Origin: Arcobacter sp. EP1
Lineage (GTDB): Bacteria > Campylobacterota > Campylobacteria > Campylobacterales > Arcobacteraceae
Assembly: GCA_001655195.1 (NCBI GenBank)
Contig: LPNY01000199.1
Span: forward strand, 25,030-86,169
Reading direction: 5' to 3'
DNA length: 61,140 nucleotides
Shown here piece by piece: positions 1-61,140 of the stretch. Both the position numbers and the translations under genes were made by a program. The notes below the pieces were generated by a model. That model was not told where the DNA came from, did not search any database, and was given only the letters and a program-made list of their open reading frames with translations. Within the stretch, counting starts at the first letter, position 1. Each line of letters begins with the position of its first letter.

Positions 1-762
1 TGATCTAAATCCACTTACCCACACACGGTTAATTGGTTCACCATTAAGTTCACCTTTTTTAATCACTACGTTATAATCATCTTCTAAAATCAATTTAAAT
101 TTATGTTGCGTTACTTTTGCCCCTTCATAACGTCTAAATGCACCAACTTGAACATAATATTTTCCAACGGTAGCCGTAGCTTGTTTCTCTTGGGCAGTTT
201 GTGCAATCTTGGCATTAAATCCTAATACGGTAATCTTTACTTTTGCAGTACCCTTAGCAACCATTTCAATTTCATGGGCTGCTTTATTGGATAAATCGAT
301 AATTCTTCCCGTTACAAAAGGTCCTCTGTCATTGATTCTTACAATAGTTGATTTACCATTTTCTAAGTTATCAACTTGAACCATTGTATTCATTGGAAGT
401 GTTTTGTGCGCCGCAGTACTAGCATACATATTATAGATTTCACCATTTGAGGTTTTTCGAGCATGAAATTTTGGTCCATACCATGAAGCAATTCCTCGTT
501 GAGTATCTCCTACTCTTGCTAGCGTTGGATAGTATCGTTTTCCAGCAATGGTATAAGGACGCATGGTTGCTCGATGCATTGCTTTTGAGTTTCTAATCTT
601 TTGAGGAGCAACTTTGATGCCACTTCTATCTTTTGGTTTAGAGGTACTACTTTTCCAACCATTCCACCCATAGTTATAAGTTTTTGTGCCAAAACATCCT
701 GTCATTAAAATGGACACACCACAGATGAATCCAACATGAAACAACTTTTTATTTAATAACAA
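1..762 (-). CDS. rlpA: RlpA-family septal lytic transglycosylase, lipoprotein with SPOR domain (3' end outside window)
   Basis: Translated by eye; 254 codons lie in the window and the C-terminus runs off the left edge. The TTG start at 762 has AAGGGG 6 nt upstream and overlaps the end of mltD by 14 bp. A lipobox LMTGC (Cys at residue 23) predicts an outer-membrane lipoprotein. The double-psi beta-barrel follows (GIASWYGPKFHARKTSNGE, later RINDRGPF and IIDLSNKAA), then a C-terminal SPOR segment beginning YYVQVGAF. RlpA proteins of this family cleave naked glycan strands at the division septum, and SPOR domains bind denuded peptidoglycan. Its position directly behind mltD supports a cell-wall role. 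Confidence 0.9.
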   Translation of the reverse strand, partial: MLLNKKLFHVGFICGVSILMTGCFGTKTYNYGWNGWKSSTSKPKDRSGIKVAPQKIRNSKAMHRATMRPYTIAGKRYYPTLARVGDTQRGIASWYGPKFHARKTSNGEIYNMYASTAAHKTLPMNTMVQVDNLENGKSTIVRINDRGPFVTGRIIDLSNKAAHEIEMVAKGTAKVKITVLGFNAKIAQTAQEKQATATVGKYYVQVGAFRRYEGAKVTQHKFKLILEDDYNVVIKKGELNGEPINRVWVSGFRS

Positions 763-2152
763 TTCTATCCCCTTGTCGAATTAAACTTGTTTTTAAATTA
801 TTATCTGCCATCAATTTTTTTACATCAGTTGAGTATCGTTTAGCAATACCTAAAAGAGTATCACCACGTCTAACTTTGTAGTTTGCTTTACGTACTTTTT
901 TTACTTTTTTCAAAGCAATTCTATCACTGTTTTTTGCTAGTTTTCCAGGAATTACAAGTCGTTGTTTTAAAGCTAGCCTATTTGTCTTTAATCCATTAAA
1001 CTTCATAATAAATTTGTAAGAAATACCATATTTTTTACCAATAGATATTAAATTATCCCCTTGCTTAACTGTATGAATTGCATAAACTGTTGGTTTAATA
1101 CTGTTTTTATTTTGGTTAAATCGTGAGAGCCTACTATATGGAATATGGATTGGATACTCTTTAGTATATGTTGGAATAATATCTCGTTTAATATGCTTAT
1201 TTAACTTCTTTAAATCTCGTGATTTCATCCCAATTGCCTTAGCAATATTTTGTAAGTGAAGACCACCTTTTACATTTACCGTTGCAATATTTGAAGTTAA
1301 CCCAATATTTCTTAAGTGTGAATTATCGTTATCTGTAATAAAACTTTGGTTGTTCATCATCGCTAGTGAGATAATTTTTCGAATATACTCTCGACTTTCA
1401 TTAGGAATATATTGACGTTTGATTTTCTTTTGTACAACTAGCATTTGATAGATGTCTGGTTCAACATCCCATTTAGTTACTTGTTTATAAATTTTATAAA
1501 GCTCTCTATACTTTACACGTTTTTGCTGGTACATACGAATTGCATGTCGATATTTTTTAATATCTTTACTGAACTTATTTTTTTTACCGTACTTTTTCTC
1601 ATACATGTCGATTGAAGATCTTGTAATTGCTTCAACAACACGTCCTTCACCACAATTGTATGCAATTGCAGCTAAATACCATTTTCCAAATTTTTTATGT
1701 AAGTGTTTTAAGTAACGAGTTGCAGCATAAGTTGATTTAACTAAATCCATACGCTCATCAACATAAACATTGTTTTTTAAGCCATATCGTCGTGCTGTTC
1801 CACTCATAAACTGCCATAACCCCGTTGCTCTTACATATGATCTTGCATCAATAGTAAAGTTTGATTCCGCCATCGCCATATAAAGAAAGGTTGCTGGGAT
1901 ATCTTGTTCGTTTAAAATCTCTTTGAGTTTTGGAACAAACAGTGAAGCTTCATTGAACTTCCGTACATATCTTTTTTGCGTACCATTTAAAATTCTATTG
2001 TAAGTTCTGTGAAGGTTATAGTCTGTAATATAAGAGGGGTGAATATCAAGCTCTTTTAAAACTTGGATATCTCTTTGAGAAAAATTTGAGCCAATCAAGG
2101 CAGCCTGTACATTAACGATTAAAAAAATTAAAACTAAAAAAATTTTATACAA
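749..2152 (-). CDS. mltD: Membrane-bound lytic murein transglycosylase D with LysM repeats
   Basis: The protein has a signal peptide (YKIFLVLIFLIVNVQAA), an SLT domain with the catalytic Glu in AMAESNF, followed by GLWQFMSGTARRYGL, then LysM modules. Two are clear (TVKQGDNLISIGKKYGIS and KVRRGDTLLGIAKRYST) and one near the middle is degenerate. It should cleave peptidoglycan glycan strands in the periplasm. I chose TTG at 2152 (467 aa) because AGGA lies 6 nt upstream and the signal peptide then has normal length. A longer ORF from TTG 2170 is possible, but that codon sits in a hairpin loop. It lies between tatD and rlpA on the same strand. Confidence 0.9.
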   Translation of the reverse strand: MYKIFLVLIFLIVNVQAALIGSNFSQRDIQVLKELDIHPSYITDYNLHRTYNRILNGTQKRYVRKFNEASLFVPKLKEILNEQDIPATFLYMAMAESNFTIDARSYVRATGLWQFMSGTARRYGLKNNVYVDERMDLVKSTYAATRYLKHLHKKFGKWYLAAIAYNCGEGRVVEAITRSSIDMYEKKYGKKNKFSKDIKKYRHAIRMYQQKRVKYRELYKIYKQVTKWDVEPDIYQMLVVQKKIKRQYIPNESREYIRKIISLAMMNNQSFITDNDNSHLRNIGLTSNIATVNVKGGLHLQNIAKAIGMKSRDLKKLNKHIKRDIIPTYTKEYPIHIPYSRLSRFNQNKNSIKPTVYAIHTVKQGDNLISIGKKYGISYKFIMKFNGLKTNRLALKQRLVIPGKLAKNSDRIALKKVKKVRKANYKVRRGDTLLGIAKRYSTDVKKLMADNNLKTSLIRQGDRIVIK

Positions 2153-2159
2153 GTAAAAT

Positions 2160-2179
2160 CCTACTATCAAAATAGTAGG
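2160..2179 (-). promoter_or_regulatory. Hairpin containing the mltD Shine-Dalgarno
   Basis: Perfect 8-bp stem (CCTACTAT / ATAGTAGG) with a 4-nt loop, between the tatD stop and the mltD start. On the mltD mRNA the 3' arm includes the AGG of the AGGA used by TTG 2152. Folding would hide the ribosome site. It could also be a weak tatD terminator, but no clean U-run follows. Confidence 0.45.
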
Positions 2180-2187
2180 TATTTTAT

Positions 2188-2985
2188 CTAAAAAATGTTA
2201 GAAAACCCCTTAAATAAAGCTTTTGCGTTATTCGTAGTGATATTTTCAATCTCTTTTTCATCAATTTCTAAAATTTCTGACATTTTTGTCGCAATATAAC
2301 TCGTATATGCAGGCTCGTTACGTTTTCCTCTAAAGGGGTGGGGGGTTAAATAAGGACCATCTGTCTCAATGAGAAGTTTATCTTGTGGAATCTTTGGTAA
2401 GACTTCAACCAATTTACGAGTATTTTTAAAGGTCAATACCCCACCTATTCCAAAATAAAAACCATGCTCCGCTAAAGGCAAAAGATGTTCACTGGCATTA
2501 TAACAGTGTAAAACTCCACCAACTTCTTTGGCATTGTACTCTTCTAAAATATTTCTTGAATCATTTGAAGCTTCACGTATATGTACAATGAGTGGTTTAT
2601 TCACTTTTTTAGCAAATTTAACCTGAGAAATAAAGACCTCTTTTTGTAAAGCAATCTCTTTTGTTTTTTCTTCTTCATCTTCGGGTAATCGATAATAATC
2701 TAAACCACACTCACCTACAGCAATACATTTGGGGTGATTGATGTACTTTTCAAGAACAGTTTCATCATAGGATTTAATATCATAAGGGTGAATTCCTACA
2801 GCAAAAAACACCTCGTCATATTTTTCAGCAAGTTTAATAGCTTGTGGTAAATCTTTAAAATCAGCGCCGGGAATTAAAAAGCCTTTAACTCCCTTTTCTA
2901 GAGCATTCTGAATAACTTGGTCCACATCATCATAATATGCACTTGTATCCAGATGACAATGGGTATCAATGATTATGATAAACAC
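2188..2985 (-). CDS. tatD: TatD-family metal-dependent hydrolase (DNase-like)
   Basis: A TIM-barrel hydrolase of 265 aa, the usual family size. Metal ligands are visible in order: DTHCHLD near the N-terminus, Glu in GECGLDYYR (about residue 92), His in IVHIREA (about 135), His in LHCY (about 160) and Asp in ETDGPYLTP (about 209). TatD proteins are Mg-dependent 3'-5' exonucleases or deoxyribonucleases linked to DNA quality control. The start is awkward: the GTG at 2985 directly abuts its AAAAAAGG sequence and no ATG precedes DTHCH, so a start a few codons further in cannot be excluded. It overlaps the upstream small gene by 13 bp. Confidence 0.9.
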   Translation of the reverse strand: MFIIIIDTHCHLDTSAYYDDVDQVIQNALEKGVKGFLIPGADFKDLPQAIKLAEKYDEVFFAVGIHPYDIKSYDETVLEKYINHPKCIAVGECGLDYYRLPEDEEEKTKEIALQKEVFISQVKFAKKVNKPLIVHIREASNDSRNILEEYNAKEVGGVLHCYNASEHLLPLAEHGFYFGIGGVLTFKNTRKLVEVLPKIPQDKLLIETDGPYLTPHPFRGKRNEPAYTSYIATKMSEILEIDEKEIENITTNNAKALFKGFSNIF

Positions 2986-3278
2986 CTTTTTTGAACAACG
3001 TTAAGTAAACCATTAAGTTCAGAAATATCCTCATGTTTAATCCATGCATCTATTCCAAAGTTTTTAAACGCATCATAATCACCTTCATCATCAATAATTG
3101 CTATAGATACAAATTTACTTTTACAAGCAGTTGCTTTGTTCTCTTCGAACTCAAAAATTGTATTAATATCGATAATTGCGACATCAGCATCACCTGAACT
3201 GCCACTTTGAAAATGTTCAACGTTATACTTATTATCAATTGCTGAATCTTTCACATCACAAAATGTAACTATATTCAT
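2973..3278 (-). CDS. Small protein with possible degenerate response-receiver fold
   Basis: A 101-aa protein with an ATG start preceded by GGGAG at good spacing. I do not recognise a named family. The pattern resembles a receiver domain: an N-terminal beta-strand (NIVTFCD), a hydrophobic strand ending in acidic residues (ADVAIIDINTI), a strand SKFVSIAIIDD and a terminal FGIDAWIKHEDISELNGLL like the alpha4-beta5-alpha5 end. The usual acidic cluster and PK motif are absent, so phosphorylation is unlikely. Its overlap with tatD suggests co-transcription. The receiver assignment is inference. Confidence 0.6.
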   Translation of the reverse strand: MNIVTFCDVKDSAIDNKYNVEHFQSGSSGDADVAIIDINTIFEFEENKATACKSKFVSIAIIDDEGDYDAFKNFGIDAWIKHEDISELNGLLNVVQKRCLS

Positions 3279-3330
3279 TTTAGCTCCCTAAATATTTGGT
3301 TATTTTTATTTTAGCAAAATAATCTAAAAT

Positions 3331-4659
3331 CTACAAGATATATCTTGCAGTATCCTCATCATCAACTATTTCACCTAATTTTTCTTCAACTAACTCTTTT
3401 GTTATTATTATGGTTTCACCTTTATGCTCATCCGCATCAAAACTGATATCTTCAAGCACTTTTTCAATGACCGTGTGTAGCCTTCTTGCGCCAATATCTT
3501 CAGTTTTTTCATTAGCAGTAACAGACAGATGTGCAAATGAACGAATGGATTCATCATCAAATTCTAAAGTAACATCTTCCACACCAAGTAGCGCTTTGTA
3601 TTGACGTAAAAGTGAGTTTTTCGTATTGGTTAAAATCTTATAAAGTGCCTCTTCATCCAATGCATTTAATTCAACACGTAAGGGGAATCTTCCTTGAAGT
3701 TCTGGCAGTAAATCACTTGGTTTGCTCACATGAAATGCCCCAGCTGCAATAAACAGAATATGGTCTGTGTTGATTTGTCCAAATTTTGTCTGAACACTAC
3801 TTCCTTCAACAATTGGAAGTAAATCTCGTTGAACCCCTTCTTTACTTGGGTCTTGGTTTTGGTTGTTTTTTCCTGAGGCAATTTTATCAATCTCATCTAA
3901 AAAGATAATTCCACCATTTTCTGCACGTTTTAATGCCTCAATTTTAACAGACTCATGATCAAGTAGTTTTTCACTAGCTCCTGGTCGTAATAAAACTTTT
4001 GCATCTTTAATAGGTACTTCTTTTTTAATTTTGTCTTTATTTAAACCGCCTAACATCTTGTTAAGCCCCTCTTGCATTGAACTCATATCAAGAGGTAGTG
4101 ATGAGTCTATTATCTCCACGTGGGTCTTTTTAGGTAACTCTATGGTGATTTTTTTATCATCTAGTTCACCCTTGTTTAACTTATCTTCCATTTTGTTATA
4201 GGTTTTAATAAACGATTCTTTTGCATTTTCACTTGCAGCTTCAGGTAAAGGAGGAACAAGAATCTCAATAATTTGTCGGTTAATTTCTTCATCAATATTT
4301 GATTGAACCTTCTCTTCATACTCTTTAGTCACTAAATCAATTGAAGAGTGTACTAAATCACGAATCATTGATTCTACATCACGTCCTACAAAACCAACTT
4401 CGGTATATTTTGATGCTTCTACTTTAACAAACGGTAAATTCATCATCTTAGCGAGTCTACGTGCAATTTCTGTTTTACCAACCCCTGTACTTCCTATCAT
4501 AAGGATGTTCTTAGGCATAATCTCTTCTTGTAACTCATCATCTAATTGCATTCGTCGGTATCGGTTTCGTAATGCCAAGGCAATGGTTTTTTTTGCATCA
4601 TCTTGTCCAATGACATAATCATCTAAAAATTTTACAATCTCTTTTGGCGTTAAATTCAT
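3331..4659 (-). CDS. hslU: HslU, ATPase subunit of the HslUV (ClpYQ) protease
   Basis: 442 aa, full family length. The start MNLTPKEIVKFLDDYVIGQDDAKK is diagnostic. Walker A GSTGVGKT is at residues 56-63, Walker B is in GGIIFLDEIDKI, and the sensor-2 region is EDIGARRLHTVIEKVLED. The C-terminus DTARYIL is the tail that inserts between HslV subunits and activates them. HslU hexamers unfold substrates and feed them to the HslV dodecamer. It lies 14 bp downstream of hslV and in line with rplI. The long I-domain (about 110-240) is present. Confidence 0.97.
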   Translation of the reverse strand: MNLTPKEIVKFLDDYVIGQDDAKKTIALALRNRYRRMQLDDELQEEIMPKNILMIGSTGVGKTEIARRLAKMMNLPFVKVEASKYTEVGFVGRDVESMIRDLVHSSIDLVTKEYEEKVQSNIDEEINRQIIEILVPPLPEAASENAKESFIKTYNKMEDKLNKGELDDKKITIELPKKTHVEIIDSSLPLDMSSMQEGLNKMLGGLNKDKIKKEVPIKDAKVLLRPGASEKLLDHESVKIEALKRAENGGIIFLDEIDKIASGKNNQNQDPSKEGVQRDLLPIVEGSSVQTKFGQINTDHILFIAAGAFHVSKPSDLLPELQGRFPLRVELNALDEEALYKILTNTKNSLLRQYKALLGVEDVTLEFDDESIRSFAHLSVTANEKTEDIGARRLHTVIEKVLEDISFDADEHKGETIIITKELVEEKLGEIVDDEDTARYIL

Positions 4660-4673
4660 ACGCTGTTAATCCT

Positions 4674-5204
4674 CTATATTGTTAATAATTTAATATTTTG
4701 ATTAGTGTAAATACACAATTCACCTGCAACCATTAGAGACTCTTTCACTAACTCTTCTGGATCCATATCGGCGTGTTTTTCTAAAGCACGCGCCGCTGAA
4801 ATAGCGAAGTTTCCACCACTTCCAATGGAAGCAATCTTTCCATCTTCTGGTTCTACAACATCACCCGTACCACTTAAAATAAAAATATGTTCACGATTAA
4901 GCACAATCATCATGGCTTCAAGACGTCTTAGAACTTTGTCTTTTCGCCACTCTTTAGAAAAATCAATAACCGCTTTAAGTAAATCACCTTTTCGATTTTC
5001 TAAATGTGATTCAAACATATCAAAAAGATTAAAGGCATCTGCCGTACTTCCTGCAAAACCAGCTAATACCTTATCTTTGTAAAGGGTTCTGATTTTTGTT
5101 GCATTTCCTTTTAAAACAGCATTACCAAAGGTAACTTGTCCGTCACCACCAATAACTGCTTTGTTTTCTGCTTTATAAGCCAGTATCGTAGTTGCGTCAA
5201 ACAT
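4674..5204 (-). CDS. hslV: HslV, peptidase subunit of the HslUV protease
   Basis: 176 aa. The N-terminus [11 protein letters not shown] implies removal of a four-residue MFDA propeptide to expose the catalytic Thr, unlike E. coli where only Met is removed. The family block [12 protein letters not shown] follows. The Ntn-hydrolase fold then runs to the C-terminus with [14 protein letters not shown]. Two rings of six form the proteolytic chamber capped by HslU. The gene starts 3 bp after the rplI stop and ends 14 bp before hslU, so the three genes are probably one transcript. Confidence 0.97.
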
Positions 5205-5207
5205 TAC

Positions 5208-5651
5208 TTACTCTGCAATAACGTCAATTTTAGCAATACCATGAATACCATGACCAAGTTTACAATCCACTTCAAAAATACCTACTGTTTTAATTTTTGA
5301 TTTAAGGGTAATCTGTTTTTTATCAATTTTAACACCTAAATCGTCAAATGCTTGTGAAATCTCTTTATTAGTAACTGATCCAATTAAGTGACCATTTGCT
5401 CCAACTTTATGTTTGATTGTAAATTTTGATGATTCTAATTTTTGAGCAAGTTCTTTAGCTTCTGCAATTTCTGCCGCTTCAATTTCTGCTTTTTTCTTTT
5501 GTTCAGCTTTGTATTTATTCATTACTTCAGTTGTTGCATGTAAAGCTAAACCTTTTCCAATTAGAAAGTTTTTACCGTATCCGTCTTTTACTTCTTTAAC
5601 TTCTCCGGCTTTTCCAGTACCTTGTACATCTTTTAATAATAAAACTTTCAT
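5208..5651 (-). CDS. rplI: 50S ribosomal protein bL9
   Basis: bL9 of 148 aa, beginning [31 protein letters not shown], with the N-terminal RNA-binding domain, a long Lys/Glu-rich connecting helix (about 45-80) and a C-terminal domain. I chose ATG 5651 rather than the in-frame ATG 5663 because GGAG lies 6 nt upstream of 5651 and MKVLLL is the conserved family start. bL9 binds 23S rRNA near the L1 stalk and helps hold the reading frame. It is the first gene of rplI-hslV-hslU. Confidence 0.97.
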
Positions 5652-5687
5652 GTAAATCTCCATATATTTTAATAAGCAGATATTTTA

Positions 5688-5715
5688 CTATAAAGTTTTT
5701 AAAGTCACTATAAAG
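5688..5715. repeat. Direct 9-bp repeat upstream of rplI-hslV-hslU
   Basis: ACTATAAAG occurs at 5688-5696 and 5707-5715, 19 bp apart, in the 83 bp before the rplI start. On the transcribed strand this reads CTTTATAGT twice. It could be paired promoter elements or a regulator site. Chance is possible in AT-rich DNA. Confidence 0.35.
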
Positions 5716-5734
5716 ATAAAAAGATTAGTTCAAA

Positions 5735-6931
5735 TTAAAAAAGAATTTTAAAGGAGTTTGTATTATTTACGTAAGTGTATTCAAAACCAAACCCATGTAA
5801 ATCTAAAACAGACTTAACAATATAAAGTCCTAACCCCATACCATGGTTTTTTGAGTGAGTATCATTATGAAAAGGTTTAAAATACTCTTCTAAATCCTTT
5901 TCTAAAGGTTTTCCAAGAGAACTAAAACATAAAGTATTTCCGTCTAAAACAACTTGAACTTTACCGTCAGTTGAGTACTTAAAAGCATTATCAATCAAAT
6001 TTTTAAACACCATTGACATGAGCTCAATATCCACATTTAACTTTTGATCAAGATTTTTAGGCAAGACTACTCGTTCGTCACTTTCTTCAAGAAGCAACAT
6101 ACTAATAGAGTGAGTAAAAATTGTCTTTAAAGAGAATTCATTTTTATAAACATCATAGTTTTTTGAAACAACCTGCTCAACTTTGGCAAAATCATTTATC
6201 AAAAAATCTAACTTTTCAAAAATATGAGTCATGCGCTCTTTTTGTTTGTTATTGTCAATCAATTCTGAAACTATACGCCCCTTTGCAATGGGAGTTTTTA
6301 ACTCATGCATCACCGTACGTAAAAAAAGCTGTCGTGAGTTAAGTAACAATTTAATATGAGAAACGGCATTATCAAACTCATTTGCCACATCAGCAATCTC
6401 ATCTTTTTTATCACTTTTGCAGTTGATATCTAAATTTCCATTAGCAAACTGCGTGATTTGTTCTTTTAAATTATAAAGTGGTTTTAAACTACGTAATAAC
6501 CACACGTAAACGCCCACCAATAAAAAGAAAATTGAAATAAAAACCAAAAGACCATAAGGGAAATTAGATTCATAACTATTTAAATCTTTAAATAGAATTC
6601 GAAAATGGGGTGCCGTTACATGAAAATAAAAGTTACCTTTATACAAAATTGTCTCAAACCCACGTCTGGAAGGAAGTCTTTTTCCATTTTCTAATACTTC
6701 TCGATGATTGGGTTCCACAACTAAATCAAAATCTTTTACATAATCAATTACTTCATATTTTGCAAAATGATTTCGTTTAAAATGTTTTGATAAGTTTTGA
6801 TAGGATTGTATAACTTGACGATATTTACCCCTATCTTCAAACTTCATAAAAGCAACAAAATGCCCAATCAAGAGCAAAAAAGCAACAATAAAGATAATCG
6901 TAATTTTACTCAGTAACGAAGAGAGTCTCAT
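5735..6931 (-). CDS. Sensor histidine kinase, ArsS/CprS-like
   Basis: 398 aa. There are two membrane segments (about residues 10-30 and 126-148) around a roughly 95-residue periplasmic domain, then a HAMP-like linker. The dimerisation H-box MHELKTPIAKGR has His209. The N-box FKNLIDNAFKYS and G-box GMGLGLYIVKSVL complete the ATPase domain. It should autophosphorylate and pass phosphate to the response regulator, which it overlaps by 4 bp. The H-box resembles the acid-responsive ArsS of Helicobacter and CprS of Campylobacter; the signal here is unknown. It is the last gene of a run starting with the Lcl/EF-hand protein. Confidence 0.9.
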   Translation of the reverse strand: MRLSSLLSKITIIFIVAFLLLIGHFVAFMKFEDRGKYRQVIQSYQNLSKHFKRNHFAKYEVIDYVKDFDLVVEPNHREVLENGKRLPSRRGFETILYKGNFYFHVTAPHFRILFKDLNSYESNFPYGLLVFISIFFLLVGVYVWLLRSLKPLYNLKEQITQFANGNLDINCKSDKKDEIADVANEFDNAVSHIKLLLNSRQLFLRTVMHELKTPIAKGRIVSELIDNNKQKERMTHIFEKLDFLINDFAKVEQVVSKNYDVYKNEFSLKTIFTHSISMLLLEESDERVVLPKNLDQKLNVDIELMSMVFKNLIDNAFKYSTDGKVQVVLDGNTLCFSSLGKPLEKDLEEYFKPFHNDTHSKNHGMGLGLYIVKSVLDLHGFGFEYTYVNNTNSFKILF

Positions 6932-7590
6932 TGTACTAACTTATACCCTAATCCACGAATGGCAAAAAGATATTTTGGATTTTTAGAGTCATCCCCAAAT
7001 TTTGAGCGAAGTCTTCCTATAATCACATCTAAACTTTTACTGTAACTATCACTGAGACTTTCACACTCATTAACAATTTGTTCTCTTGATATGACTGCAT
7101 TTTTATGACTTAACAAGCAAATGAGAACTTCATACTCTGCTTGAGTTAAATGTAAGTCTTCATCTTTGAAACTTATTTTACATTTGCTCTTATCAAAACT
7201 AAAATCGCTGCTATTTTGGTTCACATTGAGTTTTTTTGAACGTCGTAGTAGACTTTGTATCACTGCATACATCTCTTTTGGGTCATAAGGTTTAGGCAAA
7301 TAATAATCAGCCCCTAATTGTAAACCAATTACTTTATCAGTAACATCACCACGTGCACTAGAGATAATAATAGGAATATCATATTTATTGGATACCTCTT
7401 TACAAACATCAATTCCATCCATACCAGGAAGAGTTAAATCCAAGATCAGTAAATCATAGTTTGAAATCCCCGCACTCAAACCCAAATAAGGGTCTTCATA
7501 GTTAGTTATTTTAATATTGTATTGTTCTAAATACTCTCCTAGAAAAAGTGAAAATTCAGGATCGTCTTCTATCATTAAAATATTTGTCAT
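6928..7590 (-). CDS. OmpR/PhoB-family response regulator
   Basis: 220 aa. The receiver domain has acidic EDD near residue 9, phospho-acceptor Asp51 in LILDLTLPGMDG, conserved Ser in IISSA and Lys100 in LPKPYD. A C-terminal winged helix follows (LTQAEYEVLICLLSHKNAVISREQIV, then RLRSKFGDDSKNPKYLFAIRGLGYKL). Phosphorylated by the overlapping kinase, it should bind DNA at target promoters. Its start lies 51 bp after the stop of the Lcl/EF-hand gene, so that gene may be both operon partner and target. Confidence 0.92.
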   Translation of the reverse strand: MTNILMIEDDPEFSLFLGEYLEQYNIKITNYEDPYLGLSAGISNYDLLILDLTLPGMDGIDVCKEVSNKYDIPIIISSARGDVTDKVIGLQLGADYYLPKPYDPKEMYAVIQSLLRRSKKLNVNQNSSDFSFDKSKCKISFKDEDLHLTQAEYEVLICLLSHKNAVISREQIVNECESLSDSYSKSLDVIIGRLRSKFGDDSKNPKYLFAIRGLGYKLVQ

Positions 7591-7641
7591 TTTCTAACTC
7601 TTTTCTTAATCAATGTAATAATTAAATTCATAATAAATCAT

Positions 7642-9123
7642 CTACCTTTGGGGCTTTGGTAAATCAGAGAGTTCACTCTCATCTAAAAAACCATCCTCGT
7701 TTTTATCATGACGGGAAAAGTTACGTTGCATCATAGTTGGTGCTTCTTTATATGAAATCATGTTATCACTATTTTTATCAAACCTTTCTAAAATAAGTGA
7801 GCTAGGACCTTTACGATTAGTACTTCTTTGAGGTTGCGCTGGTTTATTTTGACGCATCATTTCAAAGCCTTTTTGCGGTTTAAACAAAGAGCGTGACTTT
7901 ATCTCATAATCATTACTAGTATTTAGAACAGTAAAGTTATCACTCACACAACGTACAAAATTTTTTACGCGTATCACGTCACCTTGTGGTCCATGGCCTG
8001 TTCGTTCATAGCGCGAAATACTCCCGCTTTTAGGATCACTTCGTTGTGCACCTGCTCCATGAACATCCATCAATTGACGAGTTCCAAGACGTGGGTCTTG
8101 CATGTAACCCAATGCTCGTCCAAAGGAGACATAAATAGCAAATGAACCAATATCTCTACCATCAAGGTGAGTTGTACTACTCCAATAAGAGGCAAAATCT
8201 TTAACGTTTTCTTCATTTTCTATGGATGTTGCATGAAAAAGTTTGTCTATAGCTGCTGAATTTGTTGTATCAGGAGAACGGGTATAATCAACAATAGATT
8301 GTAACTCTTTGGCATTAGGTAGACGCCAATTGGATTTTCCAGCTATTTGTAAGCTTTCACAAAAAGCCAAAGCACTTTCCCATTTCATACCTTTTTGGCT
8401 ATCATTTTTCATCCACATTAAATTAGTAGCTCTGTCATAAACTGTTCCATCACGGTTATCGACAAATTTATTTTTACCATAGTTTTTATTTCCTCTAACA
8501 ACACGCAAATAAAAACTGCTTTGTTTACCATGAGCCCTAAACTTTGGATATCCTTTGATTCGTCCATCAGCAAAGTTTACACCAAAAAATGTTTCTGCCC
8601 CACCCATTGTTGTGTTCACGTAATCTGTACTACTCCAATACTGAGCATCAATAAAACGACGTTCTTTAGGATATTCAAAATCAAAATACTTGGTATCTAT
8701 ATAGGGTTTTGCATCATAGGGAACTTTAGAAGTGTTCGGATTTCCCTTACCTGTTTGTCCTTTAAAGTTAACGAGAGAATAGAGTTCTTTTATTGTTGGA
8801 ATTCGCCAATCACTGTATCCACCAATATTTGCACTATTAGCATAATCTACAGCTTGGCTGTATGTCATTTTAGGAAGAACTTTTTTTTGCCACATCAAGC
8901 CAGTTACATTGTCTGTTACAGTTCCATTTTGATTATCTTGAAAACTAGGTTGATTTCCTAAATAAGAGCTATCTTGACCAAAATAAGAACTACCTACTGT
9001 AGGTTTTTTTATATAACCATTGTCATCAAAATAGTTTTTTTGCCCTGTATCAACAATGGAATAGTTTGAACCATAAAGTAGTGATGTAGATAATAGTGTT
9101 AAAAGTAAAGATACCTTTTTCAT
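7642..9123 (-). CDS. Secreted Lcl-domain (DUF1566) protein with two EF-hands
   Basis: 493 aa with a signal peptide (MKKVSLLLTLLSTSLLYGS) and a strong AGGAG ribosome site. It has two copies of the Lcl/DUF1566 domain. Each opens with NGTVTDNVTGLMWQK or DGTVYDRATNLMWMK, and has SDWRIPTIKELYSLV or SNWRLPNAKELQSIV and a YWSST motif. Two canonical EF-hand loops close the protein: DKNSDNMISYKE and DKNEDGFLDESE, so calcium binding is likely. Lcl domains are known from surface and adhesin-like proteins. It heads a probable operon with a response regulator and kinase, which hints at a sensing or regulated surface role. Confidence 0.85.
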   Translation of the reverse strand: MKKVSLLLTLLSTSLLYGSNYSIVDTGQKNYFDDNGYIKKPTVGSSYFGQDSSYLGNQPSFQDNQNGTVTDNVTGLMWQKKVLPKMTYSQAVDYANSANIGGYSDWRIPTIKELYSLVNFKGQTGKGNPNTSKVPYDAKPYIDTKYFDFEYPKERRFIDAQYWSSTDYVNTTMGGAETFFGVNFADGRIKGYPKFRAHGKQSSFYLRVVRGNKNYGKNKFVDNRDGTVYDRATNLMWMKNDSQKGMKWESALAFCESLQIAGKSNWRLPNAKELQSIVDYTRSPDTTNSAAIDKLFHATSIENEENVKDFASYWSSTTHLDGRDIGSFAIYVSFGRALGYMQDPRLGTRQLMDVHGAGAQRSDPKSGSISRYERTGHGPQGDVIRVKNFVRCVSDNFTVLNTSNDYEIKSRSLFKPQKGFEMMRQNKPAQPQRSTNRKGPSSLILERFDKNSDNMISYKEAPTMMQRNFSRHDKNEDGFLDESELSDLPKPQR

Positions 9124-9227
9124 AAAGATCTCCTAATTTAATTTATAAGTGTACTATAAAAAAATGTGTTTAATGAAGGTTAAATAAAAGGTTAATAGAA
9201 GTAAATAGTTAAATTGAAGCTTGCTAA

Positions 9228-9872
9228 TTAACTAGCAAACTCCAAAACTGTATCACTTATTTTCTCTCGAATGTTTCTCTTTTTTACATAATTATTGAGT
9301 CCAATATGATTAGAGTATCCAAGTAGTTTTGCAATTTTTCGAACTGATAAACCAACTCCTAAAAGCTCTTCAATTTTATCTCGCTGTTTATCAAATTTTG
9401 ACTTTTGAATAGTTCCTTTTGGTTTACCTAAATGTACACCTTCTAGTTTTTTAGCAGTTAACGCTTCTTTTGTTCGAAGACTCATTAAGTCTTTTTCAAG
9501 ATTTACTGTCATTGAAATTACACCTAAAATCATTTGGGTTAACATATCATTATCATCAACTAAATCCAAGTTTTGTTTGATGACAATTATGTTAATTTTA
9601 TTCTCTAAAAGAAACTTTACAATCTCTAAAATTCTATCAACTGTTCGTCCAAAAACATTTAAATCATAAACAATAATTCGTGAATCTTTTTGACACGATT
9701 TGAGTAAATCAAGAATATTTTTCTCTTCGTTTGGTTGATTAATCTCAATTTCAAAATCTTGCAAAATATCAATGCTATGTTCTTTTACATATTTACTTAT
9801 TTCTTCTCTTTGAACTTGGGTATATTCCAAGTTATTTTTATTGACTCTTACGTAAGTGATAATTTTTGACAT
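9228..9872 (-). CDS. Serine recombinase homologue lacking the catalytic serine, with C-terminal HTH
   Basis: 214 aa, resolvase/invertase fold, start supported by AAAGGA. The N-terminal motif, normally Y-x-R-V-S-T, reads YVRVNKNN, so the catalytic Ser is Asn11. The LDRLGR block reads LNVFGR, losing Asp and the first Arg. The helix-E motif ERxxxxERT reads EKDLMSLRT. The C-terminus keeps a DNA-binding part: HLGKPKG, then an HTH (VRKIAKLLGYSNHIGLNNYVK). Strand cleavage is therefore improbable, and a DNA-binding or regulatory role is my inference. No inverted or mobile-element ends are visible around it. It is divergent from ubiX across 237 bp. Confidence 0.85.
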   Translation of the reverse strand: MSKIITYVRVNKNNLEYTQVQREEISKYVKEHSIDILQDFEIEINQPNEEKNILDLLKSCQKDSRIIVYDLNVFGRTVDRILEIVKFLLENKINIIVIKQNLDLVDDNDMLTQMILGVISMTVNLEKDLMSLRTKEALTAKKLEGVHLGKPKGTIQKSKFDKQRDKIEELLGVGLSVRKIAKLLGYSNHIGLNNYVKKRNIREKISDTVLEFAS

Positions 9873-10109
9873 CTGTTAATCCTTTAACATAAAGTATAAA
9901 TTAATATTAATAGTTATACAATATGATATGTTAATTTCCAATAAAGCTTATACGAAATGTTAATATAACTTTTCTTAATTTTAGCTTATTTTTATACAAT
10001 TCACTCTACTCAATTTAATACTTTTAAAACATATAAATTCCCTATTTGAAAAAAAAGATTTTTTTCGCTAATATCTTTACTTCTTAGAATTAATACAAAG
10101 GTTTTAAAG

Positions 10110-10667
10110 GTGAAACTTGTCATTGCAATAACAGGTGCTAGCGGTGCAAACTTAGGTTTGAAATTTGTTAGCCTACTGCCTTCAAATATAGAAGCTTTTG
10201 TTGTACTATCAAGTAGTGCAAAAAAAGCGTTAAAACTTGAAAACAATACGGACTTTAAAAAAGTGTTTCAACAAGAAAATGTCACTTTATTTAAAGACAA
10301 AGATATAGCTGCTCCAATTGCATCAGGTTCTTTTAAAACTGATAAAATGATTATCTTGCCTTGTTCTCAAAACACTCTTGCAAAATGTGCATGTGGAATA
10401 AGTGATAGTTTAATCACACGAGCATTTACAGTTATGATTAAAGAAAAACGAGAGATAATTATTGCCCCAAGAGAACTTCCATTCTCTTCTATTGCTTTAG
10501 AAAATATGTTAAAACTTTCCAATTTAGGTGTCATAATTGCACCACCTGTTTTAGGTTATTATTCTGAGCAATCAAGTCTAGATGATATGGAAAACTTTTT
10601 AATTGGTAAATGGTTTGATTTACTAAAAATTGACAACAATTTATATAAACGATGGAAACAAAAATGA
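10110..10667 (+). CDS. ubiX: UbiX-family flavin prenyltransferase
   Basis: 185 aa, starting at GTG. MKLVIAITGASGANLGLKF is the conserved FMN-binding start, and the later PREL motif (IIAPRELPFSSIALENML) and PPVLGYY fit the family. UbiX makes prenylated FMN for the UbiD decarboxylase used in ubiquinone/menaquinone-type pathways. It opens a seven-gene plus-strand run; the coaD ATG overlaps its stop codon as ATGA. Confidence 0.93.
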   Translation: MKLVIAITGASGANLGLKFVSLLPSNIEAFVVLSSSAKKALKLENNTDFKKVFQQENVTLFKDKDIAAPIASGSFKTDKMIILPCSQNTLAKCACGISDSLITRAFTVMIKEKREIIIAPRELPFSSIALENMLKLSNLGVIIAPPVLGYYSEQSSLDDMENFLIGKWFDLLKIDNNLYKRWKQK

Positions 10668-11164
10668 GTAAAGAAAAAGATAACAAAATAATCGCATCTT
10701 ACAAAAGAGCAATTTACAGTGGAACCTTTGATCCAATAACAAATGGTCACATGGATATTATTACACGAGCTTCCAATATCTTCGACGAAGTTATTATTGC
10801 TGTTGCAAAAAGTGAACGTAAAAAACCGATGTTTTCTCATAATGAACGTGTTAAATATGCAAAAGCAGCAACAAAACATCTCAAGGGTGTTAATGTTATT
10901 GGTTTTGATACGCTGCTAGTTGATTTGGCAACGGAACTTGAAGTGAATACAATTATTCGTGGGTTACGAGCTGTTTCTGATTTTGAATACGAACTTCAAA
11001 TGGGATATGCCAATGCTTCAATCAACAATGATATTGAAACACTTTATTTAATGCCAACATTAGAGAATGCTTTTGTGAGTTCAACCATTGTTCGAGAGAT
11101 TATCCGTTTTGATGGAAAGTTTTGTCATCTTGTTCCGAAAGAAGTTTTAAAATGTATGTCGTAA
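10664..11164 (+). CDS. coaD: Phosphopantetheine adenylyltransferase
   Basis: About 166 aa from ATG 10664, which overlaps the ubiX stop as ATGA; a start 12 bp upstream is also open. The nucleotidyltransferase motif AIYSGTFDPITNGHMDII carries the T/HxGH-type active site. Later family blocks are IIRGLRAVSDFEYELQMGYAN and VSSTIVREI. The enzyme converts 4'-phosphopantetheine and ATP to dephospho-CoA, the fourth step of CoA synthesis. It overlaps tmk by 13 bp. Confidence 0.96.
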   Translation: MSKEKDNKIIASYKRAIYSGTFDPITNGHMDIITRASNIFDEVIIAVAKSERKKPMFSHNERVKYAKAATKHLKGVNVIGFDTLLVDLATELEVNTIIRGLRAVSDFEYELQMGYANASINNDIETLYLMPTLENAFVSSTIVREIIRFDGKFCHLVPKEVLKCMS

Positions 11165-11718
11165 TCGAAGGAATAGATACAGCAGGAAAATCAACACAAC
11201 TGGATATCTTATCAAAAAAACTACCTGAGGCAGTTTTTACAAAAGAGCCTGGTGGTACTGATATTGGAATGAAACTTCGAGAGATGGTTCTAAATGGTCA
11301 TGCAAAAAGTAAAGTAGCAGAGATGTTTCTTTTTCTTGCAGATAGAGCAGAACATATTGAAGAGGTTATCAAACCAAATCAAGACAAAGTTGTTGTTTCA
11401 GACCGTTCAGTTATCTCTGGAATTGCCTATGCAAAAGATATGCCGCTGAAAATTGTAACCAGCTTAAATCTCATTGCCACATCAAATATTTTACCAAGTC
11501 ATATGATTTTATTAGAACTATCACGTGAAGAATTAACTAAACGATTATCGGGAAAAGAGAATGATTCCATTGAATCACGAGGTATTGATTACCTACTTGA
11601 TATTCAAAGTCGTATGAAAGAGACGGCAGAACTATTAAACCTAAACCATATTTATATTGATGCAAGTCTGAGTATTGAGCAGATTGCACAAAAGATTGAG
11701 GAATTTATAAATGAGTAA
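11152..11718 (+). CDS. tmk: Thymidylate kinase
   Basis: 188 aa from ATG 11152. A longer ORF from 11122 exists, but MYVVIEGIDTAGKSTQ is the family N-terminus. The P-loop is EGIDTAGKST, the DR(S/Y) motif is VVSDRSVISGIAYA, and a LID region follows. It phosphorylates dTMP to dTDP for DNA synthesis. The start lies inside coaD and the end overlaps hisS by 8 bp, so translation is probably coupled. Confidence 0.96.
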   Translation: MYVVIEGIDTAGKSTQLDILSKKLPEAVFTKEPGGTDIGMKLREMVLNGHAKSKVAEMFLFLADRAEHIEEVIKPNQDKVVVSDRSVISGIAYAKDMPLKIVTSLNLIATSNILPSHMILLELSREELTKRLSGKENDSIESRGIDYLLDIQSRMKETAELLNLNHIYIDASLSIEQIAQKIEEFINE

Positions 11719-12934
11719 CAAAAATATTCAAAGTCTTCGAGGAATGAAAGACCTTGTTGACGAACAAAGCCAACTATTTACCTATTTTATTGATAATGCA
11801 ACACAAATTGCAAAAAACTATGGCTTTTCGTATATTGAAACTCCTATTTTAGAGGAAACTGCACTTTTTAAACGAAGTGTTGGTGAGAGTTCAGATATTG
11901 TTAACAAAGAGATGTATCAGTTCATCGACAAAGGTGAAAATGATGTTTGTTTACGACCTGAAGGAACAGCTGGAGTTGTTAGAAGTTTCATTCAAGACAA
12001 ACGTGACCGTGCTGGTGGTGTAACACGATGGTACTACTATGGTCCAATGTTTCGATACGAACGACCTCAAAAAGGACGTCTTAGAGAGTTTCACCAGTTT
12101 GGAGCAGAAGTATTTGGTGTGAGTTCAGTGTATGAAGATGCCAATGTTATCATGATGCTCAAAGATATTTTAGAGTTCTTTGGTATTAAATTCAACCTAC
12201 TTTTAAACTCTCTTGGGTGTAAAGAGTGTATGCCAACGTATAAAACAAACTTGGTTCAACACCTAAGTTCATTTAGAAGTGAGTTGTGTGAAGATTGTGA
12301 CCGACGAATTGAAACTAACCCTATTCGAGTATTGGATTGTAAAAATGAAAAGTGTCAATCATTACTGATCAATGCACCAAAAATCACCAATAACCTTTGT
12401 GAACGATGTGACACTGACTTTGAAAAACTCAAAGAGATTTTAGATTTTAATGGGGTTAATTATGAAGTTGACTCAAACCTTGTGAGAGGATTAGATTACT
12501 ATTCACAAACTGCTTTTGAGTTCATCAGTGATGAAATTGGAGCACAAAGTGCCATTGCAGGTGGAGGACGATACGATAGACTTGTTGAATTTTTAGGTGG
12601 ACGAGAGACTCCTGGAATTGGATTTGCCATTGGGATTGAACGTCTACTTGAATTAGTACAAGTCAAAGAGCAAAACAAAGAAGTTGTTTATGTTGGAGCA
12701 TTATGTGAAGAGGCACTGAATACTGCAGTAAAAGTTGCCAATGAAAAACGAAAAACAACCAAAACATTTATTGAATACACACCACGTGGATTTGGAAAAC
12801 ACTTTAAATTAGCAGAGAAACAAAATACAACTGTTGTTGCACTCATTGGTGAAGATGAATTAAAAAATGGTACAATTTACGTTAAAAATTTACTTGACAA
12901 AGAAGAGCGTACTATTAAACTCGAGGATTTTTAA
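11711..12934 (+). CDS. hisS: Histidyl-tRNA synthetase
   Basis: 407 aa, class II synthetase. Visible blocks are IQSLRGMKDL at the N-terminus, motif 2 with GPMFRYERPQKGRLREFHQ, the histidine-binding loops GLDYYSQTAFEF and GGGRYDRL, and motif 3 GIGFAIGIERLL. It charges tRNA-His. The insertion with CxxC pairs (CEDCDRR, CKNEKCQS and CERCDTD) could bind zinc; such a Cys-rich stretch is seen in some bacterial HisRS. A C-terminal anticodon-binding domain follows. Its stop lies 2 bp before the next start. Confidence 0.97.
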   Translation: MSNKNIQSLRGMKDLVDEQSQLFTYFIDNATQIAKNYGFSYIETPILEETALFKRSVGESSDIVNKEMYQFIDKGENDVCLRPEGTAGVVRSFIQDKRDRAGGVTRWYYYGPMFRYERPQKGRLREFHQFGAEVFGVSSVYEDANVIMMLKDILEFFGIKFNLLLNSLGCKECMPTYKTNLVQHLSSFRSELCEDCDRRIETNPIRVLDCKNEKCQSLLINAPKITNNLCERCDTDFEKLKEILDFNGVNYEVDSNLVRGLDYYSQTAFEFISDEIGAQSAIAGGGRYDRLVEFLGGRETPGIGFAIGIERLLELVQVKEQNKEVVYVGALCEEALNTAVKVANEKRKTTKTFIEYTPRGFGKHFKLAEKQNTTVVALIGEDELKNGTIYVKNLLDKEERTIKLEDF

Positions 12935-12936
12935 GA

Positions 12937-14733
12937 TTGAATAATTACGGTATAGATATTTGGGGAAATGACAATTTTATCATAGAAAATGGAGTTGTAA
13001 AGGTTAATAAAGCCAATAAACCATCTCTTATCTCTTTGGTTAAAGAAATTCGTTCACAAGACTACAAGGGCCCCCTACTTTTACGATTTCCACATTTAAC
13101 TCAAGGTCAAATTGATAAACTCTATACCCTCTATGATAACGCCATAACAGAGAACAACTACCAAGGTTCATTTAATGCTGTCTTTCCACTAAAGGTAAAT
13201 CAACTTCCTAACTTTTTAATACCATTGATTAATTTAGGTAAAAAGTATAACTATGGATTAGAAGCAGGAAGTAAAGCTGAACTCTTTTTAGCAATGACCT
13301 ACAATAAAATAGGTGCGCCCATAACTGTCAATGGATTTAAAGATAAAGAGATGATTCACCTATGTTTTATTGCAAAACAGATGGGTCATGATATCACCGT
13401 TATCATTGAAGGAATCAATGAACTTGAAACCATTATTGCACTAGAAAAAGAGACTTCACTCCCAACACCAAACATTGGTATACGGGTACGGCTTTTTAAC
13501 CAAGGAAGCGGCGCATGGGCAAAATCAGGAGGAATTGATTCAAAATTTGGTCTAAGTTCCACTGAAATTCTTGAAGCCTTTGAGATGTTAGAAAAAAACA
13601 ATCTATGTGAATATCTAACGATGATTCATTTTCATATCGGTTCTGCGATGAAAAGCATCAAACCTCTTAAAAATGCTCTCAAAGAATCAGGGCATATTTA
13701 TGCAGAGTTAAAAAACTTAGGAGCAACCCATCTAAATGCCATCAATATTGGTGGAGGTTTAGCGGTTGAATATTCTCAATTTCAACGAACTGCACAGTAC
13801 CATTTACAAGAGTTTGCCAATGATGTTATTTTTACTCTAAAAAATATTGCTAAACAAAAAGGGGTTGATGAACCCAACATTTTTACTGAATCAGGACGAT
13901 TTATTGCAGCAAATTCATCGGTATTAATCACCCCTGTTCTTGAGCTATTTTCAGCAGAGTATGAAGCGGAACACTTACGACTAAAAGAGCATAATCCGCC
14001 TTTAATCGTGGAATTAAATGAACTTTATAATGATATGAACAGTCGAACTGCATTAGAATATATGCACGATAGTATTGACCACCTAGAGTCACTACTCAAA
14101 CTTTTTGATTTAGGATACATTGATTTAGAGGACCGTTCAAATGCGGAAATTCTAACAAACCTCATTATCAAAAAAGCTATTTGGCTTTTAGAAGTAGATG
14201 ATTACGAAGAGTTACAAAAAATTGACAATAAAATACAAGAGAAGTATCTATTAAACTTCTCTATCTTCCAATCACTACCTGATTTTTGGGGTATTAAACA
14301 AGAGTTTCCTGTGATGCCCATAACTCACTTGGATAAAAAACCAACACGAAGTGCATCCTTGTGGGATATTACCTGTGATAGTGATGGAGAAATGGAGTTT
14401 GACCCCAAAGAACCTCTTTATTTACATGATGTTAACCTCAAAAAAGAGGAGTACTACTTAGGCTTTTTTAATGTGGGAGCCTACCAAGATATTTTAGGTA
14501 TGAGACACAACCTCTTTTCACATCCAACAGAGATAAATATCATTTTTGAAAATGATACGGTAAAATGTGAAAAGATTTTAGAGTCGCAGAAAATTATAGA
14601 CATTCTTGAAGATATTGATTATGATACCAATGAGATTAAAGATATTTTGAAGAACAAATTAGATGATAACACATATAAAATACTAAATAGATATTTACAT
14701 GATAACAGTTATTTAAAAACAACGTGGAGCTAG
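12937..14733 (+). CDS. speA: Biosynthetic arginine decarboxylase
   Basis: 598 aa, starting at TTG with GAGGA upstream inside the end of hisS. It is a group IV (alanine-racemase-fold) PLP decarboxylase. The PLP Lys is in AVFPLKVNQ (about residue 86), the phosphate-binding glycines are in NIGGGLAVEY, and the second-subunit Cys is in LWDITCDSDGEM. It converts arginine to agmatine for spermidine synthesis. The length matches SpeA and is far above ornithine or diaminopimelate decarboxylases. It is followed after 1 bp by cysE. Confidence 0.95.
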   Translation: MNNYGIDIWGNDNFIIENGVVKVNKANKPSLISLVKEIRSQDYKGPLLLRFPHLTQGQIDKLYTLYDNAITENNYQGSFNAVFPLKVNQLPNFLIPLINLGKKYNYGLEAGSKAELFLAMTYNKIGAPITVNGFKDKEMIHLCFIAKQMGHDITVIIEGINELETIIALEKETSLPTPNIGIRVRLFNQGSGAWAKSGGIDSKFGLSSTEILEAFEMLEKNNLCEYLTMIHFHIGSAMKSIKPLKNALKESGHIYAELKNLGATHLNAINIGGGLAVEYSQFQRTAQYHLQEFANDVIFTLKNIAKQKGVDEPNIFTESGRFIAANSSVLITPVLELFSAEYEAEHLRLKEHNPPLIVELNELYNDMNSRTALEYMHDSIDHLESLLKLFDLGYIDLEDRSNAEILTNLIIKKAIWLLEVDDYEELQKIDNKIQEKYLLNFSIFQSLPDFWGIKQEFPVMPITHLDKKPTRSASLWDITCDSDGEMEFDPKEPLYLHDVNLKKEEYYLGFFNVGAYQDILGMRHNLFSHPTEINIIFENDTVKCEKILESQKIIDILEDIDYDTNEIKDILKNKLDDNTYKILNRYLHDNSYLKTTWS

Positions 14734-14734
14734 C

Positions 14735-15481
14735 ATGTCACAAGAGATAAAAGAAGAAAACAAACCATTAGGATATTGGGCACAAATCAAAGAAGATTTT
14801 TCCGTTCCCAAAAAAAATGACCCGGCGCTAAACTCAAATATTGAGTTACTATTTAACTATCCAGGAGTATGGGCAATCGTTAACCATAGACTTGCCAACA
14901 GACTGTACAAACGAAACTTTAAACTCCTTTCTCGAATTATTATGGGACTGACTCAGTTTTTTTGTAATATGGATATTCATCCAGCAGCAACAATAGGACG
15001 AAGAGTATTTATTGACCATGGTATTGGGGTAGTTATTGGGGAAACAACCATTATTGAAGATGACGTACTCATTTACCAAGGTGTGACCTTAGGTGGGGTA
15101 AGTCTAAACAAAGGAAAACGTCACCCAACTATTAAAGCAAACTCGGTTATTGGTAGTGGTGCAAAAGTTTTAGGAAATATTACCGTTGGTAAAAACGGAA
15201 AAATTGGAGCCAACTCTGTTGTTATTTGTGATGTACCAAAAAACTGTACTGCAGTTGGAGTTCCAGCAAAAGTTATCAAACGAGAAGATAAAAATGGAAA
15301 ACTCAACCATGCAGATTTACCTGATATCAACAAAGAGATGTTCGAATACCTTCTAAAAAGGGTTGCAGTATTAGAACATGCCGTTAAAAAATATGACGGT
15401 ATTGATTTAAGTAACGAAGACCACGAGTTAGAGTGTATCTACAAAAAGTTCATTGGAGCAATGAACTCTATTAAAAAATAA
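14735..15481 (+). CDS. cysE: Serine O-acetyltransferase
   Basis: 248 aa. The N-terminal helical part is followed by a left-handed beta-helix of hexapeptide repeats (from DIHPAATIGRRVFIDHGIGVVIGE). The catalytic region is LIYQGVTLGGVSLNKGKRHP. It makes O-acetylserine, the acceptor for sulfide in cysteine synthesis. The C-terminal about 50 residues form an extra helix (EYLLKRVAVLEHAVKKYDG). A TSUP transporter follows after 3 bp, which fits sulfur metabolism. Confidence 0.95.
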   Translation: MSQEIKEENKPLGYWAQIKEDFSVPKKNDPALNSNIELLFNYPGVWAIVNHRLANRLYKRNFKLLSRIIMGLTQFFCNMDIHPAATIGRRVFIDHGIGVVIGETTIIEDDVLIYQGVTLGGVSLNKGKRHPTIKANSVIGSGAKVLGNITVGKNGKIGANSVVICDVPKNCTAVGVPAKVIKREDKNGKLNHADLPDINKEMFEYLLKRVAVLEHAVKKYDGIDLSNEDHELECIYKKFIGAMNSIKK

Positions 15482-15484
15482 AAT

Positions 15485-16222
15485 ATGACCTTAGAACTAC
15501 TACTCTTTGGAGCAATTACAGGTTTTACCTCTGGTTTCTTTGGAATCGGAGGAGGAATGGTTCTTGTTCCACTACTCCTTTTTTCGGGATTTGATATGAA
15601 AGAAGCAGTAGCTATTTCAATCATGCAAATGGTATTTAGTTCTATATTTGGGTCATTTTTAAACTTACGAAAACAGTTACATCTACTAGCTGATGGATTA
15701 CTATTGGGAATTGGCGGTTTTATTGGTGGTTTATTTAGTGGATTTGTGGTAGCAACCCTATCCAATACCATGTTACAATATATGTTTATCGCTATTTTAG
15801 TTGCCTCTATTTTAAAAATCTTCAAAACCTCAATGGAACACGAAAAAGAGGTCAAACAACATAGTAAAGCATTTTTACTACTAATTGGAGCAACTATTGG
15901 TATGTTTGCCATGAGTATTGGCATTGGTGGAACTATTATGTTAACACCAATATTAGTAGGATTCATGCACTACAACCTAAAAATAGCCACTACCTTAGGA
16001 CTATTTTTTGTAGTATTTTCTTCAATTGCAGGATTTATTTCATTATCATACAGTGGACAAATGCTTTATAGTGAAGGTGCAATGGTTGGTATAGCTTCAC
16101 TTGTTGGGGTTTATTTTGGTATCAAGGTAAAAAATATCACCCACATAAAGTCCTATAAGAATTTTATTTTATTGCTTTATACGGTGATACTATTCTTTAT
16201 GATGCAGAAGGTGTTTTTTTAA
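15485..16222 (+). CDS. TSUP (TauE/SafE) family membrane transporter
   Basis: 245 aa, about eight membrane segments in two related halves. Each half opens with the family glycine motif (GFTSGFFGIGGGMVLVPLLL, and later IGMFAMSIGIGGTIMLTPIL). TSUP proteins move sulfite, sulfonates or thiosulfate-like anions. Being the last gene behind cysE suggests export or import of a sulfur compound, but this is inferred from context. Its stop codon lies in a bidirectional terminator hairpin. Confidence 0.88.
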   Translation: MTLELLLFGAITGFTSGFFGIGGGMVLVPLLLFSGFDMKEAVAISIMQMVFSSIFGSFLNLRKQLHLLADGLLLGIGGFIGGLFSGFVVATLSNTMLQYMFIAILVASILKIFKTSMEHEKEVKQHSKAFLLLIGATIGMFAMSIGIGGTIMLTPILVGFMHYNLKIATTLGLFFVVFSSIAGFISLSYSGQMLYSEGAMVGIASLVGVYFGIKVKNITHIKSYKNFILLLYTVILFFMMQKVFF

Positions 16223-16241
16223 CATTACTAATAAATGTTAA
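16219..16241. terminator. Bidirectional terminator overlapping two stop codons
   Basis: The 8-bp stem TTAACATT / AATGTTAA has a 7-nt loop, with T-runs on both sides. It contains the stop of the TSUP gene (16220-16222) and of the convergent HEPN-like gene (16238-16240). Confidence 0.7.
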
Positions 16242-16795
16242 GTATTTTTTCTATCATACAATATATTATTTCTATTTTCCCAAAAATCATTTAAATTTAC
16301 TCTTGTTCTAAGTATTAATTCTATAATTTTTTGTAAAGATTCTTCTGTAAATTGAACGTACTCTTGTTTCATACCTTTTTTTGACATTTTTAGTCGAACA
16401 AAAGCATATCCTTCTTCATTAGTGCTTTCCCAATTAGTATGTGCTACAAGATTACGTAATCTAGTAGATTCTCTTAAATCATTTATGAGCCTTTCATATC
16501 CTTCAAGTTCTTTATCTAAAGAAAATTGAAAATCATCGCAAAACCTTTTCAATAAATCTATTTTTGCAGAAAACCCCATTGTATTTAAAACAATTAAACC
16601 TGTTGAATCTGTACGATCTGTAAAATTTTCACAAAGAATAGCATCTAATGAACTTTCAAGAGAATTAAAATATATTATAATTAATCCAATAAAAGGAATA
16701 GCATTTGATATATACTCCTCAGCTTTTTTTTCATCTTCAACATCATGAGAAAGATGTTGTATAAATTCAGTCAATTTAGTTTTTGTATAATTCAT
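16238..16795 (-). CDS. HEPN-like protein with RX4H motif
   Basis: 185 aa with a good AAGGAT ribosome site. It is predicted all-helical. The key feature is RNLVAH at residues 114-119, an R-x4-H motif with the polar residue after Arg that is characteristic of HEPN ribonuclease-type domains. It is preceded by a long helix carrying ESSLDAIL and followed by a Trp-containing helix start. HEPN proteins are often RNases or toxin partners, though many are inactive structural proteins. No nucleotidyltransferase or other antitoxin candidate lies next to it; the neighbour is a structured repeat. The family assignment is inference. Confidence 0.6.
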   Translation of the reverse strand: MNYTKTKLTEFIQHLSHDVEDEKKAEEYISNAIPFIGLIIIYFNSLESSLDAILCENFTDRTDSTGLIVLNTMGFSAKIDLLKRFCDDFQFSLDKELEGYERLINDLRESTRLRNLVAHTNWESTNEEGYAFVRLKMSKKGMKQEYVQFTEESLQKIIELILRTRVNLNDFWENRNNILYDRKNT

Positions 16796-16869
16796 GTGTA
16801 TCCTTATATATTATTATAACTCAAATGAAATATGTATGAGTATTAAAAAGCTACCAAAAAGAGGTGATT

Positions 16870-17172
16870 TTGAGTATTTCACTGTTTGAAAATCATGGGT
16901 TGTATTTCTGCCTTTGTTAAAGCCGGAAGTTTTAGATTTATTTTCGGATACCGTCCGAAGCCTGTTTGACCGTAATAAATGGGAACAGGGGAAAACTTAT
17001 GCCAATAAGGCATAAGGCAAACTTCGTGAGGGGAGCACATTTTAGCGAGTTTTGCAGGGCAGAAAATGAATTTAAAACTGGAGGGAAGCTTCGCCTTTGA
17101 CAACCGGCAGTTTTTTTTGCTTACTTTTCGTAAACACAAAAGTAAGTAGAGTAAAGAGGTAATCCTCTTTGC
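16870..17172. repeat. Hairpin-rich, GC-richer extragenic element (probable dispersed repeat)
   Basis: This fills the 432-bp gap 16796-17227. Base composition is less AT-rich than around it. It carries several perfect stems: TTCGGA/TCCGAA (16943-16959), CTTATGCC/GGCATAAG (16996-17016), AAAACTG/CAGTTTT (from about 17065 to 17115), CTTACTTTT/AAAAGTAAG (17120-17146) and AAAGAGG/CCTCTTT (17153-17170). An 86-codon minus ORF (16879-17139) runs through these stems; it is Cys/Pro/Lys-rich without a ribosome site and I regard it as spurious. The element may be a non-coding RNA, a non-autonomous mobile repeat or an extragenic palindromic cluster. Confidence 0.6.
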
Positions 17173-17227
17173 GATATCAAGCCAGAATAATTAAACCACT
17201 CCAACCTACAAACTCACAAAGAGAAAA

Positions 17228-17878
17228 TTAACCCCACAAATTAATAGCAGGCAATTTAGAAACCGCCTTGATAATATCCGTCTTTGAAACAATCCCACAT
17301 AACACATCTTTGGAATCAACAACCGGAATAGCATCCAACTTAAAATCCAACATAACCTTAGCAACTCTACGAATATCAGAAATCGGATCAGTCGTAAGCA
17401 AATCATCAAAATAAAGCTCTGAGAGTTTTTGATTTAAAATATGTCGTCCCCTATCAAAATCATCCATAAGTAAATTTAAAATGATTTTTTTATTTATCAT
17501 TCCTACAATCTTACCATCAGGAAAAACTACTGGTATTTGACTCACTTTTTTTTCCCGCAAAAGGTTATAAGCTTCCAATATGCTAGATGATTGGTTTATT
17601 GCAATACAGTTTGCACTCATGATATCTTTCACATGATACACCACCGAAGTAGTATCCATATTGGCTATTTTTTTATAGGCATTGAGTTCTTTTTGATTGG
17701 GTTGTTCGTTTTCTTGGTTCTTTTTATTTTTCTTTTCTCTGTCTAAATAGTCCTGATAGAGGTCGTCATCATCGGGTTTTAACAACACTTTATGGGGAGC
17801 ATCTGTATTTTTTACTTGATATAAATTATCAGCTGTACTTCTAAAACTGACACTTCCGTTGTTATATATTGCAAACAC
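17228..17878 (-). CDS. Two-CBS-domain regulatory protein
   Basis: 216 aa with a GTG start preceded by GGAGG at 5 nt. An N-terminal charged region (about 1-80, rich in Asp, Lys, Asn) is followed by a CBS pair: VKDIMSANCIAINQSSSILEAYNLL with VSQIPVVFPDGKIVGMI, and LTTDPISDIRRVAKVML with LDAIPVVDSKDVLCGIVSKTDI. CBS pairs bind adenine nucleotides and usually regulate a partner. It starts 10 bp after the stop of the CPA2 antiporter, so regulation of that transporter by energy state is a reasonable inference. Confidence 0.85.
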   Translation of the reverse strand: MFAIYNNGSVSFRSTADNLYQVKNTDAPHKVLLKPDDDDLYQDYLDREKKNKKNQENEQPNQKELNAYKKIANMDTTSVVYHVKDIMSANCIAINQSSSILEAYNLLREKKVSQIPVVFPDGKIVGMINKKIILNLLMDDFDRGRHILNQKLSELYFDDLLTTDPISDIRRVAKVMLDFKLDAIPVVDSKDVLCGIVSKTDIIKAVSKLPAINLWG

Positions 17879-17888
17879 TTAATCCTCC

Positions 17889-19493
17889 TTAGCCTAAAAT
17901 ACTTGCTTCTTCATACATTGCTTTTGCTGTTTTTTCAGTCTCCACAATAATATGAGAAAGTTTTAACCTACGTAAACGTTCTTTTTCTTCATATTTATTA
18001 ACTTTTACAATGGTTTTTTTATCCTGTGCCATATCTTTTACTACTTCACAAATATGTAAGAGTTTTTCACTATCTCCTACAGATATGATAACAGAATTTG
18101 CATTTTTTATATTAACTGATTTTAGAATCTCTTTTTTAGAGGCATTTCCATATATAACGGGTAGACCTTGTTTTTGGGATGCTATTACAGTTTTAATATC
18201 ACTTTCAATGGCAATGAATTTTTCGCCATTTTCTTTAATAAGTTTAGCAATGTTTTTCCCTAATCTTCCAAAACCAATTAAAATAATATGATCTTCTAAC
18301 TGCTCTTGGGGGATTTCACTCATCTCTTTTTTTCGATCTTTTTTATTATTTAAAATATTAACAATGGTTGAGAGGTTTTTTAGCACAAAAGGTGTCATAA
18401 TCATCGAGACAACAACTGTTACAATGAGTATTTGTCCTAAAGTTGGGTCAATTAAATCTCGGGCAAAAGACAATTCAAATATTACAAGGGCAAACTCACC
18501 TAACTGAAACAGTGAAACTGCCGTTTTAAGGGAAGTTCTCTTTGTTGATGTAAATCGCATAATTACAAATAAAATTACCACTTTTACAATAATCAATAAA
18601 GGAAGCAGTAAAAGAATACTGCCTAAGTTCTCATAAATAATATGAAAATCAAGTTGCATACCCACAGTAATAAAGAAGATACCTAATAATAAATCCCTAA
18701 AAGGTATTAAATCAGCTTCAACTTGGTGTTTATAGTGAGTCTCCGCAATCATCATACCTGCTACAAATGCTCCTAGTGAATAAGAAAATCCAAAAAGGTG
18801 TGCTAAATAAGAGGTTCCAATAACTAACAGCAAAATTGAACTAATAAAAATCTCATTTGATTTTGTTTTGGCAACATTAAATAAAAAGGGCTCTAAAAGA
18901 TACTTTCCAACAAGATAAAGACCAATTAATAGAATCGTAGCGTCAATAAAGGTTTGGGTTAACAAAGAACCAACCGTTTGATTTTCTGTAGAAAAAATAG
19001 TAATCATCAGTAAAATAGGAATTACTGCAATATCTTGAAAAAGCAGTACTCCTAATACTTTTCGCCCATAAAGTTTATTGATATCACCACTCTCATTTAG
19101 CACTTTTAGTACAATTGCCGTTGAAGATAAAGCCAAAGCCAAGCCAATAATTATGGCTGATTTTAACGTAATATCAAAAAAATAGTGGCCTAATAATGTA
19201 AAAAATAGTGCCGTTACAACGACTTGGGACATTCCATAAAGGAAGACCTCTTTTCTCATTTTAATAAGATGTTTCATCGAGAATTCTAATCCAATGGTAA
19301 ACATTAGAAACACAACTCCAAACTCAGCAATCTGTTTTAGGTCATGATTGTGCACAGCATCATGTAGATGAAAACCATAGGCTATTATGGTACCTGTGGT
19401 AATATACCCTATGATTGTAGGGATTCCAAACTTTTTTAATACAATATTTAATACCGTTGCACATAGTAGTGTAAATATAATAATCTCTAACAT
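17889..19493 (-). CDS. CPA2 cation:proton antiporter with TrkA-N domain (KefB/KefC-like)
   Basis: 534 aa. About 12 membrane segments cover residues 1-380, with TIIGYITTGTII, GVVFLMFTIGLEFS and LLFQDIAVIPIL; the last has QD where electrogenic members have DD. A cytoplasmic Rossmann domain follows (HIILIGFGRLGKNIAKLI, GxGxxG-type, with IAIESD at strand 2). KefB/C-like proteins export potassium or exchange cations for protons. It lies between nhaA (11 bp) and the CBS protein (10 bp). The substrate ion cannot be read from the sequence. Confidence 0.9.
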   Translation of the reverse strand: MLEIIIFTLLCATVLNIVLKKFGIPTIIGYITTGTIIAYGFHLHDAVHNHDLKQIAEFGVVFLMFTIGLEFSMKHLIKMRKEVFLYGMSQVVVTALFFTLLGHYFFDITLKSAIIIGLALALSSTAIVLKVLNESGDINKLYGRKVLGVLLFQDIAVIPILLMITIFSTENQTVGSLLTQTFIDATILLIGLYLVGKYLLEPFLFNVAKTKSNEIFISSILLLVIGTSYLAHLFGFSYSLGAFVAGMMIAETHYKHQVEADLIPFRDLLLGIFFITVGMQLDFHIIYENLGSILLLLPLLIIVKVVILFVIMRFTSTKRTSLKTAVSLFQLGEFALVIFELSFARDLIDPTLGQILIVTVVVSMIMTPFVLKNLSTIVNILNNKKDRKKEMSEIPQEQLEDHIILIGFGRLGKNIAKLIKENGEKFIAIESDIKTVIASQKQGLPVIYGNASKKEILKSVNIKNANSVIISVGDSEKLLHICEVVKDMAQDKKTIVKVNKYEEKERLRRLKLSHIIVETEKTAKAMYEEASILG

Positions 19494-19504
19494 TGTTATG
19501 CCTT

Positions 19505-20782
19505 TTAATTGTGGGCTCGAAGTATTAATAATACTCCGATTACTCCAGCAATAAATGATGCAATGAAAATTGCAATTTTAACAGCGCTTACTACAACTGG
19601 GTCTAAGAAAGCCAACTGAGTAATAAAAATAGACATAGTAAAACCAATACCACCTAAAAAACCTACTGCGCCAATTTCACTCCAGCTAAGATTATCAGGT
19701 TTCTTAACCATATTAAACCTATCAACTAAATAGGTAAATCCTATAATTCCTAACGGTTTTCCAACTAACAGTCCAAAAACAACCCCTAGAACAATCATAA
19801 GATTTTGAGAAACTGCTGAAAAATCTAAAACAACACCTGCATTTGAAAATGCGAACAGTGGCATAATAAAAAATGCCGTCATCCAGTGTAATCGATGTTC
19901 TAACTTTAAAAGAGGATTTTGAACCTTGTCATATTTATAGGCGATATCCTCTAGAATTTCCATTTGCTTGTGATTTAAAAGAGGAATATCATCAATATTT
20001 TTTTCAAACTCATCCACTAAGTTTTTAGTATTGTTAATAAACTCTTTTTCATTTACATCAGGTCGAATTGGAATAACAAAAGCTAAAAGAACTCCAGCAA
20101 TTGTTGCATGTACACCAATAGAGTGTATAAATATCCATAATGCTATTCCTAAAACCATATAAGGAATCAATGAGCTAACTTTTTTTAGGTTAAATATCCA
20201 TAATGCCGCATATACTAATGATGCGTAAAGAAAGTACTCAAATTGTAACTCTCCAGTGTAAACCGTAGCAACCACCATAACTGCACCTAAATCATCCACA
20301 ACGGCCAATGCCACTAAGAAAAGTTTTAATGCAGGATTCACACGTTTTCCTAAAAGCATCAAAATACCTAAAGCAAATGCAATATCTGTTGCCATTGGAA
20401 CACCAAATCCTTTTGGATTGTCCATATTAAAGAAAACATAAATCAGTGCAGGAATGACCATACCACCAATCGCTGCGACAATTGGAAAGCTAGCTTTTTC
20501 AACAGAAGAGAGTTCTCCAATTAAGAGTTCTCTTTTTATCTCTAATCCCACCATTAAAAAAAACAGTGCCATAAGTCCGTCATTAATCCAATACATTAAA
20601 CTCATAGAGATTGTTTTATCCCCTAAAGTTACTCCAAAATTTTTATTCCATAACTCAAAATAGTTATCACTCAATGCAGAGTTTGCAATTATTACTGCTG
20701 ACAATGTTGCAATAAAAAGTAAAATACCACTGAAGGATTCACTTTTAATAAAACGTTGTATCATTTGAATTTGTGTTGCCAT
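19505..20782 (-). CDS. nhaA: NhaA Na+/H+ antiporter
   Basis: 425 aa from ATG 20782, preferred over ATG 20797 because GAGG lies 6 nt before it. Diagnostic blocks are DGLMALFFLMVGLEIKRE, the ion-binding ATDIAFALGIL and ALAVVDDLGAVMVVA with the paired Asp, and LGGIGFTMSIFI. It exports sodium using the proton gradient. A cytoplasmic loop of about 65 residues (NEKEFINNTKNLVDEF onward) is typical of this lineage. It is downstream of a two-component system and upstream of a CPA2 antiporter. Confidence 0.95.
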   Translation of the reverse strand: MATQIQMIQRFIKSESFSGILLFIATLSAVIIANSALSDNYFELWNKNFGVTLGDKTISMSLMYWINDGLMALFFLMVGLEIKRELLIGELSSVEKASFPIVAAIGGMVIPALIYVFFNMDNPKGFGVPMATDIAFALGILMLLGKRVNPALKLFLVALAVVDDLGAVMVVATVYTGELQFEYFLYASLVYAALWIFNLKKVSSLIPYMVLGIALWIFIHSIGVHATIAGVLLAFVIPIRPDVNEKEFINNTKNLVDEFEKNIDDIPLLNHKQMEILEDIAYKYDKVQNPLLKLEHRLHWMTAFFIMPLFAFSNAGVVLDFSAVSQNLMIVLGVVFGLLVGKPLGIIGFTYLVDRFNMVKKPDNLSWSEIGAVGFLGGIGFTMSIFITQLAFLDPVVVSAVKIAIFIASFIAGVIGVLLILRAHN

Positions 20783-20826
20783 TGTGCACCTCATCATTTA
20801 AATATATAAGATACTATATAGGAACT

Positions 20827-20859
20827 CTGTCAATTCACCTAGGTAAGGTTTATTGACAG
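20827..20859. promoter_or_regulatory. Inverted repeat upstream of nhaA
   Basis: CTGTCAAT (20827-20834) and ATTGACAG (20852-20859) form a perfect inverted pair with a 17-nt spacer, and a third TTGACA is at 20864-20869. It lies between the kinase stop (20872) and the nhaA start. It is a candidate operator, or a -35 element for nhaA on the minus strand. Confidence 0.4.
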
Positions 20860-20871
20860 TTTCTTGACAAT

Positions 20872-22257
20872 TTAATTAAAGTCTATTTGAAAGATATTGT
20901 GGTTGTTTTTATGTTTGAGGTCAATAGTATAACTGTGAAGCTGTAATATTTTCATAACAATATTCAATCCAAGCCCATGACCTGTTTGTTGGTTAGGCTC
21001 TCTGGTAAAGGGTTGTATATAATAAACCAAATTTTTAGAGAGTTTCTTCGCGTTGTTTTTTATAAGCAGACGATTATTTTCAGTAATAATATAAATTGGA
21101 TACGAATCACTATATTTAATAGCATTATCTATCAAGTTTTTAATGGCTAACGTCATATAATAAAAGTCCGCATTAAGCTCAAAATCATCTTTTATGTCAA
21201 TATTAACAATAGATTCATCTTCAATGGAGAGTTTAGATAATGCTTCTAATATCAATGTCGTTATTTTAAATTGAGTTTTATTCAAAGTTGCAAAGTTAAG
21301 TTTTTCTCTCTCTAATAGTTTATTGGTTAACTCTTCAATATCATAAAAAACTTGGTTAATATCTTTGACTGTTTGGTTATCTTGTGATGATTTAATTTTT
21401 TCTATTAAAAACTTTCCTTTAGTAATAGGAGTTTTTAACTCATGGCTAATATTTCGTAATAACTCCTCTCTTGAGCTTATCATGTCATCTTTTTGTTGTA
21501 AATAGGTATTGAGATTTTTGGTGATTTCACTAAGTTCCGTTCCTTTTTCCATATCAACTTTAATTGTTTTGTCATTGTTATGTAACAAAGAAAGAATTGC
21601 TTCATTCATCTTACTCAAGGAGGATTTAATATGGTTGATAAGTTTTGTTGAAATAATAAACGAAAGACTAAAGGCAATAAAAATCAATATGATTAACTCT
21701 AGTTTGATTTTGGCAATAAAATCTTCTCGTTCTTGTTCTGCTAAATTTAGTCTGTTTTGTAAATAGGTTATCTCCTCTTCAATCAACACTTCACTATTGC
21801 TACTGAGGTTTTTAAAGTTTTTATTAAAACTATTCAAAGTAGACTCTATGGCATCTATTTTGATTAAGTTATCTAACTCTATTTCCATTGATGATTGCAT
21901 TAAAGCTAAATAACTAAAGATAGTCTTTAATCGTTTCTCTTCATTGGGGCTTTCTGTGTTAATTAAAACACTCTTTTTTATTTCCCATAGCTGTTTAAAT
22001 AAAAACTTGGCACTTTTTTTTCGTTCATTAACAATCACTTCTTTTTTTCTATCAACAATAATATCCACAACTAACCATGCAAAAGAACGATTGAGCTCTT
22101 TGATTTTCTCAACACGACGAATCTGTTCATAACGATGATTTTGTAATTCATGTATGACATTGAGGTTATAGGTAGCATAAAAGAATATTCCTATAATAAA
22201 GAGTGTGATTAACAGTACTAAAGTAAAAGCAGTGTAGAGTCTTCGTTTAATTGTCAT
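20872..22257 (-). CDS. Sensor histidine kinase, ArsS/CprS-like
   Basis: 461 aa. The two membrane segments are about residues 10-30 and 186-205. The region between them is about 155 residues, predicted helical and charged. A HAMP-type linker leads to the H-box SHELKTPITKGK with His272, the N-box AIKNLIDNAIKYS and the G-box GHGLGLNIVMKIL. It overlaps the response regulator gene by 11 bp. The H-box resembles that of the kinase at 5735-6931. Position just upstream of two cation/proton antiporters suggests sensing of pH, sodium or osmotic state (inference). Confidence 0.9.
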   Translation of the reverse strand: MTIKRRLYTAFTLVLLITLFIIGIFFYATYNLNVIHELQNHRYEQIRRVEKIKELNRSFAWLVVDIIVDRKKEVIVNERKKSAKFLFKQLWEIKKSVLINTESPNEEKRLKTIFSYLALMQSSMEIELDNLIKIDAIESTLNSFNKNFKNLSSNSEVLIEEEITYLQNRLNLAEQEREDFIAKIKLELIILIFIAFSLSFIISTKLINHIKSSLSKMNEAILSLLHNNDKTIKVDMEKGTELSEITKNLNTYLQQKDDMISSREELLRNISHELKTPITKGKFLIEKIKSSQDNQTVKDINQVFYDIEELTNKLLEREKLNFATLNKTQFKITTLILEALSKLSIEDESIVNIDIKDDFELNADFYYMTLAIKNLIDNAIKYSDSYPIYIITENNRLLIKNNAKKLSKNLVYYIQPFTREPNQQTGHGLGLNIVMKILQLHSYTIDLKHKNNHNIFQIDFN

Positions 22258-22924
22258 CGATAAATTTATACCCTATTCCCCAAACAGATTTAATATACTT
22301 AGAATCTTTTGAATCATCATCAATTTTAAATCGAATATTACTAATATGCATATCAATTGTTCGGTTTCTTGTATCTTCTTTCAAAGAACTGTTTCTTAAT
22401 ATCTCTTCTCGTGAGATTACTTTGTTAGCATTATTAAGCAATAAAATAAAAATCTCTAATTCTATTTTAGTAAATTCAAGTTCACTATTATTCAAAAAGA
22501 TTTGGTTTGTATTTTTGTTCACCTTAAAATCACTTACCATAAAAAACTCATCATTAGCATAACGTTTTAATACAGCATTAATACGAAGTACTAACTCTCT
22601 TGGTTCATAGGGTTTTGACAAGTAGTCATCAACACCTAACTCATACCCATAGATTTTGTTTCCAATATCATCTCGTGCAGTGGAGATAATAATAGGCAAA
22701 GGATTAATGGCTTTGAGTTTTTTAAGTAAATCAAACCCATCCATATGAGGCAAACCTAAATCCAAAATCGCCAAAGCGTACTCTTGTGGGTTTTGTTCAT
22801 AGTCAGCCAGCGCTTCTAAAGGGTTATCAAAAGCATGACATACTAAATCGTAATCTTTTAAATACTCACATACTAACTGTTGTAAATTAATATCATCTTC
22901 TACTAGTAGAATTTTTTTTATCAC
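22247..22924 (-). CDS. OmpR/PhoB-family response regulator
   Basis: 225 aa starting at GTG with AGG upstream. The receiver has EDD near residue 10, Asp55 in LAILDLGLPHMDG, Thr in ISTAR and Lys104 in LSKPYEP. The winged-helix output domain has FTKIELEIFILLLNNANKVISREEIL and IRFKIDDDSKDSKYIKSVWGIGYKF. It overlaps its kinase and heads the run kinase-nhaA-CPA2-CBS. It is divergent from uvrA across 202 bp. Confidence 0.92.
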   Translation of the reverse strand: MIKKILLVEDDINLQQLVCEYLKDYDLVCHAFDNPLEALADYEQNPQEYALAILDLGLPHMDGFDLLKKLKAINPLPIIISTARDDIGNKIYGYELGVDDYLSKPYEPRELVLRINAVLKRYANDEFFMVSDFKVNKNTNQIFLNNSELEFTKIELEIFILLLNNANKVISREEILRNSSLKEDTRNRTIDMHISNIRFKIDDDSKDSKYIKSVWGIGYKFIDDN

Positions 22925-23126
22925 TAAAAGCCTTAATTACTATATTTGATACCCATTATACTTAAAAATTCAGTAGAGATAAAGAAGAGCAAATAATTAA
23001 CCTCATTTAATTAGCAAATTTTTAAAAGAGTCTAAACTTTTTTTATCACGCTAATTAAAATTTTCAATACTCCTTTAATAGTAGATTATGATATAATTAC
23101 AGCTTTATTTTTTTACGGGAACAACT

Positions 23127-25940
23127 ATGACAGATACAATTAAAATATACAATGCAAAAGAGAACAATTTAAAAAATATTAATCTTGAAATCCCAAAAAA
23201 CAAGCTTATTGTCTTTACAGGAATTTCAGGAAGTGGTAAGTCAACCCTTGCCTTTGATACTCTTTATGCAGAAGGTCAACGACGATACATTGAATCACTC
23301 TCTGCTTATGCTAGACAATTTTTAGATAAGGTTGGAAAACCTGATGTTGAAAGAATCGAAGGTTTAACACCTGCCATTGCCATTGATCAAAAAACAACCT
23401 CTAAAAATCCACGTTCAACAGTTGGTACTATTACTGAAGTGTATGATTACTTTAGACTTCTTTATGCTCGTATTGGAAAACAACACTGTCATAAATGTGG
23501 TGAACCCATATCACATATGAGTTCAACGGATGTTATCAATCAAGTAATGAGTCTGCCTCAAAACGCAAAACTTGTTATTTTAGCACCATTAGTTAACCGT
23601 AAAAAAGGAACCTTTGCTGATATGCTTGAAAGCTTACGTAACAAAGGTTATGTTAGAGCTATGATTGATGGGGTAATGGTTCGACTTGACGAAGATATTG
23701 AATTAGCAAAAACAAAAATGCATACTATTAAAGTTGTTATTGACAGAGTTGTTATCAAAGAAGAAAACGAACAACGAATTGCTTCTGATGTGGAAAAAGG
23801 TCTAAAAGAGAGTTTTGGTGAGCTGGAAGTTGAAGTTCTAAACCATGAAGATTTAGATATTGAAAAACATCACCACTACTCTGAACACATGGCATGTTTT
23901 GATTGTAAAATCTCTTTTGAACCCTTAGAGCCTTTATCATTTTCATTTAACTCACCTAAAGGAGCGTGTACTTCATGTGATGGGTTAGGGATTCGATATG
24001 CCTTGGATATGAAAAAAATTATTAATGAAGACCTACCTATTGATGAAGGTGCCGTTCGTATTATCTACGGATTTAACAAAGGGTACTATTTTAAAATGAT
24101 GAAAGCCTTTTGTGATGCGGCTAAAATTGATACCACTATTAAATTTTCAGAATTAGAAGAGTATGAGAGAAAAGCCATCTTACACGGAGGTGTAGAAGAA
24201 GCAAAATTCACGTGGAAACGACATAAGTTAACACGAAAATGGGAAGGTATCGTAAAGTTAGCCTATGACATGATAAAAGATGAAAAAGATATGGCAGAGT
24301 TTATGACAGAAAAAGGGTGTTCAGACTGTAATGCTAACCGTCTAAAACCCTCTTCTCAAGCAGTAAAAGTTGCCAATAAAACTATTGGTGAAATCATTAG
24401 TTTGCCTATTGAAGACTCCCATGCCTTTTTCCAAGATGAAAAAAACTTTGCTTATTTGAATGAACAAAATCAAATGATTGCAGCACCAATTTTAAAAGAG
24501 ATTAAAGAGAGAATCTTTTTCTTACATGATGTGGGACTAGGTTATATTACCCTAGGACGGGACGCTAGAACTATTTCAGGAGGAGAAGCCCAACGGATTA
24601 GAGTTGCCTCACAAATTGGTTCAGGATTAACAGGAGTTATGTATGTTTTAGATGAACCTTCTATTGGTCTACATGAACGTGATACGTCAAAACTGATTAA
24701 AACCCTAAAAGCCCTACAAGAAAAAGGTAACACCGTTATTGTTGTTGAACATGATAAAGAGACAATTGAAGCGGCTGATTTTGTCGTAGATATAGGACCA
24801 AAAGCTGGTAAATTTGGCGGAGAGATTGTTTTTGCTGGAAGCTTAGCAAAAATGAAACGAGCCAAAACCCTAACAGCACAATATGTTACCGGTAAAAAGA
24901 AGATTAACTATGTTCACAATCGACCTCAAGAGGATTTTATTGCTATTCAAAATGTAAATATTAATAATATTCAAAATCTTGATGTTCAAATTCCACTTAA
25001 AAACCTTTGTGCAATTACAGGAGTTTCAGGGAGTGGTAAATCATCACTGATTTTACAAACCCTACTTCCAGTAGCCAAAGAGTTGCTCAACCACGCAAAA
25101 AAAGTACAAAAAGTCGATGGTGTAAGTATTGATGGGTTAGAAAAACTGGATAAAGTTATCTATTTAGACCAAAGCCCAATTGGAAGAACACCACGTTCAA
25201 ATCCTGCAACCTATACAGGACTAATGGATGAAATACGAACACTCTTTTCTAAAACAAAAGAGTCACAACTAAGAGGTTACGCTATTGGTCGATTCTCTTT
25301 TAACGTAAAAGGTGGTCGATGTGAGAAATGTCAAGGTGAAGGTGAAATTAAAATCGAAATGCACTTTTTGCCAGATATTATGGTTAAATGTGATGATTGT
25401 CAAGGACAACGTTATAATGCCCAAACCTTAGAGATATTATACAAAGGAAAAAGTATTGCCGATGTATTAAATATGAGTGTAGATGAAGCCTTGGAATTCT
25501 TTATTAAAGTGCCTAAAATCAAAGCAAAATTACAAACACTCTCAGATGTGGGTCTTGGATACATTACCTTGGGGCAAAATGCGGTTACTCTATCTGGTGG
25601 TGAAGCCCAACGAATAAAACTTTCTAAAGAGTTGAGTAAAAAAGATACAGGAAATACCCTCTATATTTTAGATGAACCTACAACGGGACTTCATTTTAGT
25701 GATGTAGATAGACTGACAAAAGTACTGCACCATCTTGTTGAGTTAGGAAACTCAGTACTTGTAATTGAACACAATCTTGATATTGTCAAAAACTCTGACT
25801 GGGTAATTGATATGGGTCCTGAAGGTGGAAGCAAAGGTGGAAATATCATTGCAGAAGGTACACCAGAAACATTAGCAGCAACCCATAAAAAAACAGGTTC
25901 TTATACCGGATACTATTTAGACAAAGAGATTAACCAATGA
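23127..25940 (+). CDS. uvrA: UvrA, excinuclease ABC subunit A
   Basis: 937 aa, full length. It has two ABC ATPase modules: Walker A FTGISGSGKSTLAFD near residue 33 and ITGVSGSGKSSLILQ in the second half. Signatures are TISGGEAQRIRVASQ and TLSGGEAQRIKLSKEL, and zinc modules include CHKCGEPISH, CFDCKISF with CTSCDGLG, and CEKCQGEGEIKIE with CDDCQGQRY. It recognises DNA damage and loads UvrB in nucleotide excision repair. TATAAT at 23092-23097 may be its -10 element. The DUF309 gene overlaps the end by 4 bp. Confidence 0.98.
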   Translation: MTDTIKIYNAKENNLKNINLEIPKNKLIVFTGISGSGKSTLAFDTLYAEGQRRYIESLSAYARQFLDKVGKPDVERIEGLTPAIAIDQKTTSKNPRSTVGTITEVYDYFRLLYARIGKQHCHKCGEPISHMSSTDVINQVMSLPQNAKLVILAPLVNRKKGTFADMLESLRNKGYVRAMIDGVMVRLDEDIELAKTKMHTIKVVIDRVVIKEENEQRIASDVEKGLKESFGELEVEVLNHEDLDIEKHHHYSEHMACFDCKISFEPLEPLSFSFNSPKGACTSCDGLGIRYALDMKKIINEDLPIDEGAVRIIYGFNKGYYFKMMKAFCDAAKIDTTIKFSELEEYERKAILHGGVEEAKFTWKRHKLTRKWEGIVKLAYDMIKDEKDMAEFMTEKGCSDCNANRLKPSSQAVKVANKTIGEIISLPIEDSHAFFQDEKNFAYLNEQNQMIAAPILKEIKERIFFLHDVGLGYITLGRDARTISGGEAQRIRVASQIGSGLTGVMYVLDEPSIGLHERDTSKLIKTLKALQEKGNTVIVVEHDKETIEAADFVVDIGPKAGKFGGEIVFAGSLAKMKRAKTLTAQYVTGKKKINYVHNRPQEDFIAIQNVNINNIQNLDVQIPLKNLCAITGVSGSGKSSLILQTLLPVAKELLNHAKKVQKVDGVSIDGLEKLDKVIYLDQSPIGRTPRSNPATYTGLMDEIRTLFSKTKESQLRGYAIGRFSFNVKGGRCEKCQGEGEIKIEMHFLPDIMVKCDDCQGQRYNAQTLEILYKGKSIADVLNMSVDEALEFFIKVPKIKAKLQTLSDVGLGYITLGQNAVTLSGGEAQRIKLSKELSKKDTGNTLYILDEPTTGLHFSDVDRLTKVLHHLVELGNSVLVIEHNLDIVKNSDWVIDMGPEGGSKGGNIIAEGTPETLAATHKKTGSYTGYYLDKEINQ

Positions 25941-26257
25941 GTGGAATCAACGCCTTTAACCAAGCCATCATCGATCATGAGTTCGTAGAAGCCCATGAGT
26001 TATTAGAGCATGACTGGAAAGATTTAAAAAAAGCAGGAAAAAAAGAGGAAGCAAAAGCACTAAAGGGACTTATCAATGGAGCAACAGCATTAGCTTTATA
26101 CCATATTAAAAACAGACCTGATGCTTATGTACGTATTTGGGAAGTATTTAAAAAGTATGAACCACTTTTACAAAGTGTGCAGTTAGATAATTTGGAAAAA
26201 TATCAAGAAGCAGCAAGACTGTTAAACAGTAAAAATGAAGAGTTAGTTCCTAAATAA
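25937..26257 (+). CDS. DUF309-family helical protein
   Basis: 106 aa. The family motif DHEFVEAHELLEHDWKDLKK is near the N-terminus, followed by LKGLINGATALALYHIKNRP. DUF309 proteins are small all-helical proteins with conserved His/Glu in the first motif; the biochemical role is unknown to me. It overlaps uvrA as ATGA, so it is translationally coupled. Confidence 0.85.
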   Translation: MSGINAFNQAIIDHEFVEAHELLEHDWKDLKKAGKKEEAKALKGLINGATALALYHIKNRPDAYVRIWEVFKKYEPLLQSVQLDNLEKYQEAARLLNSKNEELVPK

Positions 26258-26298
26258 AAGTTTTGAGCACTGTTTTAATACAAGTTAAGAGAAAGTAT

Positions 26299-26655
26299 TT
26301 AGGAAGCTTCGCTAAGTTGCATCAAATGTGCTTTTAACTTCATCATTTCATCAGTAGGATATTGGTGTTCTAACTCACCTCGTTGTACTTTAACAAAAAA
26401 GTCTTTTGAGCTATTATTGTATCCGAAATTAAGATTAGTCAGCGTAAACTCTTGATAAGTAGTAGTATCAATTTTTGTCTGTTGTTTTGCTTCTTTAATT
26501 TCATCAGAATCTTTTATGCCTTTATATGAGATAACCTCTTCTGTTTCTCTTTCAGGTTTAAGATTTTGTAATTCCCTAGACTCGTTTATCGTCTGTATAT
26601 TTTGTTGGGAGTTAAATTGAAATTGTTCTAGTTTAGGTATTAGTCCAAATTCCAT
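26299..26655 (-). CDS. Unrecognised small hydrophilic protein
   Basis: 118 aa from ATG 26655, chosen because AAGGAGG lies 6 nt upstream; a longer ORF begins at 26697 without such a site. The middle is charged and probably disordered (Glu, Lys, Gln-rich). The C-terminal DFFVKVQRGELEHQYPTDEMMKLKAHL looks like a compact conserved segment. I do not recognise the family. It stands alone between DUF309 and the CNNM gene. Confidence 0.65.
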   Translation of the reverse strand: MEFGLIPKLEQFQFNSQQNIQTINESRELQNLKPERETEEVISYKGIKDSDEIKEAKQQTKIDTTTYQEFTLTNLNFGYNNSSKDFFVKVQRGELEHQYPTDEMMKLKAHLMQLSEAS

Positions 26656-26783
26656 GGCATCCTCCTTACGAAAACATTCTCTTACCCTATTATACAAAAA
26701 ATAGGGATTTTTGTCAAAATATTTTGTACTTTAAGCTTTTTGTGATATTATATGTTGTTAATTATCTTAAAGGAGAAAACACT

Positions 26784-26837
26784 TTGGAAGACAGTTCCCA
26801 GAGGCAGAATTTAAATTTAGAAAGTAGTAGGTCATAA
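26784..26837 (+). CDS. 17-codon upstream ORF (possible leader peptide) before the CNNM/CorC gene
   Basis: A TTG start with a near-ideal AAAGGAG 8 nt upstream opens MEDSSQRQNLNLESSRS and stops as TAATG, overlapping the ATG of the CNNM gene. The CNNM gene itself has only a weak AGG. This suggests translational coupling, or a leader peptide controlling the downstream gene. The peptide is hydrophilic with no membrane segment. It could instead be a chance frame. Confidence 0.45.
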   Translation: MEDSSQRQNLNLESSRS

Positions 26838-27892
26838 TGGACATTTTAATACTACTATTTGTACTTGTTATTGGCGTTTCATTTCTTTGCTCTATTTTAG
26901 AGTCTATCATTTTATCTACAAACATGTCATATATTTCAGTTTTAGAAAAAGAGAACCCAAAATCGGGTGTTCTACTCAAAAAGCTCAAAACAGATATTGA
27001 TAAATCTATTGCATCCATTCTTATATTAAATACTATTGCAAATACTCTTGGTGCAACAGCTATTGGTGTTCAAGCCCAAACAGTTTTTGAAGGTAATCCT
27101 AACTTTGTTATGATTGTTTCTATTGCATTGACGTTTATGATTCTATTTGTTGCTGAAATTATCCCAAAAACAATTGGTGCGATTTACTGGAAGCAGTTAG
27201 CTCCCTTAGCAGCTCTTATTATTAACTTTTTTATCTTTATTACCTATCCAATTATTATTATCACGCAATTTGTAACGAAAAAAATATCAAATGGAAATAC
27301 TAATATGGATTCCATTTCACGTGAAGAGCTTATTCACTCAACACTGCTTAGTGAAGAAGAAGGAGTTATTGGGGATTTAGAATCAGATATTATTGAAAAT
27401 GCATTATCTATTAATGCCATTAAGGTAAAAGATATTTTAACTCCACGTTCAGTTATGTATGCAATCAACAAAGGAACAAAAATCAAAGATATCTTGGAAG
27501 ATCGACGAACTTACAAGTTCTCACGGGTTCCGGTATTTGATGAAACCATTGATAATATTGTGGGTATTGTTCTAACTAAAAAACTTTTTAAACAAGCTAT
27601 TCGAGACAAAGATGTACCTATTGAGCAAATTATGATGCCAGTATTTACACTCAACGAAAATATTCCTGTATCAAAAGCACTTAATACTTTTATTAAAAAA
27701 CGAGAACATATGTTTATTGTTTTAGATAACTACGATCAAACAGAAGGTATCGTAACATTAGAAGATTGTATTGAAACACTACTTGGATTAGAAATCATGG
27801 ATGAATCTGATACAACAGCAGATATGAGAAAACTTGCTTTACAAAAAATGAAAGAGAAACGAAAAGAGAGAGAATCTAAACGAAACGTTTAG
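26837..27892 (+). CDS. CNNM/CorC-type membrane protein with CBS pair
   Basis: 351 aa. An N-terminal DUF21/CNNM domain has three to four membrane segments (LILLFVLVIGVSFLCSILES, ILILNTIANTLGATAIG, and FVAEIIPKTIGAIYW, the conserved PK motif). A CBS pair follows (VKDILTPRSVMYAI with FSRVPVFDETIDNIVGIVL, and VPIEQIMMPVFTLNENIP with HMFIVLDNYDQTEGIVTLED). The C-terminal CorC/HlyC domain of longer relatives is absent; a short basic tail ends it. Relatives are linked to magnesium or cobalt efflux. Confidence 0.88.
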   Translation: MDILILLFVLVIGVSFLCSILESIILSTNMSYISVLEKENPKSGVLLKKLKTDIDKSIASILILNTIANTLGATAIGVQAQTVFEGNPNFVMIVSIALTFMILFVAEIIPKTIGAIYWKQLAPLAALIINFFIFITYPIIIITQFVTKKISNGNTNMDSISREELIHSTLLSEEEGVIGDLESDIIENALSINAIKVKDILTPRSVMYAINKGTKIKDILEDRRTYKFSRVPVFDETIDNIVGIVLTKKLFKQAIRDKDVPIEQIMMPVFTLNENIPVSKALNTFIKKREHMFIVLDNYDQTEGIVTLEDCIETLLGLEIMDESDTTADMRKLALQKMKEKRKERESKRNV

Positions 27893-27906
27893 GCTCTTTC
27901 CTTATC

Positions 27907-29337
27907 TTATAAAATCACTGTTTTATTTTTACCCTCTTCTTTAGCTTGGTATAGATTGTTATCTACTCGAGTAAAGAATGTCTCTTTGTTTTCACTCTCT
28001 TCACGTATTGCAACACCAACACTAACTGTTAATGTTCGTCCTATAATCTCTTTTATCGTCGTACTTGATTCAATTTCATGACGTAACTTTTCAGCTACCT
28101 TAAAAGCAATATCTTTATCACTATTTGACAGCAGTGCAATAAACTCTTCTCCACCCCATCGTGCAATGATATCATTACGCCTAAACGTTGCTCTAAATAT
28201 TTTGGCAACCTCAATGAGAACTTTATCACCAACAAGATGTCCAAAATTATCATTAACCTCTTTGAAGTTATCCACATCAAACAAGATAAGCGTTAATTCA
28301 TGTTCATCTTTTCGTGATGAGTTAAAAATACGGTCAAATTTTATATCAAAATCGTTTCTATTTGGAAGAGCTGTTAGTTTATCTTTTTTTGCTAAACGTT
28401 CAAGTTTTCCCTGATAGTAGTTTATGTTCCACATCACTGCGCCAATGATAAGTAGCATAATACATAAAGAGATGATAATATTGATATAAAAATTCTCTTT
28501 CAGTTCTTGGGTAAAAAATTTCTCTTTTGCTTCGACAAACAGGTACAAATTCAGCTCATCAATATAACGAAGATTTACAAAATATTTTTCACTATTAACA
28601 GTATACTCCAACGAAGAGATAGATTTTTTATTATAATCTTCGATTAGTAACATCAGGGTTTTTTGATTAATACGTAACTCATTGCTAAAATCTTTTGTGC
28701 TTAAAACTATTTCATTGGAGGGTTTAACAAAATAGATATCATGGTTATATTTACTTTTATAGGTTTCAAGTAGTGTTGAGACATGAGAAGTTTTTAAACC
28801 TACACCCGTTACTCCAATAAAATTACCAGAAAAATCATAAACTCTGTAGTTAGTAAAAATCGTCAACGAATCATTAGCTGCCATATCAATATCAATATTA
28901 CATTCAAACTCATCAACAATATTTTTCACACGAAAAAACCAAATATCACGTTCATTAGAAGCACTTACTTTTTTGAGTATTCCTTTTGGATAGTAGTAGT
29001 TTTTTGTTTTATTTGAGACAAAAAAACTGCTAGATGTTTTGTATTTTTTTTGAATGGAGTCTAAATAATTTTTAATCTCTTCAATATCTTTTTCTCCTGA
29101 TAAAACCCAGTTTCTCACAAAGGTATCTTGAGCCATCAGGGATGAAACTAAATTCGGTTTGAGTAAATCCCGTTGTATTTCAGAGTAGATATTATCGCTA
29201 CTTAGGGGCAATGATTTATATTTGAGTTCATCTTTTGTTAGATTCACCGCAACTTTATAGCTTAAAAAAGATGTTAGAAAAAAACCAATAAGAAGTAACA
29301 TACTAATAATAAATAGCAGTCTATATTTTGTCAACAT
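27907..29337 (-). CDS. Membrane diguanylate cyclase with extracytoplasmic sensor domain
   Basis: 476 aa. Membrane helices at about residues 5-28 and 280-303 flank a periplasmic domain of about 250 residues of the Cache type (contains YRVYDFSGNFIGVTGVGLK). The GGDEF domain has LTALPNRNDFD, DVDNFKEVNDNFGH and an intact active site RWGGEEF. RRND five residues before it is an inhibitory I-site. It should make c-di-GMP with product inhibition. It is the last gene of a run with a DksA-like protein and an unknown protein. Confidence 0.92.
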   Translation of the reverse strand: MLTKYRLLFIISMLLLIGFFLTSFLSYKVAVNLTKDELKYKSLPLSSDNIYSEIQRDLLKPNLVSSLMAQDTFVRNWVLSGEKDIEEIKNYLDSIQKKYKTSSSFFVSNKTKNYYYPKGILKKVSASNERDIWFFRVKNIVDEFECNIDIDMAANDSLTIFTNYRVYDFSGNFIGVTGVGLKTSHVSTLLETYKSKYNHDIYFVKPSNEIVLSTKDFSNELRINQKTLMLLIEDYNKKSISSLEYTVNSEKYFVNLRYIDELNLYLFVEAKEKFFTQELKENFYINIIISLCIMLLIIGAVMWNINYYQGKLERLAKKDKLTALPNRNDFDIKFDRIFNSSRKDEHELTLILFDVDNFKEVNDNFGHLVGDKVLIEVAKIFRATFRRNDIIARWGGEEFIALLSNSDKDIAFKVAEKLRHEIESSTTIKEIIGRTLTVSVGVAIREESENKETFFTRVDNNLYQAKEEGKNKTVIL

Positions 29338-29368
29338 TAGTAACCTTTGGATACGTTGTTAGTTAAAA

Positions 29369-29710
29369 CTATTCAAATGTTTGAGCACAATCAATGCAGA
29401 TTGTCGATTCAGGTAAAATTTTGAGTCGTTCGATATTAATAGGCTCATCACAAAGATTACAAAGTCCATATGTAGGCAGGTCTACCCTATCCTTTACAAA
29501 AAGAAGCTTCTTTAATCGTTGTTCGCATTTTAAAAGCATCGCCTCATTAACGGACTTTTCGCCCATTGCTTCAAGTCGCGTTAAGCGCCCCAAAGAGTTT
29601 TCAGGAGAGATAGGTTTGATTTTTTCCTGTAAATCACTAATTTCAGTTTTCAGTTTAATAATCTCTTCTTCAATACGTGTTCTAAGAATCACTTTTTCAT
29701 CAACTGTCAT
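29369..29710 (-). CDS. DksA/TraR-family zinc-finger protein
   Basis: 113 aa. A coiled-coil N-terminal part (ILRTRIEEEIIKLKTEISDLQEKIK) leads to a C-terminal four-Cys zinc finger, YGLCNLCDEPINIERLKILPESTICIDC. DksA proteins bind RNA polymerase through the secondary channel and modulate transcription with ppGpp. The DxxDxA tip of classic DksA is not obvious, so a TraR- or DksA2-like variant is possible. It lies 6 bp after the 219-aa unknown gene and 31 bp before the diguanylate cyclase. Confidence 0.82.
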   Translation of the reverse strand: MTVDEKVILRTRIEEEIIKLKTEISDLQEKIKPISPENSLGRLTRLEAMGEKSVNEAMLLKCEQRLKKLLFVKDRVDLPTYGLCNLCDEPINIERLKILPESTICIDCAQTFE

Positions 29711-29716
29711 TATTCT

Positions 29717-30376
29717 TTACTCGTTACCTGTCTCTTCTAACTCTTTTTGAGCATCAGTTTGTAATAACTTAGCAATTTTTTCATCAATGATCTTTAAAGT
29801 ACGCTCTTGAGTCTCATAAGAAATTTCAGGAAGTGTTCCTCCCCACATTTTCTCAGCCTCATTAAAACCTTGAACGACACCTTTTCTACTCTCTTGTAAT
29901 GCTTCTAAATTATCGCCGGATAAATTAAGCACAAAAGAGCTCACTCGATCAGAGGTTTGCGTGATTCCAAAGAAACCATTATCTGAAACTAAATCTTGTG
30001 CTTCATGAGCAGATAGTTCAGTAATAGGCTTGCCATCATAACCAATAGAAGACAAAGAGAATCCGCTTTCTAACTCTTTTCCTGATAGAAAATTAAACAA
30101 CTCTGTATTATTGGTAAGGTTCATCAAAGCATTTTGTGCAGTGGTATTATCTTTTGTAACTTCCACACTTTTAAGGTTTAAAAATACTTTAATGCTCTCC
30201 ATTGAAATGGAAAGATCAACTGCCGCATTATGCAATGTACTGTCTTGGTTCTCATAACTCTCATTATTTTCTACATTTTGAGTATTGAACTCCTGGCTAT
30301 GGGTTTCTTTGCCATAAGTTACATTAGCTGTATATGCATTATATAATAAAGAGCTATCTATTGATTCTATACTCAT
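29717..30376 (-). CDS. Unrecognised 219-aa protein, first gene of a DksA-like/GGDEF run
   Basis: The start has an excellent AAGGAG at 6 nt. The first about 60 residues are Asn/Ser/Glu-rich and probably disordered. A helical middle carries SMESIKVFLNLKSVEV. The C-terminal part contains GYDGKPITELSAHEAQDLVSDNGFF, then a segment with GVVQGFNEAEKMWGGTLPEIS and a closing helix. There is no signal peptide or membrane segment. I cannot name the family. Its placement with a transcription modulator and a c-di-GMP enzyme suggests a regulatory role, without proof. Confidence 0.7.
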   Translation of the reverse strand: MSIESIDSSLLYNAYTANVTYGKETHSQEFNTQNVENNESYENQDSTLHNAAVDLSISMESIKVFLNLKSVEVTKDNTTAQNALMNLTNNTELFNFLSGKELESGFSLSSIGYDGKPITELSAHEAQDLVSDNGFFGITQTSDRVSSFVLNLSGDNLEALQESRKGVVQGFNEAEKMWGGTLPEISYETQERTLKIIDEKIAKLLQTDAQKELEETGNE

Positions 30377-30428
30377 AGGATACTCCTTCTTACTATTTAG
30401 CTAATTATTACTTACCAAAGATAAAATT

Positions 30429-30455
30429 TAGCTTAAAAATCAAAACTAGCTTAAA
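30429..30455. repeat. Paired TAGCTTAAA repeat upstream of the 219-aa gene
   Basis: TAGCTTAAA occurs at 30429-30437 and 30447-30455, 18 bp apart, and a related TTTAGCTAA is nearer the start codon around 30400. They are in the 202-bp gap between the unknown gene and the hemerythrin. Candidate regulator sites; weak evidence in AT-rich DNA. Confidence 0.3.
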
Positions 30456-30578
30456 GTAGTGATTTCACAAATATACTACTGTAGGAGCCAATAAAAGGGG
30501 ATTTATAAGAGAATTAAGAAATTCATGCGACACATTTCAGTCACATAAATTTCAAAAAAATTTCATTTTAATTATAAT

Positions 30579-30977
30579 TTAAAGCGTTTCGGCAAACTCT
30601 TTATACTTCATATCTGATTTTAAAATGTGGTTTAAGAGCCACTCTTTTAGAAATTCTAACAATTCAGTGTAGACACTTTTATCAAAAGTGAGTGTTCCTA
30701 AACAGAAGTTAGTTGTTTTCTCAATAAAATCTAAATGTTCTAATTCATGGGAAACAATTTCTGGAAAATCTATCTTTTTCATATAGGCTTCTTCTGAGGT
30801 AAAATGGTATTTAATATAGTCTGTCATTTTTGTCAAAACATCAGAAACTACCTCCCCATTATTTGATAAATCTTTTTGCTCGATGAGTTCATTAATCATC
30901 TCTATTAATTTTTGATGTTGTAGATCCATATCTACATTACCAACACTAAAGCTATCTTTCCAAATTATCTTTTCCAT
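30579..30977 (-). CDS. Bacteriohemerythrin
   Basis: 132 aa from ATG 30977 (AGGA 6 nt upstream). The di-iron ligands of a four-helix hemerythrin are visible: His in DLQHQKLIEMIN, His and Glu in YHFTSEE, the pair in HELEHLDF, and His and Asp in HILKSDMKY. The N-terminal IIWKDSFSVGNVDMD matches the family. It should bind oxygen reversibly, for oxygen storage, delivery or sensing in a microaerophile. It is a stand-alone single domain. Confidence 0.92.
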   Translation of the reverse strand: MEKIIWKDSFSVGNVDMDLQHQKLIEMINELIEQKDLSNNGEVVSDVLTKMTDYIKYHFTSEEAYMKKIDFPEIVSHELEHLDFIEKTTNFCLGTLTFDKSVYTELLEFLKEWLLNHILKSDMKYKEFAETL

Positions 30978-31111
30978 GTTCATTCCTAAAATTAATCCTA
31001 ATAATCATAGCAGATTTTATTATAAATTTAAGAATTTTAAATAATTTTCATCTAGAAATTAGTAATAATAGTTATAATTTTTCACAATAAATCTTAGCAC
31101 TGGAATTTAAT

Positions 31112-31591
31112 ATGTTACCCTCTTTTTTAGAACCTTTTCAAAGTACAGTTATCTCAACGTTAGATAATACAAAAGCGCCCTTTACAAGTTATGCACCCTT
31201 TATCCAAAAAGATAATGACTTCTATATTTTTATTAGTGATATCGCCAAACATGCTAAAAACATCCAAAGAGGCAAGCAGTGTTCTCTTTTCTTTATTGAA
31301 GATGAAAGTCAAGCAAAAAATATCTTTGCACGACAACGGGTTGTGCTGCAATGTGAAGCAACAAAAATAGCAAAAGATAACGAAGTTTGCGAAGAACTCC
31401 TTAATACTTTTGAGGAAAAATTTGGAGATATCATGAACATGTTAAAAGAGATGAAAGATTTTAATCTCTATAAAATCACACCCCTAAAGGGTGAAGCAGT
31501 CTTTGGGTTTGCAGAAGCATTTGACATTGAATGTAATCCCGAATTGTGCCTCGTTGAAAGAGAGAATCAAAAAGGGCATAACAGTAAATAA
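31112..31591 (+). CDS. HugZ/pyridoxamine-oxidase-like split-barrel protein
   Basis: 159 aa. A split beta-barrel pattern is visible (STVISTLDNTKAPFTSYAPF, DFYIFISDIAKHAKNI, CSLFFIEDES, RVVLQCEATKI), ending in a C-terminal segment with KGEAVFGFAEAFDI. Short HugZ-type proteins bind or degrade heme; others bind flavin. It is shorter than Helicobacter HugZ, so heme oxygenase activity is only a possibility. Its stop overlaps the DTW gene start as TAATG. Confidence 0.75.
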   Translation: MLPSFLEPFQSTVISTLDNTKAPFTSYAPFIQKDNDFYIFISDIAKHAKNIQRGKQCSLFFIEDESQAKNIFARQRVVLQCEATKIAKDNEVCEELLNTFEEKFGDIMNMLKEMKDFNLYKITPLKGEAVFGFAEAFDIECNPELCLVERENQKGHNSK

Positions 31592-32244
31592 TGAGTGAAC
31601 AAAGAACCACCTGCTACAGTTGCTACCGTCCTAAAAGCAGCTGTATGTGCCAATATGTACATACAATATCAACCCATACTGAATTTATTATTCTTATGCA
31701 CCCAAAAGAGTTTAGAAAAACCAAAAATGGAACAGGACATCTAACAAACCTCTCTTTACCCAATTCAAAAGTTGTTATTGGGATTGATTTTTCAAATAAT
31801 GCGTTAATTAATAAAGCAATCAAAGACCCCAACAAAAACTGCTTTGTTCTCTATCCCCATATAAGTGCTATTGAACTTAATAAGCATTCCATTCAAACAG
31901 CCAATAAAACAAATGTAATTTTTATTATTGATTCAACTTGGGCATGTTCAAAAAAAATGATACGTGAAAGTAGCAATTTGCAAAAGCTTCCAAAAATAAG
32001 TTTTACTCACACGCAAAACTCAAATTTTCATATCAAAACACAACCTGCACATTATGCTCTATCTACTATTGAGTCAACCTTGTGTATTCTAAAACATCTG
32101 CATTCTCATAATATCGAAACAATAAAAGAAGAATCCTTTGAGAAGTTCTTATTGCCTTTTGAAAAGATGGTTGATTATCAACTCAATTGTGCATTGGAAA
32201 CAAAGGGAGAAAAAATACGCTATAAAAACAGAAGTGATTTATAA
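31591..32244 (+). CDS. DTW-domain protein (tRNA-uridine aminocarboxypropyltransferase-like)
   Basis: 217 aa. The N-terminal Cys cluster CYSCYRPKSSCMC probably binds zinc. HPKEFRKTKNGTGHL fits the SAM-binding H-P-x-E region, and IDSTWACSKKMIRES is the DTW motif with Ser in place of Gly before Thr. Known family members (TapT/Tuac) place an acp group on uridine 47 or 20 of tRNA. It is coupled to the HugZ-like gene and convergent with the next, overlapping by 6 bp. Confidence 0.85.
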   Translation: MSEQRTTCYSCYRPKSSCMCQYVHTISTHTEFIILMHPKEFRKTKNGTGHLTNLSLPNSKVVIGIDFSNNALINKAIKDPNKNCFVLYPHISAIELNKHSIQTANKTNVIFIIDSTWACSKKMIRESSNLQKLPKISFTHTQNSNFHIKTQPAHYALSTIESTLCILKHLHSHNIETIKEESFEKFLLPFEKMVDYQLNCALETKGEKIRYKNRSDL

Positions 32245-33357
32245 AAATCGTCCTAAGTTTTTACGTGTAAAAGTGAGGTCTTTTAGGGTTAAAAGATGTT
32301 TCTCTTTTAAAATATGAAGGAGAAAACGAACTTCAGCATTGGTAAAACCATCTTGTTCTTTCTCTTTAATATTTACTTCTTCATCTTTTAAATAGACTCG
32401 AAAAAGCTTTCCATTATTATGTTTTACGTAATAAACTACATCATAGGTTTTAGTATTGATTTTTTCTAACGTTACTACGACTCGTTTTATATTATTATCA
32501 TAATTTGGAAGAAGGGACAAAAATTCATCTGTGCTTAAATAGCCCACATAAAGTTTAGTAAAGATATCAAAATAAAGACCCAAACGATTTGATGTAAAAA
32601 ACTTTAAATCAATGGAAAATTTTTTGTTAGAACGGCACTTCTCTAAAATCCATTCCAATGTTTGAAAGTATTGAAATTTTTTATACTCAATATTGGTAGT
32701 CTCAACAAATTTAATATTTTTGAAACTGCTTATAGTTTTGTTTTTGTGAGTTTGGTACAAAATGTCATTGAGTAAATTTTGATCTTCTAAATCTTTTGTC
32801 ACCCAAATGGTACAATAGTCAGGAAATCGTCTTAGACCAATTGAACCTTCCGTTAAAACAATAAGTGCTTTGATTTTTAACTGGGGGAAAAGTACTTTTA
32901 AGAGTGCCTGTTTTTTATAAAGGCGTTTATTTAAACTGGCCGTTTTTTTAGAAGTACTCATCTCTACAAAGTAAAGACTATCTTTGGTAAAAAACATAGC
33001 ATCATATTCACTGATATCTTTATAGGCACTTTTATAAACAATTTGAGCACTCTTATCAATGAGCAAACCACTTTTGTTATAAAGTTTATGTTGTTTTTGG
33101 TGAGGACCTTTTAGAATAAATTTTGTAATAGCATTATTGGCGTTGGCAAACTCTAACAGATGTTCATAAATAACATTTTCAAAAACTTCACCTTTGAAAC
33201 TACTATAGGCAGAAAGAAAAGAAGGAGACTCTTTATCCACTTTCTTTTTTAAAAGACTTTTTAATCGTCTTTTATCATATTTATAATGAAATAGATTATT
33301 GCGTATTTTTGATGTGTTAAGTTTTTTAATATCTTCTGTTATTTTAAATGGGTACAA
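32239..33357 (-). CDS. Unrecognised protein with possible PD-(D/E)XK nuclease-like core
   Basis: 372 aa, very Lys-rich. The region SFKGEVFENVIYEHLLEF, then EYDAMFFTKDSLYFVEMSTSKK, resembles a restriction-endonuclease-like core: an early Glu, then Asp, about 12 residues, then E-x-S/K, with SKK in place of the usual single Lys. This is a fold guess by pattern only. The C-terminus contains a helical segment ending KDLTFTRKNLGRFL. It stands alone; no methylase or defence partner is adjacent. Confidence 0.5.
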   Translation of the reverse strand: MYPFKITEDIKKLNTSKIRNNLFHYKYDKRRLKSLLKKKVDKESPSFLSAYSSFKGEVFENVIYEHLLEFANANNAITKFILKGPHQKQHKLYNKSGLLIDKSAQIVYKSAYKDISEYDAMFFTKDSLYFVEMSTSKKTASLNKRLYKKQALLKVLFPQLKIKALIVLTEGSIGLRRFPDYCTIWVTKDLEDQNLLNDILYQTHKNKTISSFKNIKFVETTNIEYKKFQYFQTLEWILEKCRSNKKFSIDLKFFTSNRLGLYFDIFTKLYVGYLSTDEFLSLLPNYDNNIKRVVVTLEKINTKTYDVVYYVKHNNGKLFRVYLKDEEVNIKEKEQDGFTNAEVRFLLHILKEKHLLTLKDLTFTRKNLGRFL

Positions 33358-33400
33358 ATTTATTCTTTTTATCTATAGTTAGAGTGATTGTATCTTTTTT

Positions 33401-33430
33401 TTGCAAAAAATAACGTAAAATGGCTATAAT
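33401..33430 (+). promoter_or_regulatory. Promoter immediately before a start codon (possible leaderless mRNA)
   Basis: TTGCAA (33401-33406), an 18-nt spacer and a consensus TATAAT (33425-33430). Only 6 nt separate it from the ATG at 33437, so transcription should begin at or beside the start codon. No Shine-Dalgarno is present. Confidence 0.55.
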
Positions 33431-33436
33431 ACTGCC

Positions 33437-34012
33437 ATGAAATACATTCTGGCACCCTTTTTGGCAATACTCTTTTTTAGTGGCTGTTCCATAAAATACA
33501 AAACGCAAAAAATACAAACACTCAATGAAAAAAATCGAAATACGATTAATGAACTCAGCCTTGCTATAACTAAACTCTCAACAACTATTGATACAACTGA
33601 AGCAAAAAAAGTTGCCACCATTGCAACACTATATCCACTAGAACTTGCCAATGAGTATCAGCTTGTTAGCCCTCCTTTATTTCATAATACGCTAATCAAT
33701 ATGAATCTTAAAAAACGAGGGTTTTGTTATCATTTTGCCCAAGACATTTCACAAGAGTTAAAAAAACTCAAACTCAAAACCATAGAGCTAAGATGGGCAA
33801 CCCACAAAAAACAAAACTATTGGGAACATAATGCCATCGTATTAACAGCAAAACAACAATCCTTTAAAAAGGGTGTCTTGTTAGATGCTTGGAGAAACTC
33901 AGGTGTTCTTTACTGGGATTATGTTCAAAATGACACTGCCTATAACTGGAATGAAGATTTACGAAAAAGCCGATATTACGGTACAACAAAACAAAGAGGA
34001 AAAAACAATTGA
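33437..34012 (+). CDS. Lipoprotein with Cys-His-Asp (transglutaminase/papain-like) pattern
   Basis: 191 aa. A lipobox FSGC with Cys at residue 17 predicts membrane anchoring. After a helical spacer come KRGFCYHFAQDISQELKKL, then WEHNAIVLTA, then GVLLDAWRNSG. The order Cys, His, Asp with hydrophobic surroundings matches transglutaminase-like or papain-like hydrolases. I do not know a characterised relative. The SDR gene overlaps the stop by 4 bp. The start is preceded directly by a promoter rather than a ribosome site. Confidence 0.6.
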   Translation: MKYILAPFLAILFFSGCSIKYKTQKIQTLNEKNRNTINELSLAITKLSTTIDTTEAKKVATIATLYPLELANEYQLVSPPLFHNTLINMNLKKRGFCYHFAQDISQELKKLKLKTIELRWATHKKQNYWEHNAIVLTAKQQSFKKGVLLDAWRNSGVLYWDYVQNDTAYNWNEDLRKSRYYGTTKQRGKNN

Positions 34013-34698
34013 AGAAAAATATTTTAATCACTGGATGTAGCTCAGGATTAGGTTTTGCTTTAACGCAACTCTATTTAGAACAAAAATACACTGTCTACGG
34101 CATATCAAGAAACCATCCAGATATAAATCATGACAGCTTTCATTTTATACCATGTGATTTAAGTAAAACAGTTTTGATAAAAGAGACTCTTTCAAATGAG
34201 TTAACACAAATAGCGAGTTTTGATGTTGTTTACCTAAATGCGGGAATGTTAGGTAATATTGATACTATGGAAGAGTTAAGCCTTAAAGATTTAAAAGCAA
34301 CAATGGAACTAAATGTTTATGCCAATAAAGAACTACTTGATATTTTATCACACCTAACTGTTAAAACAGTGATTGGTATCTCATCAGGAGCGTCTGTTAA
34401 TGGTTCTAAAGGCTGGGGAGCATACTCTTTATCAAAAGCATCCTTGAATATGCTCATTAGTTTATATTCAAAAGAAATGACAAATAGCAAACTTTTTGCT
34501 GTTGCACCAGGAGTAATTGAGACCCCAATGACAGATATTATTCGTTTTGAAATTGATGATGAAGCCTTCCCATCAGCTAAAATATTAAAAGAGGGAACAA
34601 TCCAAACTCCTAACCAAGCAGCTCAGAGACTGTATGAGTTTGTTCAAAAAAGTGATACTTTTGAAAGCGGAAGCTTTTTAGATGTGAGAAAAATCTAA
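34009..34698 (+). CDS. Short-chain dehydrogenase/reductase
   Basis: 229 aa starting at TTG with AGAGGA 8 nt upstream. The Rossmann motif TGCSSGLG, the NAG motif (LNAGMLG), the catalytic Ser in ISSGAS and YSLSK as the YxxxK motif are all present. It is a classical SDR, probably using NADP (Ser/Arg after strand 2: GISRNH). The substrate cannot be inferred. Its last 4 bp overlap the convergent methyltransferase gene. Confidence 0.88.
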   Translation: MKKNILITGCSSGLGFALTQLYLEQKYTVYGISRNHPDINHDSFHFIPCDLSKTVLIKETLSNELTQIASFDVVYLNAGMLGNIDTMEELSLKDLKATMELNVYANKELLDILSHLTVKTVIGISSGASVNGSKGWGAYSLSKASLNMLISLYSKEMTNSKLFAVAPGVIETPMTDIIRFEIDDEAFPSAKILKEGTIQTPNQAAQRLYEFVQKSDTFESGSFLDVRKI

Positions 34699-35213
34699 GT
34701 TCTATACCACAGTAAAGGTGTCTGATAAATATCATTTACCTTTACCTCTTTTTTTACCTTTTTATTACGTAAAGCAAAGGTACTACTTATTAGCTCAATA
34801 TGCGAATCCTCTTGATTAATCTTTTCATTGATTTTTTCCATTCCTTTAGGAAACAAATAACAAATATATAAAGCATTTTCGAAGGGCAATTTTAAAAAAT
34901 CTTTTTGATAAAGTTCAAGATTTTTAAGATTAAACACGTATTTTAAAAGTAGGGAAAACAACCAAGGAAAAAAAGAAATTTCATAACCAATAATTTTTCG
35001 ATCGGGGAACTTTCGTGCTAAAAAAATGGCTAAAGTACCAAAACCTGAACCTAAGTCAATGATCGTTTCATAAGAACTAGTTGCAATAAGTGTTTGGAAC
35101 TTTAATGCAACCTTTTTTGAACTAGGTGTTGGTGCAATTCCAATTAAAAGTGTTGAAATTACAATAAAAAGAAGAATTAAAAGTAAAAAAATAAAAAATA
35201 ACAGTTCGAACAC
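34695..35213 (-). CDS. Membrane-anchored class I SAM-dependent methyltransferase-like protein
   Basis: 172 aa. An N-terminal hydrophobic helix (LLFFIFLLLILLFIVISTLLI) precedes motif I IIDLGSGFGTLAIFLA and an acidic end of strand 2 (IIGYEIS). Motif IV is weak (ALYICYLFPKG in place of DPPY/NPPY), so the substrate is unclear. Similar small proteins modify protein Lys in membranes, but that is a distant comparison. Confidence 0.72.
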   Translation of the reverse strand: MFELLFFIFLLLILLFIVISTLLIGIAPTPSSKKVALKFQTLIATSSYETIIDLGSGFGTLAIFLARKFPDRKIIGYEISFFPWLFSLLLKYVFNLKNLELYQKDFLKLPFENALYICYLFPKGMEKINEKINQEDSHIELISSTFALRNKKVKKEVKVNDIYQTPLLWYRT

Positions 35214-35227
35214 TATATATTAGACCT

Positions 35228-35354
35228 CTTTTAAATTATTGTAAAAATTAGTTATCAAAAACAACAATTATTAATATTACACAAATTACATTTTAAAATA
35301 ACTTTTAAATTATTGTAAAGCATGGTTATTTAAAATAATAACTATAAATATTAC
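35228..35354. repeat. Tandem 53-bp imperfect direct repeat upstream of the GGDEF-EAL gene
   Basis: Two equal-length units, 35228-35280 and 35302-35354 (period 74 bp). I count 43 of 53 identities. The first 18 bp are identical (CTTTTAAATTATTGTAAA) and the last 8 are also identical (AATATTAC). They end about 50 bp before a TATAAT at 35402-35407, a position suited to activator or repressor binding. Confidence 0.6.
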
Positions 35355-35401
35355 TTATCTTTAATATTAAAATAATTTTTATATTATACATATAAATACC
35401 G

Positions 35402-35467
35402 TATAATCTTGATTTCTATCAATATAAAATTAAAAAAAAATGTTAATATTTATAATTAATTATAAAT
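35402..35467 (+). promoter_or_regulatory. Probable promoter and AT palindrome in the 5' leader of the GGDEF-EAL gene
   Basis: TATAAT at 35402-35407 is a likely -10 element. The leader then contains a perfect 20-bp palindrome ATTTATAATTAATTATAAAT at 35448-35467, 33 bp before the ATG. AAGGAAATCAC precedes the ATG. Confidence 0.45.
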
Positions 35468-35500
35468 TAAAATTATTATTTTTTAAATCAAGGAAATCAC

Positions 35501-38059
35501 ATGGGAAAAAGTTTTAAAAATTATATTTTTTCAACCAAGATGATACTCTCCTCAATCATTTTTCTAATCTGTTTTGTTTTTAGTACCTATGTTCATCAAC
35601 AGCTTATCAAAAAAGAAGCCATAGAACACTCAAATATTATATCAAATCAAGTTTTCTCATCCATGTATCAAGTCATGCGAAAAGGTTGGAGTAAAGAAGA
35701 TGTTGAACGTTTCAGTCAATCTCTGAATGAAAACTTCAAAGAGAGTAACTACTCCATTGCAATTCACCGAAACCAAAATGTTAATAGCCTTTTTGGCTCT
35801 GTTCCTGAAGTTAAAAAAGATCAAATCATTGTCAATATTCTCAATGGACAAAAAGAGGAACTTAACTATTTTGAAAACAATATTGTTCGAAAGATTCTTC
35901 CTTTAGTTGCAACTAAAGATTGTCTAATGTGTCATGCCAATGCAAAAGAGAATGACGTATTAGGAGCAATTGAAGTCAAACAAAACCTCAATGAATACTT
36001 TTTTGAATCTAAAACTCAATTTATTAGTTTCTTTCTCATAATTCTTCCTATTTTAGTACTTTTCTCCTATTTAACTTCACGTTTTACAAGTAAAAAGATT
36101 GTTAATAGTTTAACAATCTTTGAAGAAAAAGTTGAAAACATCAACTCAATTCAAGATTTTAAACAGTTTGATACAACTGATATTGATCTATACTTTAAAG
36201 AGTTAAATAGTGTTTTAGTCAATATTAACTTAATGGCATCAAAACTCAAAAAAGTTGCCGTGGATAAAGAGTTATTAGAGTTTGAAATTAAACTCTTGGA
36301 CAAATTTATTATCACCTCAGATATTGTAAAAGATTGGAAAGATTATATTAGTGAATTACTCATAGAGATTAATAAAATCATGGAAACCTACACGCTCATG
36401 ACCATTTTTAGAGTAGGTGATGACCAATTTGAGATTGATATCTTTTGGTTAGGGGTTCCAGAAGAAAAAAGTAAAAAGGTTTTTGAAGAGTATATAAATA
36501 CAACTGTTAAAAACTCACCTTATTTTGAAGGGATGACAGAGTTTACGATAAAACATATTGTAGCAAATAGAAATCTACACCTCAAAGAGTTAACTGAAAA
36601 AGATATTGAATACCGAACAAAATCGCTCTTTTTAGAGAGTCCAAAAATTGGGGGTATTGTAGGAATTGGTTTACAATCCGTTTTTGCAAGTGACCCTATT
36701 CGGTATATTGTTATTGACTCAATCTTAACAACCATGGCAAATCTAGTGGGTTCTGTAAAAGCTATCCATAAATACACTCAAGATTTAGAGTATTATGCAG
36801 CACGTGATCCTTTAACTGACTTGTTTAACCAACGGGTCTTTAATGATATGATGACATATGAGATTAAACGAGCCAATAACCATGAGTATTCATTTGCCTT
36901 GATGATTATTGATTGTGATAATTTTAAATCTATTAACGATGACTATGGACATGCATTTGGGGATAAGTTCCTACAAACCATTGCAGATATTTTAGAAGAA
37001 GAGAAAAGAGATGAAGATATTGTTGCCCGTTATGGAGGAGATGAATTTACAATTATTCTTCCAGAATGTGATGCAAACGGAGCACTAATTGTAGCAAACC
37101 GTATCTCAAAAACTATTTCAGATACTCAGCTTCTTGCTCCTGATAATACCCAAGTAAATCTGACAATATCTGTTGGTATTAGTGTTTATCCAGAACATAC
37201 ACTATCTCAAAAAGAGATGTTTATCATTGCTGATGCAATGATGTATCGAGCCAAAGAAGAAGGTAAAAATAATACCTGTCTACCAACAATTGATGATATT
37301 GCTATCATACTCCAAGAGAAAAAACATAAATCAACCCTGTTAACTGATGCCATTAAAAAAGGTCAAATTATTCCCTATTTCCAACCTATTCAAAGCTCAC
37401 AATCAAATAAAGATGGTCTTATTATTCATGAACTACTGATGCGTATTAAACAAGACGATAAAATAATATCTGCTTTTGAGTTTATTGAGATTGCAGAGTC
37501 CATGGGACTTATTAACACTATGGATTTAATGGTTATTGAAAAAGCCTTTGAGACAATCAATCAAAAAAATTATCAAGGTATTCTATTTATTAACCTCTCT
37601 CCAAAATCACTTATTGTAGGTGATTTTATTAACAAAATTAATAACCTCGTTACACAATACAACATTCAAAAAGAGAAAATTGTTTTTGAAATTACTGAAC
37701 GTGAGACCGTTAAAAACTTCTCGCTACTTGAAAAATTTGTTCAAAATCTTAAATCAGAAGGCTACAAATTTGCTATTGATGATTTTGGATCAGGTTTCTC
37801 GTCATTTCATTACATTAAAAAATTCCCAATTGATTATTTAAAAATTGATGGAGATTTTATTATCAACATTAATGAAGATGAAAAAGACAAAGCTTTTGTA
37901 AATAGTATTGTTACCTTAGCAAAAGAGTTAAATGTTCAAACAATTGCAGAGTTTGTTGAGAGTGAATCATGCATTGAAACTCTCGAACAGATGGAACTAG
38001 ACTACTATCAAGGTTACCATATCGGAAAACCTCATGAAGATTTTATAGATTTAAAATAG
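35501..38059 (+). CDS. Heme-c-type sensor GGDEF-EAL c-di-GMP protein
   Basis: 852 aa. A membrane helix (about 13-30) is followed by a periplasmic domain with CLMCH at residues 141-145, a CxxCH heme-attachment motif as in DUF3365/Tll0287-like sensors. A second helix lies at about 172-190, then a linker and a GAF-sized region (about 255-420). GGDEF has RYGGDEF, with RDED five residues before it (I-site). EAL has HELLMR (ExLxR), NLSPKSL, DDFGSGFSS and YLKIDGDFI, so both catalytic halves look intact. It probably couples redox, oxygen or NO sensing to c-di-GMP turnover (inference). Confidence 0.9.
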   Translation: MGKSFKNYIFSTKMILSSIIFLICFVFSTYVHQQLIKKEAIEHSNIISNQVFSSMYQVMRKGWSKEDVERFSQSLNENFKESNYSIAIHRNQNVNSLFGSVPEVKKDQIIVNILNGQKEELNYFENNIVRKILPLVATKDCLMCHANAKENDVLGAIEVKQNLNEYFFESKTQFISFFLIILPILVLFSYLTSRFTSKKIVNSLTIFEEKVENINSIQDFKQFDTTDIDLYFKELNSVLVNINLMASKLKKVAVDKELLEFEIKLLDKFIITSDIVKDWKDYISELLIEINKIMETYTLMTIFRVGDDQFEIDIFWLGVPEEKSKKVFEEYINTTVKNSPYFEGMTEFTIKHIVANRNLHLKELTEKDIEYRTKSLFLESPKIGGIVGIGLQSVFASDPIRYIVIDSILTTMANLVGSVKAIHKYTQDLEYYAARDPLTDLFNQRVFNDMMTYEIKRANNHEYSFALMIIDCDNFKSINDDYGHAFGDKFLQTIADILEEEKRDEDIVARYGGDEFTIILPECDANGALIVANRISKTISDTQLLAPDNTQVNLTISVGISVYPEHTLSQKEMFIIADAMMYRAKEEGKNNTCLPTIDDIAIILQEKKHKSTLLTDAIKKGQIIPYFQPIQSSQSNKDGLIIHELLMRIKQDDKIISAFEFIEIAESMGLINTMDLMVIEKAFETINQKNYQGILFINLSPKSLIVGDFINKINNLVTQYNIQKEKIVFEITERETVKNFSLLEKFVQNLKSEGYKFAIDDFGSGFSSFHYIKKFPIDYLKIDGDFIININEDEKDKAFVNSIVTLAKELNVQTIAEFVESESCIETLEQMELDYYQGYHIGKPHEDFIDLK

Positions 38060-38108
38060 TTTTTTAACTATTTTAAACTATACTTACACAAAAATTCATA
38101 GGCTTGTC

Positions 38109-38666
38109 ATGTCATATTATTATGTGTTAGATATTGTTTTTTATATATTAGTTTTAGGTTTGAGTTACTACGCCTATAAAGAACATCTCTATCAAAAACT
38201 CTTTGACTACTTTAAAATCTTTATTTTAATTACTATTAGTGCTAAACTTGCTTCTCATACGGGAGTTTATCTACAAAAGTTCTCCATAACCAAAGCAGAC
38301 TCCTACTCTATTTTATTGCTTATTAGTTTTGCTATTAATTTTATCATTTTATTTTATGGATATAACACTATTTTTATTTTTATGAATAAGTTTATCAATA
38401 GCAATAAGTTTCGCTCTTTGTGTGCAAAAACCGTTACCTTGATTGAAGTAAGTGTTATCACTACATTCTTACTTTATGTTTCTATGCAGTTTTATCCAAG
38501 CAAGAAGTATCTTTACAATAGTGTACAAAAAAGCTTTAGTTATCACTATATTGATCGGTTTTATACTCACTTTTTAAATGATGATTTTACCTATATGATT
38601 CTCAACTCCAATAGTGCAATCAATCATAAAGAAGTTCTTTTTAACTCCTTTAAAAAAGCTCTTTAG
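38109..38666 (+). CDS. Small integral membrane protein, possibly CvpA-like
   Basis: 185 aa with about four hydrophobic segments (VLDIVFYILVLGLSYYAY, YFKIFILITISAKLA, YSILLLISFAINFIILFYG, VTLIEVSVITTFLLYVS), then a soluble C-terminal tail. The N-terminal VLDIVFYILVLGL and the overall topology recall CvpA-type proteins, but conserved glycines of that family are poor. It follows the GGDEF-EAL gene by about 50 bp. Function unknown. Confidence 0.6.
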   Translation: MSYYYVLDIVFYILVLGLSYYAYKEHLYQKLFDYFKIFILITISAKLASHTGVYLQKFSITKADSYSILLLISFAINFIILFYGYNTIFIFMNKFINSNKFRSLCAKTVTLIEVSVITTFLLYVSMQFYPSKKYLYNSVQKSFSYHYIDRFYTHFLNDDFTYMILNSNSAINHKEVLFNSFKKAL

Positions 38667-38683
38667 GTATAACTACCTAAAGA
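38660..38683. terminator. Bidirectional terminator overlapping two stop codons
   Basis: Perfect 10-bp stem TCTTTAGGTA / TACCTAAAGA with a 4-nt loop. It contains the TAG stop of the membrane protein (38664-38666) and the stop of the convergent sodB (38677-38679). Confidence 0.75.
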
Positions 38684-39258
38684 ACTGCTTTTAAGTTTTC
38701 TAAGGCAAAATCCCAGTTAACTAAAGCCCACCATCCCGTAATATAATCAGGTCGAACATTACGGTAATCAATATAATACGCATGTTCCCAAACATCTAAT
38801 GCCAATAGTGGTACTAAGCCATCTGTTATTGGTGTTGCTGCATTTGAGGTAGTAACAATTTTAAGTTTTCCACTTTCAAACACTAACCACACCCATCCTG
38901 AACCAAAATGTCCAACAGCAGTTGTTGTAAAGGCTTCAATAAACTTCTCAACAGAGCCAAAATCATGTTCTAGCAAGATTTTTAGCTCATCTGTTGGTGT
39001 TGTTTTATTAGGACTTAGCGAATGCCAAAAAAAGTCATGATTGTAAATTTGCGCAGCGTTATTAAAAATAGCACCATCGGCTGTTTTTACAATATCTATT
39101 AAGTTTTTATCACTATAAGCGGTTCCATCAATCATACCATTGAGTTTAGTCACATAGGTTTGATGATGTTTTTCATAGTGAAAACTTAACGTCTCTTTTG
39201 ACATGTAAGGTTCTAAAGCATCCATTGCATAGGGCAATTGCATTAGTTCATGTTTCAT
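38677..39258 (-). CDS. sodB: Superoxide dismutase, Fe-type
   Basis: 193 aa from ATG 39258 (AAGGGG 5 nt upstream; a longer ORF to 39288 lacks support). Metal ligands are His in FHYEKHHQTYV, His in YNHDFFW, Asp in LDVWEHAYYIDY and His in the same motif. AAQIYNHDFFWHSL with Gln and FGSGWVWLV favour the iron form. It dismutates superoxide in the cytoplasm. The upstream sequence TTGATAATAAAA recalls half an iron-regulator (Fur) site, weakly. Confidence 0.95.
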   Translation of the reverse strand: MKHELMQLPYAMDALEPYMSKETLSFHYEKHHQTYVTKLNGMIDGTAYSDKNLIDIVKTADGAIFNNAAQIYNHDFFWHSLSPNKTTPTDELKILLEHDFGSVEKFIEAFTTTAVGHFGSGWVWLVFESGKLKIVTTSNAATPITDGLVPLLALDVWEHAYYIDYRNVRPDYITGWWALVNWDFALENLKAVL

Positions 39259-39338
39259 AATAACCCCTTTTCTATGTTTTATTATCAAGACTACTGCAAA
39301 AAGAATAAAACTTTAATATTTTTTTAAACTAACTTAAA

Positions 39339-40583
39339 TTACTCAGAAAGCCTGCTCTTTTCGATGTTTTTAATGTTTATTAACATCAAAATAGAGACAA
39401 CAAATGCCACACAGAAAAATCCTGCAAATACATATAAAGTTTGAGAATAACTTCCTGTCATATCTTTTACAATTGAAATAATTAAAGGGCCCACTAAACC
39501 AGCTGCTGCCCATGCTGTTAAAATATAACCATGAATTGCCCCTAACTCTTTGATTCCAAAAATATCACCAATATATGCAGGAACTGAGGCAAAACCACCA
39601 CCATAACAACTCATAATAAAATACAAGATGATTTGGAAGAGTAAAATCTCAGTAATAGATGGCAGAATATAAAAAGCTACAGCTTGAGTTGCAAAAAAGA
39701 TGATATAAACAATTGGTCGGGTTAAATAATCCGATAAAGATGCCCAAAAAATGCGCCCTGCTCCATTAAAAATTCCCATAAGTCCAACTGAGGCTGCTGC
39801 TGCAATAGCTGAAATCCCTACAACCTCTTGTAAAAGAGGAGAAGCCACACCAATAATAGCAATACCACAGGTAACATTAATAAATAACATTATCCAAAGC
39901 CCATAAAAACGTGGTGTTTTAACAGCTTCATTAACGCCTAACAAAGAGAGATCTTTTTTAATTGTTTTTTTACCCTCTTCAAGTTTTTTCTTAAACTTTT
40001 TAGGTAAATAGTTCTCTTCTGGTGCTTCAAGATAAAGTGCTGATGCAAACATGATGACAAAATAAACAGCACCTAAAACAAAAAAGGTTCCAGCAACCCC
40101 CACAGCCTCAATAAGTATTTTAATGGTTGGTCCCCACACTGCAGATGCAAAACCAAAGCCCATTATTGCTAAACCTGTAGCTAATCCCCTTTTATCAGGA
40201 AACCACTTCACTAACGTTGATACAGGAGAAATATACCCTATTCCTAAACCACAACCACCCAATACTCCATAAAAGAAATATAAAAGAAGTTTAGATTCCA
40301 TTAAAATTGCTAAACCAGAACCTGCTGTTCCTAAGGCAAAAAAAGAAGCTGCTAATAGTGCAGAAACCCGTGGTCCATTTTTTTCAACAAACTTACCCAT
40401 AAGTGCTGCTGAAAGCCCAAGAAAAAAGATTGCAACACTAAAAGCAATCGTAACATCAGTTAATGTCCAGTTCATCGTCTCTTGAATAGGTTTAACATAA
40501 ACACTCCACGCATACACAGACCCAATACAAATATGAACACCTACAGCTGATAGTGCCATCAGCCATCGATTTTTTTCAATCAT
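39339..40583 (-). CDS. MFS transporter, oxalate/formate antiporter (OFA) family
   Basis: 414 aa, 12 predicted membrane segments, GAGGG ribosome site. The N-terminus WLMALSAVGVHICIGSVYAWSVYVKP with FFLGLSAALMGKFVEKNGPR matches OFA-type major facilitators. A central cytoplasmic loop (EAPEENYLPKKFKKKLEEGKK) separates the halves. OFA members move small carboxylates such as oxalate, formate or lactate; which one here is unknown. sstT lies upstream on the same strand after about 100 bp. Confidence 0.88.
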   Translation of the reverse strand: MIEKNRWLMALSAVGVHICIGSVYAWSVYVKPIQETMNWTLTDVTIAFSVAIFFLGLSAALMGKFVEKNGPRVSALLAASFFALGTAGSGLAILMESKLLLYFFYGVLGGCGLGIGYISPVSTLVKWFPDKRGLATGLAIMGFGFASAVWGPTIKILIEAVGVAGTFFVLGAVYFVIMFASALYLEAPEENYLPKKFKKKLEEGKKTIKKDLSLLGVNEAVKTPRFYGLWIMLFINVTCGIAIIGVASPLLQEVVGISAIAAAASVGLMGIFNGAGRIFWASLSDYLTRPIVYIIFFATQAVAFYILPSITEILLFQIILYFIMSCYGGGFASVPAYIGDIFGIKELGAIHGYILTAWAAAGLVGPLIISIVKDMTGSYSQTLYVFAGFFCVAFVVSILMLINIKNIEKSRLSE

Positions 40584-40687
40584 TATTATCCCTCATCATA
40601 AAATTGAGGGAATTCTAGCAATTTTTTTTAATAAAAAGATAAAAAAGGTAAAATAATTTTTACTATTTAGAAAACTAAGCGTAATGC

Positions 40688-41896
40688 TTAGTTTTCTTTG
40701 TGACAAGCAGCTGTGAATATCACATCAGTAGAAGAGTTAAGTGCAGTTTCCATTGAGTCTTGAACAACCCCAATAACAAACCCAATAGCAACAACTTGAA
40801 GGGCAATATCATTAGAAATACCAAAAAGTGAACAAGCAAGTGGAATCAATAAAAGTGAGCCACCAGCAACACCAGAAGCACCACAAGCTGCCAATGCAGA
40901 TACTACAGAAAGCAACAGTGCTGTTCCAATATCAACACTCATACCAAGAGTATGAACTGTTGCAAGAGTTAATACCGTAATCGTAACAGCAGCCCCCGCC
41001 ATATTTGTAGTAGCTCCTAAAGGAATTGATATAGAGTACGTATCTTCATGAAGATTAAGTTTTTTACAAAGATTTAAATTCACAGGGATATTTGCCGCAC
41101 TGCTTCGCGTAAAGAATGCAGTAATTCCACTCTCTTTTAAACATGTAAAAATTAGAGGAAACGGATTCTTTTTTGTCTTAATTAATACAATAATAGGATT
41201 AACTACCAAGGCAATAAATAACATTGTTCCAACAAGTACAAGAAGAAGTTTTGAGTAACTAAGTAAGGCATCAAAACCTGTTTGAGCAAAAGTATTTGCA
41301 ACAAGTCCAAAAATACCAAAAGGTGCAAGTCGAATAATAAACTTTACAATTTTTGTTATTCCTGTAGAGACATCAAAGAAAACTTTTTTTGTTTCAGGTG
41401 AACTATAATGCATAGCAAAACCAATTGCAATTGCCCAAACTAAAATACCAATAAAGTTCCCAGTTTGTAAAGCATTTACTGGATTATCTACCATATTAAA
41501 TAAAACTGTTTTTAATACATCAATAACACTATCTGGCGGTGTTAATGTTTTTTGTGTCGCATCAATAAGAACAAGTTCAACTGGAAATAAAAAACTTGCC
41601 ATAACAGCAATAAGTGCTGCTAAAAATGTTCCGACTAAATACAACGAAATAATTGGTTTCATTCCGGTTTGAACGCCAACTTCTTTGGTTGCAATTGCAG
41701 TTGCAACAAGAACAAATACTAAAATAGGCGCTATGGCTTTTAATGCCCCAACAAATAGTGTTCCTAAAATAGAAAAAGACATGGCTAAGTCCTTTGAGAC
41801 CATTGCCACAATCACACCTAATACAATACCAACAAGTATTTGTAAAACAAGATTACCCTTTGCATATCGTGCAACGAGAGAATTACCATCTTTCAT
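40688..41896 (-). CDS. sstT: Serine/threonine:Na+ symporter SstT
   Basis: 402 aa. It is a dicarboxylate/amino acid:cation symporter fold with [34 protein letters not shown] (the serine-rich hairpin with the family motif) and [19 protein letters not shown]. Length and the N-terminal [11 protein letters not shown] match SstT. It imports serine and threonine with sodium, useful for amino-acid-using Campylobacterota. The start has AAGG at 7 nt. Confidence 0.92.
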
Positions 41897-42045
41897 ATCT
41901 AAACCTTATAAATTAATTTAAAATTTTAAGGATTATATCAAAATGTAATTTTAGATAAATTGAGAAATAACTTAGACATAATTGCCCTATTCACAAGCTA
42001 TTCAGAAGTTTTTTTTATAATTATTTGCAAGTTTTCAATGCGTTT

Positions 42046-42399
42046 TTAATCGTACTCTTGAACTAAAGTGAGTGTGTTTCCAGAGTAGTCATTAAAATGA
42101 ACAAGAAGATATCCATCATCAGTTGGTTCTGGAAAAGAGTGAAAAACAACGCCTTTGTTTTTTAGGGTTTTACATTCATCTCTTAAGTTGTCAGTATAAA
42201 AAGAAAGGGCTATAAAACGCCCAACCATCTCGGGGAATTGTGAACCATCTTCTAAAACTAATGAGCAGTTTCGTCCATGATATCCAATAGATTTTTTTTT
42301 CACATCCACAAAGGTTTTTTTGAAGCCTAAGATATTCTCATAAAATTTTGAATCTTGTTCTAAATCTTTTGAAAATATTTTTATTGCATCATTTCTCAT
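42046..42399 (-). CDS. VOC-family (glyoxalase/bleomycin-resistance-like) protein
   Basis: 117 aa from ATG 42399 (GGA upstream; the track-length frame begins two codons earlier at TTG). It has paired beta-alpha-beta-beta-beta modules: KIFSKDLEQDSKFYENILGFKKTF, then FIALSFYTDNLRDECKTLKNKGV and YLLVHFNDYSGNTLTLVQ with the last metal-ligand Glu-like position changed. Substrate unknown. It is a single gene between sstT and the beta-propeller gene. Confidence 0.78.
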   Translation of the reverse strand: MRNDAIKIFSKDLEQDSKFYENILGFKKTFVDVKKKSIGYHGRNCSLVLEDGSQFPEMVGRFIALSFYTDNLRDECKTLKNKGVVFHSFPEPTDDGYLLVHFNDYSGNTLTLVQEYD

Positions 42400-42591
42400 A
42401 ATCAATCCATTTTAGTGGTATTTAAATTATATAATCATAATCTTTAAATTATCTTATAATTTTATTTATTATTTTATAACAACCCTATCTTTACCTAAAT
42501 AAATTCATATTCTCTTTTTTCTCTTACTTTAAGACTTAAGTAAACTAACGTTATACTCATAAATTCACAGATTTTTTCATTTGGACCGATT

Positions 42592-43551
42592 ATGCAGCTC
42601 TTTAAGTATCTACTCCTTTCAATAATTGTTACACTTACCCTTCAGGCAAAAGATATCTATCCTACTTTTATTCTAAGTTCAAAAGGTTTCGTAAATGATT
42701 TCGTTTATGATGAAGGTAAACTTTATGTGGCAACAGATATTGGAACAGTCGAAATATTTGATTTATACAAACAGCAATTAATTGATGAAATAAAACTACC
42801 AAATCTGCATACAACAAAAGGTGCTTTGGTTGAACCAAAAGTTCTAAGTGTAGATCGACTCAATAACAAAATGCTCATTGTAAGTACAACCCTAAAAGGT
42901 TTTCGTAATGTTTGGATGCATGATGGAAAAAAACTCACCCAACTTATAAGCCCTAAAAACAAATTAACCATAAAAGAGGCACGTTTTATTGATAATGAAA
43001 ACTTTATGTTTGCAACATTAGGACATGAAGTGATACGTTATAACAACAAGGATAGTTATAAAGCCTTTTCCACACACATTGAACAGAGTACCTTTTCTGA
43101 TATGACTCTTAGTTCCAATAAACAGGAGATTTTAAGTGCCTCAGAGAGTGGTCGTGTAACTATTACTGATACAAACAGCGGTAAAATCCTAAAAACCTAT
43201 GAGTCTCAAAACGTGGATAATATTTACAAAATTGCTTATGAGAAGGGCACGATTATTACAGCAGGACAAGATAGACGAGTTGGGGTTTATCCAAAAGATG
43301 GAAAACCTTATCACATCAAAAGTGATTTTTTAGTTTATTCTGCCAGTTTAAGTCCTAGCGGAAAGACAGGCATTTTTAGTAGCACTGAAGAGAACTATCT
43401 GCAACTTTTTGATATTAGTAGTGGAAAGTTCAAAGAGCGCCTCATTGGACACTATGCAACACCCACCACCATAAAATTTATCAATGAAAAAGAGTTTTTC
43501 TCAAGTGGTGATGAAAAAAATATCTTCTATTGGAATCTTTATATAAAATAA
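42592..43551 (+). CDS. Periplasmic WD40-like beta-propeller protein
   Basis: 319 aa with a signal peptide (LLLSIIVTLTLQAK). Repeated blades of about 40 residues end in D-x-x-G/S motifs, e.g. KLYVATDIGTVEIFDLYKQQ, EILSASESGRVTITDTNSGK, GTIITAGQDRRVGVYPKDG and EFFSSGDEKNIFYWNL. It resembles NapL-type periplasmic WD40 proteins of Campylobacterota nitrate reductase loci, but no nap gene is nearby, so I leave the symbol empty. It is convergent with a Cys-rich CWC gene, 3 bp apart. Confidence 0.72.
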   Translation: MQLFKYLLLSIIVTLTLQAKDIYPTFILSSKGFVNDFVYDEGKLYVATDIGTVEIFDLYKQQLIDEIKLPNLHTTKGALVEPKVLSVDRLNNKMLIVSTTLKGFRNVWMHDGKKLTQLISPKNKLTIKEARFIDNENFMFATLGHEVIRYNNKDSYKAFSTHIEQSTFSDMTLSSNKQEILSASESGRVTITDTNSGKILKTYESQNVDNIYKIAYEKGTIITAGQDRRVGVYPKDGKPYHIKSDFLVYSASLSPSGKTGIFSSTEENYLQLFDISSGKFKERLIGHYATPTTIKFINEKEFFSSGDEKNIFYWNLYIK

Positions 43552-43554
43552 CAT

Positions 43555-43773
43555 TTAGTACACATATTTTTTCAAAAAAGCTTCTTTATTTTGAGTAAAT
43601 GCTATTACACATGTTTTACAAACACACGCTTTCATTTTTTTATCTTCAGGAATATACTCTCTTAACTCTGTAGGAATAGGAAAACTTTCACACCAACAAG
43701 CACTTTTTTCATGTGCCATACATCCATTATCTTTACCACAGAAAGGACACTCTTTTACAACTGTATTACTCAT
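43555..43773 (-). CDS. Cysteine-rich CWC-family protein
   Basis: 72 aa. Pattern CPFCGKDNGCMAHEKSACWCESF, then CVCKTC near the end; CWC is the family signature. It probably binds zinc in two sites. The role is unknown. The start (AAGGTGC upstream) overlaps the end of the methyltransferase gene by 8 bp, so they are probably co-transcribed. Confidence 0.85.
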   Translation of the reverse strand: MSNTVVKECPFCGKDNGCMAHEKSACWCESFPIPTELREYIPEDKKMKACVCKTCVIAFTQNKEAFLKKYVY

Positions 43774-44698
43774 GGAAGCACCTTGTAAAAATTAAATTCT
43801 TTAGCGATCGTTCTTTATTTACAGAGGGAAACTCTTTTGGATTATCTAAGCGTTTCGTAAAATCAAAGGAAGGAGCATGTTCTTGAAATATCTCTTTTAA
43901 AAATTGTGTTGTTAATTCAGGAGCATTTAAACAAGCCAATACCGTACATGTTTTGCTAGCAAGCTTATCTAAACGTTTTATAATTTTAATATAATCCTTA
44001 GATGCTGCAAAACTTCCTTTTTGAAAAGATGGTGGGTCAATTATGATTAAATCATAAGGTCCCTCTTTTTGAATTCGATTCCATGATTTTAAAATATTAT
44101 AAGGCAAGAACTTTACTTTTTTAGTATCTAAATCATTAATATGATGATTATGTCGCCCCGTTGTTAAAGCACCTTTTGCCATATCAACATTAACAACCTT
44201 TGAAGCATTTCCAGCTAAAGCACTTACAGAAAAAGCACACGTATATGAAAACAGATTTAATACATTTTTATCTTTTGCTTCATCTTTAACAAAAGCTCTT
44301 CCCTCTTTCATATCGGCAAAAAATCCAATGTTTTGATTACTTACCATATTAAGTTGATATTTTAATTCATTTTCAAAAGCTACGACTTCAGTAGGTAACA
44401 TACCAAATAAAACTTGGTTTGGTTGTTGTTGCAAATAACGACGTTGCAGTATTACTGCTTTAAAAATCTGTTTTTCATATAAACGTTTAAAGAGTTCTAA
44501 AAGTTCTTTTTCAAGTTGTTCATCAATAGATGAATAAAAAGCGATATAAAGTGTTGTATCTATGAAATCAACGATTAAAAACTCAAAGCCTTCATAACAT
44601 TCACCACGTCCGTGAAAAGCTCGTCTATACTCTTTTGAATGACTCGCAAGTTCATCAATTAATTTTTTTTCTAAATCATCTACTGTAAATTTTTCCAT
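43766..44698 (-). CDS. Class I SAM-dependent rRNA methyltransferase (RlmI/RlmK-like)
   Basis: 310 aa. Motif I is VLNLFSYTCAFSVSALAGNA, the acidic end of strand 2 is VVNVDMAKGAL, and motif IV is LIIIDPPSFQKGSF, an IDPPSF signature of 23S rRNA cytosine-C5 or guanine-N methyltransferases of the RlmI/RlmL group. The N-terminal PUA domain of RlmI is missing; an N-terminal alpha/beta region of about 120 residues replaces it. The target base is not predictable. A CWC protein follows in the same run. Confidence 0.82.
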   Translation of the reverse strand: MEKFTVDDLEKKLIDELASHSKEYRRAFHGRGECYEGFEFLIVDFIDTTLYIAFYSSIDEQLEKELLELFKRLYEKQIFKAVILQRRYLQQQPNQVLFGMLPTEVVAFENELKYQLNMVSNQNIGFFADMKEGRAFVKDEAKDKNVLNLFSYTCAFSVSALAGNASKVVNVDMAKGALTTGRHNHHINDLDTKKVKFLPYNILKSWNRIQKEGPYDLIIIDPPSFQKGSFAASKDYIKIIKRLDKLASKTCTVLACLNAPELTTQFLKEIFQEHAPSFDFTKRLDNPKEFPSVNKERSLKNLIFTRCFHE

Positions 44699-44794
44699 GG
44701 TGGAAATATAGCGTAACCTAAATGAAAGTGTGAATAAACAAACTCTGCACCAAGTTGCGTTATAATAATATAATTATAAAAAGGACTAAGAATA

Positions 44795-45757
44795 ATGGCA
44801 ATAGGTATTTTATGTTCAGGTGGTGACTCATGTGGAATGAACCCTGCAATCAAAAGTTTTGTTGATTATGTCTATGCAAACAATGAAACTCCCTACTTTA
44901 TTTATGAAGGTTTTGAAGGTTTAATTGATAATAAAATCAAAAAAGCTGAACACAAAGATGTCGCTGGAATCTTACATCTAGGGGGAACAATCATCAAAAC
45001 CTCCCGTTCTAAACGTTTTTTTGAAACAAAATACCGTAAACAAGCCTTTGAAAACTTACAACAACACAATATTGATAAACTAATTGTTCTAGGTGGTGAT
45101 GGTTCCTTTAAAGGACTTCATGTTTTTGCACAAGAGTTTCCTATCAATTTTATTGGAATCCCAACGACTATCGATAATGATATTTATGGAACAGAGTATA
45201 CCTTGGGTGTTGACACGGCACTTAACGTTATCAAAGATGCTTTAGATGATATTCGTGATACCTCCTCTTCTTTCAAACGTGCCTTTGTCGTTGAAACTAT
45301 GGGTAGAGACTCTGGATACTTAACTGCTATTTCAGCAATTACTAGTGGGGCAGAAATTTGTATTATCCCTGAAGTTGCTTATGATTTAAAAAGTATTAAA
45401 ACACGTCTTAACAAAGAGCTAGAACATGGTAGAGAATATATTTTAGCAATGGTTTCAGAAGGAACAAAAAAAACAGAACAAATTGCAAAGTTCTTGGAAA
45501 AAAGCATTGATATCGAGACACGAGTGATTGTATTAGGACACATTCAACGAGGAGGAAACCCAACTGTTTTTGAACGACGCATGGCACACTCTTTTATTAT
45601 CAACGCCGTTGATAAACTTCTTACTTCATCAGCGATTCAAAACATCTGTGTTTATACAAAAAATGAGTTTAAATTTATGGATACAACAAGTGTTGTTTCT
45701 CAACCAAAACAGCTCAATAAAGAACTCATAAAACAAATCGAATTCATGACAAAATAA
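44795..45757 (+). CDS. pfkA: 6-phosphofructokinase, ATP-type
   Basis: 320 aa. The sequence has ILCSGGDSCGMNPAI, LGGDGSFKG (Gly, not Asp, as in ATP-dependent enzymes), IPTTIDNDIYGTEYTLGVDTALN, VVETMGRDSGYL and VLGHIQRGGNPT. It phosphorylates fructose 6-phosphate in glycolysis. Many Campylobacterota lack this enzyme, so its presence bears on sugar use. TATAAT near 44761 and AAGGA before the ATG mark its start. sfsA follows 16 bp later. Confidence 0.93.
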   Translation: MAIGILCSGGDSCGMNPAIKSFVDYVYANNETPYFIYEGFEGLIDNKIKKAEHKDVAGILHLGGTIIKTSRSKRFFETKYRKQAFENLQQHNIDKLIVLGGDGSFKGLHVFAQEFPINFIGIPTTIDNDIYGTEYTLGVDTALNVIKDALDDIRDTSSSFKRAFVVETMGRDSGYLTAISAITSGAEICIIPEVAYDLKSIKTRLNKELEHGREYILAMVSEGTKKTEQIAKFLEKSIDIETRVIVLGHIQRGGNPTVFERRMAHSFIINAVDKLLTSSAIQNICVYTKNEFKFMDTTSVVSQPKQLNKELIKQIEFMTK

Positions 45758-45773
45758 TCCCAAAAGGAACTTA

Positions 45774-46472
45774 ATGCATTTTGAAAAACTCTACCAAGGT
45801 AGATTAATAAAACGATACAAACGATTTTTAGCAGATATTATATTAGACTCAGGAGAAACAATCACTGCCCATGTACCAAACAGCGGTGCCATGACCAGTT
45901 GTATTGAATCAAACTGCCCTGTATGGGTCACCTACCATGATAACCCAAAACGAAAACTCAAATACACTTTAGAATTAACCCAAATGAAAGATTATCTTAT
46001 TTGTACCAATACAGGTGTTGCAAATAAAATTGCTATTGAAGCTGTTAACAAAGGAACTATCAAAGAACTTCAAGGTTATTCTTCACTAAAACCTGAACAA
46101 AAATATGGACAAAATAGCCGTATCGATATTTTGCTTGAAAATGAAAATGAAAAATGTTATGTGGAAATTAAAAGTGTCAGCTTACGCATTAATGATATGT
46201 TGGCTTTTCCTGATTCGGTGACTACTCGTGGGCAAAAACATTTAGAAGAGTTAAGTGATATGGTCAAACTTGGACATCGTGCAGTGATGCTTTATATAAT
46301 ACAACGCACTGATAATGCAAAGTTTCGCTTAGCCCATGAAATTGATACAAAATATGCACAAGCTTTTAAAAAAGCAAAAGAGATAGGAGTAGAAGTTTTA
46401 GTTTATCAATCTTATATTTCTCAAGAAGAAATATATCTTCAAAATAGTATTGAAATGGTTGACCTGCCGTAA
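45774..46472 (+). CDS. sfsA: SfsA-family nuclease-like protein
   Basis: 232 aa. The family start FEKLYQGRLIKRYKRFLADI, then HVPNSGAMTSC, and the nuclease-like core SRIDILLE with CYVEIKSVSL, are present. SfsA proteins have a PD-(D/E)XK-type fold with nucleic-acid cleavage reported for the family, originally linked to sugar fermentation control. The stop codon sits at the loop edge of a strong terminator hairpin. Confidence 0.93.
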   Translation: MHFEKLYQGRLIKRYKRFLADIILDSGETITAHVPNSGAMTSCIESNCPVWVTYHDNPKRKLKYTLELTQMKDYLICTNTGVANKIAIEAVNKGTIKELQGYSSLKPEQKYGQNSRIDILLENENEKCYVEIKSVSLRINDMLAFPDSVTTRGQKHLEELSDMVKLGHRAVMLYIIQRTDNAKFRLAHEIDTKYAQAFKKAKEIGVEVLVYQSYISQEEIYLQNSIEMVDLP

Positions 46473-46483
46473 CCATTTCAATA
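46448..46483 (+). terminator. Terminator hairpin at the end of sfsA
   Basis: A 13-bp perfect stem (TATTGAAATGGTT / AACCATTTCAATA) with a 10-nt loop that ends at the sfsA stop. A T-rich tract follows. It may also serve the convergent zinc-ribbon gene ending at 46490. Confidence 0.75.
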
Positions 46484-46489
46484 TATTTG

Positions 46490-46777
46490 TTATGTAAGTT
46501 CAACCCCACAGTTATTGCAGTTTTTACGGAACCATCCACGTCCTGGAAACTTTTTACACTTTGGACACTTCCAGTAAAGAAATGTAAATCCTCCGTAAAT
46601 TACAAAAGAAGCAAGGGCAGCATTAAACCAAATATCTTTAGTTAGCCCTAAAATTCCATCTAATTCTTTAATAGTGATTACTATATTTGGAGCAAGTACT
46701 AAAAAGAAAAGTCCCGCTACAACCTTTGCATTAAAGATTACCTTTGCAAACTCCTGTTTTACCTGTTCATCTGTCAT
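46490..46777 (-). CDS. Two-helix membrane protein with C-terminal zinc ribbon
   Basis: 95 aa. Hydrophobic segments are VVAGLFFLVLAPNIVITI and AALASFVIYGGFTFLYW; the C-terminus has CPKCKKFPGRGWFRKNCNNCG, a four-Cys zinc ribbon facing the cytoplasm or periplasm. I do not know its function. It stands alone and is convergent with sfsA. Confidence 0.68.
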   Translation of the reverse strand: MTDEQVKQEFAKVIFNAKVVAGLFFLVLAPNIVITIKELDGILGLTKDIWFNAALASFVIYGGFTFLYWKCPKCKKFPGRGWFRKNCNNCGVELT

Positions 46778-46939
46778 CTTTTTCCCTTAAAAAAATCTCT
46801 TGATATTATAGATGAATTAGTTAAAAAAGATATTAAAAAAAGAACTCAACAATAATTATAATTAAAACTTATTTTACTTAATATTTTTTATTAAATTTTT
46901 ACTAAGTTTTTACAGTTATAATTATAAGAAAGGATTATA

Positions 46940-47140
46940 ATGAATACATTTGATAAGATTAGAGCATTTTGTAAAAAGTTTAGAATATTTTTAGGAATCA
47001 CCCTAATTTTCTTAGGAATCTATACCGGTATTGTTTGGTTTTATTTAGGAGTTATTCCTCTTATTGCAGGGCTTGTTGATTTTTGTCCACTTTGTATTAT
47101 CAGTAAAAAGTGTACGCCTAAAAATCTACAAGAGACATAA
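46940..47140 (+). CDS. Small YgaP-like (DUF2892) membrane protein
   Basis: 66 aa. A charged amphipathic start (FDKIRAFCKKFRIFLG) is followed by two membrane helices and GLVDFCPLCIISKKC, the typical end of the rhodanese-associated YgaP membrane domain. There is no rhodanese domain here. AAAGGA precedes the ATG. Role unknown. Confidence 0.72.
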   Translation: MNTFDKIRAFCKKFRIFLGITLIFLGIYTGIVWFYLGVIPLIAGLVDFCPLCIISKKCTPKNLQET

Positions 47141-47142
47141 GT

Positions 47143-48246
47143 TTATTCTTTAAATATTTTATAGATAGCACCACTATCTGTAGAAAAATAGATATTTCCC
47201 CTAGGAGATTGGATAACCTGACGTATTCTTTCTCCTAGATCCTCCAATAATCTTTCCTCTTTGATTACTTGATTATTTTTATCCAAGACAATACGATTTA
47301 AGTGACGCATCTTTAGTGCTCCAATAAAAAGGTTTCCCTTCCATGAAGAAAAAATATCACCATCATATACAATCAACGAACTAGGTGCAATAGAAGGAAT
47401 ATAAACTTTTAATGGTTGTTTCATACCTTTTTTATGGGTACCTTCACCCACTGATAGGGGCGACCAATACTCTTTTCCATAGGATATAACTGGCCAACCA
47501 TAATTAACTCCTTTGATAATTTGATTAATCTCATCTCCACCTCGTGGTCCATGTTCACTACTAAAGAGTTGTTGACGTTTTTTATCAAAGAAAAGCCCTT
47601 GTGGATTTCGATGTCCATAACTGTATATATGAGGTAAGATATTTGAAGAATTGATAAAAGGATTATCATTAGGAACAGAACCATCAAGGTTTAGCCGTAA
47701 AACTGAACCTGAATGATTTTTTCTATTTTGGGCATTTAAACGAACACCTCTATCACCAATACTCATATAAAGATGTCCACTATTATCAAAAGTGATACGA
47801 CTACCAAAATGACGTGTTGTATCAGTTCTAGCTTTACTAATAAAAATATCAGACCAATCAATGAGTTTCTCATTGACAAGTTTTGCCCGTGCTAAGGCAA
47901 CAGTAGAAAGGTTATTGATATCTTTGACATAGGTGAAATAAACAGTTTTATCATTTGAAAAATTAGGGGATATTTGAACATCCATTAACCCACCCTGTCC
48001 ATTGTAAACCACATCTTTAACGTGATAAAGAAAAGTACTCTTACCTTGTTGCATATCATACAATCCTACCTTACCACTTTTAAGAGTAAAGAGTAGTTTT
48101 GAAGAGTTTATGAAACTCATTCCCCAAACTTGTTCATTGGGTACTTGAAAAACTTTATGAGTAACAAAATGCTCTTTAGCTTGTAGGTTTGTTAATAAGA
48201 AACAGAAAAACAGAAAAAAATGTTTTAGGCTTTGATAATTTCCCAT
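47143..48246 (-). CDS. PQQ-dependent soluble aldose sugar dehydrogenase-like protein
   Basis: 367 aa with a signal peptide (HFFLFFCFLLTNLQAK). It is a six-bladed propeller of the soluble glucose/aldose dehydrogenase family: YNGQGGLMDVQISPNF with VYFTY, HFGSRITFDNSGHLYMSIGD, HSGSVLRLNLDGSVPNDNPF, YGHRNPQGLFFD, EHGPRGGDEINQI. It would oxidise sugars in the periplasm if PQQ is available; no pqq genes are in the window. It overlaps the endonuclease V-like gene by 22 bp. Confidence 0.88.
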   Translation of the reverse strand: MGNYQSLKHFFLFFCFLLTNLQAKEHFVTHKVFQVPNEQVWGMSFINSSKLLFTLKSGKVGLYDMQQGKSTFLYHVKDVVYNGQGGLMDVQISPNFSNDKTVYFTYVKDINNLSTVALARAKLVNEKLIDWSDIFISKARTDTTRHFGSRITFDNSGHLYMSIGDRGVRLNAQNRKNHSGSVLRLNLDGSVPNDNPFINSSNILPHIYSYGHRNPQGLFFDKKRQQLFSSEHGPRGGDEINQIIKGVNYGWPVISYGKEYWSPLSVGEGTHKKGMKQPLKVYIPSIAPSSLIVYDGDIFSSWKGNLFIGALKMRHLNRIVLDKNNQVIKEERLLEDLGERIRQVIQSPRGNIYFSTDSGAIYKIFKE

Positions 48247-48659
48247 GATTCTACTTCTCCTTCAATTTTAAAAAAAAGAGGGTTGACTTCAATATCTTCC
48301 AATGTTTTAAACTGTTCATATAACTCCATATCTCTTTTTTGAAGTTTTTTCAGTAAGTGTTGAAACTCATAATCTATCTGTCCTGCTGTTACAGGTATTT
48401 TTTCTTGAGTGACTTTTGACATAATTTTGGATTTATCAAACTTATAACCACGTTTGAGAGCTTCATCAAGAATGGTTTGCAAATACGTAGCAATAATTAC
48501 TTCTGGTTTTTCAAACATCTTAAAACGCATAAGTTGAGAATGGTTAGTATAACCTTTGGTTTTACCCAAAAGAACATTTTGCGCAAGCAACGCTTCACGC
48601 CAAAAAGCAACGAGACCTTTAGCATCTAAATATTTAGGATTTATTGACCACAATCGCAT
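48225..48659 (-). CDS. Pyrimidine-dimer DNA glycosylase/endonuclease V-like protein
   Basis: 144 aa from ATG 48659 (AAGG 7 nt upstream; a GTG two codons earlier abuts the same site). MRLWSINPKYLDAKGLVAFW with REALLAQ aligns with T4 endonuclease V around its catalytic Arg22/Glu23, here Arg21/Glu22. The T4 nucleophile Thr2 has no equivalent; residue 2 is Arg. Family members incise or bind UV-damaged DNA. Co-location with uvrA is not close. It probably heads a two-gene unit with the PQQ-type dehydrogenase. Confidence 0.78.
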   Translation of the reverse strand: MRLWSINPKYLDAKGLVAFWREALLAQNVLLGKTKGYTNHSQLMRFKMFEKPEVIIATYLQTILDEALKRGYKFDKSKIMSKVTQEKIPVTAGQIDYEFQHLLKKLQKRDMELYEQFKTLEDIEVNPLFFKIEGEVESWEIIKA

Positions 48660-48829
48660 AATCACACCTTTTTTTTAAGTTATATCTACATTGTATTCAA
48701 ATAGTTTTTAAAAGCAACTATAAAGAAATTATTACTTATACGACACTTATTTTTCTTTTTTACTCCTTCACTTAAACTTTGTTTTGCTATGTTTTTGCTA
48801 CACTTCGAAAAAAATAAAAAAGGAGCAGT

Positions 48830-49111
48830 ATGGCAAGGGCCAGTGCACGACACATATTAGTTGAAAAACAACACTTAGCAAAGAAACTCAAAAAAGAGAT
48901 TATAAAAAAAGATTTTACCTTTGAAAAAGCAGCAAAAAAATACTCAAAATGTCCTTCAGGAAAACAAGGTGGAGATTTAGGTAGCTTTAAAAAAGGCGAT
49001 ATGGTAAAAGAGTTTGATAAAGTAGTCTTTGGTGGAGAACTTAACCGAATTCATGGACCTATTAAAACAGAATTTGGATTTCACTTAATCGAAATCACTT
49101 CACGAAACTAA
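48830..49111 (+). CDS. Parvulin-type peptidyl-prolyl isomerase
   Basis: 93 aa single-domain rotamase. ASARHILVEKQHLAKKL, CPSGKQGGDLGSFKKGDMVKEFDKVVF and GPIKTEFGFHLIEI are the parvulin blocks, and the length is that of PpiC. There is no signal peptide, so it is cytoplasmic. GGAG lies 5 nt before the ATG. A rho-independent terminator follows. Confidence 0.93.
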   Translation: MARASARHILVEKQHLAKKLKKEIIKKDFTFEKAAKKYSKCPSGKQGGDLGSFKKGDMVKEFDKVVFGGELNRIHGPIKTEFGFHLIEITSRN

Positions 49112-49125
49112 TCTATCCAACCATT

Positions 49126-49155
49126 CGCATAATATTTTTATATTATGCGTTTTTT
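49126..49155 (+). terminator. Rho-independent terminator after the parvulin gene
   Basis: Perfect 10-bp stem CGCATAATAT / ATATTATGCG with a TTTT loop, followed by six T. It overlaps the last codons of the convergent hrpB. Confidence 0.88.
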
Positions 49156-51635
49156 AACTGCCTATTCGTTTTTGTGGTTGCTTGTGCCTCAAAAGGATTT
49201 TCGGGCCAATAATGTTTTTTGTACTTACCACGAAGCTCTTTTCTAACCTCATCATAACTATTTTCCCAAAAGCTTTTTAAATCATAAGTAATTTGTATGG
49301 GTCTAAGCGCTGGAGTTAAAAGATGCATTTGTAAAGCTACTTTTCCATTACAAATTTTAGGGGTATCATATAAACCAAAAACCTCTTGTATTTTTACAGC
49401 TAAGATAGGACTGTTTTCATTGTTATAATCAATTGCAATATTTGAGCCACTTGGCACTTTGATATGAGTTGGAGCAAGTTTATCTAAACTTTGTTGTGCT
49501 TGCCAATCTAAAAGTGACAAAAGCATATTATAGGTATCTAACTGTTCTAAAGCCTTGACACTTTTAATGTCTGTTAAAAATGGCTCTAACCACAATGCTG
49601 TATTTTCTAAGAGATAGTTTTCATCAAAAGATTCAAAAGAGTCATCCTGCAAACTTACAAAGCAGACTCTATCTTTTAACTGTTGAGCTTTTTTACTCCA
49701 TGTTAAAAGATTTAGTCCTTCGGTCTTTACTAAATTGATTAGAAGGGATTTCATATCTCTATCTTTGATATTTTCAACAGCATGTGACTCTAACTCACAA
49801 TCATAGAAGCAAACCTTTTCTTTGATACTTAATCGGTTATTTGTTTTATCGTAATGAACTTCCTCTTTAGTAACAATATCTTGGGTAAAGTAGTTTTTGA
49901 TTGTTTCAAGAGAAATGGGTATTGCGCTACTAATATAACTATTTTGCTCTTGTGCATGCAAATTCGCTACTACTAACAAAGATGTATTAAAAAGTCTATC
50001 TTCTTTGATTAACAAGGCTCCTTTTCCATTACTTAGTTTATAACTATAATCATTAGATTTTCGCAAAACGGCTAATCTGTCAGGGTAAGCAAAAAGTAAA
50101 AGGCTTGCTACTATTTCAGAAGTAACCTTTTGCTTATTTTCTTTAACTTTTACATAAGATGTTAATCGTTTATAAAAAAACTCTGCTTGTCGATTTACCT
50201 CTTTAAAACGATGGATATTGACGCTACTTGTATCATTCTCATAAACTGCACTAAAACGATGATACAAATTACTATCACTACTGTTAGTAAAAAGATCCTT
50301 TTCACTCAATATTGAAGCTAAAATACACGCCTCTTTTGCAAAACCTAAATCATTTGCCTTTAGTACCATATAAGCTAAACGTGGGTGGATTCCTAATCTA
50401 ATAGCATCTTTACCAAAGGAAGTGATAGTTAAATTTTCATCAATCATATGAAGCTCTTGGAGTAACTCCCAAGCACTATTTAGGACACTACTCTTTGGAG
50501 TATCTAACCAAACTAGCTCATTCCATTGCCTTATCCCCCACAAACCTAGTTGTAATAATACTTCACTTAAATCACTTCGTAATATTTCAGGCTCGCTCTC
50601 TTGATTTAATATCCTTTTTTCATGCCACAAACGATAACAAACTCCTTCTTGTGTTCGTCCTGCCCTACCTGCTCTTTGGGTAGCACTCTGTTGTGAAATA
50701 AACTGCTCTTTTAAATAGTTCATTCCATTGTTTTCGTTATAAAAAGAACTCTTCTGTAAACCGGTATCAATAACGACTCTCACACCTTCAATAGTAACAG
50801 AGGTTTGTGCTATATTAGTACTAAGAATCACTCGCCGTTTAGAACTGGGTAGGAGTGCTCTATCTTGCTCTTTTTTAGAAAGATTTGAATAAAGAGATAA
50901 TACTTCTATATCATCCAAGTTTCCCAATGCTTCAATTATTTGTCGTATGGTTTTTTGACCACTTAAAAAAACAAGGATATCCCCCTGCTCTTTTATTAAA
51001 GCCTCTCTTATTAGTCTAACTGTTTTAGAAACAATATCTTTCAGACTTGGATGTTTTTCATTCTCTTTTAAATAGTGGTAGTGGATAGGATAGGTTCTTC
51101 CTTGTGAAGTTATCACAGGAACTTCCCCTAAAGCATTTAAAAGTTTTTCTTGATGTAATGTTGCTGACATAATAAGCAGTTTTAAATCATCTCTCAAAAG
51201 CTCTTGTACTTGTAGGCATAACGCTAAAGATAAATCAGTATGAATTGAGCGTTCATGAAACTCATCGAAAATGACAAGTGCCACATCATTTAACTCTTGG
51301 TTAGCTTGTAGTTTTCGTACTAATATCGCTTCTGTTACAACTAAGACCTTTGTCTTTTCACAGAAACAAGACTCCATTTTGATTTGATACCCTACACGCT
51401 CCCCTACTTTTTCACCCAAATTTTTAGCCATTTGCTGGGCTACCATACGAGCAGCCACACGTCTGGGTTCTAACATGATTATCATTTTATCTTCAAGCCA
51501 TGGCTCATTTAAAAATGAAATAGGAACTACCGTACTTTTACCTGCACCAGGTGGAGCTTGAAGAATGAGTTGATTATGACTTAATAGAGTTGATTGTATG
51601 TGAGGTAAAACCTCATGAATAGGAAGCTTTTTCAT
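49143..51635 (-). CDS. hrpB: HrpB-type ATP-dependent DEAH-box helicase
   Basis: About 830 aa. Walker A QAPPGAGKST, DEFHER in place of DEAH, motif III SATLHQEKLL, motifs V/VI STNIAQTSVTIEG and SATQRAGRAGRTQEGVCYRLW; the C-terminal HrpB domain ends FWENSYDEVRKELRGKYKKHYWPENP. The role in bacteria is poorly defined. I chose ATG 51635 (MKKLPIHEV) over ATG 51650. Neither has a Shine-Dalgarno; instead TATAAT lies 6 nt before 51635, inside a perfect palindrome. Confidence 0.93.
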   Translation of the reverse strand: MKKLPIHEVLPHIQSTLLSHNQLILQAPPGAGKSTVVPISFLNEPWLEDKMIIMLEPRRVAARMVAQQMAKNLGEKVGERVGYQIKMESCFCEKTKVLVVTEAILVRKLQANQELNDVALVIFDEFHERSIHTDLSLALCLQVQELLRDDLKLLIMSATLHQEKLLNALGEVPVITSQGRTYPIHYHYLKENEKHPSLKDIVSKTVRLIREALIKEQGDILVFLSGQKTIRQIIEALGNLDDIEVLSLYSNLSKKEQDRALLPSSKRRVILSTNIAQTSVTIEGVRVVIDTGLQKSSFYNENNGMNYLKEQFISQQSATQRAGRAGRTQEGVCYRLWHEKRILNQESEPEILRSDLSEVLLQLGLWGIRQWNELVWLDTPKSSVLNSAWELLQELHMIDENLTITSFGKDAIRLGIHPRLAYMVLKANDLGFAKEACILASILSEKDLFTNSSDSNLYHRFSAVYENDTSSVNIHRFKEVNRQAEFFYKRLTSYVKVKENKQKVTSEIVASLLLFAYPDRLAVLRKSNDYSYKLSNGKGALLIKEDRLFNTSLLVVANLHAQEQNSYISSAIPISLETIKNYFTQDIVTKEEVHYDKTNNRLSIKEKVCFYDCELESHAVENIKDRDMKSLLINLVKTEGLNLLTWSKKAQQLKDRVCFVSLQDDSFESFDENYLLENTALWLEPFLTDIKSVKALEQLDTYNMLLSLLDWQAQQSLDKLAPTHIKVPSGSNIAIDYNNENSPILAVKIQEVFGLYDTPKICNGKVALQMHLLTPALRPIQITYDLKSFWENSYDEVRKELRGKYKKHYWPENPFEAQATTKTNRQLKNA

Positions 51636-51660
51636 GTATGCATTATACATGAAAAAGCTT
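51624..51660. promoter_or_regulatory. Perfect 16-bp-arm palindrome over the hrpB start
   Basis: Arms 51624-51639 and 51645-51660 (AAGCTTTTTCATGTAT and its exact complement) flank a 5-nt centre. The structure covers the hrpB ATG (51633-51635) and its TATAAT (complement of 51642-51647). It lies 17 bp after the GNAT stop. No U-run follows on the transcribed strand, so it is unlikely to be a simple terminator; it could be an operator or a translation-blocking hairpin. Confidence 0.7.
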
Positions 51661-51676
51661 TTAGGTTATAGTAATT

Positions 51677-52237
51677 CTATAATAGTTTTTTAGAGGTATC
51701 ATAAACTAATTCATAGTAGTTATTATTGTTAAACTCAAACTCTTGAATCACTTCTAAGTTTAGTTTTCGCGTGTGAGCTTCATATGATCTTGGGTTTATT
51801 TTATTAATAAAGGTTACTAAAATAGGATATTTTTTTTCCATTTCTTCTCGTGCAAAATCAAAAAGCTCTTCTAAAACACCTGAACCTCGAACACTTTTAT
51901 CAACACATACGGGTCCATATTGATAGGAGTTATCTACTGTTAGTGTTTGTCCTAAATACTCTAAATTTTGTAAGTCTTTTATCATAAACTGAAACATAGG
52001 CCATCGTGACCAAAACTGCCAAGAAGCAGACATCACGTAGGCAATCACCTCATCATCTTTTATGGCAATAAATAAACCTTGTTCTTGATTGATTAAATCG
52101 GTTAGTTCTTCTTTTGTAAAAGCGGTGGTAACAAACCCATCTTTTTTATCTTCTTCAAGTATGCTATCTACTTGATATTTACTGTGTAGTTTTAAAACAT
52201 TGTCAATATCATCTAGTTGTGCTATTTTTAGTTCCAT
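51677..52237 (-). CDS. GNAT-family N-acetyltransferase
   Basis: 186 aa, AGGAG ribosome site. The N-terminal KIAQLDDIDNVLKLHSKYQ, the strand GLFIAIKDDEVIAYVMS and the acetyl-CoA segment PVCVDKSVRGSGVLEELFDFA (R/Q-x-x-G-x-G/A type: RGSGVL) are present, then NPRSYEAHTRKLNLEVIQEF. Substrate unknown. It is upstream of hrpB and just downstream of the DUF2235 gene (36 bp) on the same strand. Confidence 0.85.
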   Translation of the reverse strand: MELKIAQLDDIDNVLKLHSKYQVDSILEEDKKDGFVTTAFTKEELTDLINQEQGLFIAIKDDEVIAYVMSASWQFWSRWPMFQFMIKDLQNLEYLGQTLTVDNSYQYGPVCVDKSVRGSGVLEELFDFAREEMEKKYPILVTFINKINPRSYEAHTRKLNLEVIQEFEFNNNNYYELVYDTSKKLL

Positions 52238-52273
52238 ATCATTCTCCTAAAAAAAGAGAATAATACCATAGTT

Positions 52274-53296
52274 TTAATCAGACCAACCCATAGATTTTGC
52301 ATATGAGATTAAATTTTTTGGACGATAATTTTTATCTTGTTGCCATCTTGTCTTTACAGAAGAATGCACATTTATAGTGCCTTTCCCATGCTCAACTCTT
52401 CTAAAATATTTTTTCTTAATGCGATAAAAACTTCTTCTCGAGTTATGTATTGTTGCTAAAGGATTTTCATGAAGGGAATCAACTAAATGTTCTTCAATAT
52501 CCAAATTAAACTTTTTGGCTTCAAGTAGCATCCACTTTAAAGCATTATCTGATAATAATCCTTTATCTTTATCTGGGGGATAACTACCTCCAATATCGCT
52601 ATGAGCTCCTACAAACCACATCTGAACTAAATCCATACCAACTTTTTCATCCCAAATTGTTGGTTCAAAGTCACTACGATGTTCATCAATAGCCATTGCA
52701 TGTCTTGCTGTCACAACATTACTACCAATTTTTGTATCATAAAATTCATCATTATCTTCAAATAAACCTAAAAAAGACAAAGGAATTCCCATGGCACCAA
52801 CAGTATCCCACACCCCAACAAACTCTACTTCTCTTGAATTATGTGAAAAACTATCTCTAAATTTAATTGAACCTTCTCCATCAGGGGCGTAAATCTTACC
52901 ACTTTTTTTATAATAACTAAATGCCTTTTCGATTAAAAAAGCATTTTCTCTTTTTAAGATTCCACAGTTATTAATTAAACCACATAAAGATCTAACTGTA
53001 TATGCACCTCGACTAAAACCAAATAAGTATATTTTATCACCAGGTGAATAGTTTTGTACAATATAGCGATAACCATCTGTTATATTTTTTTCAATTCCTC
53101 TGCCAGTAGCTCCACCAATTGCAGAATCATAATAGGAACCTACTCCCCAATCATAAAAAACTTGTTGTTCAACGCCATCTGATGCTTTTGGACTAATTGC
53201 TCTAGCTAACCTTAATACATTCGTAGGAATGTCTTTTTTTAAATCCTTTTCTGGACGATTCCAAGTTCCATCTGAACAAATAACAATACGTTTCAT
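52274..53296 (-). CDS. DUF2235 alpha/beta hydrolase (Tle1-like phospholipase fold)
   Basis: 340 aa. KRIVICSDGTWN opens the domain; the nucleophile elbow is YLFGFSRGAYTVRSLCGLI (GxSxG). VEFVGVWDTVGAMG and MWFVGAHSDIGGSYP carry the remaining family motifs (Asp and His). This family includes type VI secretion phospholipase effectors of the Tle1 type and uncharacterised hydrolases. There is no signal peptide and no VgrG/PAAR partner is in the window. It starts 23 bp after a SLATT-like membrane gene with AAGGA upstream, so the two form an operon. Confidence 0.88.
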   Translation of the reverse strand: MKRIVICSDGTWNRPEKDLKKDIPTNVLRLARAISPKASDGVEQQVFYDWGVGSYYDSAIGGATGRGIEKNITDGYRYIVQNYSPGDKIYLFGFSRGAYTVRSLCGLINNCGILKRENAFLIEKAFSYYKKSGKIYAPDGEGSIKFRDSFSHNSREVEFVGVWDTVGAMGIPLSFLGLFEDNDEFYDTKIGSNVVTARHAMAIDEHRSDFEPTIWDEKVGMDLVQMWFVGAHSDIGGSYPPDKDKGLLSDNALKWMLLEAKKFNLDIEEHLVDSLHENPLATIHNSRRSFYRIKKKYFRRVEHGKGTINVHSSVKTRWQQDKNYRPKNLISYAKSMGWSD

Positions 53297-53319
53297 ACTA
53301 CATCCTTATAGATTGAGTT

Positions 53320-54030
53320 TTAATTACTATTAATTCTATTACTCATAGAATCAACTGTATCTTGAATACCATCATGGTTTAATTCAATTGGTAACTGATT
53401 TGTTTTTTCAACAAAAACGTCTATTTTATGCACAAAAACATTTAACTCAATTACTTTATTATCTTGCCCCTCTTTTGTTACTACATACGATAATATTTTA
53501 TCTTCTAAGCTAAGATAATTTGCATATAGTTTTTTATTAGCTTCAATATTACTTTTTTGGTCAAACAATGTGGGAAAAGCCGAAAAATAGGCGGTTAATC
53601 CTGAAAAAGTCAAAAAAATAGTTATGATATATTTATTTGTATTTTCCCATCCTTTTTTTGAAATAATAAGTAACATTAAAGAAGCAATAATTCCAGTAAT
53701 TGTTGCTAGTGTAATTGCCATATAATATTTAGAATAATAAAAGACCATTATAGTTTGATGTGTTTTTGCTCTATTTCGTACCATATCGAACTGTTCTTCT
53801 AATCTATTTTTCAATTCCATACTCTCATTTTCAAAAGCTGATGAAAAAATAATATCCTTATTGCTTTTAAAACGCTCAATATCACCTTGAAGCCAACTAT
53901 TAGCATTGGTTTGAGCATTTTTATTAAGAAATCTAACTCCTAAACCAAAAACAATAAGAAGTATAAATACAACAACTAATCCTAGTCTTACTATCTCTTT
54001 TGAAAAGAGGCGATTAAAAACATCAAACAT
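53320..54030 (-). CDS. SLATT-like membrane protein, operon partner of the DUF2235 hydrolase
   Basis: 236 aa from ATG 54030, chosen because AAAGGAG lies 5 nt upstream; the open frame continues 41 codons further through the operator and is unlikely to be translated. An N-terminal helix (LGLVVVFILLIVFGLGVRFL) is followed by a cytoplasmic or periplasmic helix, then a YYSKYYMAITLATITGIIAS/ YIITIFLTFSGLTAYFSAFP helix pair and a charged helix (FDQKSNIEANKKLYANYLSL). The two-helix unit plus following amphipathic helix resembles the SLATT effector fold of predicted nucleotide-sensing defence systems. That similarity is by pattern only. Confidence 0.6.
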   Translation of the reverse strand: MFDVFNRLFSKEIVRLGLVVVFILLIVFGLGVRFLNKNAQTNANSWLQGDIERFKSNKDIIFSSAFENESMELKNRLEEQFDMVRNRAKTHQTIMVFYYSKYYMAITLATITGIIASLMLLIISKKGWENTNKYIITIFLTFSGLTAYFSAFPTLFDQKSNIEANKKLYANYLSLEDKILSYVVTKEGQDNKVIELNVFVHKIDVFVEKTNQLPIELNHDGIQDTVDSMSNRINSN

Positions 54031-54060
54031 AATGACTCCTTTTACTAATTGTACAAAAGA

Positions 54061-54126
54061 GCTGTCACAGTTTCTGTCACAAAAAAACTTATTAGATTTT
54101 AATCTTGTGACAGAAACTGTGACAGC
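54061..54126. promoter_or_regulatory. Symmetric 66-bp operator with four TGTCAC sites
   Basis: Two perfect 22-bp inverted arms (54061-54082 and 54105-54126) flank a 22-nt AT-rich centre. Each arm holds CTGTCACA twice, 12 bp apart; TGTCAC is at 54063 and 54075, and its complement at 54107 and 54119. It sits between the divergent SLATT-like and lipoprotein genes, 31 bp and 39 bp from their start codons, so it probably covers both promoters. Confidence 0.8.
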
Positions 54127-54164
54127 AAACCTATAGAATAATAAAAACAACAAAAGGAAGAGCT

Positions 54165-55073
54165 ATGAAAAAATTCTATCTAGGAATAATTGTCTTATTA
54201 TTTTTATTTACTGGTTGTGCAGATAAATTTCATCCTGCATTCACATTTAAAACTGAGAGTGATGTCGAGAATAAAGATTCTCTAGATTTTAAGAAACACT
54301 CAACTAGCCATATTAATGCAAAACTAGGTAGTGTTATTAGACTTAACCTTGATAGTTCTTATATTGCTTCAGATAATGAACATGACGGAACTAAAGAGAT
54401 CGCAAGTGTAGGAAACAGGGAAATACTTGTTTACGCTAAGATTTATAAAAATGGACAGTATGTTCAATACAAAAATCTTGTTAATATAGCAGAACATATG
54501 TGGCTTTTTAACCCAGCTGTTATCAATGATAAAAATATTTTTACAGAAACTATTAATGACTATTATAGAATTGAGCTAAAAATATTTGAAATAGATACAC
54601 CAAGTTTAATTAAAGCCCTTCGTTTTGTAAAAGGTGCAAAGCTAGATGAATTAGGTGGCAAGTATGCGCCAGGAGATAGTTTTATGACAGGTTTTAAAGA
54701 GATTATTATAGGTTTTTTTGATTCTGTAAGCGGATTACTTTCAGGAAGAACAGTTGATGACTTAGTAGCACTGATAGGTTCTGATCCACTATTTGAACAT
54801 TCAATTTATATTAGTCCAGCACAAAACACTTCTTCTATTAAAGGACTTCTTCTTGTAGGTGGAAATGGAAGTGACACAACAACTTATAATATCCAAGAAG
54901 GAACATCAGTTAACAATAGTAATCAAAAAACCTATACTAAAATTAATACTGATTTTTTAAGTACTATTGAAGCTTCCTCAATAAGTAAAGAAGATATTAG
55001 ACAAGGAAAAGTAACAGCTATCAATAAATTTCCTTATCTATTTATAACTGTTGAGGAACTAGTAAAAAAATAG
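54165..55073 (+). CDS. Unrecognised lipoprotein divergent from the DUF2235 operon
   Basis: 302 aa, GGAAG ribosome site. A lipobox LFTGC (Cys at residue 18) predicts lipidation. The body has a beta-rich first half (HINAKLGSVIRLNLDSSYIA, REILVYAKIYKNGQYVQYKN, HMWLFNPAVI) and a middle with GFFDSVSGLLSGRTVDDLVAL. A Ser/Asn/Thr-rich loop (about 240-260) precedes the C-terminal helix. I know no family. The shared operator suggests it works with, or protects against, the hydrolase and membrane protein. Confidence 0.62.
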   Translation: MKKFYLGIIVLLFLFTGCADKFHPAFTFKTESDVENKDSLDFKKHSTSHINAKLGSVIRLNLDSSYIASDNEHDGTKEIASVGNREILVYAKIYKNGQYVQYKNLVNIAEHMWLFNPAVINDKNIFTETINDYYRIELKIFEIDTPSLIKALRFVKGAKLDELGGKYAPGDSFMTGFKEIIIGFFDSVSGLLSGRTVDDLVALIGSDPLFEHSIYISPAQNTSSIKGLLLVGGNGSDTTTYNIQEGTSVNNSNQKTYTKINTDFLSTIEASSISKEDIRQGKVTAINKFPYLFITVEELVKK

Positions 55074-55076
55074 ATT

Positions 55077-55766
55077 CTAAGTAGCCATCCAGTCACGTAT
55101 CTCTTTACTTAAACAAGAAGGTACTTCTAAAGGGATATTGTGGCTTGTACCCTCACGTGCTGTGATTTGTAAATCATGTTCTTTTTGCATAATTTGTTTT
55201 ATGGAATTATGATTTAACAGCCTATCATTTTGACTGTAAAACATTTTTGTTGGTATAGAAAGAGTATTAAGTTTATCAAAAAGATTTTCTCGATTAAGTG
55301 TACTTGCTAACTGAGGAAGAAAATGTTTATGCCCTAAATCATTAAACATATCTACAACGGTTTGGGCTAACGCTACGTCTTCTTTATGTTCTAAAAGCTC
55401 ACGTGCTTTTTCTAAACTCAATGGAGTAAACTTACTTTGTCTAGCTTCATCAAGCTTTTGTTGTCGTCGTGATATATCTTTTAACTCTGTAGCACTTGGA
55501 GTGGAACCTACTAAAAAGAGCCGTTGAACTTTTGAAGGGTACTGGATTGCATAATAAGAAGCCAAATATCCCCCTAAAGAAAACCCTAGAAGATTGATTT
55601 TCTCATCTGCAAAGTTTTCATGTAGTACGTCAACCATCTCATCAAAGTTTTCGCTAAGAGGAATTGGCGTATGAATAAGTTCATACTCCTCTAAATATGG
55701 CTCTAAACGATGCCATAAACGATGATCAGTCATAAGTCCTGGAATTAAATATATTTTTTCTTTCAT
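55077..55766 (-). CDS. Alpha/beta-fold hydrolase
   Basis: 229 aa. YLIPGLMTDHRLWHRL gives the oxyanion region, LLGFSLGGYLASYYA the nucleophile Ser, FYSQNDRLL the acid and GTSHNIPLE the catalytic His. The cap is short and helical. Substrate unknown; such enzymes act on esters or C-C bonds. No Shine-Dalgarno precedes the ATG. It is convergent with the lipoprotein gene (3 bp) and divergent from the next gene. Confidence 0.85.
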   Translation of the reverse strand: MKEKIYLIPGLMTDHRLWHRLEPYLEEYELIHTPIPLSENFDEMVDVLHENFADEKINLLGFSLGGYLASYYAIQYPSKVQRLFLVGSTPSATELKDISRRQQKLDEARQSKFTPLSLEKARELLEHKEDVALAQTVVDMFNDLGHKHFLPQLASTLNRENLFDKLNTLSIPTKMFYSQNDRLLNHNSIKQIMQKEHDLQITAREGTSHNIPLEVPSCLSKEIRDWMAT

Positions 55767-55835
55767 AGTTGTAGTTTTATCAAATTATGAGTAAAAAGAA
55801 ACTAAATCATAAAAATTAATACTTGATACTTATCA

Positions 55836-56306
55836 ATGCATTCTTTAAAGTATTTAACTATATTTCCAAAAATAAAAGGATTTATCATTACATTTACATT
55901 TATACATCTCATTCACTTTTTTGCAGTATTTATTTATGGAGGTTTTTTATTTGTTGACAACCTCTTTATGTCAAAGATGCCACAGACTTTAGATGAAGAA
56001 GAGCATAAAAAAGCACGAGAAGCTATTATGATGCATGTTCGAAAAGTTGTACCTTGGGCACTTTTAGTTGCCGTTGCTTCTGGTATTTATTTAATCGGTA
56101 AAGTTTTTGGTCCTATTTCAGAAGATGGTCTAAGTAACTTTCAAATACTGCTTAGTATCAAAGCATTTTTTGGGTTATGGTTAGGAGTTCGGGGATTTAA
56201 TCAGAAGTTCTTTAAAATTAATCCATTTATGTTTAAAAGTCACCTTTTCCCATTTGGGTGTGTGATTTTGATTATTTTAATTTCACAAATTATGTATAAC
56301 GTCTAA
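55836..56306 (+). CDS. Four-helix membrane protein, CopD-like
   Basis: 156 aa. Four hydrophobic segments contain His residues placed as in heme or copper membrane proteins (FIHLIHFFAVFIYGG, MMHVRKVVPWALLVAVASGIYLIGK, LSIKAFFGLWLGVRG, KSHLFPFGCVILIILIS). The topology recalls the CopD/copper-resistance D family, without certainty. No ribosome site is visible before the ATG at 55836; an alternative start a few codons on is possible. Confidence 0.6.
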   Translation: MHSLKYLTIFPKIKGFIITFTFIHLIHFFAVFIYGGFLFVDNLFMSKMPQTLDEEEHKKAREAIMMHVRKVVPWALLVAVASGIYLIGKVFGPISEDGLSNFQILLSIKAFFGLWLGVRGFNQKFFKINPFMFKSHLFPFGCVILIILISQIMYNV

Positions 56307-56356
56307 TATCAAAACAAAAAGAAGAAGTTAACTCTTCTCTTTGTTTGATTAACTAA

Positions 56357-56806
56357 CTATTGCCAAACTGCCTTACAATCTTTTTTATCCACTTTAAATG
56401 CAAATAGTTCATTTTTGCTTACTGCACTCTTATAAACGTACTTTATTGCAATATCACTCTCTAAAAATCGTTTTGAGGATTGACAAATACCTTTTTTAAT
56501 GTATGGCTCCATTCGTGGACCATCTTCACTTTTAACAGCTTCATCACTTTTTGCACCAGTATTAATTTCATAAGTATAAACAAGGGTTAAGTCCTCAGAT
56601 GAGATATTTGTAAACGTCGTATACTTATCTACTGTTTGAGGTAATTTTGTTGAAATTTCATCAATTACATGTTTGATAACATTTTTGTTTTGAAGTTTCA
56701 TTTGCTGATTTGCTTTGGCTTGTACAGCAGGGTCAGCACTTGGAGTTTCTGCTGAAAAGGCAGAGACAGTTCCTAGTAAGATTAAAGGCAATAAAATCTT
56801 TTTCAT
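56357..56806 (-). CDS. Unrecognised periplasmic protein
   Basis: 149 aa with a signal peptide (KKILLPLILLGTVSAFSA). The mature part is helix then beta: NKNVIKHVIDEISTKLPQTVDKYTTFTNISSED, LTLVYTYEINTG, and a C-terminal pair of Cys (GICQSSKRF and KKDCKAVW) that may form a disulfide. I cannot name the family. The 295-bp gap after it (56807-57101) shows no convincing gene or RNA, only a poor inverted repeat near 56986-57020. Confidence 0.68.
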   Translation of the reverse strand: MKKILLPLILLGTVSAFSAETPSADPAVQAKANQQMKLQNKNVIKHVIDEISTKLPQTVDKYTTFTNISSEDLTLVYTYEINTGAKSDEAVKSEDGPRMEPYIKKGICQSSKRFLESDIAIKYVYKSAVSKNELFAFKVDKKDCKAVWQ

Positions 56807-57101
56807 GTTTCTCTCTTATTATTTTTGAATTTTATGACTGTTACTTTATCTAAAAATTCCAAAAAGGGGTTTTAAATTTATTAATTTTATCAGCAATTTA
56901 TCAAGCATTCTAAATAAATAATTCTAATATTTACTTATTATTTCGTATTAAGTCACTAGGAATAAGATAAATAAAAATTGAGCAACTTTTTGTGATTCAA
57001 TGGCACGAAGCTATCAAAAAGTACTTTGCCGCATAACAACTCAATACACTTCTTTACTTATGATTAAAAAAGGGAATTCCTTTGGCTAATTTTACCCTGA
57101 A

Positions 57102-58319
57102 TTATTTCTTTTCTAAAAAATCAAAAGCAATCTTTTTAAAGGCTTGAACCCCATACAATAAAGCTCTCTCATCAGGGCTATAGGTTGGATTATGTAAAAA
57201 AACACGTTTTTCTTCTGGCATATCACTAGGAGTTGTACCTACTAAAAACAACACACCAGGAACCTCTTTTAACATAAAAGAGAAATCTTCTGCTCCAAGG
57301 GTTGGAGTATAATCAGTAAACAGATTTTCATCTTCAATAAAAGTTGAAAAAACAGTTTCGAGTCTCTCTGCCATTGTTTCATCATTAACAGTTTGTGGAT
57401 ATGAATTGGTATACTCTATTTCAACTTTACAATCATCATGAATTGCCATAGCCGTATGTTCACAAATATTTTTCAATTCTTCTTTTATTTTAGCTTGTAC
57501 ATTCTCATCAAATGTTCGAAAAGTTCCACCAAACTCTGCCGTTTTAGGTAACACTCCCTTTGCTGTTTTATTTCCAGCATTTATGTAACCAATTGATAAA
57601 ACTCTTTGGTCTAAGCCACTAATCTTTCGAGCGAGTATTGATTGTAAATTACTTATCATAGAACTTACTGCTAGGATTTGATCACTGGCTTTTTCTGGAC
57701 TTGCTCCATGTCCTCCTGTACCATTCACTTTTACAAGAAAGTGATCCACTGAAGCAAAAAAAGGTCCTCTTCTAAATCCTATTTGCCCTACTTCTAAATT
57801 AGGCCAAACATGCAGGGCAAAAACATTTTGAACTCCTTGTAAATAGGAAGCATCCACCATCTTTTTTGCTCCACCATACCCCTCTTCTCCTGGTTGAAAC
57901 AGAAGGCGAACTTTACCTTTTAGATTGTGACGTTTGGCATGAATAATATGTCCAAAACCTATTAAAATTGCCGTATGCATGTCATGTCCACACGCATGCA
58001 TTTTATTTTCATCATGTGAGCGAAAATTCTCCTTTTGAGGTAAATGGGTTTCACATGAAGATTCACAAAGATTCAGTGCATCCATATCCCCTCTAAATCC
58101 AATTGTTGGCCCCTGTTCTGAACACGTTATTTCTATCATTACTCCTGCATTTTCGGCTCCATGGACGATAGTAATATCTTTGAGATTTTCAAATTGAGAT
58201 TTGACATACTGCACAGTTTTTGGGTTTTCAGGTCCTACTTCTGGATTGGCGTGCACATGGCGTCTAAAAGTTTTAATAGTTTCAAAATAGTCCTGTATAT
58301 CTTGGTCAATATTTTTCAT
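57102..58319 (-). CDS. M20-family amidohydrolase (hippurate/N-acyl-amino-acid hydrolase type)
   Basis: 405 aa. RRHVHANPEVG, GFRGDMDAL, MHACGHDMHTAIL, QPGEEGYGGAKKM and GAEDFSFML carry the di-metal ligands (Cys, His, Glu and His) of M20D peptidases such as HipO and amino-acid amidohydrolases. HGASPE marks the dimerisation lid. It removes acyl groups from amino acids. GAG lies upstream of the ATG. Campylobacter HipO is a relative of this kind, but I leave the symbol empty. Confidence 0.88.
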   Translation of the reverse strand: MKNIDQDIQDYFETIKTFRRHVHANPEVGPENPKTVQYVKSQFENLKDITIVHGAENAGVMIEITCSEQGPTIGFRGDMDALNLCESSCETHLPQKENFRSHDENKMHACGHDMHTAILIGFGHIIHAKRHNLKGKVRLLFQPGEEGYGGAKKMVDASYLQGVQNVFALHVWPNLEVGQIGFRRGPFFASVDHFLVKVNGTGGHGASPEKASDQILAVSSMISNLQSILARKISGLDQRVLSIGYINAGNKTAKGVLPKTAEFGGTFRTFDENVQAKIKEELKNICEHTAMAIHDDCKVEIEYTNSYPQTVNDETMAERLETVFSTFIEDENLFTDYTPTLGAEDFSFMLKEVPGVLFLVGTTPSDMPEEKRVFLHNPTYSPDERALLYGVQAFKKIAFDFLEKK

Positions 58320-58415
58320 AAAAGCTCACTAGTTTTTGACAGTATTATAGCATGCAAACTGTTATTAAAGAAATAGCTCTACTAAAATAAAACTTGATTC
58401 ATTAAAAATTACAAA

Positions 58416-58456
58416 TTGACATACTTTTTTTACACTTTATAATAATGCGTTATAAT
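58416..58456 (+). promoter_or_regulatory. Two overlapping consensus promoters at the helicase start
   Basis: P1: TTGACA (58416-58421), 16 nt, TATAAT (58438-58443). P2: TTTACA (58429-58434), 16 nt, TATAAT (58451-58456). P2 lies 6 nt before the ATG at 58463 and would start transcription at that codon, making a leaderless message. The first in-frame ATG (58445) would lie upstream of both starts. Confidence 0.65.
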
Positions 58457-58462
58457 GCGGCC

Positions 58463-60304
58463 ATGAATATGCAAACAACGAACCAAACAGCTCAACAAAT
58501 TGAGATTTTAGAATCAGTCAAACGGTATAAGAACATTAAAATCAATGCATTTGCAGGAACAGGTAAAACTACAACTTTGCGTCTTGTAGCACAAAAATAT
58601 GAACATCACAAGATTTTATATTTAGCTTTTAACAGTGCCATTAAAAATGAAGCATCAACCCTATTTCCTAACAATACAAGTGTTAAGACAACCCATGGTT
58701 TGGCCTACGCAGCTATTAAAAAATACACAAAAATCGACTTAAGTAGTTTAGTTAATTACCGCGCAATAGATATCTCAAAAACTTTTGAAATCTCTTACAA
58801 TGAAGCTATTGGTGCGCTAAAAATATTTGAAAATTTTTGCAACAATACAAAAGATGAAATCACTCAAGAAGATACCGAACACAAAACAGCTAAAAAAATG
58901 TTCGACCAAATGTTAATAGGAGTACTCAAACCCAATCACAGCTTTTATTTAAAATACTATTACCTTCTACTTTCAAAAGAACAAATTCCCCAATTTAGTT
59001 ATGATATTCTCATGCTTGATGAAGCACAAGATACCAACGATGTTACATTAGGCATTTTCCAAGCACTAAATGCCAAAACTAAAATATATGTGGGAGACAA
59101 ACATCAACAGATTTATTCTTTTCGAGGCAGTAAAAATGCCTTAGATAAAATGCCCTGTGATAAAGAACTCTATTTATCACAAAGTTTTCGATTCAATAAA
59201 GAGATTGCACATTTTGCTAATACCCTACTAAGTAATTTTAAAAATGAAGAAGTTAACATTGAAACTACTGAAAATAAAGACACCACAATAACAACCCAAG
59301 GATACGTTTCACGAACTAATGCACAGCTCATCTCTATTATCTCATCACGCATCAACAATAAAGAGCCTTTTGTAACCGTACGTGACCCCAATGAAATTTT
59401 TACGTTAACTATTGAAGTCTACTATTTACTTAACTACCAAAAAGACAAAATTCAGCGTAACCGATTTTTAAAAGAGTTTTATAACGAAGAAGATGTAACA
59501 GAGTATGCCAATGAAGTAGAAGATTACGAACTCAAATCAGCACTAAAAGTAGCCAAAGAGTATCAAGAGAGAATCTTTGAGTTTAAACAGATCGCTGATA
59601 AATTTTTTAAGGCGTGGCAAAATAGAAGTTTAAACAACTTTGACAAAAGACTCAATGAAATCCTGTTTTTAACCACAGCGCACACTGCAAAAGGGTTAGA
59701 GTGGGACAAAGTTTTTATAGCTGATGATTTTAATGATTTTGCAGATTTAATTGTTGACTTGGGATGTGATAGTTTAGAAACATTTCAAAAACAGATGTAT
59801 ACACTTTCTAATCAAGAACTTCTTGATGAGTTTAATCTTTTTTATGTTGCCATGACACGAGCAAAAAAACAGCTTGTCAAAGAGAGTGAGAACTTTCACT
59901 ACCTAATGGCAAAGAACATCAAAAAACTAGTCAATACTCGTATTAGTGAAGCAATAGAGAATCTAAAAACCATCAATAGCACAAAAAAAGTACGCTTAAG
60001 CAAAATGCAAACCGAAGATAAACAGCAGATAAAAGCTCAAAAAAATATTAGTGAAGGTAAGCTAAAAAACAGTGGTTTAAAATGGGTTTTAGAGGATAAA
60101 ATAAAACTCAAAAGTATGTTTAAAAAGAATCATAATATTGGAGTTATCGCTTCAAAACTAGAGCGAAGTACTGGGGCAATATTAGGTGAATTATTTAAAA
60201 GTGAAATTATTACAAAAGAGGAACAACTTCATCTATCGAGGCTTTTAAAAAACAACCATCGTAATGTGAATAAAAAATCACTTACTCAAGAGCAAGCTTT
60301 TTAG
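58463..60304 (+). CDS. UvrD/PcrA-like SF1 DNA helicase with extra C-terminal domain
   Basis: About 613 aa from ATG 58463; an upstream ATG at 58445 lies inside the promoter. Walker A NAFAGTGKTTTLRLV, Walker B MLDEAQDTNDVTLGIF, motif III QQIYSFRGSKNAL, motif V HTAKGLEWDKVFIADDF and motif VI NLFYVAMTRAKKQL are present. Spacing resembles the small Fbh1-type rather than full-length UvrD. After about residue 520 a Lys-rich segment leads to GLKWVLEDKIKLKSMFKKN and GVIASKLERSTGAIL, a Myb/SANT- or HTH-like repeat. Substrate preference unknown. Confidence 0.85.
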   Translation: MNMQTTNQTAQQIEILESVKRYKNIKINAFAGTGKTTTLRLVAQKYEHHKILYLAFNSAIKNEASTLFPNNTSVKTTHGLAYAAIKKYTKIDLSSLVNYRAIDISKTFEISYNEAIGALKIFENFCNNTKDEITQEDTEHKTAKKMFDQMLIGVLKPNHSFYLKYYYLLLSKEQIPQFSYDILMLDEAQDTNDVTLGIFQALNAKTKIYVGDKHQQIYSFRGSKNALDKMPCDKELYLSQSFRFNKEIAHFANTLLSNFKNEEVNIETTENKDTTITTQGYVSRTNAQLISIISSRINNKEPFVTVRDPNEIFTLTIEVYYLLNYQKDKIQRNRFLKEFYNEEDVTEYANEVEDYELKSALKVAKEYQERIFEFKQIADKFFKAWQNRSLNNFDKRLNEILFLTTAHTAKGLEWDKVFIADDFNDFADLIVDLGCDSLETFQKQMYTLSNQELLDEFNLFYVAMTRAKKQLVKESENFHYLMAKNIKKLVNTRISEAIENLKTINSTKKVRLSKMQTEDKQQIKAQKNISEGKLKNSGLKWVLEDKIKLKSMFKKNHNIGVIASKLERSTGAILGELFKSEIITKEEQLHLSRLLKNNHRNVNKKSLTQEQAF

Positions 60305-60309
60305 AAATT

Positions 60310-60879
60310 CTATTTAATTTTAATATGTAACCAACTTAAAAAACTCAAGGCTTCAGGCAAAGAAAACTGCGCTTTTTCAATGTTATTTTGTTTTGGGTCA
60401 ATAAGATAATTTTTCGAAGTTTCAAAGTTAGCTTTTTTAAGATTATTCTTAATAAACACTGTCTGTTCTAAATTACAGTTATCAAAAAGTGATTTCTCTA
60501 AATTACACTCCTCAAAACCTGTATCATAAATCAATGAGTTTCGAAACTTCATTTGTCTCAGGTCTAACATATGAAATGAGTTTTGGGAAAGATTACAACT
60601 ATCAAATTCCACATCAAAAGGTTCATCACACTTACTCCATGAGATACCTAATAGTTTAGAGTTCTCAAAAGTTACATCATTAAAAGTACAGTTGTTTAAA
60701 GTAGCAAGAGATAAATTACTGTTGATAAAGGTACACTCAGTAAATTTGCAGTTATAAAAAACAGCTTTTGAGAAGTCACATTTTATAAATGTGCAGTTGT
60801 CAAAATAGATACCTTCTAGTTTTTTGTCATTGAACTGTTTAAACTCTTCTTCCCAGTAATCATTTGTATTAAACATCAT
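60310..60879 (-). CDS. Pentapeptide-repeat protein
   Basis: 189 aa. Repeats of A(D/N)LxX-type build a right-handed beta-helix, e.g. FDNCTFIKCDFSKAVFYNCK, FTECTFINSNLSLATLNNCT, FEECNLEKSLFDNCNLEQTV and FIKNNLKKANFETS. Cys is unusually frequent in the loops (at least ten). Such proteins can mimic DNA and bind gyrase, or do scaffolding. The stop lies 5 bp after the helicase stop, convergent. No ribosome site is clear before the tandem ATG-ATG start. Confidence 0.82.
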   Translation of the reverse strand: MMFNTNDYWEEEFKQFNDKKLEGIYFDNCTFIKCDFSKAVFYNCKFTECTFINSNLSLATLNNCTFNDVTFENSKLLGISWSKCDEPFDVEFDSCNLSQNSFHMLDLRQMKFRNSLIYDTGFEECNLEKSLFDNCNLEQTVFIKNNLKKANFETSKNYLIDPKQNNIEKAQFSLPEALSFLSWLHIKIK

Positions 60880-60951
60880 CGTCTTTTTTGATTTGATTTT
60901 ATCCTACTTCAAAATAAAGAGGACTGAAAGTTAAAAGAAAAAGAGTATCAA

Positions 60952-60992
60952 ATAATATATGGCAATAGTCTTATACTATTGTCATATATTAT
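60952..60992. terminator. Strong hairpin, probable terminator of the partial gene
   Basis: An 18-bp stem with one G:T pair (60952-60969 with 60975-60992) and CTTAT loop lies 9 bp after the stop of the partial minus-strand gene. A weak T-rich tract follows. It could also act as an intergenic repeat. Confidence 0.65.
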
Positions 60993-61000
60993 AGTTAGCA

Positions 61001-61140
61001 CTACGCTCCACCACCTACATCAGAGTTCAATTCAGCATGAACATCATTGTGTGGGATACTATCATTCACATCTTCCGCTTTGTGAAGTGCCGCAATAACA
61101 TCATCTAGGTTCTCATAAGGAATTTCAATTAATCCTGTTA
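61001..61140 (-). CDS. Unrecognised protein, C-terminus only
   Basis: 45 codons and the TAG stop are inside the window; the gene enters from the right edge. The visible part reads IEIPYENLDDVIAALHKAE, then an Asn/Asp-rich tail ending in SDVGGGA. No motif identifies it. The conserved-looking helix LDDVIAAL followed by a Gly-rich end suggests a small soluble protein, but this is not enough to name it. Confidence 0.5.
   Translation of the reverse strand, partial: TGLIEIPYENLDDVIAALHKAEDVNDSIPHNDVHAELNSDVGGGA

Follow-up and report, generated by a model that had tools for sequence, protein, structure and literature searches.

What kind of element is the GC-richer, hairpin-rich stretch at positions 16870-17172 of the window, i.e., the whole 61,140-nt stretch of Arcobacter sp. 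EP1 DNA that was analysed? A preliminary description had singled it out for a composition unlike that of its neighbours, and this was borne out: its G+C content is 39.6%, against 31.8% for the window and 25.7% and 32.7% for the 303-nt stretches to its left and right, respectively. The count of perfect, mutually non-overlapping stems (6-9 bp, loops of 3-12 nt) was four (16943-16959, 16996-17016, 17120-17146 and 17153-17170). At least five had been announced, but the dense packing is real, as four stems were reached by none of 500 dinucleotide shuffles and both flanking stretches were unremarkable. Additionally, two 18-nt arms (16928-16945 and 17062-17079) show a long-range complementarity of 89%. 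The + strand of this copy folds at -95.8 kcal/mol (z = -5.57) and the - strand more weakly (z = -2.88), neither being equalled by any of 200 shuffles. An 86-aa ORF on the - strand (16879-17139) was without a match in a Pfam search and is as unsupported as first described.

BLAST of positions 16800-17250 matched 19 places in the 3.0-Mb source genome. A covariance model built from 30 units (R1) found 17 units in this genome (G000) and 39 in the complete genome G013, and it had matches in 40 of 104 Arcobacteraceae genomes and in 10 of 20 genera. Within genera the distribution is patchy, and some genomes hold many copies. On a phylum sample, a later model (R2) matched 13 of 298 genomes, of which ten belong to Arcobacteraceae and three, with weak scores, lie outside (82.5 bits in G272, 47.4 and 44.0 bits in G227, and 43.3 bits in G270). 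Unit numbers per genome from the family and phylum scans are lower bounds, reflecting stricter filters and the best 27 and 9 candidates per genome, respectively. Elsewhere in the window, at 57738-57850 (-), R2 gave a weak match (18.3 bits, E 0.58) that is probably due to chance. With 19 places here, 40 of 104 family genomes and the strong covariation described below, the sequence is neither single-copy nor unconserved, and the early suggestion of a palindromic repeat family, a structured nucleic acid or a non-autonomous repeat holds.

No curated Rfam family appears to fit the repeat. The window had 0 Rfam matches at the gathering threshold; five copies had three matches at E<=5, all weak and unrelated; and four distant loci had nine at E<=1, all below the gathering score, with mir-2545 (L243 1234-1336) as the best and lying outside the unit. 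In plasmids and phages, BLAST found nothing that matched the window copy. The papers searched, mostly from outside subscription journals, held no description or name for the repeat family. HRC-4 and sig70 are named in PMC6429828, in which Arcobacter sp. L was analysed, and are shown in its supplement; the family may be one of them.

Comparison of the copies defined a unit in which a branched fold of ~170 nt is followed by a T-rich run and then by two hairpins, the second of them terminal; the tail measures ~60 nt. Within the core, P1 (CUGCC...GGCAG) and P2 are followed by P3, which is long and AT-rich, and then by an inner stem, the conserved internal loop and the variable hairpin. By eye, the closing stem is mainly of the CUGCC/GGCAG type, with CAAC/GTTG as a second type. 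The tail hairpin is CTTACTTTT...AAAAGTAAG or consists of other sequences that pair alike; the terminal hairpin is, for example, GAAGAGG-TTTA-CCTCTTC or GAAGACT-GCTA-AGTCTTC, and the usual end is A[AT]GAG. An insert of ~33 nt was seen in the loop of the tail hairpin in the tails of L117, L109, L115 and L116 and in L202. It recurs in two genera and gives the impression of a smaller piece that moves within the element. A complete element consists of two units, inverted, with their tails outward and 41-122 nt between the cores (32 pairs); such pairs make up 15 of 23 elements in G013, 13 of 29 in G014 and 12 of 30 in G117. At L010, the two halves match one query unit in opposite orientation (93% and 68%), each with a tail and a terminal hairpin. 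Most copies in the source genome have one clear unit and a different left part. At L126, L131 and L132 the copies there are longer, and their left half, ~450 bp to the left of the unit, is of another kind: by eye, a second terminal hairpin closes it and a GTCACAGTTACCGTCAC-like stretch comes next.

The window copy lies on the + strand and, from BLAST and alignment with the other copies of the genome, extends from about 16845 to 17225 (ends approximate), somewhat longer than the bounds first proposed. Its core (16908-17110), a branched fold closed by CUGCC/GGCAG and placed by the covariance model and mapped pairs, was matched at 16904-17118 by both R1 (156.1 bits) and R2 (136 bits). Folding and pair mapping locate the long central stem P3 at 16928-17079, with the two 18-nt arms as its sides. 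The conserved internal-loop motif spans 16962-17051, with C-TGTTTGA at 16962-16969, N at C16970, N' at C17046 and GA-G-TT at 17047-17051, so that N:N' is C-C and the pair is broken. The alignment also revealed a 45-nt insert in the variable hairpin (16981-17025), which contains an 8-bp hairpin (CTTATGCC/GGCATAAG) and, among 30 aligned units, is common only to copy L127 (G000:C68). A run of eight T (17111-17118) directly 3' of the closing stem is followed by the tail hairpin CTTACTTTT/AAAAGTAAG (17120-17146), supported by folding, the stem count and the tails of other copies, and by the terminal hairpin AAAGAGG/CCTCTTT (17153-17170; folding and stem count). In other genomes the latter hairpin takes forms such as GAAGAGG/CCTCTTC and GAAGACT/AGTCTTC. 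The right extension (17171-17225) is common to several copies of the source genome and was seen in none of the G013 copies; the right end of the copy adjoins the stop codon of a CBS gene (17228-17230). On the left the copy is truncated, without a left half-element and with nothing beyond ~16845. Missing its left part, carrying the 45-nt insert and with N:N' broken, the window copy looks worn.

Across 101 aligned units, 45 of 49 pairs showed changes on both sides that keep the pairing, indicating that the fold is under selection. Paired cells amounted to 87.9%, against 70.1% after shuffling (0/500 as high) and 40-50% in slid alignments, figures that lean towards structure in that the alignment was fitted with R1 (16 pairs) and the other pairs came from folding those sequences and from changes by hand. 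Within the core motif, C-UGUYUGA-N...N'-GA-G-UU, standard pairing between N and N' was seen, independently of the model structure, in 80 of the 86 rows that could be parsed (G-C 37, A-U 19, G-U 18 and C-G 6; 15 of the 101 rows were unparsed). The adjoining G-A steps, together with the bulge, give the loop a kink-turn-like appearance. Over all pairs, G-U was found 264 times versus 122 for A-C, beside 446 other mismatches, and 136 versus 34 times in the best-paired columns; this excess points to a fold of the unit's own strand, be it RNA or DNA. On the sequence data used here, a structured RNA and a structured single-stranded DNA are not separable.

Strong covariation of one strand is what would be expected if the units were structured RNAs or 3'-end/terminator modules with a host function, in which case their dispersal would be old and their mobility incidental. 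The tandem-GA, kink-turn-like loop would then bind a protein. The T8 run after the closing stem agrees with such a role, and so, for transcripts arriving from outside, does the terminal hairpin with the T-rich sequence behind it. Moreover, a converging reading frame of at least 85 codons stops 59-86 nt past the core, near the element end (within ~30 nt), in 15 of 57 tails, and few elements lie between divergent genes: by rough ORF calls around 56 elements, 17 were convergent, 31 co-directional, 7 divergent and 1 open. We nevertheless consider this reading unlikely, given the patchy occurrence within genera, the many copies in some genomes and the symmetrical inverted pairs; a simple terminator scan, furthermore, did not mark the window copy.

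The reading that we prefer, with a probability of roughly 0.68, is a non-autonomous, dispersed and mobile structured repeat whose single-strand fold matters, the window holding a decayed copy. The complete element consists of two inverted half-elements and stands between genes, and compensatory changes maintain its fold. Once inserted, the folds may shape the 3' ends of neighbouring transcripts. At the leuA site the element is seen to be present, absent or reduced to its ends across related species. A search of 100 genomes located leuA in 42, and among the best 30 of these 42 loci, seven had a unit downstream of leuA (G013, G104, G110, G089, G102, G100 and G115), two had, by eye, end pieces only (G018 and G011), and the remaining 21 gave no R1 match better than E 0.2. 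The leuA elements of G013 and G089 stand, by eye, in opposite orientation. Elements common to several genera occupy two sites, leuA and, by eye, a second one, and such sharing is compatible both with repeated insertion and with inheritance followed by loss. No target duplication was detected at the element ends of 21 pairs (mean match 1.57 vs 1.87 shuffled), the end having been set wrongly by the script in 6 of the 21.

To the left of the window copy lies a gene for a 185-aa protein (16238-16795, - strand; ORF and Pfam), which had been called HEPN-like; it had no Pfam match and none at E 1e-10 in 80 relatives' loci. To its right, the stop codon of a CBS-domain gene (17228-17878, - strand) abuts the repeat, beside Na/H exchanger-TrkA and NhaA genes. 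In the 80 relatives' loci, the order hisS-speA-cysE-TSUP occurs 22 times, never with the HEPN-like gene or a CBS/Kef gene after TSUP within the 1.4-4.8 kb examined, which places the window copy at a synteny break. The insertion hotspot proposed in the preliminary description is thereby suggested, though not more than suggested.

Movement of the element, now or in the past, would occur in trans, by an enzyme able to recognise one strand's folded ends; the candidate that suggests itself most readily is a Y1/HUH-type transposase at work on replication forks. Y1 transposase genes were found in 15 of 30 genomes, namely in 10 of the 15 with at least nine units and in 5 of the 15 with fewer, and were absent from the copy-rich G089, G008 and G110. 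With RAYTs and other Y1 proteins taken together, a clear unit was present in the ~1.5-kb flank of one of 20 Y1_Tnp loci. With one linked locus in 20 and copy-rich genomes lacking the gene, a Y1 transposase as the proven mobiliser is unsupported. Next to one Y1 transposase, at L173 2001-2956 (G000:C38), lie a small gene and two 95-aa ORFs that are almost identical to each other; by eye, they resemble a toxin-antitoxin pair whose toxin has been duplicated.

These counts bear on the possibility that the repeat is of the REP/REPIN kind and moved by a REP-associated Y1 transposase (RAYT). REPINs, according to PMC3116915, are extragenic inverted doublets with compensatory hairpins, singlet remnants and a presumed mobilisation in trans. 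The present family shares the extragenic, hairpin-forming inverted doublet, the remnant-like singlets and the compensatory changes, and in several source-genome copies GTAG precedes the terminal hairpin by eye. However, this tag is confined to copies of the source genome and is not consistent. A REP unit is, according to PMC3733652, a small palindrome of 20-40 bp, whereas the unit here, with a core of ~170 nt plus a tail, is several times longer, branched and equipped with tail and terminal hairpins. Linkage to a Y1 gene is not the rule in this family either: no clear unit flanked 19 of the 20 Y1 loci, although not every Y1 protein need be a RAYT, and copy-rich genomes are without Y1. We therefore regard membership in this family as very unlikely.

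Two other classes of repeat resemble the present one in part. MITEs are short, non-coding, multi-copy elements with inverted ends. Terminal inverted repeats are present here as well (93% and 68% at L010), but no target duplication was found in 21 pairs (6 ends misset) and the internal fold covaries. No parent insertion sequence was found for the family, with 46 of 52 ORFs between units scanned; unit pairs do enclose gene blocks, among them a type I R-M operon. The bcr repeats of the Bacillus cereus group have a conserved RNA-like fold. According to PMC6542083, they are 100-400 bp long, multi-copy, mostly chromosomal and endowed with mobile features. The present repeats are of comparable kind, being multi-copy with mobile features, but differ in host, sequence and the inverted-pair layout, and no TTTAT end repeats were noticed by eye.

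Copies are also found bordering exchanged gene blocks. At the same locus in G013 and G030, a divergent unit pair encloses a type I restriction-modification operon. Among 20 regions chosen for closely spaced units, the frames of at least 70 aa between units were non-IS110 in 15, an IS110 transposase in three and none in two. Pfam was run on 46 of the 52 frames in the 15 regions, and PADLOC on 10. The genes between units included defence and toxin functions (YoeB/YefM, HicAB, an RnlA N-terminal domain, Fic together with an HTH protein, a type IV restriction enzyme, two CAP12/Pycsar-TIR proteins (PADLOC PDC-S35), HNH and Mrr domains, and type I R-M genes) as well as LysE, Hcp, NUDIX, MOSC, lipase and hydrolase, solute-binding and PLP-enzyme proteins, and many were without a family. 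With 46 of the 52 ORFs scanned, the only transposase found between units was the IS110 that had entered units. Between G014 and G117, L261 has two genes where L267 has a bare pair, with the right flank alike (95.7%); in L260 and L271, the unit-gene and unit-LysE parts are alike (95-98%) and the gene between them differs. A circular permutation of the block between L263 and L272 was considered and dropped, since the second block, at 84.7% versus 94.1%, is better taken as another copy of the element. Neighbouring elements under 6 kb apart numbered 11 against 1.6 expected in G117 (0/2000) and 6 against 1.5 in G014 (9/2000); clustering in G013 was not significant (437/2000).

Neighbouring units that bracket gene blocks differing between close relatives, together with clustering beyond chance in G117 and G014, recall integron-like cassette sites, at which a recombinase would insert or remove gene blocks. 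Integron attC sites are folded single strands whose copies bracket gene blocks, and both traits have a parallel here. Intact or broken integron integrases occur in several Arcobacteraceae, and in G014 a broken one lies ~8 kb from a row of units (C2:209037, C2:217370). However, fold and sequence differ from those of attC, and six integron-integrase regions of 10-15 kb (four intact, two remnants) contained 0 units. Repeats were sought in two of these six regions and found in one (G008), where they are attC-like and of other sequence. This region, L289 (G008:C1:369000-383000), has two families of three repeats, which are presumably attC-like. The end consensus of attC is RYYYAAC / GTTRRRY; by eye, the second closing type CAAC/GTTG lacks the rest of it. 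A scan for the attC consensus was uninformative, finding almost nothing even where attC-like repeats are plain. Integron integrases pass the curated cut-off in 4 of 20 genomes, but an integron attC identity is disfavoured, the six integrase regions being devoid of units. Integron-like cassette sites are very unlikely in our view, as the clustering does not extend to G013 and homologous recombination between repeats explains the same layouts.

Copies of the repeat are themselves insertion targets of IS110 elements. REPs and other specific sites are targeted by IS110-type elements (PMC1525189, PMC11187229 and PMC11208160). In 14 genomes, unit pieces lay against the transposase gene at 7 of 11 IS110-family loci, six of them with pieces on both sides and L296 with pieces on one; of the others, three were without a unit in the flank and L295 had one further off. 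By eye, the IS110 of L276 (1397-2368) and that of L275 (1479-2465) have broken a unit at the conserved loop. In G117, 788-bp stretches that are 99.9% identical (L265 7553-8340 and L269 3933-3146) meet a unit at a contig end; either the duplication is genuine or the assembly folded back on itself at the hairpin.

Possible GC-rich relatives in which the core motif is visible by eye were also found far from the family. A search with the loop pattern led to L219, and a looser pattern to 21 viral contigs, among which L219, L224, L225, L232, L237 and perhaps L229 appear by eye to be GC-rich relatives. The other 15 look by eye like coding chance matches, several from one phage family. An element of Variovorax paradoxus (CP063167) has, by eye, the complete layout of core, T-rich stretch, tail hairpin and terminal hairpin, and one of Comamonas odontotermitis (NZ_CP083452) is similarly laid out. 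R2 gives L219 no score, so common descent of the distant relatives would rest on layout and motif, not on score. The tail hairpin was found in seven contigs and the core in one (L219). A tail hairpin of the form TACTTTCTTTG...CAAAGAAAGTA without a visible core was seen in L247-L252 and L242 (viral contigs, Ilyobacter), and matches in Ilyobacter, Chitinibacter and Caballeronia have a tail hairpin and no core visible by eye. The Variovorax core had no match in E. coli genomes, nor L225 in plasmids.

A more far-reaching proposal would see the half-elements as the termini of a cassette system that spans the genome and works without an integron integrase. Its recombination site would be a folded strand whose kink-turn-like UGUYUGA/GAGUU module is common to several phyla; this site would collect and exchange gene blocks such as restriction, TIR and toxin-antitoxin systems, and the short pairs would be cargo-less forms. 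We hold this to be distinctly unlikely.

A covarying repeat with look-alikes in Betaproteobacteria and with neither an Rfam entry nor a description that we found would be a class missing from annotation, and the family offers a case on which to test how structured RNA and structured mobile DNA can be told apart. By marking places of gene exchange and serving as an IS110 target, its copies give a handle on the movement of defence and toxin genes in these bacteria.

Follow-up and report, generated by a model that had tools for sequence, protein, structure and literature searches.

A palindrome of 66 bases (54061–54126) lies between two divergent start codons in the DNA of Arcobacter sp. EP1, an ATG at 54030 on the minus strand and an ATG at 54165 on the plus strand. 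The locus raises the question of whether the two genes share one symmetric operator or are served by separate promoter elements, and of which protein reads the site. Unless a contig is named, positions refer to the window, i.e., the whole stretch of 61,140 nucleotides that was analysed.

Architecture of the palindrome

The left arm, 54061–54082 (GCTGTCACAGTTTCTGTCACAA), and the right arm, 54105–54126 (TTGTGACAGAAACTGTGACAGC), are exact reverse complements of 22 nt each. These coordinates bear out the exact 22-22-22 layout with a repeated TGTCAC that was described in the initial annotation; TGTCAC starts at 54063 and 54075, and TGTGAC at 54106 and 54118, which gives a repeat of 12 bp within each arm. 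The symmetry had also been judged to lie far above what composition would give by chance, and this agrees with an expectation of 3e-6 exact inverted repeats per window (from base composition, with arms of at least 22 nt and a gap of at most 60 nt) and with a runner-up inverted-repeat arm of 16 nt. The features of the locus are as follows.

54083–54104, no strand: 22-nt A+T-rich centre between the boxes, in which no conserved sequence was recognised
54061–54082, minus strand: box of the minus-strand promoter, reading TTGTGACAGAAACTGTGACAGC on that strand, with TGTGAC half-sites at 54081–54076 and 54069–54064 (site G000:C206:79077-79111:-)
54048–54053, minus strand: -10 element TACAAT of the minus promoter, 9 nt past the box, following the spacing rule of the other sites
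53320–54030, minus strand: 236-aa membrane protein, first gene of the minus unit, weakly similar to SLATT_4 (E 6e-5, which falls short of the curated cut-off)
52274–53296, minus strand: Tle1-like (DUF2235) phospholipase-family protein (PF09994, E 1.4e-83)
54105–54126, plus strand: box of the plus-strand promoter, with TGTGAC half-sites at 54106–54111 and 54118–54123 (site G000:C206:79134-79168:+)
54134–54139, plus strand: -10 element TAGAAT of the plus promoter, 9 nt past the box (TGTGACA)
54165–55073, plus strand: 302-aa predicted lipoprotein

The Tle1-like gene follows the SLATT-like gene after 23 nt and probably belongs to the same transcription unit. Assignment of the 302-aa lipoprotein to a known family was rejected, as searches of Pfam, NCBIfam and plasmids gave no match and none of 103 genomes of the family (Arcobacteraceae) has a homologue.

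A second inverted repeat in the window, at 51624–51660, has 16-nt arms and a 5-nt loop, and spans the start of a helicase-like ORF at 51650 on the minus strand.

The arm is a directional promoter element

Read towards the gene, the box has the consensus TTGTGAC-N5-CTGTGAC-R, followed by 9 nt and a TANNNT -10 element. A genome-wide search for the half-site pair, which had been proposed as a check on the palindrome, returned many further sites, both in the 3.0-Mb genome of Arcobacter sp. EP1 (G000), where the site list was compiled from pattern searches, and in its relatives. With one arm as the query and at most 3 mismatches, 23 places were found in G000 versus 1 for the reversed pattern. Box and -10 together gave 29 places at the same tolerance, both palindrome boxes included, against 2 in the reversed control; a few of the weakest among the 29 may have arisen by chance. 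A box-only search found 24 exact TGTGAC-N6-TGTGAC occurrences in G000, and 23 of these also appear in the list of sites with TANNNT at the fixed distance. Since the -10 element was not required in this search, the comparison tests the promoter geometry without bias. Over a larger collection of 144 distinct boxes, many of them preselected for a -10 element, TANNNT peaks at one offset in 132.

Most of the G000 sites lie 14–36 nt, counted from the -10 element, upstream of an ORF or start codon in the same direction. More than 20 further sites consist of a single arm, gene-ward in nearly all cases, and the flanks of the copies are unrelated to each other. The box occupies the -35 position, and a -35 hexamer is not evident at the box promoters; the box stands in for the -35 element of more than 20 further promoters in G000. 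The palindrome is made up of two such directional promoter boxes, divergent and back to back, and is not a single symmetric site. Its symmetry comes from setting one consensus box twice, back to back, since single arms are present at many other promoters; no second instance of this arrangement was found in the 104 family genomes.

A perfect box with its -10 element at G000:C38:309438-309472 (L025:1501-1535) has no obvious downstream gene and points antisense into a repressor-like HTH gene; it is possibly the promoter of a small RNA or of an unannotated short gene.

According to the initial annotation, the 66 bp would form a cooperative operator for both directions. The part of this proposal that stands is that a regulatory site serves both genes by virtue of its position. 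As one symmetric operator, on both arms of which a cooperative repressor or activator would act to control the two genes together, the palindrome has its exact symmetry to recommend it, as well as inner half-sites separated by about 30–31 bp, close to three helical turns, a distance at which both dimers could share one face of the DNA. We consider this reading improbable given the more than 20 lone boxes at other promoters and a paired form unique in 104 genomes. Consensus boxes are also common in G000, so that a pair of identical arms can be explained without joint selection. The two boxes of the palindrome may act cooperatively. The annotation had also held that a palindrome scattered over unrelated sites would mark a mobile repeat. 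Half of the palindrome is indeed scattered, which a mobile element of the REP or MITE type would explain, but the copies have unrelated flanks and a fixed position relative to the -10 element and start codon, as befits a promoter element. An RNA hairpin or terminator fares no better, as no terminator-like site is present and both predicted start sites fall outside the palindrome, which would therefore not be transcribed from either promoter. On these grounds, the mobile repeat and the hairpin or terminator were rejected as very improbable.

A response regulator that tracks the box

The regulator had been described as not obviously encoded beside the palindrome, and this is correct: the candidate is an OmpR/PhoB-type response regulator at G000:C38:410688-411350, with Response_reg (PF00072, E 4.6e-22) and Trans_reg_C (PF00486, E 2.5e-13) domains. 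No other protein in G000 matches it at 1e-40, despite the presence of 38 Trans_reg_C domains in the genome. The exact box with its -10 element is present in 32 of the 104 family genomes, and the reversed-pattern control gave 0 in all 104. Orthologues of the regulator were defined by a cut-off of at least 245 bits, placed by eye where the scores show a gap. On this definition, the box is found in 31 of 47 genomes with the orthologue versus 1 of 57 without it (16 regulator only, 56 neither; Fisher p 1.4e-13, uncorrected for phylogeny). The relation holds inside genera, with the sole exception of one genome (G021) in which a single box is present but the regulator orthologue is missing. Several of the 16 regulator genomes without the exact box and -10 element show variants, e.g., TGTGAC-ACCATA-TGTGAC.

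The N-acyl synthase described below was rejected as sole marker of the system, being weaker than the regulator in this respect (27/41 versus 5/63). Five box genomes lack the synthase; four of them still carry the regulator, and in two genomes with box and no synthase (G026 and G071) the box lies directly 3' of the regulator gene. From this co-occurrence and the synteny, the box is most likely bound by the G000:C38:410688-411350 regulator.

The kinase–regulator–synthase cassette

The regulator gene is part of a conserved cassette composed of a 7TMR-DISM/HisKA_2 histidine kinase, the response regulator, the box and a FeeM/LuxI-like N-acyl synthase. The gene order kinase–regulator–synthase is kept in nearly all loci examined, and in most of them the box directly precedes the synthase, as it also does in two Sulfurospirillum genomes. 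Several loci have degenerate or absent boxes, and the synthase loci L177/L191, L178 and L185 have no recognisable box. The kinase contains 7TMR-DISM_7TM, 7TMR-DISMED2 and HisKA_2 domains; part of the kinase gene in G000 reads N.

The synthase matches the Pfam family FeeM (PF21926) with 76.0 bits (cut-off 27; E 3.7e-21). The predicted structure of its orthologue L187 (pLDDT 83.6) has FeeM (PDB code 2g0b) and the AHL synthases BjaI and LasI as best matches in the PDB, and by sequence alone the synthase matches the PDB entry of FeeM weakly (E 0.014). The cassette has the anatomy of an autoinducing signal system, with a putative product and ligand. The literature searched contained nothing relevant on a system of this type in Arcobacter or Campylobacterota.

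In many relatives, the synthase is followed by a second OmpR-type regulator, and a box of its own often lies between the two genes (L164–L172, L181, L182). In a Campylobacterales MAG, the synthase is preceded by two boxes in tandem, 35 bp apart (L196:5902-5971).

Proposed mechanism and alternative readers

We propose, with a probability of roughly 0.7 for the model as a whole, that the box is read by the cassette regulator, and that autoinduction via an acyl signal activates the synthase as well as the scattered genes. The synthase would produce an acylated signal to which the kinase, as the presumed receptor, and the regulator would respond. The phosphorylated regulator would then bind the box as a 12-bp direct repeat at the -35 position and contact RNA polymerase. 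Activation of the synthase promoter would provide positive feedback and could make the response dependent on population density, and activation of the scattered box promoters would switch on accessory genes, among which defence or conflict domains are frequent in G000. At the palindrome, both directions would answer one signal, with the SLATT-like protein and the Tle1-like phospholipase on one side and the lipoprotein on the other.

By analogy with PhoB, the regulator is most likely an activator. A repressor that blocks the -35 region, with the kinase signal either relieving or strengthening repression, would fit a site over -35 equally, and the boxes replace any -35 hexamer. This arrangement appears unlikely, as the 9-nt spacing to the -10 element and the orientation are fixed at 23 of 24 sites, a pattern of activators that contact RNA polymerase, and repressor sites usually vary in position. 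The spacing argument is not decisive, because Campylobacterota promoters often have no -35 element. As to the identity of the reader, the box could instead be recognised by another protein, e.g., L047, a stand-alone winged-helix protein of 101 aa (G000:C38:182943-183146, minus strand). Of the G000 DNA-binding domains compared with that of the regulator, the one in L047 comes closest (48% identity, score 196; next 133), and the promoter of L047 itself contains a weak box with 3 mismatches. No relative of L047 was found in the genome contigs searched, while the box spans many genera and is tracked by the response regulator; L047 was therefore set aside as the main reader, a role in which we give it little credence, and may read the box alongside the regulator or compete with it.

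Comparison with known two-component and signal systems

The cassette regulator, acting from a box at -35, invites comparison with PhoB of Escherichia coli, where the direct-repeat half-sites of the Pho box replace the -35 element about 10 nt upstream of -10, and from which PhoB activates by contacting RNA polymerase. Both systems feature a direct repeat in place of -35 and a regulator with Response_reg and Trans_reg_C domains. The differences are a repeat of 12 bp here versus 11 bp in the Pho box, a different half-site, a regulon that does not consist of phosphate genes, a kinase of the 7TMR-DISM/HisKA_2 type instead of PhoR, and an acyl synthase in the cassette. Orthology of the regulator with PhoB was rejected, given 81.1 bits (E 6.9e-23) with the NCBIfam PhoB model and a cut-off of 296.2.

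DccRS has a promoter motif that is likewise of repeat type, with TTCAC repeats where TGTGAC repeats are found here, and to our knowledge it has no acyl synthase, whereas the present cassette contains one. As for the system described here, DccRS is an OmpR-type two-component system of Campylobacterota, and in Campylobacter jejuni it acts in late stationary phase and controls genes for periplasmic and membrane proteins (PMC9449129).

Similarities to LuxM/AinS with LuxN/AinR, and to LuxI-type quorum sensing, are the AHL-synthase-like GNAT fold and the presence of the presumed site of the regulator at the synthase promoter. In LuxM/LuxN, the signal synthase also lies beside a membrane histidine kinase. 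Unlike in these systems, the synthase here is nearest to FeeM, and the kinase gene adjoins that of an OmpR-type regulator. In the literature searched, a LuxM- or LuxI-type arrangement of this kind has not been described for Campylobacterota. If the model is true, it names the regulator, the likely signal synthase, the sensor and the DNA box of a seemingly undescribed signalling system in this phylum.

Genes led by the box and a possible link to defence

In G000, the box leads genes for one protein each of the SIR2-TPR, AbiZ-like DUF6161, HetE-N and TIR types, for two KAP NTPases and for numerous proteins that fall in no family, as well as two units with Tle1-like phospholipases, one being the window unit behind the weakly SLATT-like membrane protein. 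The box-led genes in relatives encode SIR2, OLD/GajA-like, IetA, LmuA/MBL, SEFIR-NACHT and LRR-Roc proteins, and also many lipoproteins and two AraC-type regulators. Several of the box-led genes resemble phage-defence genes (SIR2, TIR, KAP, AbiZ-like, STAND), as do OLD/GajA, IetA and LmuA among those of relatives. Strong PADLOC matches (E <1e-20) were obtained for 7–8 of 64 box-led proteins versus 0 of 38 controls (p 0.02–0.04), with a small control set and a simple selection rule. The defence content is uneven, and in four genomes (G062, G096, G071 and G026) most genes behind the box encode lipoproteins and membrane proteins of unassigned function. The enrichment is modest and suggestive, and an accessory and variable regulon is better supported than a defence regulon.

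In Vibrio cholerae, a population-density signal raises transcription of the CBASS defence operon via HapR (PMC10653837). This case of quorum control covers a single system in one operon, whereas here a dedicated box stands at many unrelated accessory genes. We tentatively suggest, as a conjecture somewhat short of even odds, that Arcobacteraceae and some Sulfurospirillum use an autoinducing acyl-signal two-component system and its dedicated -35 box to place newly acquired accessory and anti-phage genes, promoter by promoter, under a common population signal, and that a signal-gated immune regulon could thus be built by repeated gain of the box. If true, the model would allow a test of whether bacteria bring many unrelated defence systems under the control of a single population signal, and the exact box would be a simple predictor of new accessory or defence genes in box-bearing genomes.

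Two of the box-led genes in G000, for the KAP NTPase L042 (G000:C76:305443) and the HetE-N/STAND-like protein L035 (G000:C38:70300), each seem to be split into two frames, by a frameshift or an assembly error.
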